From: a virus
DNA length: 22,150 bases
IMG/VR virus record: IMGVR_UViG_3300007515_000045
Span: 1-22,150 of that record
Direction: 5' to 3' (one strand)
Below, piece after piece: positions 1 through 22,150 of the stretch. The position numbers and the translations under genes are program-made. The notes under the pieces were generated by a model. It was not told where the DNA came from, did not search any database, and worked only from the letters and a program-made list of their open reading frames with translations. Each line of letters begins with the position of its first letter. The first letter of the stretch is position 1.

Positions 1-213
1 GTTCAACACATAGTTTCGTATTGAATCCATATGTTTTAAGAGATAGACCATAGCAACTTCGGAAGGGGTAGTTTCCAGTCTATCTGCTATTGATTTAAAA
101 TTCTTTAATTTGTCTTCGTCGCTGACAGTATATTCCTCTCCCTTTACACGCATTAGTTCCATTTCAGTAGAAAATTCCTTTTCAGCCCATTCGAAGAAGT
201 CTTTAACTTTCAT
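1..213 (-). CDS. DUF1599-like phage protein, cut by the window edge
   Basis: The reading frame opens with ATG at 213 and runs off the left edge, leaving 71 residues. The visible part has the spacing of the DUF1599 family (nucleotide modification associated domain 1): a Glu-rich N-terminal helix, KGEEYT, then LKNFKSIAD, a TTPSEVAMVY stretch and a KHMDSI block. These proteins are common in phages and their biochemical role is not established; the family name rests on a proposed link to modified nucleotides. The gene overlaps the one before it by 11 bases. A DNA methyltransferase lies two genes upstream, which fits a DNA-modification neighbourhood but does not prove it. The family call comes from pattern memory of the short motifs; the C-terminus is not visible. 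Confidence 0.6.
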   Translation of the reverse strand, partial: MKVKDFFEWAEKEFSTEMELMRVKGEEYTVSDEDKLKNFKSIADRLETTPSEVAMVYLLKHMDSIRNYVLN

Positions 214-442
214 TTATATCAGCTGTCTCAATGTCTTCCCCACAGTATGAACAGGGAACAACAGTTGTATTTGTATCTTTTAATGGATAAAAGGGGGATT
301 GCGTCATTTTGTTTAACCATTCAATATCTTCGTTACAATTACACGCTTTACATAATGGAGCCCCCATATCCCAAGGATAAGGTTCGTCAATCTCTAATCC
401 CATCTCTTGCTTTTCTATAAGAAGGTTCTTTAATTTTCCCAT
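203..442 (-). CDS. Small CxxC zinc-binding-like protein, 79 aa
   Basis: I do not recognise a named family. The protein has a Cys cluster CKACNC in its middle and a CSYCGEDIE motif near the C-terminus. Together these could hold one zinc ion as a split ribbon. It is otherwise acidic and has no membrane segment. The upstream gene ends three bases before this start, and its last codons supply the AAGGAG ribosome site, so translation is probably coupled. It overlaps the downstream DUF1599-like gene by 11 bases. The zinc reading is inferred from the Cys pairs. Confidence 0.6.
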   Translation of the reverse strand: MGKLKNLLIEKQEMGLEIDEPYPWDMGAPLCKACNCNEDIEWLNKMTQSPFYPLKDTNTTVVPCSYCGEDIETADINES

Positions 443-444
443 AT

Positions 445-612
445 TTACTCCTTATTCATTAAATCCCAGTCTGGTTCTGGGATGTCAAGTTCCGCTCCAC
501 AATCTTCACAAGTGTAAGACTCTGGAACATTAGTATCATATTCTGCAGGCTGATAATGCCTGTTGTTGTGTTCACATTTATCATCGATTTTATCTGTGAT
601 TATCGCTATCAT
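445..612 (-). CDS. Small zinc-ribbon-like protein, 55 aa
   Basis: This short frame starts at ATG 612 and stops with TAA at 445-447. It has a CEH motif near residue 13 and a CEDCGAEL motif near residue 35, a Cys/His arrangement that could bind one metal ion, followed by an acidic tail ending PEPDWDLMNKE. Its start overlaps the stop of the methyltransferase gene as ATGA, the layout expected for coupled translation. The methyltransferase tail contains a CAGGAGTT ribosome site about 10 bases ahead. Its last codons in turn carry the ribosome site of the next gene. Function is unknown. The gene fills what would otherwise be a gap in a compact operon. Confidence 0.6.
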   Translation of the reverse strand: MIAIITDKIDDKCEHNNRHYQPAEYDTNVPESYTCEDCGAELDIPEPDWDLMNKE

Positions 613-1556
613 ATGAATAACTCCTGTTGTTTGAATCGTTCTTCAGCAATTTTGATATAGTCGGGGTTAAGTTCAATACCCAACCATTTTCTTCCAAGTC
701 TTTGAGCAACCCATCCTGTAGTTCCACTACCAAAGAAAGGGTCTAATACAATATCTCCTTCTTTAGAGCCAGCTTTAATACAAAGTTCTGGCAGTTTTGA
801 TGGAAATGTGGCAAAGTGGGCTCCCTTGAAAGGTCTAACAGGAATAGTCCATACACTCCGCATGTTGGCCCCATCCTTCATTTCAAAAAAGCCCTGCTCT
901 GTCTTTTGAAGCTTGGTTTTCATTCCAAGCTCCGAGTTACCCTTTTTACCCCCAAATTGGGAGCCTGGCTTGGTGTTTTCTTGGTATGGTTGCTTAATTG
1001 CATCTGCATCATAATAATAATTCTTAGACTTCGACATTAGAAATATATATTCATGAGCCTTAGTACATCTATCTGTTACAGATTCAGGCATTGGATTAGG
1101 TTTGTTCCATATAATATCTTGTCTTAGATACCATCCGTCTGCCTGTAGTCCAAATGCAGAACGCCATGGTATACCTACCATATCCTTAGGCTTGATAACA
1201 TCATGAGAGCCCTTACCCATTGTCATTGAATCTCCACAATGAGTACCCTCATGAGCCTTTTGAACCTCTCCACTATTTTCATTTAGAGCAGCTCCCCTCC
1301 ACCCTCCTCCCCAATATGTATCTCCAAGGTTTAACCAGAATGTACCATCTTTACGTAAGACACGTTTCAGCTCTTGACCTATTTCCACTAGCTTCTCCAC
1401 ATATAGTTCAGGTGTAGGCTCTAATCCGAACTGACCTTCTTTACCATAGTCTCTTAAGGCCCAGTATGGCGGACTTGTACAGACTACCTGTACATATTCA
1501 TCAGGTATATCCTTCAATCTGGAGAGTACATCGCCTTGTAGTATTTCATTTGTCAT
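609..1556 (-). CDS. DNA methyltransferase (N4-cytosine or N6-adenine), beta-class order
   Basis: The protein should transfer a methyl group from S-adenosylmethionine to an exocyclic amino group in DNA. The catalytic motif SPPYW is at residues 28-32, close to the N-terminus. The SAM-binding motif DPFFGSGTT is at 272-280, followed by GRKWLGIELNPDY. This order (catalytic first, SAM site last) is typical of beta-class amino-methyltransferases. SPPYW is usual in N4-cytosine enzymes but also occurs in N6-adenine ones, so the modified base is not settled. The central part, about residues 80-240, is likely the target-recognition region. At 315 residues it is full length. No partner restriction enzyme is seen, so it is an orphan enzyme that may protect phage DNA or regulate it. 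Confidence 0.92.
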   Translation of the reverse strand: MTNEILQGDVLSRLKDIPDEYVQVVCTSPPYWALRDYGKEGQFGLEPTPELYVEKLVEIGQELKRVLRKDGTFWLNLGDTYWGGGWRGAALNENSGEVQKAHEGTHCGDSMTMGKGSHDVIKPKDMVGIPWRSAFGLQADGWYLRQDIIWNKPNPMPESVTDRCTKAHEYIFLMSKSKNYYYDADAIKQPYQENTKPGSQFGGKKGNSELGMKTKLQKTEQGFFEMKDGANMRSVWTIPVRPFKGAHFATFPSKLPELCIKAGSKEGDIVLDPFFGSGTTGWVAQRLGRKWLGIELNPDYIKIAEERFKQQELFI

Positions 1557-1579
1557 AATAATTCTTCGGCAGTTTTCAG

Positions 1580-1617
1580 ATTATAGACTATACCCCTGCC
1601 AAAAAAGTCTGATTATA
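1580..1617 (-). promoter_or_regulatory. Possible leftward promoter or operator with repeated TATAATC
   Basis: The 65-base gap ahead of the methyltransferase holds two minus-strand TATAAT boxes, at 1580-1585 and 1612-1617, each in a similar context (TATAATC then GA). The inner one sits 24 bases from the start codon and could be a -10 box. I see no good -35 box 17 bases ahead of it, so this could equally be an operator or chance in AT-rich DNA. Confidence 0.25.
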
Positions 1618-1621
1618 CCAA

Positions 1622-1843
1622 CTAGAAGGGGGCTTTATCCGAACCTTCTTCTTGAGGTTTAGAGTCCTCGACCTTAACGGAAATATACCGTTTACCAGCC
1701 TTTGACGTATTCTTCCAACCTGCAAGACGATACTCAGTTCCATCGACATCTAAACTGCCAACAAAATCTGGTCTGGAATCTCCCTGTTCTTTGTACTGAT
1801 TAACGAACAGTACGCCAGAATTGGTGTTGTCGTATTCACTCAT
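1622..1843 (-). CDS. DUF736-like small protein, 73 aa
   Basis: The sequence has NSGVLFVN near the start, then RPDFVGSLDVDGTEYRLAGW and KRYISVKVE. This all-beta, single-domain pattern resembles short phage proteins assigned to or near DUF736, for which an OB-like fold is plausible. Direct evidence of DNA binding is lacking. The tail is acidic and disordered, ending EEGSDKAPF, which is reminiscent of the acidic tails of single-stranded DNA-binding proteins. I chose ATG 1843 over ATG 1849 because an AAGGAG site lies 8 bases before it but only 2 bases before the longer start. It sits between a nuclease-like gene and the methyltransferase, in line with a DNA-metabolism role. Confidence 0.65.
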   Translation of the reverse strand: MSEYDNTNSGVLFVNQYKEQGDSRPDFVGSLDVDGTEYRLAGWKNTSKAGKRYISVKVEDSKPQEEGSDKAPF

Positions 1844-1859
1844 GAGCATTACTCCTTAG

Positions 1860-2234
1860 TTACGTAACTTGTGAAAGTTTACTGATTGGAACAAGAACTA
1901 TTTGACTATCCATATTGTCTCCACCCATAACGACACGGGCTTCTTTTCTTGATACCAATCTTCTAATTTTTTTTCGCAATCTACTGACCTTGAACATAAA
2001 CGCTGTGTCTATCTCTCCATTATCAGACAGGATATGTATCCACCAGTCTGCATTTGTACTCGATAGTCCACTTGGATACCCTTTGTATTTTACTTCTATT
2101 GCAATGTTTCCTGTACGTTTCCATGTATCTCGTTCCGTCTTTACTTCAATACCGCTTTTCCCTTGAAATATGTTCTTGACCTTATCTTCATATACTTTAC
2201 CAAAGTCAAGGTCTATGTCAAAATTGCCATTCAT
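1860..2234 (-). CDS. PD-(D/E)XK nuclease-like protein, 124 aa
   Basis: Residues 28-49 hold two Glu-x-Lys motifs: GIEVKTERD at 29-36 and NIAIEVKYKG at 43-52. They are followed by a conserved-looking Ser-rich turn and ADWWIHIL at 62-69. This resembles a group of small phage proteins thought to belong to the PD-(D/E)XK restriction-endonuclease-like fold, where the acidic residues bind the metal and the Lys assists cleavage. The C-terminal third is basic (SRLRKKIRRLVSRKEAR) and could contact DNA. The length is full for such proteins. Its start overlaps the previous stop as ATGA. Its substrate is not evident; neighbours suggest DNA repair, recombination or host DNA breakdown. Confidence 0.6.
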   Translation of the reverse strand: MNGNFDIDLDFGKVYEDKVKNIFQGKSGIEVKTERDTWKRTGNIAIEVKYKGYPSGLSSTNADWWIHILSDNGEIDTAFMFKVSRLRKKIRRLVSRKEARVVMGGDNMDSQIVLVPISKLSQVT

Positions 2235-2407
2235 TTTTTTATATGACCATTACTATTAGCTTTAATTTTTGTTTTCAGCTGAGCATATCTGGCTAATGTT
2301 TCTGGAGATGGCTGTCGTCCTTGTTTGCGAATATTATCCATAGCTTCTCTGTAGGCTCGTAGCACCTGATAATCTGGGTTTCTTTTTTTAAAGTCGATGT
2401 CATTCAT
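2231..2407 (-). CDS. Small basic protein, 58 aa
   Basis: This frame begins at ATG 2407, directly after the TAG of the preceding gene, and ends in an ATGA overlap with the next. It is basic and mostly helical, with RNPDYQVLRAYREAMDN in the first half and SPETLARYAQLKTKIKAN in the second. No family is recognised. Both junctions are of the tightly coupled type seen across this operon, which is the main reason to accept it. It could be a small DNA-binding or accessory protein for the flanking nuclease-like products; that is a guess from context. Confidence 0.55.
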   Translation of the reverse strand: MNDIDFKKRNPDYQVLRAYREAMDNIRKQGRQPSPETLARYAQLKTKIKANSNGHIKK

Positions 2408-2728
2408 CTAAATATCCACTTGGCTCATTTTTAACAGAAAGCAGAAAGTGTCATACGGTATTGATATGTATGGTATATCTCTGTCCATACGAAATACAAC
2501 TCCATGCTCTTCTTTTTCTGGTAATACCCACGCTGGTACTTTTTTACGTCTTTTGCATCCATAGAACTTACCCTCTATTTCAATATCTCCTTGCTCGTGC
2601 TGAGCCCCACCTCTATCCCTGTTATAAGCTTCAAGGTCAAAGTCCTTAGCTATTCTTACTGCCTGCCTTTGCAGCTCTGCCCCTCTTTGGCGATTTCTTC
2701 GTCCCCTTTTCTGAGCTTTCGTTTTCAT
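2408..2728 (-). CDS. Holliday-junction-resolvase-like protein with an altered active site
   Basis: The N-terminus (GRRNRQRGAELQR, residues 9-21), an Arg-rich segment (NRDRGG, 36-41), GDI at 47-49 and CKRRKK at 58-63 match the order of motifs in small archaeal-type (Hjc-like) PD-(D/E)XK resolvases. In that family the last motif reads Glu-x-Lys. Here residue 57 is Gly (GGA codon) where Glu is expected, so the site reads GCK. GGA differs from the Glu codon GAA by one base. Asp48 and Lys59 remain. The protein may be inactive, may use Glu50 or Glu52 instead, or the base may be a sequencing error. Its first 83 bases overlap the preceding gene in another frame; the family-like N-terminus supports this start, with an AAGG site 9 bases ahead. 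Confidence 0.55.
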   Translation of the reverse strand: MKTKAQKRGRRNRQRGAELQRQAVRIAKDFDLEAYNRDRGGAQHEQGDIEIEGKFYGCKRRKKVPAWVLPEKEEHGVVFRMDRDIPYISIPYDTFCFLLKMSQVDI

Positions 2729-2924
2729 TGTTTATTACCTTTTCTAAATGTTTAACAAATTTTTCAGTATCTCCGTTCATACTAATATACTCTTCAAATG
2801 TACTTCCAAGAACGCTGACAGCTCTTATCAGGGACGATATTGTTTCCATCTTCATTGAGCTCACAGTATCCTCAAGAATTTTTATTCGTTCACGCATACT
2901 TAGTTTTCGTTTACTGGCCTTCAT
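2646..2924 (-). CDS. Hypothetical protein with basic tail, 92 aa
   Basis: No family is recognised. The first 60 residues look helical (MRERIKILEDTVSSM and later FVKHLEKVIN). The last 28 are Ser, Lys and Arg rich (SEKGTKKSPKRGRAAK), a disordered tail that could touch nucleic acid. That tail is encoded in the 83 bases shared with the resolvase-like gene, so its composition may be dictated by the Arg/Lys-rich start of that protein in the other frame. An AAGGAG site 8 bases ahead of ATG 2924 is strong, and the start overlaps the previous stop as TAATG. Confidence 0.6.
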   Translation of the reverse strand: MKASKRKLSMRERIKILEDTVSSMKMETISSLIRAVSVLGSTFEEYISMNGDTEKFVKHLEKVINNENESSEKGTKKSPKRGRAAKAGSKNS

Positions 2925-3145
2925 TAATCACACTCCTTACAATTTGATACTGAGTTCGATGAGCTTGATTCTTTCAATGGTTCAGCTATTGTTTCCATTT
3001 GATTTATGATTCTTTTTATTCGCTCCATATCATTTAAGCCATTATCATCTACCATCAGATTCATTGATTCTATTGATTTAAGTCCAAGCTTCAAAACATT
3101 TTTTATCAGTATTGAATCAGACTCATCATATACTATTTTAGCCAT
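2924..3145 (-). CDS. Hypothetical protein, 73 aa
   Basis: The product is an acidic, mainly helical protein with no recognised domain. It ends in a Ser-rich linker and CKECD, a lone Cys pair that could join a metal site in a dimer. The GGAGG ribosome site lies in the last codons of the helicase gene, 6 bases before this ATG, and the two genes overlap by 8 bases, so translation is probably coupled to the helicase. A replication accessory role is possible from position alone. Confidence 0.55.
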   Translation of the reverse strand: MAKIVYDESDSILIKNVLKLGLKSIESMNLMVDDNGLNDMERIKRIINQMETIAEPLKESSSSNSVSNCKECD

Positions 3146-4454
3146 TAAATACCTCCGCTAAGGCTTCGTCTGAAGATGAGTATATCTTACATCTATCACC
3201 AGCAACACCCATCTTAACTCTGCCACTTTTTCCATACCTGTTCTTGCCAAGTATCATTTCAATTCCATATTCACCAGCTTCGGATTCTTGTAGATAGTAT
3301 CTCCACTCATAATACATGAACAATATAATTTCAGCATCCTGCTCAATAGAACCACTATCCCTTAAATCTCTGAGAAGCGGTCTTTTGTTTGCTCTTGTCT
3401 CACATTCTCTATTCAGCTGTGAGACCAAAAGAACAGCCATGTTATTTCTTTTAGCTGACCATTTATATTGTTTCATTATGTTGTCGATACGTATTCTATT
3501 GTCATCAATACCTGAAACGCTTACCAGTCCAATGTAATCATCTACTACAACATCTGGTGAATGTTTTCTAATTTCACGCATAGAACCATCTATGTCAAAT
3601 ATATTATCAAACATTACAAGATTCTGATAATTTTTCCGTATTCTTTGCTTAGCTTGTTCAAGCATGTCGGTATCATTCTCATTAAGCTCTCCGATACGTA
3701 TCTTTTCATACGATAAACTTTCAGATTCAAGAACGATAAGCTTTTTCATCATCTCTACGTTGCTCATCTCTCTGTTCATCACCAATACTTTGTACCCAGA
3801 GTGAATCAAATTACGAACAACATTTAACATTGTCGTTGATTTGAAATGACCAGGCCTACCAGCAATAACAGTAATTTCACCTCTTGTCATACCTCCAGTT
3901 AAATCATCAAGCTCTGGATATCCAAATCTCACCAGAGAATCTTCATCGAACATTTTTTCAAATGTTTCCTCTAATAGTCCGTCAATGTCAAATCCATTAC
4001 CGATATGCATATCAAGAATGGTTTCAATCTCTCTATGCAACTGTTCCAGTACTCCACGGGCATCAGAGTTCTTTACTTTGACGACCCCTTTGACTTCCTC
4101 AGCCTTTAATATGACATTTCTCAAAAGCCATTTCTCATACAGAATCTTAGCATTGTTCTCGTAATTGGATACTCCAATAACATCAATCAACCCAGTTAGA
4201 TTGTAAGCCATTTCACTGGTTGCAAATGATGGTGGAACTTCAGCAATAAGTGAGTTTAGAGTAATATCTTCAGTACCCTTTTTTCTTAAATCAAGCATAC
4301 CTCTCCATACGCTTCTGTGAAAATTATTGTAGAATACTGTCTCAGATGGAATATACTGCATAACCTTATCAATAATAGAGTTATCCAATATCATTTGACC
4401 GAGAAGTTCTTGCTCTATATCTTGCGAATTGGGTAGAGTTAGAGTCTGATTCAT
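3138..4454 (-). CDS. dnaB: DnaB-type replicative DNA helicase
   Basis: This is a hexameric 5'-3' helicase that unwinds DNA at the phage fork, using ATP. The N-terminal domain (PNSQDIEQELLGQMIL, residues 8-23) matches DnaB. The RecA-like core has Walker A GRPGHFKSTT at 199-208, Walker B VVVDDYIGLV at 302-311 and the DnaB signature VSQLNRECETR at 344-354 with LRDLRDSGSIEQDAE after it. At 438 residues it is a normal length. I start it at ATG 4454, which overlaps the previous stop as TAATG and begins at the family's usual N-terminus; ATG 4496 in the same frame would add 14 unconserved residues. No primase or helicase loader is recognised nearby. Confidence 0.95.
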   Translation of the reverse strand: MNQTLTLPNSQDIEQELLGQMILDNSIIDKVMQYIPSETVFYNNFHRSVWRGMLDLRKKGTEDITLNSLIAEVPPSFATSEMAYNLTGLIDVIGVSNYENNAKILYEKWLLRNVILKAEEVKGVVKVKNSDARGVLEQLHREIETILDMHIGNGFDIDGLLEETFEKMFDEDSLVRFGYPELDDLTGGMTRGEITVIAGRPGHFKSTTMLNVVRNLIHSGYKVLVMNREMSNVEMMKKLIVLESESLSYEKIRIGELNENDTDMLEQAKQRIRKNYQNLVMFDNIFDIDGSMREIRKHSPDVVVDDYIGLVSVSGIDDNRIRIDNIMKQYKWSAKRNNMAVLLVSQLNRECETRANKRPLLRDLRDSGSIEQDAEIILFMYYEWRYYLQESEAGEYGIEMILGKNRYGKSGRVKMGVAGDRCKIYSSSDEALAEVFNG

Positions 4455-4654
4455 TATTTTTGTTTCTTCATGTAGTATATTGTATTTTTGCTCCATAATA
4501 TTCCAGTCGTTTTTGTTTGTATAGGATGTCCCATCGATATAGCTTTTTTTACTGATTGTTTTATATCGTGAATTTGCATCAAATGAAAATCTAAATCAGT
4601 CGCTTCTTCGTTAATTTGAAGGAAGTGCACCATTCTACCAATATCATTGTTCAT
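4454..4654 (-). CDS. Hypothetical protein, 66 aa, before the helicase
   Basis: The protein has no recognised domain. It starts within the last 11 bases of the DUF669-like gene and ends in a TAATG overlap with the helicase start, so it is locked between two replication genes. The first half is rich in Asp, His and Met (HFLQINEEATDLDFHLMQIHD) and the second half is basic. There is no strong ribosome site, so it probably depends on reinitiation from the upstream gene. A helicase-loading or regulatory role is conceivable from position only. Confidence 0.5.
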   Translation of the reverse strand: MNNDIGRMVHFLQINEEATDLDFHLMQIHDIKQSVKKAISMGHPIQTKTTGILWSKNTIYYMKKQK

Positions 4655-5174
4655 CGGCAGAACCGTTTCTAACCCTTACCAGATTAGCTGCGGCTGTTAT
4701 TTGCCTACCATATTTACCAGACCATTCATCATGACCAACACTAATTACAACTGACTTGTCCAATAGAAGGTCTTCGGTTATAGAAGGCAGATTAACTACT
4801 ACTCTCGGCTCATCACCTGAGTTCCCTTCTAATTCAAGTTTCTGTAAAGGTATGTGTAATTTATCAAGGAATTTCTTGTAATTGGTATTGCTACCTCCTG
4901 TTATTCGTCTGCCTTCTTCATCTTTAGAGCCACGAAATCTCCATTGTCCGTAGTCTTTAACCTCTCTGCCACCGCAATTATGTACATTATCATCAATCTG
5001 ATATATGGGTTTGTAGATAACCGCTTTACCTTTGGTCTTAGTGCTGACTTTATGAACTGATAACCCAACTATTCTAGCGGGATAAGTACCTTCTGGTACT
5101 AAAGATGATATGTTCGGGTCATAATAAACATCGTCATCATCAAAATCATCAAGCAATTCGTTTATATTTGTCAT
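4644..5174 (-). CDS. DUF669-like phage replication or recombination protein
   Basis: The start has an Asp-rich helix (LLDDFDDDDVYYDP), followed by SLVPEGTYPARIVGLSV and then YKPIYQIDD. This 'PEGxYxAxI' opening and beta-rich body are seen in phage DUF669 proteins, which commonly sit beside annealing proteins and helicases and are thought to bind single-stranded DNA. The tail HDEWSGKYGRQITAAANLVRVR suits the last strands of an OB-like domain. An earlier in-frame GTG at 5180 is only one base from the AAAGGAG site, while ATG 5174 is 7 bases from it and overlaps the previous stop as ATGA, so ATG 5174 is the start. The assignment is by motif feel and neighbourhood, not a search. Confidence 0.6.
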   Translation of the reverse strand: MTNINELLDDFDDDDVYYDPNISSLVPEGTYPARIVGLSVHKVSTKTKGKAVIYKPIYQIDDNVHNCGGREVKDYGQWRFRGSKDEEGRRITGGSNTNYKKFLDKLHIPLQKLELEGNSGDEPRVVVNLPSITEDLLLDKSVVISVGHDEWSGKYGRQITAAANLVRVRNGSADEQ

Positions 5175-5674
5175 ATCCACTCTCCTTTAGCGTCTGCATC
5201 TACGCCAGTGTCTCCACCAAATTTCTGACCATTTGAGCCAACGTATTTATTGTCATCGAACCTACCCATAAAGACATCAGCATTAAACCCAAGCCTTGAA
5301 AGACCCTTGGTAATTGCGTCTGTCTGAACCTTCTTAACACAGTCGTCATCAAGCTTATTACCCATCATTACTCTGATAGAGCTACTGATAGGAAATTCTC
5401 CCTCAACATCACCAGCTTCGTCTTGGTATTTGTAGTAAAATGTAGCGGTATACACGATAAGCGTATCATTTAATATTGGAGTATACCTCTCATCCTTGAC
5501 ACCAAACCCATGACCGAAAGCTCCGAACACCTCAGTTGCGTTTTTGATTTGATATTGAGCCCCAATCGCAGTGAATCCACCGCGCTGATTAACTTTAGTT
5601 GTGAACTCAGGGTCGGTATTCTCGACCTGTTCCCACAAAAATAAGTTGCCATTTTTAACTTTCTGCTCTGCCAT
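5171..5674 (-). CDS. Single-strand annealing protein, Rad52/Sak-like
   Basis: The protein likely binds single-stranded DNA and anneals complementary strands during phage recombination. Supporting features are WEQVENTDPEFTTKVN near residue 14, the middle block ATEVFGAFGHGFGVKDE, a beta strand pair ending YYKYQDEAG, and the C-terminal VQTDAITKGLSRLGFNADVF followed by GRFDDNKYV. This K-x-x-x-TDA...KGLSRLGF...DD-KY pattern is typical of phage annealing proteins of the Sak/Rad52 type. At 167 residues the length fits. It is followed by the DUF669-like gene and preceded further up by a Cas4-like exonuclease, a common recombination set. ERF family membership cannot be excluded by eye. Confidence 0.72.
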   Translation of the reverse strand: MAEQKVKNGNLFLWEQVENTDPEFTTKVNQRGGFTAIGAQYQIKNATEVFGAFGHGFGVKDERYTPILNDTLIVYTATFYYKYQDEAGDVEGEFPISSSIRVMMGNKLDDDCVKKVQTDAITKGLSRLGFNADVFMGRFDDNKYVGSNGQKFGGDTGVDADAKGEWI

Positions 5675-5831
5675 TCTGTTCTCCTTTTTGTTTTTTCTCG
5701 TAAAAAATTGGTGCGGCCCACCCTATAAGCTCAAATAACTGAACTATCACACTATTGTTTAGCTTTTCAAGCAGTGTAGGGCGAAGCCCTAAAATAATCA
5801 ATTCTTTTTCCATTACATCTCTATCGCTCAT
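5655..5831 (-). CDS. Small hypothetical protein, 58 aa, first gene of the replication operon
   Basis: The frame opens at ATG 5831 after a strong AGGAG site 6 bases upstream. It overlaps the annealing-protein gene by 20 bases and carries that gene's AAAGGAG site in its own last codons. The protein is helical (DVMEKELIILGLRPTLLEKLN) with a more hydrophobic middle (VIVQLFELIGWAAPIFY) that is too polar at its edges for a confident membrane call. No family is recognised. It could be a small accessory factor for recombination, or mainly a leader cistron that couples ribosomes into the annealing gene. Confidence 0.6.
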   Translation of the reverse strand: MSDRDVMEKELIILGLRPTLLEKLNNSVIVQLFELIGWAAPIFYEKKQKGEQNGRAES

Positions 5832-5937
5832 TATAGTCTCCTGTAAAATATTGTATTGTAAAAACAGATATAATAGCTATAAAAAGCAAGGTATGTTCAA
5901 TGCATATATTCATAATAATAATCCTGTACTAATATGG
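5832..5937 (-). promoter_or_regulatory. Possible promoter and leader for the replication operon
   Basis: This AT-rich 106-base stretch lies between the candidate pseudoknot and the 58-residue gene. On the minus strand TTGAAC and TATTAT occur with a 19-base spacer, a weak sigma70-like pair; the spacing is longer than ideal. If this promoter is used, the pseudoknot lies outside the operon leader. If transcription comes from upstream, the pseudoknot is part of the leader. No other structure or reading frame stands out. Confidence 0.3.
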
Positions 5938-6020
5938 GCTCGACGGACTCGGCATGGTGGAGGAAAATAAAGCAAACCCCCACCAATGACGTTATTTCGT
6001 TGTCTAGAGCAACCGAGTCC
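5938..6020 (-). ncRNA. Candidate structured RNA: H-type pseudoknot with an internal hairpin
   Basis: Two stems interlock. GGACTCGG at 5945-5952 pairs perfectly with CCGAGTCC at 6013-6020. GCTCGAC at 5938-5944, directly adjacent, pairs with GTC and GAGC at 6002-6010 across a two-base TA bulge. Inside lies a third stem, 5955-5963 with 5977-5985. That stem has nine pairs if the minus strand is transcribed, because one position becomes a U-G wobble instead of an A-C mismatch. The block is visibly richer in G and C than its AT-rich flanks. Both neighbours are minus-strand genes, so I place it on that strand, as a leader or intercistronic element of the recombination and replication operon. It matches no riboswitch or ribozyme I can name. 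The strand is not proven. Confidence 0.5.
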
Positions 6021-6048
6021 AATCACTACCAAAAACCTACATCTTCAG

Positions 6049-6519
6049 CTAAGCTGACTTTTGATAGTCTTGTTCTTTTGAATCAGAGCTTGTTAGCTCC
6101 TTATCAATATGTTCAAAGGCGCTAGCAATTCGGGATAGTATTCTATTGGTATCCTTTACCATTCCACCATTCATTCTCAGGTGCTCTGACACTCCGAGCA
6201 GTCTATTGGACAAAGGAAGAACAACATCAATAAGTTTTTGAATCAGAGCATTCTGTTTCTCCAGATGTTCTGACATAAACTCTTCAGTATGATGAGCTTC
6301 ATTAGGAGCACTAACAATATTGTTTAGAGTCTGTGTCTTATGAAGAGCAGCTGTCCTTTGTTTATATTTATTGAAATCCCAGTCGGAATTCATTCCCTGG
6401 TACACAACCCATTTACTGAAACCCAACGCTTCAGCAATCATTGACGCTTTAACACCGTTATCTCTCAGCATTCGCATGCTTGAAAGAATTTCTTGTGTTA
6501 CTTTTCTGTTTCGAGCCAT
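6049..6519 (-). CDS. Helix-turn-helix DNA-binding protein, 156 aa
   Basis: The N-terminal 45 residues read as a helix-turn-helix: a first helix around ILSSMRMLRDNGV, then KASMIAEALGFSKWVVYQGM, where AEALGFS is the turn and SKWVVYQGM the recognition helix. The remaining two thirds is helical and probably a dimerisation or coiled-coil part (EHLEKQNALIQKLIDVVLPL and later RILSRIASAFEHIDKEL). I start at ATG 6519 because AAAGGAG lies 6 bases ahead; the longer frame would run through the neighbouring ribosome site. It ends about 30 bases before the pseudoknot element. It may regulate phage transcription, but its targets cannot be read here. Confidence 0.65.
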   Translation of the reverse strand: MARNRKVTQEILSSMRMLRDNGVKASMIAEALGFSKWVVYQGMNSDWDFNKYKQRTAALHKTQTLNNIVSAPNEAHHTEEFMSEHLEKQNALIQKLIDVVLPLSNRLLGVSEHLRMNGGMVKDTNRILSRIASAFEHIDKELTSSDSKEQDYQKSA

Positions 6520-6536
6520 TACAACTCCTTTCTTGT

Positions 6537-6812
6537 TTATTTCTTTTTGTACATTTTTGATTCTGTGCCCAACCACCATCCGTTACCATTTTGAATGAAT
6601 AGGCTAGACCTATCCTTTTCATAATTAGGGTCTCCAATGTCGCCTGAATACGGCCACCCACGACTTTGTTCACGCCAATCTCTTTTAGACATAGCCCTTA
6701 CGTTTTGTATACAGTCTATACAATGAGGCCTAACCTTCTCTTCACTAGCCTTGTACCTGTAAAATTCTTTTATGTCTTTTTCGACCTTGCAAGTTATACA
6801 AACTTTCTTCAT
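6537..6812 (-). CDS. Zinc-finger-like protein, 91 aa
   Basis: The N-terminus carries CITCKVEKDIKEFYRY and then RPHCIDCIQN, a CxxC...CxxC module with the Lys and Phe-Tyr spacing often seen in the zinc part of phage HNH-type endonucleases. No HNH catalytic core follows, so the protein is at most the zinc module of such an enzyme or an independent small factor. The C-terminal half is rich in Trp, Gly and Asp with no recognised motif. Its start overlaps the nuclease gene's stop as ATGA. A nucleic-acid-binding role is inferred. Confidence 0.6.
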   Translation of the reverse strand: MKKVCITCKVEKDIKEFYRYKASEEKVRPHCIDCIQNVRAMSKRDWREQSRGWPYSGDIGDPNYEKDRSSLFIQNGNGWWLGTESKMYKKK

Positions 6813-7546
6813 TTAAGTCCCAGCAAACCTCCACCACAAGCTTCAAAATAAGAACAATACTTCTCGTTACATTCCCACCTTTGAACAGGAGCAAATCCTA
6901 TTTCAATCGGAGGAGCTCCATCTTTGACAGATTCGTTAACGCGAGTCCAGTAATCTACCGCTTCGTCTATTGTAGACATAGGCACATCCAACTCACGCAT
7001 TTTAGAATCATTCTTGTTGTAAAACAATAATTTCATTGAATCTATTTTTGGGTAGTCATGTATATAGTGTATGTTATACCAATGAGCGTATGTTGCAGTC
7101 TGCATCATGTAGTTTTTAACGGATTCTGGGTCGTAATGTGCCTTACCGAAGATTGTTCGCCACTTCCAATAATTACATGACTTTATATCATACAGCACAC
7201 CATCATCAACCATCACCAGGTCAATAAAACCTCTAACGTTTAAATCTTGCAGGTATAATTCTTTTTCTATGAAAATACGAGCTCCACTATTTGACGCATA
7301 CCATTGAACAGCGTCTTGTATATCTTTATGAAGGACATCACCAAGGCGAAATAGCCTTAGAGTGTCAGCTGGTATATCGGAGGTTTGTACCTTTTCTACT
7401 GATGAATAATAGTGTTTACGTGCACACATACCTGCTGATGAAGAATGAAACCACTCCTCTTTACCATCGTATCTTTTGGATTTTTCAGCGTTTAGGTGTG
7501 CAACGTAATCATCATAGATTTGAGTGACTTTTGATATTTGAGCCAT
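6809..7546 (-). CDS. Cas4/RecB-like PD-(D/E)XK nuclease with four-Cys cluster
   Basis: The protein is likely an exonuclease for phage recombination. The core has GFIDLVMV with Asp109, then LYDIKSC with Asp120 and Lys122, and QTATYAHW at 149-156, the three sites of the RecB/Cas4 branch. Cys41 (AGMCARKHYY) lies ahead of the core, and Cys226, Cys231 and Cys237 (WECNEKYCSYFEAC) follow it. This one-plus-three layout is what Cas4 and AddB proteins use to hold an iron-sulfur cluster. Length (245 residues) is within the family range. No CRISPR array or cas1/cas2 is present, so it is a stand-alone phage form. Working with the annealing protein 1.1 kb downstream, it could supply single-stranded ends. 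It overlaps the preceding gene by 35 bases. Confidence 0.82.
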   Translation of the reverse strand: MAQISKVTQIYDDYVAHLNAEKSKRYDGKEEWFHSSSAGMCARKHYYSSVEKVQTSDIPADTLRLFRLGDVLHKDIQDAVQWYASNSGARIFIEKELYLQDLNVRGFIDLVMVDDGVLYDIKSCNYWKWRTIFGKAHYDPESVKNYMMQTATYAHWYNIHYIHDYPKIDSMKLLFYNKNDSKMRELDVPMSTIDEAVDYWTRVNESVKDGAPPIEIGFAPVQRWECNEKYCSYFEACGGGLLGLK

Positions 7547-7700
7547 TTGTCATCTCATCTGTGTTGATTGATTTGTTTTTAACGAAGTCTTGTACGAGAT
7601 TGCCAAGCCGTGTCTGCATAGATACATTTTCTATTGTGCATATTAACTTGAACTTACGCCATGTTTCGTTATCGCATCTGAAAGTTCTCATGTTTCCCAT
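7512..7700 (-). CDS. Ribbon-helix-helix-like regulator, 62 aa
   Basis: After a short strand (NMRTFRCDNETW) come two helices (RKFKLICTIENVSM and TRLGNLVQDFVKN), the size and pattern of a ribbon-helix-helix DNA-binding dimer of the Arc/CopG type. The longer frame from 7751 is less likely, since a GAGG site lies 6 bases before ATG 7700. The C-terminal tail is polar and disordered. As the first gene of its operon, directly after a regulatory gap, it would be well placed to control that operon's own promoter. The fold call rests on the short pattern only. Confidence 0.6.
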   Translation of the reverse strand: MGNMRTFRCDNETWRKFKLICTIENVSMQTRLGNLVQDFVKNKSINTDEMTNGSNIKSHSNL

Positions 7701-7846
7701 TTTTGTCCTCAATTTGTTAATGAATTTATTACAATATTTTTTTATGTCCAATACTTTTTTAATGTTTTTTTGTATTATTTAATACAGGTATATATAATAA
7801 TATATAGCTATATTAAAATTACTACAACTATAACTTTAATAACATA
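7701..7846 (-). promoter_or_regulatory. AT-rich leader and promoter region of the 7.7-6.0 kb operon
   Basis: This noncoding stretch is almost all A and T. On the minus strand TTGGAC is followed 17 bases later by TAAATT, a weak sigma70-like pair near the gene. The decamer TAGTTGTAGT lies at 7821-7830 on the minus strand and recurs in the 14.97 kb gap on the opposite strand. No reading frame of note is present. Confidence 0.4.
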
Positions 7847-7876
7847 AAGTCTAGGCTTAAGCTAAAGCCTAGACTT
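7847..7876 (-). repeat. Perfect 12-bp inverted repeat (hairpin), terminator or regulatory element
   Basis: AAGTCTAGGCTT at 7847-7858 and AAGCCTAGACTT at 7865-7876 are exact reverse complements around a six-base loop. The stop codon of the upstream minus-strand gene lies 35 bases before it. There is no long T run after it on the minus strand, so it is a poor classical terminator. Part of it, CTAGGCTTAAGC (7851-7862), recurs exactly at 14939-14950 in another hairpin. Confidence 0.6.
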
Positions 7877-7910
7877 GTATGTTGTATGTGATTCTGCGGA
7901 AACTGTTTAT

Positions 7911-8522
7911 TCAACAAATCCTGAACCCTCCTGAATGCTCACAGAAGTCCGCAAACTCAACCACATTATCGACGCTAAACGGATATGATTTACCCCATGC
8001 TTTTACCTTACCAGTGCCTTTACAGGCATTGCATCCACTACACTCATGAGCCCATTCAAATCCACCGGGCCTTTTCTGTTCTAAAGAATCGTGGTACTTC
8101 AGCCATTCTGATTCCGATTGCCATCCCATCCATTCTTCTCTTGTACCAGTTCCGTTACATATACCGCATTCTTCGTCTGGTAGAGACCGTACCTTCTTTT
8201 CATAAGAATTAGAGTACGATTCTACTGAGCCATCACCAATTAGCTTTCTTAATCGACTAGCTATTCGCATTGACTTTGTTTTGCATATCTCATGACCGCC
8301 ATTATTAGTGCCACCACTAATGTCCTTTTCTGACAGAAAATCCTCGCAATTATTTGCAACAAAAGACCACAATGGAGACCAGTACCATACATTATTTCTA
8401 AAGTACGCTCCCCTTGTATTGTTTTGCCAAGCAAAATATGCTTGAGTTGTTTCCTCATCAGAAAAATCGCAATCAGGCACTACTGATTCTGACGGCATAA
8501 GACCATATAGGTCATATCCCAT
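7911..8522 (-). CDS. Phage protein with DnaJ-like CxxCxGxG motifs, 203 aa
   Basis: The start MGYDLYGL is shared by phage proteins of unknown function. The first half has aromatic-rich segments (NNVWYWSPLWSF). The second half holds CGICNGTGT and CNACKGTGK, the same CxxCxGxG unit that binds zinc in DnaJ. Two such pairs could hold one zinc ion and grip an unfolded chain or nucleic acid. There is no J domain, so it is not a DnaJ. AAGGAG lies 8 bases before ATG 8522. The candidate RNA structure at 8545-8622 ends just 8 bases ahead of that site, so translation may be controlled by it. Confidence 0.65.
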   Translation of the reverse strand: MGYDLYGLMPSESVVPDCDFSDEETTQAYFAWQNNTRGAYFRNNVWYWSPLWSFVANNCEDFLSEKDISGGTNNGGHEICKTKSMRIASRLRKLIGDGSVESYSNSYEKKVRSLPDEECGICNGTGTREEWMGWQSESEWLKYHDSLEQKRPGGFEWAHECSGCNACKGTGKVKAWGKSYPFSVDNVVEFADFCEHSGGFRIC

Positions 8523-8544
8523 ACGATTGCTCCTTTTTTGTTAA

Positions 8545-8622
8545 GTAACATGAGGCTATGGTAGCTTCCACCTGCATATTCGTATGATGTACCACATCAA
8601 GCGTTTCTAGCCTCAATGTTAC
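8545..8622 (-). ncRNA. Candidate 5' leader structure: long hairpin with alternative fold
   Basis: GTAACATGAGGCTA at 8545-8558 pairs with TAGCCTC and ATGTTAC at 8608-8622, giving 14 pairs with one bulged base. A second stem, TGGTA (8559-8563) with TACCA (8590-8594), stacks directly on one side. A short stem, CATA with TATG, encloses TTCG at 8579-8582. TGATG (8585-8589) can instead pair with CATCA (8595-8599), putting TACCA in the loop, which excludes the second stem. It lies between two minus-strand genes, 8 bases from the ribosome site of the downstream one. No T run follows, so it is not an intrinsic terminator. It matches no RNA family I can name. Confidence 0.45.
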
Positions 8623-8633
8623 AGTTATTACAT

Positions 8634-9185
8634 TTAAGATTCTGCTTTTATATGGTTATCAATGTTACCAACAAATGCCATTTCTTGCTTCTCTTCATCG
8701 GTAAGAGGATGATGAGATACACCATATTGAGAGCAACAGAATCTATCAAAATCTTTTCTACGAGCTTTTGATTTCAGAGCTTTTTTCAACTCTTTTAATG
8801 CTCCGAGAGTGTATTCTATTTGCTCATCATCTTTTTCATCATAATTAGATGAATCAAGCATGTCAATTTGGTTTTTTGTAAAAATGGTCATCAGAGCAAC
8901 CATCGTCGCATTCATTGACGCTTCAATAACATCATCAGAGCCTAACATTTGATATAAGCCCTTTCTCTCAAGCAAGTAGTTTTTAACTATCACATAGAAT
9001 TTAGATGGCCTGTAAGATGTTGCCATCATAAATTCGCCCAAGTCTTCGCTAATATCATGACGCATCTTTGCCATTAGCTTATTATCAGACCTGTCTATTC
9101 CACGATAGTCACCAGGAGGTATTTTCAGCCGAACTTCGACTTGCTCCTCGGAAACTAATTGCTGAGCGTCTTGATTCTTATTCAT
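8634..9185 (-). CDS. Hypothetical protein linked to the AAA+/vWA pair, 183 aa
   Basis: No family is recognised. The protein is mostly helical and begins with a polar segment (EVRLKIPPGDYRGIDRSDNK), then long helices (MNATMVALMTIFTKNQIDML). A basic region follows (LKELKKALKSKARRKDFDRF) with CC and HH pairs after it. ATG 9185 is preferred because GAGG lies 5 bases before it; the in-frame GTG at 9191 would touch that site. It begins three bases after the vWA gene ends and is very likely the third member of that transcription unit. It might be a substrate or adaptor for the ATPase pair; only position supports that. Confidence 0.6.
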   Translation of the reverse strand: MNKNQDAQQLVSEEQVEVRLKIPPGDYRGIDRSDNKLMAKMRHDISEDLGEFMMATSYRPSKFYVIVKNYLLERKGLYQMLGSDDVIEASMNATMVALMTIFTKNQIDMLDSSNYDEKDDEQIEYTLGALKELKKALKSKARRKDFDRFCCSQYGVSHHPLTDEEKQEMAFVGNIDNHIKAES

Positions 9186-9187
9186 AT

Positions 9188-10240
9188 TCACCTCAGCTTT
9201 CTTATTACGTTAATTAAGTCTTCGCGTGTGCGTACATTAAAAACAGTTCCATAAAATTTACATTCACATTCTTCCATGTATAAATCAAAATCATATCCAT
9301 ATAAATCGTTGTGCATCCAATAAACTTCGTTTTTTTCTGAGCATTTAGAAATATGCTCTACTCCGTCATAATCGCCGAAAAACAATATAACCCTGTTATT
9401 AAAAAACTCGGACAATCTATCTAAGTCGCAGGTAATTCTATCGTCATCATCTTCAAATACCCGCTCAAATTTTCCAGTTGTTGGGTTTATCTTATGTGTT
9501 ATATGAGCGTTCGGTGCAAGATATACTTCCATATTACCCAATTTACAGGATAGATATGCCATTTTACTGTAAAAGACTGACTCTCGACTGCAACTTGGAG
9601 AGCTATCCAGAACCAAAATAATTCTTTCACGTTCTCTTGATTGCATACAACTGTATATATTGCGTCTTGTAATAGAACGCATCATTAATTCTTGTACATC
9701 CCACTCATCTTCACCAATAATAGGCTCACCAGACTTATCTTCTGCAAATTTTGAAATCATTGTAGCTAAAGCGGATGCAAGTCTTTTATCTTTGGTTAAT
9801 TCTGCTCTATCAATATTAGAACTGGCTCTACCCTCGTTCTGCAATCTTTGAATAACTTCTAACTTAGACCAGTCTATATAATCTTCGTGCCTTCGTTTCC
9901 TGTCGGAAACATGAGAGCTCGAATGTTCATCTGCTATAAATTTATATTTTTTGGCATTAAATCTTTGATTCCCGCTATTTAATCTAATGTTTTGCGATGA
10001 TATGGACTTAACATAATTATTTGGTAATTTCTTTATTGAGGTATCTATCTGCTTTTTCGCTTTCTTCACAGACACTATAGGTTTAGCAGCTTTATCTATG
10101 CCATGATTCATCCCATCACTAGACGACCCCACCTCCAAGCTCTGAACGAATCCAGAGCCTGAGGGTGGGCGTGCTTTTGAGGATTTGTCTTGAGACTCCT
10201 CTTTCCAATTCCGCCAATCTCTGTTTATGCGATTAGACAT
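9188..10240 (-). CDS. von Willebrand A domain protein (CobT-like), partner of the AAA+ ATPase
   Basis: Residues 1-200 are polar, basic and largely unstructured. The C-terminal 150 form a vWA domain: strand IILVLDSSPS with the metal site DxSxS at Asp212, Ser214 and Ser216, a helix (FYSKMAYLSCKLG), then VILFFGDYDG near residue 283, the usual later Asp-Gly of the site. Gene pairs of a MoxR/CobS-type ATPase with a vWA protein act as metal-ion-dependent remodelling machines, for example magnesium or cobalt insertion into tetrapyrroles, and related pairs occur in phages with unknown roles. This gene overlaps the ATPase by 8 bases. Cobalamin synthesis itself is unlikely, since no other such gene is near. 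Confidence 0.75.
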   Translation of the reverse strand: MSNRINRDWRNWKEESQDKSSKARPPSGSGFVQSLEVGSSSDGMNHGIDKAAKPIVSVKKAKKQIDTSIKKLPNNYVKSISSQNIRLNSGNQRFNAKKYKFIADEHSSSHVSDRKRRHEDYIDWSKLEVIQRLQNEGRASSNIDRAELTKDKRLASALATMISKFAEDKSGEPIIGEDEWDVQELMMRSITRRNIYSCMQSRERERIILVLDSSPSCSRESVFYSKMAYLSCKLGNMEVYLAPNAHITHKINPTTGKFERVFEDDDDRITCDLDRLSEFFNNRVILFFGDYDGVEHISKCSEKNEVYWMHNDLYGYDFDLYMEECECKFYGTVFNVRTREDLINVIRKLR

Positions 10241-12296
10241 ACTTCAGAGCGGCTTCAGTAAGCTGATTGACTATTCGCTTCATTCGTGAAAAGTTATAGA
10301 TATTATTGTCGTTGTACTTGAATCCATAAATAGCAAAATTATCGAACAGAAAACAATAACAATGAGCATTAACACTCCTGTATGCTTTCGTCACTAATCC
10401 TGCTTTTATTCCACTTACAACCCATCCACGCCTTTTCAGATGTTTCGATAGTTTGCGCGTATTTATCTTAATAGCTTTATAGATTGGTAAGTAAATATCC
10501 CCGGCGCTTTCCGAGATGTGGAACCTTCTGATAATCCTCTCTATTCCATCAAGCGCCATAGCATCGGGATAACCATTGATTTCCACCGAAGCGATTAATA
10601 AATTACTAGCATCTGTTTGGGATGTACTAAATTTAAAGCCCTTCCCAATCATTGTAATTTTATCACCATCCTCAACTACTTCTTTAGCGCATTTGGATAA
10701 CATTCGGAGAGCTTTAGTCCCCCAAATGCCATCGGATAAGACATCAGAAAATTCAATGTACTTATGATTTACCACATTACGCAAATTGAGAATGCCATTA
10801 TTACGACCATTATCGTAATTAGATGAAAATAGCCTGATAATAGCATTATCAACGTTATATTCATTCACATTCACCAACGTACCATAGCTTCCGTTTCGAT
10901 TGTTCCACCAATTCAAGGCAGTCCCCAAACTGTCAGATGAAATAATGAGCATCAGACCTTTGTCTTTAGCCCATCTTATGTCAAAAGTGCTATGGGGTTT
11001 TTCACTTGATGATGAAAAAAGCGTATATCGAGCGATAACTTCGTTTTTAGAGTATCTGCGTATTTTCCATGATGACCACCGAGGAATTTTTAGTAAATCC
11101 CTTATTGTGCAGTTTTCATCAACGAACGCAACATCACACTTTATTTTATCTGTCGGAGCGTAGGAAACTTTATCTATATCTATAAGCTTATAAGGTTTTT
11201 TGCGCAATAATTTATCGTTAATGATTTCAAAGTCATCAACGATTGCAACATTGTCATTAGAGACTCTATGTTGCATATCTCTGTGGGCAAGCGTCGAGTA
11301 ATTATCATCAGTATAGTCATAAACACCATAGATTTCATCATCGCTGGGTATTACCCTGGATGTATCTATAGGTTCTGCTTTAGTTAGGTAAGCAATCTTA
11401 GATGGCATGGAAAATTCCTGTTCCTCACCATCATCTAAAGATACAGCTCCTTCAAACTCAGCATCGTCTAACTTGGCAATACTCCCATTGTTTTGGGAAT
11501 ACTTCTTTTTCTGAGCATCTTTTAATAGACTGTGGTTTTCAGGTGTTTTTGTAATAAACTGATAAACCAAGCTATTCCAATCAGCTCCATTACCGAGTAG
11601 ACTGATAGCGTCAAGAAGTTGTCGAATCTCCTGTATGGTAGCGGGTTTAGACATTCCGCTCATCACAGCTTTTTCATATAACTTGATTGCATTACCTAAA
11701 TGCGGATGACCATCATGAGTTATCCTCAACGCTGACATAACGAGACTTGGCTCGAGTGGATTAACATCAATCTTTGGAAACCTACGCAACAAAGCCTCGT
11801 GAAATTCACGTTCATCATTTGCAGTGAAGAATATGAACATATTATCGAGGTTTGCTTGTATATCGGTACCAGGTATTGATAAACGCCCGTACTGAAGGAA
11901 GTCTAAAAAGAATCCATCAGCAGTAGGTCTTGTTTTATCCCACTCGTCAAGTACAAGCATCACTTTATTTTTATGCGATGCTTCAGCCGCTTTGAAAACA
12001 GTTGATTTCTTTATCTCGACTCCGCTTTTAGTTGTTTCACTGGGAAACATCTTAAGCACCAAGTCATCTTCGCGTGTTCCAGGAGCACATTGGTAGAAAT
12101 ACATCTCTACTCCAAGTGCTTTACTTAGGATTATTGGAAGGTAACTTTTACCTGTACCCGCTGGGCCGTATAAAAATGCTCCACTTACCGGTTTGGAATG
12201 TATCGCACTTGTTATACTCGCAGCGAAAGGTACGTCGCAGATATATCCGTTTTCATTAAGCGACTTATGTATGCCCTTAACGGTTATTTCTTGCAT
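10233..12296 (-). CDS. MoxR/CobS-like AAA+ ATPase with a long unknown C-terminal region
   Basis: The first 180 residues are an AAA+ module: Walker A GPAGTGKS at 44-51, Walker B MLVLDE at 113-118, sensor FFTANDE with Asn160, and a probable arginine finger in LLRRFPKID at 169-177. The arrangement, with a vWA partner gene downstream, points to the MoxR/CobS side of AAA+. A helical lid follows to about residue 240. The remaining 400 or so residues are not recognised. That part is roughly twice the size of the core and has mixed alpha/beta character, with a tail resembling a small folded domain (HLKRRGWVVSGIKAGLV). A typical MoxR or CobS is about 300-350 residues, so this tail is a real extension. 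Its stop overlaps the vWA start by 8 bases. Confidence 0.8.
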   Translation of the reverse strand: MQEITVKGIHKSLNENGYICDVPFAASITSAIHSKPVSGAFLYGPAGTGKSYLPIILSKALGVEMYFYQCAPGTREDDLVLKMFPSETTKSGVEIKKSTVFKAAEASHKNKVMLVLDEWDKTRPTADGFFLDFLQYGRLSIPGTDIQANLDNMFIFFTANDEREFHEALLRRFPKIDVNPLEPSLVMSALRITHDGHPHLGNAIKLYEKAVMSGMSKPATIQEIRQLLDAISLLGNGADWNSLVYQFITKTPENHSLLKDAQKKKYSQNNGSIAKLDDAEFEGAVSLDDGEEQEFSMPSKIAYLTKAEPIDTSRVIPSDDEIYGVYDYTDDNYSTLAHRDMQHRVSNDNVAIVDDFEIINDKLLRKKPYKLIDIDKVSYAPTDKIKCDVAFVDENCTIRDLLKIPRWSSWKIRRYSKNEVIARYTLFSSSSEKPHSTFDIRWAKDKGLMLIISSDSLGTALNWWNNRNGSYGTLVNVNEYNVDNAIIRLFSSNYDNGRNNGILNLRNVVNHKYIEFSDVLSDGIWGTKALRMLSKCAKEVVEDGDKITMIGKGFKFSTSQTDASNLLIASVEINGYPDAMALDGIERIIRRFHISESAGDIYLPIYKAIKINTRKLSKHLKRRGWVVSGIKAGLVTKAYRSVNAHCYCFLFDNFAIYGFKYNDNNIYNFSRMKRIVNQLTEAALKYV

Positions 12297-12443
12297 TTAG
12301 CGTAACCTTAGCTTTAGTATTTTATTTTCTTTTTTTAGTTTGTTATTATTTTTACGCAGCTCGTCAATGGCTCTGTATAGGTGTGCTACATACATACCGA
12401 ACATTGCAATCATTACTCCTGCGACTATTATTGTTTCTAACAT
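12297..12443 (-). CDS. Small membrane protein with coiled coil, 48 aa
   Basis: The frame starts at ATG 12443 and its TAA stop is directly followed by the ATPase start. Residues 2-20 (ETIIVAGVMIAMFGMYVAH) form one membrane helix. The rest is a Lys/Asn-rich heptad-like helix (ELRKNNNKLKKENKILKLR), probably a short cytoplasmic coiled coil. This single-helix-plus-coil shape is seen in phage spanins, holin-like proteins and membrane anchors, but nothing ties it to lysis here. A GGAAAG site lies 4-5 bases ahead. It might tether the AAA+ machine to the membrane; that is a guess from the tight junction. Confidence 0.5.
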   Translation of the reverse strand: MLETIIVAGVMIAMFGMYVAHLYRAIDELRKNNNKLKKENKILKLRLR

Positions 12444-12458
12444 AGTTCTTTCCGATTA

Positions 12459-12707
12459 TTAATCTAGCAATATCATATATTCTTTTGGGTAATACTCAAT
12501 AAACCAGCTTAATCCCTTCTGTACAATACTGTGTATACCACACATTTCCGCTCCGATTGTTAAATCGTATACTGCTACTGCTTCTGGCTCAAGTTCTACT
12601 ATTTCGCCAGTAAATCTATTTTCAATCATTTCTTTTTTATCAAATATAACTAAATCTGGGAATAACTTTAATGCCTGTTCTTTTGGCGTTACTTGTGTCT
12701 CGCTCAT
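12459..12707 (-). CDS. Hypothetical protein, 82 aa
   Basis: No family is recognised. It begins with a polar helix (TPKEQALKLFPDLVIFD) and then has alternating strands (EPEAVAVYDLTIGAEM) and an aromatic C-terminus (LSWFIEYYPKEYMILLD). The pattern is of a small alpha/beta protein. The start overlaps the previous stop as ATGA. It is one of several small, coupled genes ahead of the ATPase operon. Confidence 0.55.
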   Translation of the reverse strand: MSETQVTPKEQALKLFPDLVIFDKKEMIENRFTGEIVELEPEAVAVYDLTIGAEMCGIHSIVQKGLSWFIEYYPKEYMILLD

Positions 12708-12958
12708 CTTAAACCTACAAATTCAAGTAATCTGTATATCCACGATGTTCTGCAATAATTAGTCCAAGCGGACAATACAGACTCTTTACGTTCAAGAGCG
12801 TGACTTTCCTCCATGCTTAAATCAAACATCTGTTGAAGATGATGAATAAGTGCGGGGTGAGCGTTATTTAACTTTGCTTCCAAGATGATTGATGATATTT
12901 CATCTATGCTTTTACCAGCACACATATCAATCGCTTGAGATTGGTGGTTATCATTCAT
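12704..12958 (-). CDS. Hypothetical helical protein, 84 aa
   Basis: The protein is helical throughout, with His- and Glu-rich segments (NNAHPALIHHLQQMFDLS) and a C-terminus holding several Trp, Tyr and Leu residues (WIYRLLEFVGLR). No domain is recognised and there is no clear membrane span. It overlaps both neighbours by 4 bases as ATGA, so it is probably produced together with them. Confidence 0.55.
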   Translation of the reverse strand: MNDNHQSQAIDMCAGKSIDEISSIILEAKLNNAHPALIHHLQQMFDLSMEESHALERKESVLSAWTNYCRTSWIYRLLEFVGLR

Positions 12959-13215
12959 ATTGCTGACTCTCCTTTCTTTTTCGTAAGCAACTTTGATAGT
13001 GAGTTCTCAACTTTCATTCTATGTATAACCGCAATATGCACAATCAACAGGTCATCTTTATCTAATTGCCGGTACCACTCATTTTCTGCATCTTCTAAAC
13101 AAGACGGATAATCATAGTCAGCAGTACCATCTTTAAACATTGGGTAAAGTACGAGCGTCTCTGTATCAAATACTTCCCCAACTGAGTGTAGCCCAACTTC
13201 TTTGTTTCTTTTCAT
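12955..13215 (-). CDS. Hypothetical acidic protein, 86 aa
   Basis: ATG 13215 is preferred over the frame's earlier ATG at 13260 because AAGGG lies 7 bases ahead of it. The middle is rich in Asp, Tyr and Pro (FKDGTADYDYPSCLED), then a helix (DAENEWYRQLDKDDLLIVH) and a basic tail (LSKLLTKKKGESAI). I do not recognise a family. The next gene overlaps it as ATGA. The 107-base gap before it contains a perfect ACCTCCTT on the transcribed strand. Confidence 0.5.
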   Translation of the reverse strand: MKRNKEVGLHSVGEVFDTETLVLYPMFKDGTADYDYPSCLEDAENEWYRQLDKDDLLIVHIAVIHRMKVENSLSKLLTKKKGESAI

Positions 13216-13321
13216 TGTGTATCCCTTCCAGTTAAATACGAGGTAGCACATCTTTTCCACACAGATGGAAGGAGGTCAGCTATGGTAGACGCACTACCCC
13301 TAAATCTTTTGTGTAATATAT

Positions 13322-13564
13322 TTAGAATATCAATTCACCTGTATGCAACAGTTTTTTACTTGTTACATCTGTTCCATACTCATCTACTTTTGTTACCTGC
13401 TCAATATCACCAAGTACAACACCATTATCAAGCATAAAACCCATTGTTTCGTGTTTTTCATCGGGATTACCACTACCTTTAAGTATTAGGTAACCTTTAT
13501 TTATTTTACTTAAATCATATAAAGTTGCAATAACCTCGTATGATTCGTTGTTTCCTTCCTTCAT
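13322..13564 (-). CDS. Hypothetical protein, 80 aa
   Basis: ATG 13564 lies 7 bases after an AAAGGA site; the frame's earlier ATG at 13591 has none. The sequence suggests a beta-rich small domain (SYEVIATLYDLSKINKGYLILKG is cut by short turns), ending with DNGVVLGDIEQVTKVDEYG. No family is recognised. It may belong to the same unit as the 141-residue gene, which ends 17 bases ahead of it. Confidence 0.5.
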   Translation of the reverse strand: MKEGNNESYEVIATLYDLSKINKGYLILKGSGNPDEKHETMGFMLDNGVVLGDIEQVTKVDEYGTDVTSKKLLHTGELIF

Positions 13565-13580
13565 TGTTATTTCCTTTGTT

Positions 13581-14006
13581 TTACTTATCAAAGTATTTGT
13601 CCAATTTATGTTTTGCTTGGTTCAAGTCTCCAAATCTAATATCCCGCAAAATATCTTTTATTCTGTCTTTTCTTATGTCTTTACTCGACTTTTCGACTTT
13701 TACCATTGTTTTTGGTATAAATCTCAACTTATCACTTCTTTTCTGTTGATGATTGAGTTTTTGTGCGACTTCTGAATTTAATTCAGTTAAATTAAATTTA
13801 GTGGTTATATTTCTTACTGTGTCTATAATACACAAAGGAATGTCTGTTTTATGTAGGTTTTTACGTAACCTATCAAGATATTTTGTAAGTGATAATTTAC
13901 TTGTAAATGTTAAAGTTTCAGACGTTACTTCATTTTCTGTGTAAACGTCTATTTTAATTGTTTTATTATTTAATGTGGTAATTTCTGTAAATGGTTTTTT
14001 ATTCAT
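13581..14006 (-). CDS. Hypothetical basic protein, 141 aa
   Basis: The N-terminal half is beta-rich (KTIKIDVYTENEVTSETLTF). The C-terminal half is helical and very basic (QKRSDKLRFIPKTMVKVEKS and KDIRKDRIKDILRD), suggesting nucleic-acid contact. No named family is recognised. There is no ribosome site close to ATG 14006; the nearest GGAG is about 29 bases upstream. A TATAAT overlaps the start codon itself. Codon use is especially AT-rich, as for its neighbours. Confidence 0.5.
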   Translation of the reverse strand: MNKKPFTEITTLNNKTIKIDVYTENEVTSETLTFTSKLSLTKYLDRLRKNLHKTDIPLCIIDTVRNITTKFNLTELNSEVAQKLNHQQKRSDKLRFIPKTMVKVEKSSKDIRKDRIKDILRDIRFGDLNQAKHKLDKYFDK

Positions 14007-14045
14007 TATATCAGTATGTGGTTTGTTAAGTTACTCCGAAATTTC

Positions 14046-14081
14046 TGTAAAAAATAAAGGGTAGATTCGAAAACCTACCCT
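14046..14081 (-). terminator. Intrinsic terminator after the 144-residue gene
   Basis: On the minus strand AGGGTAG pairs with CTACCCT around a ten-base loop containing TTCGAA, and the stem is followed at once by TTTATTTTTT. This is a textbook stem plus T run, placed 20 bases after the stop of the 14101-14535 gene, so that gene is probably its own transcription unit or a heavily attenuated first cistron. Confidence 0.8.
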
Positions 14082-14100
14082 CTACTTTATTAATACGAAG

Positions 14101-14535
14101 TCAGTTTGACTTCTTGTTTAACTCCTTTTTACTCCGAAGATATAGAGTCGGATAACGTTTAACACCGTTTTTATCCATGACAAAGTGTAACTTTTTACCT
14201 GTTTTAGTAATATCGAAACCGTCCGACATACTTTCAACAGATTTTCCGAAGTCGTTACGGAATGTCGTAATTTCGGGAGTGTCATAAGAAGTTCCACCAC
14301 CTTGACCACTTGTAACTTTACCACCTTCTTCTAACTTCTTAAACACGTCCGTTATCTGTTTTCTATCTTCAGGAGAAAATCCATCCAAGTTATCCAAGAC
14401 ATTATTTACTGACTTCTTGGAAAGTTTTATTTCCTTATCAGATTTCACAACGTCTTTAACATCTGTAGGTGTAGAGTTTACACTTACGTCTGTACCTGTA
14501 ACTTTCGGAGTCTTATGTGATGTTTTACTTCCCAT
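14101..14535 (-). CDS. Hypothetical Ser/Thr/Lys-rich protein, first gene of the left arm, 144 aa
   Basis: ATG 14535 has AAGG 10 bases ahead. A GTG at 14577 in the same frame lies at the predicted transcription start, so it is rejected. The first third is low complexity and polar (TPKVTGTDVSVNSTPTDVKD), the middle is a helical stretch (SVNNVLDNLDGFSPEDRKQI), and the end is basic with aromatic residues (KRYPTLYLRSKKELNKKS). No family is recognised. It has its own promoter at 14586-14614 and a terminator straight after it. This isolated early unit next to the divergent centre fits a highly expressed phage early protein, an inference from layout. Confidence 0.6.
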   Translation of the reverse strand: MGSKTSHKTPKVTGTDVSVNSTPTDVKDVVKSDKEIKLSKKSVNNVLDNLDGFSPEDRKQITDVFKKLEEGGKVTSGQGGGTSYDTPEITTFRNDFGKSVESMSDGFDITKTGKKLHFVMDKNGVKRYPTLYLRSKKELNKKSN

Positions 14536-14585
14536 AAGATTGTTTCCTTCTGTTAGTTGTTGATTACTTCTATTCACAAGAGAAT

Positions 14586-14614
14586 ATAATACTTATGAGT
14601 ATTAAATAAAACAA
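14586..14614 (-). promoter_or_regulatory. Sigma70-like promoter for the 14.5 kb gene
   Basis: On the minus strand TTGTTT (14609-14614) is followed by exactly 17 bases and TATTAT (14586-14591). Transcription would start near 14579, about 45 bases before ATG 14535. Both boxes match the consensus in part, in a region where AT-rich chance matches are common; the exact spacing and fitting position raise confidence. Confidence 0.55.
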
Positions 14615-14931
14615 TTATTAAATAATATATTAATGTTGAGGTCTCCAAGTGGTGAATTTTGGACAAATTATTGTAATACTTAGTGGTCTCGTTTTTTTTA
14701 GGTTATAAAGGAGGGGTCTACGAATTATACTGTATATATATTATACATCATTTATATGGTTTTCAACCTAAACCCCGAATGTCCATAAAACAGGTGGGGG
14801 GTATGGTCGGGGGATAAAAGACCCACACCCATAATCATAAAATTTTCAACGTTTTTCCAGAAAAATTCTCCAATTCTATAAAATTCAATAAATCCACTTT
14901 CCCAAAAATTTTGCCAGAAATCTCACTAACC
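14615..14931. other. Noncoding centre of the divergent region, left part
   Basis: No reading frame with a credible start is present. The stretch holds a direct repeat of GGTCTC (near 14642 and 14684), an AAAGGAGGGG that no frame follows, the G-rich foldback at 14799-14830, and two similar segments beginning TTTTTCCAGAAA and TTTTGCCAGAAA about 60 bases apart. It could be a replication origin or operator region; nothing here is decisive. Confidence 0.4.
14799..14830. other. G-rich foldback, possible hairpin or G-quadruplex site
   Basis: GGGT (14799-14802) can pair with ACCC (14827-14830) and GGTC (14805-14808) with GACC (14820-14823), with small internal loops. The plus strand here has four close G runs (GG, GGGGGG, GG, GGGGG) between 14793 and 14813, unusual in this AT-rich phage. 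Confidence 0.4.
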
Positions 14932-14976
14932 TATAAGCCTAGGCTTAAGCATAGGCTTTATAATAGTAGTTGTAGT
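14932..14976 (+). promoter_or_regulatory. Hairpin plus TAGTTGTAGT module upstream of the rightward arm
   Basis: TATAAGCCTA (14932-14941) pairs with TAGGCT and TTATA (14952-14962) with one bulged T, giving a ten-pair hairpin. TAGTTGTAGT follows at 14967-14976. CTAGGCTTAAGC (14939-14950) and the decamer both recur at 7821-7862, with the decamer in the opposite orientation, so each copy faces its own operon. It could be a phage-specific promoter or operator. Confidence 0.5.
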
Positions 14977-15103
14977 TTAATTTATTTATAGATTCTATAT
15001 ATTTAGCTTATAATATATATATATACTATATATACTATATATAGTGTAGAAACCCGGAAACTTCTTGTTCTACGTTGTAGTCTAATGTAAATTGGATGTG
15101 TAA
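14977..15103 (+). promoter_or_regulatory. AT-rich leader of the rightward operon
   Basis: A TATAAT lies at 15009-15014 with only a weak -35 match. Long TA runs form CTATATAT and ATATATAG palindromes near 15026-15044. GTTGTAGT, eight bases of the upstream decamer, recurs near 15074. The ribosome site for the first gene is weak (GGATG, 5 bases before ATG 15104). Confidence 0.35.
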
Positions 15104-15301
15104 ATGGCAAGTCAAATACCTATAGCAAGAAAGTACTGTGCGAACTGGGACAGGGGAATCTGCTTAGGATGTATGTTTAAGCGGGTAGATGGTGAACTAT
15201 TCATGAATTTGGATAAGAAGTTTGCTGGTAGACCTTGTGTTGTTGATGATGGATGCAGGTATTTTGAAAAAATTGTACTGAAAGGTAATATATGCACATA
15301 A
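15104..15301 (+). CDS. Small Cys-rich protein, 65 aa, first gene of the right arm
   Basis: Six Cys residues, with YCANWDRGICLGCMF at 11-25 and RPCVVDDGCRYF at 43-54, suggest a metal-bound fold. No known family is recognised, though the CxxC and CxxxxxC spacing is like small phage zinc proteins. It overlaps the next gene by 10 bases. Its position at the head of the late arm would allow a regulatory role, which is speculative. Confidence 0.6.
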   Translation: MASQIPIARKYCANWDRGICLGCMFKRVDGELFMNLDKKFAGRPCVVDDGCRYFEKIVLKGNICT

Positions 15302-15558
15302 AAACATTCGATGACGAAACAATGCTAGTGGATGCGGAGTCCTACTTCTATTTGTGGTGCTGTGACTGCAGTCTTAGACACCTTGTTGTGGTTGAAGCTG
15401 TCGGCAACGGAGCTGATAAGTTCAAAACCAGTGAAGGTAAGATAGCAATCGCTATGTCGAGAGACCAAAAGGCTACAGAAATAGCTCGTAAGGAGGATAA
15501 CATAGTCCTCTATCAGCGTAAAAATGGAAAAAAGAATGCCAAGACCAAAAAAGCATAG
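15292..15558 (+). CDS. Small protein with CCDC motif, 88 aa
   Basis: ATG 15292 has AAAGG 6 bases ahead. The front half is beta-rich with YLWCCDCSLRHLVVVEAV, a CxxCxxxH-like metal site. The tail is very basic (RKNGKKNAKTKKA). I have seen similar 'DCxLxH' small proteins in phages but they have no assigned function. Its last 35 bases overlap the phosphoesterase gene, so the two are probably coupled. Confidence 0.6.
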   Translation: MHIKTFDDETMLVDAESYFYLWCCDCSLRHLVVVEAVGNGADKFKTSEGKIAIAMSRDQKATEIARKEDNIVLYQRKNGKKNAKTKKA

Positions 15559-16312
15559 AAGAGCTGTCGTAATACCTGACCAGCATTTTCCCTTGCACGA
15601 CCAAAAAGCTGTAAATGTGGTTTTGAAGGCCATTGAGCTTGTAAAACCCAATATTTTCATAAATCTTGGAGATGTTGGTGAGTGGGAAAGCGTCTCGGCT
15701 TGGAAATATAAGGGTAAGAAATTGCCAGAGCTCGAATATCAGCTTCCTATGATTGATAAAGAAATAGAACAAGTCAATGAAGGTATTGATATGTTCGATA
15801 AGGTGCTGGATAAGATAAAATGCAAGGAAAGATACATATGCGCTGGTAATCACGATGAGTGGTTAGACTCTTTTGTTGAGAGATACCCGTATATGAAGGA
15901 TTATACGTTTAGGAAGGCCTGTAAGTGGGATAAGCGAGGGTATAAGTACCTGCCGTATAATTATCCCCTTAAAATAGGGAAATTGACGTTTATACACGGT
16001 GCCTTCGCAACAGTTAATCATGCTAAGAAGCATTTAGACTCCTACGGAGCAAATATTGTCTATGGGCATACCCATGATATACAACGGATGACCGGAACTA
16101 AGCTTGGAGGTACGATAGGTTCTTGGAGTCTTGGTTGTCTAAAGGATATGTCACGGGAACAAAATAAGTGGTTGAGGGGTAGATTACATAACTGGGCCCA
16201 TTGTTTTGGTATTATAGATTGGTTTAGTACAGGAGATTTTAGAATGGATGTGGTTGACATTCATAAGGGAAAGACTTTCGTCTGGGGGCAGACGATAGAT
16301 GGAAACAAGTAG
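15524..16312 (+). CDS. Calcineurin-like metallophosphoesterase
   Basis: The protein hydrolyses phosphoester bonds with two metal ions. All five family motifs are present: PDQHFP with Asp19 and His21, INLGDVGEW with Asp50, AGNHDEW with Asn109 and His110, FIHGA with His158, and YGHTHD with His182 and His184. At 262 residues the length is normal. The substrate is not known. Related phage enzymes sit near packaging genes, and roles in DNA end processing, nucleotide removal or RNA repair have been suggested. ATG 15536 (MPRPKK) is an alternative start. The next recognised product is the small terminase. Confidence 0.9.
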   Translation: MEKRMPRPKKHRRAVVIPDQHFPLHDQKAVNVVLKAIELVKPNIFINLGDVGEWESVSAWKYKGKKLPELEYQLPMIDKEIEQVNEGIDMFDKVLDKIKCKERYICAGNHDEWLDSFVERYPYMKDYTFRKACKWDKRGYKYLPYNYPLKIGKLTFIHGAFATVNHAKKHLDSYGANIVYGHTHDIQRMTGTKLGGTIGSWSLGCLKDMSREQNKWLRGRLHNWAHCFGIIDWFSTGDFRMDVVDIHKGKTFVWGQTIDGNK

Positions 16313-16320
16313 GAGTTATT

Positions 16321-16377
16321 ATGATTACTGTTTCCTTACTTATCTACACTCGGAGGGGTGGTCACGGGACTACCTAG
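16321..16377 (+). CDS. Possible 18-residue leader peptide before the small terminase
   Basis: ATG 16321 follows a strong TAGGAG site by 5 bases and encodes a hydrophobic start (MITVSLLIY) and a basic, Gly-rich end before TAG at 16375. Ribosomes on it would cross the foldback at 16344-16400 that holds the small-terminase ribosome site. It is too short to judge by composition; the strong site and placement are the only support. Confidence 0.35.
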   Translation: MITVSLLIYTRRGGHGTT

Positions 16378-16400
16378 TCAACAGGTTGGGAGTAGTGTAG
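16344..16400 (+). promoter_or_regulatory. RNA foldback around the small-terminase ribosome site
   Basis: CTACACT (16344-16350) pairs with AGTGTAG (16394-16400), which touches the start codon at 16401. Inside it GGTGGTC (16357-16363) pairs with GACTACC (16368-16374) around ACGG, with one G-T wobble. GGGAG at 16388-16392 is the likely ribosome site and would be enclosed. This could hold back translation until a ribosome on the leader ORF opens it. Confidence 0.45.
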
Positions 16401-17171
16401 ATGAGAACAAAGATGATTTCTCGTAAATCTGAGGTTCTGTACGAAAATGTAGATGAATTTCGTAATTTCTACCCAGATGTGTCATTGGTGTCTGATTGGA
16501 GGAGTGGTCAGGAGGGAGAATGGGTTATTACGGATGATTTACAGGTTTGTAAGATTTTAAGACGTAGTACCATGAAAACTCAGAGAGGAGCGTCGATGGA
16601 CTATGTAAGAACGATATTGGGGACATATACGATAAATCCTAATGTTGATATGGGTGGTATACCCCCAAAGAACATATATTCGTTCTCAAATAAGAAATTT
16701 GCTAAGAAACTTAGGGAAGAGCGTAAAGAGCCTACGAACAAGGAGTTCGTCTTTGCAAAATACATTGCTAAGGGAATGAGCCCTACGGAAGCATATTTAC
16801 GTGTTTTTCCAACAAATAATAGGTCATATGCTAAAGAAACAGCCAGAGGACTATTAAAGACTGAAAGGATTCAGAAATTGGTTACTGAAGAAATAGAAAT
16901 TATCTTAAGCGAAATTGGAGCGTCTAAACATTACCTACTTGAGATGACAAAGAACATCATTGATAATATCGATGGTAAGGATGGGGATAAGTTGAGAGCG
17001 ATTGAATTGATGATGAAAATAGCTGGAATGTTCCCGAATGATAAGAAAACGGAGTCATTGACAGTATTTCAAGGATTTAGTGAAGAACAGTTAAAACGAA
17101 TCAGTTCCGATAATGTAAAGGTGCTGGCTCATGCTGAAAAAAGAATCGATGACAAACCTAACCCTAAGTGA
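16401..17171 (+). CDS. terS: Terminase small subunit
   Basis: This subunit recognises phage DNA and loads the large terminase for packaging. The N-terminal 110 residues are not recognised. From about residue 110 the sequence has TNKEFVFAKYIAKGMSPTEA and then YAKETARGLLKTERIQKLV, a helix-turn-helix DNA-binding pattern typical of TerS, followed by helical KDGDKLRAIELMMKIAGMFP, the oligomer region, and a tail with TVFQGFSEEQLKRI. At 256 residues it is longer than many TerS proteins because of the extra N-terminal part. It lies two genes ahead of the large subunit. SD GGGAG at 16388 is 8 bases from ATG. Confidence 0.82.
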   Translation: MRTKMISRKSEVLYENVDEFRNFYPDVSLVSDWRSGQEGEWVITDDLQVCKILRRSTMKTQRGASMDYVRTILGTYTINPNVDMGGIPPKNIYSFSNKKFAKKLREERKEPTNKEFVFAKYIAKGMSPTEAYLRVFPTNNRSYAKETARGLLKTERIQKLVTEEIEIILSEIGASKHYLLEMTKNIIDNIDGKDGDKLRAIELMMKIAGMFPNDKKTESLTVFQGFSEEQLKRISSDNVKVLAHAEKRIDDKPNPK

Positions 17172-17373
17172 CATAGGAATACATAGTGAACTCAGTTCAT
17201 GCCTTGTTTGTGATAATCATCTGATTGATAGTCAAAAGGTGGTTATGATGGACATATTTGAATCTGTATCTGGATGGGTTTGCCCAGAATGTACATCTTT
17301 ATACGATTACGATGATAATCTTTTGGATATTGGTGATTTAGATATTTATTCAGATATAAAGGGGTATGCTTAG
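17149..17373 (+). CDS. Small CxxC zinc-ribbon-like protein between the terminase genes, 74 aa
   Basis: SSCLVCDNHLI near residue 17 and GWVCPECTSLYDYDD near residue 43 supply two CxxC knuckles, enough for one zinc ribbon. The tail is acidic (LLDIGDLDIYSDIKGY). It overlaps the small-terminase gene by 23 bases, or 41 if ATG 17131 is used. Neither start has a strong ribosome site. The role is unknown; its position between terS and terL suggests a packaging accessory. Confidence 0.6.
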   Translation: MTNLTLSDIGIHSELSSCLVCDNHLIDSQKVVMMDIFESVSGWVCPECTSLYDYDDNLLDIGDLDIYSDIKGYA

Positions 17374-17390
17374 ATTTTATAATAATATCA

Positions 17391-18974
17391 ATGGACAACG
17401 ACAAAATCAATATATTATCAGATGTCAAGGAGAAGGATGATGTTCTTGCGCGTTCTTATAGTGACCTTCTTTATTTTGGCAGGGCTTTTCTACCTGCCGA
17501 TTTTCTTAATAAGAGCAGTTCTCCCACCTTTCATGAAGAAGTGTCTCAAAAACTTATTGACACTCGCCCTGGTGCCCGTATATGCAATATTCTACCGAGG
17601 GGCTTTGGGAAGTCCATTCTATCGAAGGCTGCTATTCTACACAAGATTTGCTTCGCTCCGAAGGGAGAAAGACAATTCATTGCCTGGGTAGCGGAGGAGC
17701 AAGGACAGGCTATTGACCATCTTAAATATGTTAAGAGCCATTTAGAATATAATGAATCCATAAGATATTACTTTGGGAACCTGGCTGGTGATTCAGTTGG
17801 TAATAGGTGGACTGAAAAAGATATTGTTACTACAAAAGGGGACAGGCTGATTGCAAAGGGTACTTCTCAGAGACTTCGTGGTAGGACTGAGATTGATGTT
17901 CGTTATACTGGTATTGTATTGGATGACTTCGAATCTGAATTAAATACCAAAACACCCGAAAGACGGGATGAAATCAAAAAATGGATTGTATCTACGGTGT
18001 TCCCTGCATTGGAGGAGTCTCCTGGCCGTGAAGGATGGATATGGCTCTGTGGTACTATTGTTCACTATGATAGTTTTCTTCAAATGGTTGTTGATGGAAG
18101 TAGATTGGCTGAGCGGGAGAATCGTAAATACCCTTGGGATGTTACATTCTATAGAGCTATTCAAGATGGAAAATCAATATGGCCTGAGCAGTTTCCAGTA
18201 TCCAAGTTAGATTCTAAAAAACGTGAGTTTATTGAAGCTGGCCTTGTTAATAAGTTCGCTCAGGAATATATGAATGATGCCCGTGATTTATCATCCGCAG
18301 CGTTCAAAACAGATAGGATACAGTACCATGATGGGGCTTTTAAGGTTGTTGATAACTATACCTATTTGGTAATACGAAATGAAGCTATTCCAATCAATGT
18401 TTATATCGGTGTCGACATAGCGGCTACAGCGACACAGAAATCAGATTTTCAAGTAATAATGGTTATTGGAGTAGATGCAAATAAAAATCGGTATGTATTG
18501 GAATATTACCGTGAAAGAATACCAACATTCGATTTACCTGAAAAGATTATAGAAATGGCTAGAAAGTACAGTCCTGTTAGAAGAGTTACCATTGAAACCG
18601 TAGCTGCACAGGAGATGGTCAGAGATATGGTGACAAGAATGGCTTCTGAAGATAGAAGACTTATACCTGGAATATTTAAAGGTGTTAAACCACCCGCAGG
18701 AATTAAAAAGGCAGATAGACTCGAAACATCACTAGGCCCGATTGTAAATAGTAAAAAATTATATATTCGTAGGGAAATGACTGATTTGGTAGATGAGATG
18801 TTTGAACATCCCGTACCTAAGAATGATGACCTTATGGATGGATTGTACTATGCAGACTACTATTCTAAAGCTCCAATTAGTACATCTATATCTGTTGGTG
18901 AGATGAGAGCTGGTAAGAAAAAGAGTGGCAAATTAAGGGGATATTACAACTGGATGACGGGTGCTAGACGATAA
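17391..18974 (+). CDS. terL: Terminase large subunit (packaging ATPase and nuclease)
   Basis: This motor cuts concatemeric DNA and pumps it into the prohead. The ATPase half has Walker A PRGFGKS at 69-75, Walker B IVLDDFES at 175-182, and the coupling motif CGTIVHYDS at 220-228. The nuclease half is RNase H-like: GVDIAATATQKSDF with Asp342, IETVAAQEM with Glu402, and NDDLMDGLYYADYY with Asp480 and Asp483. At 527 residues it is full length. There is no clear ribosome site 5-10 bases before ATG 17391; the leader is AT-rich. Confidence 0.96.
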   Translation: MDNDKINILSDVKEKDDVLARSYSDLLYFGRAFLPADFLNKSSSPTFHEEVSQKLIDTRPGARICNILPRGFGKSILSKAAILHKICFAPKGERQFIAWVAEEQGQAIDHLKYVKSHLEYNESIRYYFGNLAGDSVGNRWTEKDIVTTKGDRLIAKGTSQRLRGRTEIDVRYTGIVLDDFESELNTKTPERRDEIKKWIVSTVFPALEESPGREGWIWLCGTIVHYDSFLQMVVDGSRLAERENRKYPWDVTFYRAIQDGKSIWPEQFPVSKLDSKKREFIEAGLVNKFAQEYMNDARDLSSAAFKTDRIQYHDGAFKVVDNYTYLVIRNEAIPINVYIGVDIAATATQKSDFQVIMVIGVDANKNRYVLEYYRERIPTFDLPEKIIEMARKYSPVRRVTIETVAAQEMVRDMVTRMASEDRRLIPGIFKGVKPPAGIKKADRLETSLGPIVNSKKLYIRREMTDLVDEMFEHPVPKNDDLMDGLYYADYYSKAPISTSISVGEMRAGKKKSGKLRGYYNWMTGARR

Positions 18975-19064
18975 TTTGGAACTTTTGGCCGATTTTTGCG
19001 TTTTTTTCTTTGAAATTATGCTATTTATATTTAATTTAGTGCTAAAACCTGGGTCACATTAATT

Positions 19065-21113
19065 ATGGCAATAGAACAACATCCTTTAGCTAAGGAGAAT
19101 CAAGAGCTACATCGAAGATGGCGTGATGCCAGAGCCGACTGGGAAATTGAGGCTCGTAATGATATTGATTTTTATCATGGCAATCATTTTACCAATGCCG
19201 AGTCTGAGGAGATGCAATCTCGAAATCAGGCTGATGTGCCTATGGATAGAATATCTCCGGCTATTGAGAAGCTCAAAAGTGTATTAACAGCTAAACCTCC
19301 TGTGTTTACTGCTGTTCCAAGAGAGGACTCTGATACAAAGGTCGCGTCTGCTTGGAGAACGATACTTGGGTACGTATGGCAAATATCTAATGGTGATGTT
19401 CACATGAAGGATGCTATCCATGATTATGCTGTGACGGGGCTGGGATATTTATATGTTTACATCGACCATGAGGCTGATTTTGGTAAAGGTGAAGTTAAGT
19501 TTACTTCAGTCAATCCATTTCGTGTTTATGTACCACCATCATCTCGTGATAGGTTTTTTCAGGATGCTGATTCAATTATCCTATCGACAATTCTGACTGG
19601 TGAACAGATTGTCAATCTTTATTCATTTTTAGGAGCTCAGATGGATGAAGAGACCGGGGAGGTTATTCCTGGAATCATTGAGGATATTTCTACTTATTCA
19701 GAAGAAGATTATCCAAATGCTCAAAACAAAAATAGCATGGTTATTAAGACACCGGCTGAGGCTAAGGACTTAGACCATTTTAATCATGAAAAATATCAAA
19801 TATTAGAAAGATTTTATAAAACTAAAGTTCCGTTCTATAGGGTTGTTGATTCCCGAAGTGGGGAAGAGATGATTCTGAATGAACAGGAATTTGCTGCATT
19901 TTTAGAAGAAAATCCGGGAGTGTTTGAGCGTGGACTCATGAGCTTTGAGGAGGTCTTGCAGACAAGAATAGGCATAGTTGCGACCGTTGGTGAGGTTTTG
20001 TTATACGAATCTGTTCTCAATACTGATGTGTACCCTGTTGTACCCTTACCGAATATTTGGTCGGGAACTCCGTATCCCAAATCGGATGTATCCAGAACAC
20101 GCCCAATGCAAAGACTCCTCAATAAACTTTGGTCTCTTGCATTGTCTCACGCTCAAGCTTCTGCTGGATTAAAACTTTTAGTTCCTTTGGGAAGTGCTGT
20201 AAATGGGTTAGACCAACTTGAAAGAGATTGGGCAAATCCAAATGCAGTTATCGAGGTTGATACATCTCAGGGAGAACCACATTATCCAGCTCCGACACCA
20301 CTTGCGGCTGAGTTCTATCGACTGATTGAACAAGCAGAGTTTTATATAGATTTTATATTTGGACTGCCAGAGATGATGCATGGATTTGCTGAGAAGGCTC
20401 CTGACACAGTTAGGGGTACTGAACGTATGATGATGCTTGGTTCTGAACGTCCAAAATCGAAATTAAGAGATATTGAGTTCGCAATCAATATTATCGGAAG
20501 ATTGTTGTACTCAGTATCTAAAGGACATTATACTTTCCAAAAAATGTTCAGATTGATACAACCGAATAATAATATAAACGAAGTTTCTGTGAATACTTTG
20601 TATACCGATATGAATCCTACGGTTATTGATATTGTAAAAGACAGGAACAATATTGGACAACATGACATTAGAATAGAAGCAGGGTCTACCTTACCAACAA
20701 GTAAATGGGCTGAGTATGGTGTCTACTTTGAAGCCTATCAGGCTGGATTGGTGGACAGAACAGAGGTATTGAAGAAGAATCCAGAAATATTCGACAAAGA
20801 AAGTATTTTATCAAGAATGAGTGAGATTGCTCAGTTGCAACAGGCTAATCAACAGTTGCAACAACAAGTCAAAGAATTGCGAGGAGACTTGCAAACGGCA
20901 CAACGGGAGTCTGTCCAAGACAAGAAGAGAGTTGCGGTTGAGAAATTCAAACGTGACTTATCTGAAGTACGGTCAGACGCTAAAGCAGAAAAGAAAGTGC
21001 AAACAAATAAGTTTGCCGACACGGTGAAGTTCGAGTTGGAGAAATTAAAACCCGTCATAGAAAATATGGAAGAGGGTGTTGGTTCTGCTCCTGAAGACAT
21101 CGAAACATCGTAG
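19065..21113 (+). CDS. Portal protein
   Basis: The dodecameric portal sits at one head vertex and is the channel for DNA and the docking site for terminase and tail. Diagnostic early features are DIDFYHGNHFT, RNQADVPMDRISPAIEKLKS, LTAKPPVFTAVPREDSD and YAVTGLGYLYVYID. The protein is 682 residues, in the range of large P22-like portals. Residues about 590-660 form a Gln/Glu-rich coiled coil (IAQLQQANQQLQQQVKEL), which in portals may form the crown or contact scaffold. It starts 90 bases after terL; the AT-rich gap holds a T run and TTGAAA but no clear hairpin. The ribosome site is weak. Confidence 0.9.
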   Translation: MAIEQHPLAKENQELHRRWRDARADWEIEARNDIDFYHGNHFTNAESEEMQSRNQADVPMDRISPAIEKLKSVLTAKPPVFTAVPREDSDTKVASAWRTILGYVWQISNGDVHMKDAIHDYAVTGLGYLYVYIDHEADFGKGEVKFTSVNPFRVYVPPSSRDRFFQDADSIILSTILTGEQIVNLYSFLGAQMDEETGEVIPGIIEDISTYSEEDYPNAQNKNSMVIKTPAEAKDLDHFNHEKYQILERFYKTKVPFYRVVDSRSGEEMILNEQEFAAFLEENPGVFERGLMSFEEVLQTRIGIVATVGEVLLYESVLNTDVYPVVPLPNIWSGTPYPKSDVSRTRPMQRLLNKLWSLALSHAQASAGLKLLVPLGSAVNGLDQLERDWANPNAVIEVDTSQGEPHYPAPTPLAAEFYRLIEQAEFYIDFIFGLPEMMHGFAEKAPDTVRGTERMMMLGSERPKSKLRDIEFAINIIGRLLYSVSKGHYTFQKMFRLIQPNNNINEVSVNTLYTDMNPTVIDIVKDRNNIGQHDIRIEAGSTLPTSKWAEYGVYFEAYQAGLVDRTEVLKKNPEIFDKESILSRMSEIAQLQQANQQLQQQVKELRGDLQTAQRESVQDKKRVAVEKFKRDLSEVRSDAKAEKKVQTNKFADTVKFELEKLKPVIENMEEGVGSAPEDIETS

Positions 21114-21124
21114 AAAGGAAAATC

Positions 21125-21898
21125 ATGGAAGATTATATAGCTGAAGCAAATACCAGCGAAGGCGTTGTACAAGACGTTGTAGCTGGGACTGAGGAAACTA
21201 ATCCTTTTGCTGAGGATAATAGTGCATTTACTGAGGAAGGATACGAAGGTGTCCCTCAACCTGAGATGCAATCTGAGACTTCACACGTAGATTGGGAATT
21301 GGAAAGTAAGAAGTGGCAGTCGTTATACGATAAGTCACAGACGAACTTGACAAAGCTGGAAGATGCCCTTGGAACTGCAGTGGAGATGCAACAGAACGCT
21401 CAGGCCGCAACTGTTAATCAGCAGAAAGAACAAGTACCTCAAGTATCCGAGGAGGAATTTAATCCTTGGGATGCCTATTACAAGCCGGATTCACCGTCTT
21501 ATCAAATGAGAGTTGCTCAGGAGAATCAGTCGGTGTCACGTGCTATTGAAGGTCATATGTCTCAGATGAATGAGAATATTGCCTTGAATAACACAATTAA
21601 TGAGTTGAAGAACGTGCATAAGATGCCCGATGAAGATGTTAAAGAATTCTTACAATTTGTTACCCAGCCAAAAGAAAATGTTGGTTTGGATAATCTTGTA
21701 AAGCTTTGGCAGGATGTCAACGGTAAAAAAGCATCTCAAGGCGTTTACGACTCACTTGAAGCGGTAAGAGCTTCCAAAAAAGCTCCCCCAAGTCCAGGAG
21801 CGATACAAGGGCAAGACCCTCGTATGCGACCTAAGAATGAAGAAGATTCAGCTTGGGATGGAATTATGGGAGCAAATGTTCATGGAAGATTACCGTAA
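21125..21898 (+). CDS. Probable capsid scaffolding protein
   Basis: Position between portal and capsid genes, acidic composition and predominantly helical pattern are what scaffold proteins show. The N-terminus is very acidic (EETNPFAEDNSAFTEEGYEG), the middle has a helical stretch (WQSLYDKSQTNLTKLEDAL), and the C-terminus is disordered with Pro and Gly. No protease motif is evident. AAAGGA lies 6 bases before ATG 21125. Scaffold proteins share little sequence, so the call rests on place and shape. Confidence 0.7.
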   Translation: MEDYIAEANTSEGVVQDVVAGTEETNPFAEDNSAFTEEGYEGVPQPEMQSETSHVDWELESKKWQSLYDKSQTNLTKLEDALGTAVEMQQNAQAATVNQQKEQVPQVSEEEFNPWDAYYKPDSPSYQMRVAQENQSVSRAIEGHMSQMNENIALNNTINELKNVHKMPDEDVKEFLQFVTQPKENVGLDNLVKLWQDVNGKKASQGVYDSLEAVRASKKAPPSPGAIQGQDPRMRPKNEEDSAWDGIMGANVHGRLP

Positions 21899-21923
21899 AT
21901 CTTAAACAACAAAGGAGTGTAAA

Positions 21924-22150
21924 ATGGCAATTACTCAAGGTGGAGTAAAAACTACGGATGTCGTCCAAGCTTCGTCAAATAGTCACGCAAGTGCTCATGG
22001 TACTACGCCTGACGTTAGACGGTTATATAACTTTGGAGACAGAGTAGCAGACCTCTCACCAGAAGAATCGCCCTTTTTCGTATACTTAAGCAAAGTAAGT
22101 AAAGTACCTACTGATGATTCAGTATTTCGTTACTTGGAAGACCGCTCTAA
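21924..22150 (+). CDS. Major capsid protein, N-terminal part (cut by window edge)
   Basis: The frame opens at ATG 21924, 5-6 bases after AAAGGAG, and runs off the right edge after 75 codons. The visible part has RLYNFGDRVADLSPEESPFF, then YLSKVSKVPTDDSVF and RYLEDRS, which resembles the N-termini of SU10-type major capsid proteins. With the scaffold and portal upstream this is the expected gene. The HK97-fold core is not in view. Confidence 0.75.
   Translation, partial: MAITQGGVKTTDVVQASSNSHASAHGTTPDVRRLYNFGDRVADLSPEESPFFVYLSKVSKVPTDDSVFRYLEDRS

Follow-up and report, generated by a model that had tools for sequence, protein, structure and literature searches.

PeSLs of T4-type phages combine an early promoter with a stem-loop terminator (PMC2839356 and PMC4122927, as cited in PMC4503421). 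As far as that account goes, they form small stem-loop cassettes between genes, are reshuffled among related phages, and mark gene insertions or exchanges (PMC4503421). The RNA element described here resembles them in this respect, being a stem-loop unit that passes from one phage genome to another as a cassette. It differs from PeSLs, as they are portrayed there, in having a conserved three-way junction, and a U-run is present behind its closing stem P1 in L023 only. On the descriptions at hand, PeSL cassettes are the closest known counterpart in genomic behavior, and these descriptions do not include the present fold. The RNase III sites of phage T7 are irregular hairpins between the genes of the early polycistronic mRNA; several occur per genome and they have no conserved junction. 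They share with the element the intergenic position of a stem, whereas the element has a conserved junction and usually occurs once per contig. Like the element, the leader of T4 gene 32 is a structured RNA in a phage replication/recombination operon; it is an H-type pseudoknot linked to one gene, whereas the element is a three-way junction without a fixed gene (PMC3014915). GOLLD/ROOL, c4 antisense RNA, and Racr are phage-borne RNA genes, as the element would be, with a size and fold unlike those of the element, which has no Rfam match (PMC12286853, PMC2864571, PMC10651486).

The element lies between two minus-strand genes in a virus record of 22,150 bases, IMGVR_UViG_3300007515_000045, the whole of which was analyzed and is called the window below. 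An earlier note had drawn three helices at this site, more than chance should give, and had pointed to the minus (coding) strand. The three helices are present at the stated coordinates, and the strand was borne out: region 5930-6030 has a folding z score of -3.8 on the minus strand, equaled by none of 200 shuffles, and folds less well on the plus strand (z -2.2), and G-U pairs are in excess on the coding strand throughout the family.

Homologues and distribution

Related phage contigs were collected using the annealing protein (5171-5674) and the PD-(D/E)XK nuclease (6809-7546) of the window as queries. A homologous RNA was found in the spacer between or near the annealing and nuclease genes of L001, L002, L023, L030, and L093. 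With pattern scans and a covariance model, R1, the collection grew to 26 distinct full-length members, and a pattern fixing only P1 and the UUG joint yielded two more, L337 and L339, giving about 28 distinct homologues in IMG/VR phage contigs. The copy in L131 is an exact repeat of that in L192, and L146 contains a partial member. Records carry one copy each, with the exception of G022, in which two copies of differing subtype were observed (17937-18014 and 28343-28412).

Among 50,697 phage records, nothing matched the tested region of the window at the DNA level, and a blastn search of 50,697 phage records with a consensus-like element returned no match covering the element. No copy was found in six cultured phages that encode a related annealing protein, nor, at the pattern level, in cellular genomes; the 18 pattern matches obtained in prokaryote genomes all scored weakly in the model and had no proper P1. 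Pattern-only matches that had no P1 (e.g., L100 and L102-L122, or L135 and L190, where they lie within coding genes) were dropped as chance. Intergenic structure as a whole was not enriched in these phages over unrelated phages.

Rfam 15, at gathering as well as relaxed thresholds, gave no match to the element, either in the window or in any scanned relative, in agreement with the earlier view that it belongs to no named RNA family. A literature search, mostly outside subscription journals, retrieved no description of it. On these two grounds, this RNA family from uncultured bacterial viruses is previously undescribed.

The conserved fold

The element is predicted to be a three-way-junction RNA with a near-gapless junction, closed by a long outer stem, P1. 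Its common architecture consists of P1 ending in GU, then UG-P2-CA, the hairpin RYG(AAUNAA)CRY (P3), C-NNN, and the returning strand P1'. P1 measures approximately 8-14 bp across the family. In the window, its 5' strand UGGACUCGGU (6012-6021, minus strand) pairs with the 3' strand GCCGAGUCCG (5944-5953, minus strand); these include the eight perfect pairs, 5945-5952 with 6013-6020, that had been noticed before, which are present as described and show covariation in the homologues. P2 (6001-6011, minus strand) has an invariant UG (6010-6011) and CA (6001-6002) and has shrunk in the window to a minimal hairpin with the apical sequence CUCUAGA (6003-6009), while that of the relatives has two to nine pairs beyond UG/CA, mostly past a bulge of 1-2 nt. 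P3 is the hairpin ACG(AAAUAA)CGU in the window (5989-6000, minus strand); its stem occurs as ACG/CGU, GCG/CGC, GUG/CAC, or AUG/CAU, and its loop is either AAUNAA-like, with six bases, or AGUAUAAA/AGUAAAAA, with eight. The C that follows (5988, minus strand), which opens the joint leading back to P1, is found in every aligned member. Between P3 and the 3' strand of P1, the window carries a further hairpin, P4 (UGGUGGGGG/CCUCCACCA, 5955-5985, minus strand). The nine pairs of this hairpin (5955-5963 with 5977-5985), one of which is a U-G pair only on the minus strand, exist as the earlier note had them, but in the family P4 is an optional insert: 4 of the 26 members have an insert at this place (the window, L001, L002, and L194).

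Standard pairs occupy 97.1% of the pair cells in the 26 sequences. Changes on both sides were observed at 11 of the 16 pairs, a result matched by none of 500 shuffles; they affect 9 of the 11 pairs of P1 and, as compensatory changes, 2 of the 3 pairs of P3. The UG/CA joint and the inner U-G of P1 are uninformative because they never vary. The covariation score of these sequences was 0.454, compared to 0.214 ± 0.017 after shuffling and at most 0.126 with slid partners. P2 is supported independently: the summed stem amounts to 132 pairs, compared to 90.9 ± 5.1 after the exchange of halves among members. Across the family, G-U cells number 52 and A-C cells 2, which marks the coding strand as the one that folds. 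Because part of P3 was prescribed by the patterns that yielded most members, the conservation of its loop rests on those obtained in other ways: the window, L001, L023, L030, L093, L206, L213, L337, and L339. The GUG/CAC and AUG/CAU variants of P3 fell outside the training set of R1. The same P3 hairpin is present in L337 and L339, which were found through P1 and UUG only, so the core is no search artifact.

Gene context

The gene upstream of the element in the window (6049-6579, minus strand) encodes a protein of 176 amino acids with weak similarity to transcription regulators, and its stop codon is located about 25 nt before the element. The first start codon downstream, at 27 nt, belongs to an ORF of 30 amino acids, MNICIEHTLLFIAIISVFTIQYFTGDYNER, with a ribosome-site-like AGGA (5821-5913, minus strand); further downstream lies the gene of the single-strand annealing protein relative, a member of a PHROG exonuclease/annealing family (5171-5674, minus strand). 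In the family, the element commonly starts 8-60 nt past a stop codon, and in about two thirds of the members it is followed by a ribosome site and a start codon, the latter 14-36 nt from its end. The downstream genes in the 26 contexts are mutually unrelated: in the relatives, the element precedes an annealing gene or small unrelated ORFs, follows an SSB-like gene, or lies within long noncoding regions. No start codon with a ribosome site occurs within 80-500 nt in L101, L149, L192, L268, and L275, and in L101 and L192 the element lies in long stretches with no gene or start codon close downstream. The same downstream gene, as would be expected for a gene-specific riboswitch or operator, was not found in the relatives. 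The proposal of a control element specific to the annealing protein and helicase operon is contradicted by these varying settings and by the 30-amino-acid ORF that comes next in the window, and no evidence was found for the ligand or protein sensing that had also been suggested.

Other structures were seen at the junction before the annealing gene that matches that of the window. L004 has a plain hairpin of 14 bp there (3692-3748), while L003 (3863-3962; 17-18 bits) and L005 (3768-3840) have diverged junction-like stems.

Movement of the element and neighboring structured units

The contigs L131 and L192 are otherwise unrelated, and the sole DNA they share is a stretch of 103 bp with 100% identity that comprises the element and a few flanking bases. 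In the pairs L001/L002 and L161/L300, similarity continues across the element and is then interrupted by an inserted gene, which starts at most about 20 nt from the 3' end of the element. L268 and L275, of which the flanks are about 90% alike, differ in a unit of about 90 bp, B, that is present in L275 and cleanly missing from L268, and a unit C precedes the element (A) in L149 and comes after it in L292 and L168. As judged from these comparisons, the element comes and goes as a movable cassette in phage operons.

Unit B is structured, GGGGCGGU...ACCGCCCC (L275, 1115-1208, minus strand). Unit C has a conserved hairpin, CUCGGAGWGAACCGAG, within a long closing stem and was located in L275 (1029-1114, minus strand) and L268 (4824-4909, plus strand), as well as near the element in L149, L168, and L292. 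A unit D, closed by AUGCGGGA...UCCCGCAU, is situated between two genes in L284 (1997-2081, minus strand) and L285 (3486-3590, plus strand). The window itself contains an element E (8545-8622, minus strand), in which GUAACAUUGAGGCUA...UAGCCUCAUGUUAC closes a three-way-junction-like fold between two genes, about 22 nt ahead of a start at 8522; it is missing from L001-L005 at the same gene junction. Two regions of the window, 7752-7910 and 14578-15103, hold similar palindromic stretches, AAGTCTAGGCTTTAGCTTAAGCCTAGACTT and TATGCTTAAGCCTAGGCTTATAGG, which are possible operator sites. A tRNA-like gene with a CAT anticodon, as identified by eye, lies in a gap of the element-A contig L298 (7218-7314, minus strand).

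Possible roles of the element

Taken together, the comparisons indicate that the family exists, that it folds on the coding strand, and that its members are intergenic, usually present once per contig, and tied to no single downstream gene. The window thus contains one representative of this new phage RNA family, and we consider it about an even call that the element is an autonomous domain, most likely a noncoding RNA transcribed together with the operon. This reading is favored because of the independence from particular genes, the usual single copy per contig, the cases without a start codon nearby, and the gain and loss as a cassette. The element would be transcribed as part of a polycistronic mRNA and would form a self-contained domain, most likely a noncoding RNA that is possibly excised from the message, and its conserved core may be bound by a host or phage protein. 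A wider version, which we regard as doubtful, is that families A, B, C, D, and E constitute a previously unseen set of noncoding RNA genes in these phages, each of about 60-120 nt and closed by a long stem, that are gained, lost, and reordered singly like the genes of tRNA arrays, with family A being a trans-acting RNA on a host target in early infection. The main rival to an autonomous RNA, plausible though less probable, is a cis-acting mRNA element between stop codon and ribosome site that controls processing, stability, or translation of the polycistronic message, in the manner of the T7 RNase III sites or the T4 gene 32 leader, perhaps by way of a protein that binds the P3 loop. The tight placement of about two thirds of the members, on the coding strand between a stop codon and, 14-36 nt farther on, a start codon preceded by its ribosome site, fits such an element as well; the long P1 could serve as a substrate for RNase III or as a barrier to decay, and the hairpin of L004 and the junction-like stems of L003 and L005 stand at the matching junction. 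It is less easily reconciled with the unrelated downstream genes, with the five members that have no start codon and ribosome site nearby, and with the fact that a phage usually has a single copy instead of one at each gene junction. A general switch in which the P2 loop pairs with the ribosome site was rejected, since such pairing is within chance (p 0.08) and the upstream flank pairs equally well.

Hammerhead ribozymes have a core of CUGANGA and GAAA in a three-way junction and occur in phage intergenic regions. A new, hammerhead-like self-cleaving ribozyme is nevertheless very unlikely here: the element does have a three-way junction with invariant core bases, and L168 carries a type I hammerhead according to Rfam (11036-11091, minus strand, 37.6 bits), on the same strand as its element A and elsewhere in the contig, but hardly any unpaired bases are invariant besides the P3 loop and one C, the hammerhead core is missing in the aligned members, and Rfam gave no hammerhead, twister, pistol, hatchet, or HDV-like match at the element. 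Nor does it resemble an intrinsic terminator, a G+C-rich hairpin with a U-run directly after it, as a long U-run follows P1 in just one (L023) of the 26 tails. A mobile element or recombination site acting at the DNA level, with incidental RNA structure, is improbable too; it would account for the identical 103-bp copy in unrelated contigs and for gene insertions that begin at the 3' edge of the element, yet the G-U pairs on the coding strand and the covariation in a stem of 3 bp point to selection on a single-strand fold (G-T pairs being possible in single-stranded DNA), and neither target-site repeats nor a transposase of its own were seen. Least probable by far is the H-type pseudoknot sensor for the annealing-protein/helicase operon put forward in the earlier note. 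Its interlocking helix, seven pairs with a two-base bulge (5938-5944 with 6002-6010), can indeed be drawn in the window, and a pseudoknot operator is known for T4 gene 32, an SSB gene (PMC3014915). The second arm, GUCGAGC (5938-5944, minus strand), lies outside the conserved fold and has no equivalent in the 25 relatives, none of which has an interlocking helix at that place, formed by its P2 arm and the bases immediately 3' of P1; the helix uses bases that belong to P2 and P3 in the conserved three-way junction and is incompatible with them, and the element also occurs away from that operon. Among the three helices of that proposal, covariation was found in the eight-pair stem (P1) and not in the interlocking one, the nine-pair hairpin being the optional insert P4. 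As P2 of the window is only a minimal hairpin, it is conceivable that this phage alone has switched to the pseudoknot.

Implications

A well-supported structured RNA family is hereby added for phages without close cultured relatives, and small RNA cassettes are shown to be mobile among phage operons. With the covariance model and its 28 members, specific sequences are available for probing, for mapping transcripts, and for target searches. Whether phages have movable noncoding RNA genes beyond tRNAs is now a testable question.
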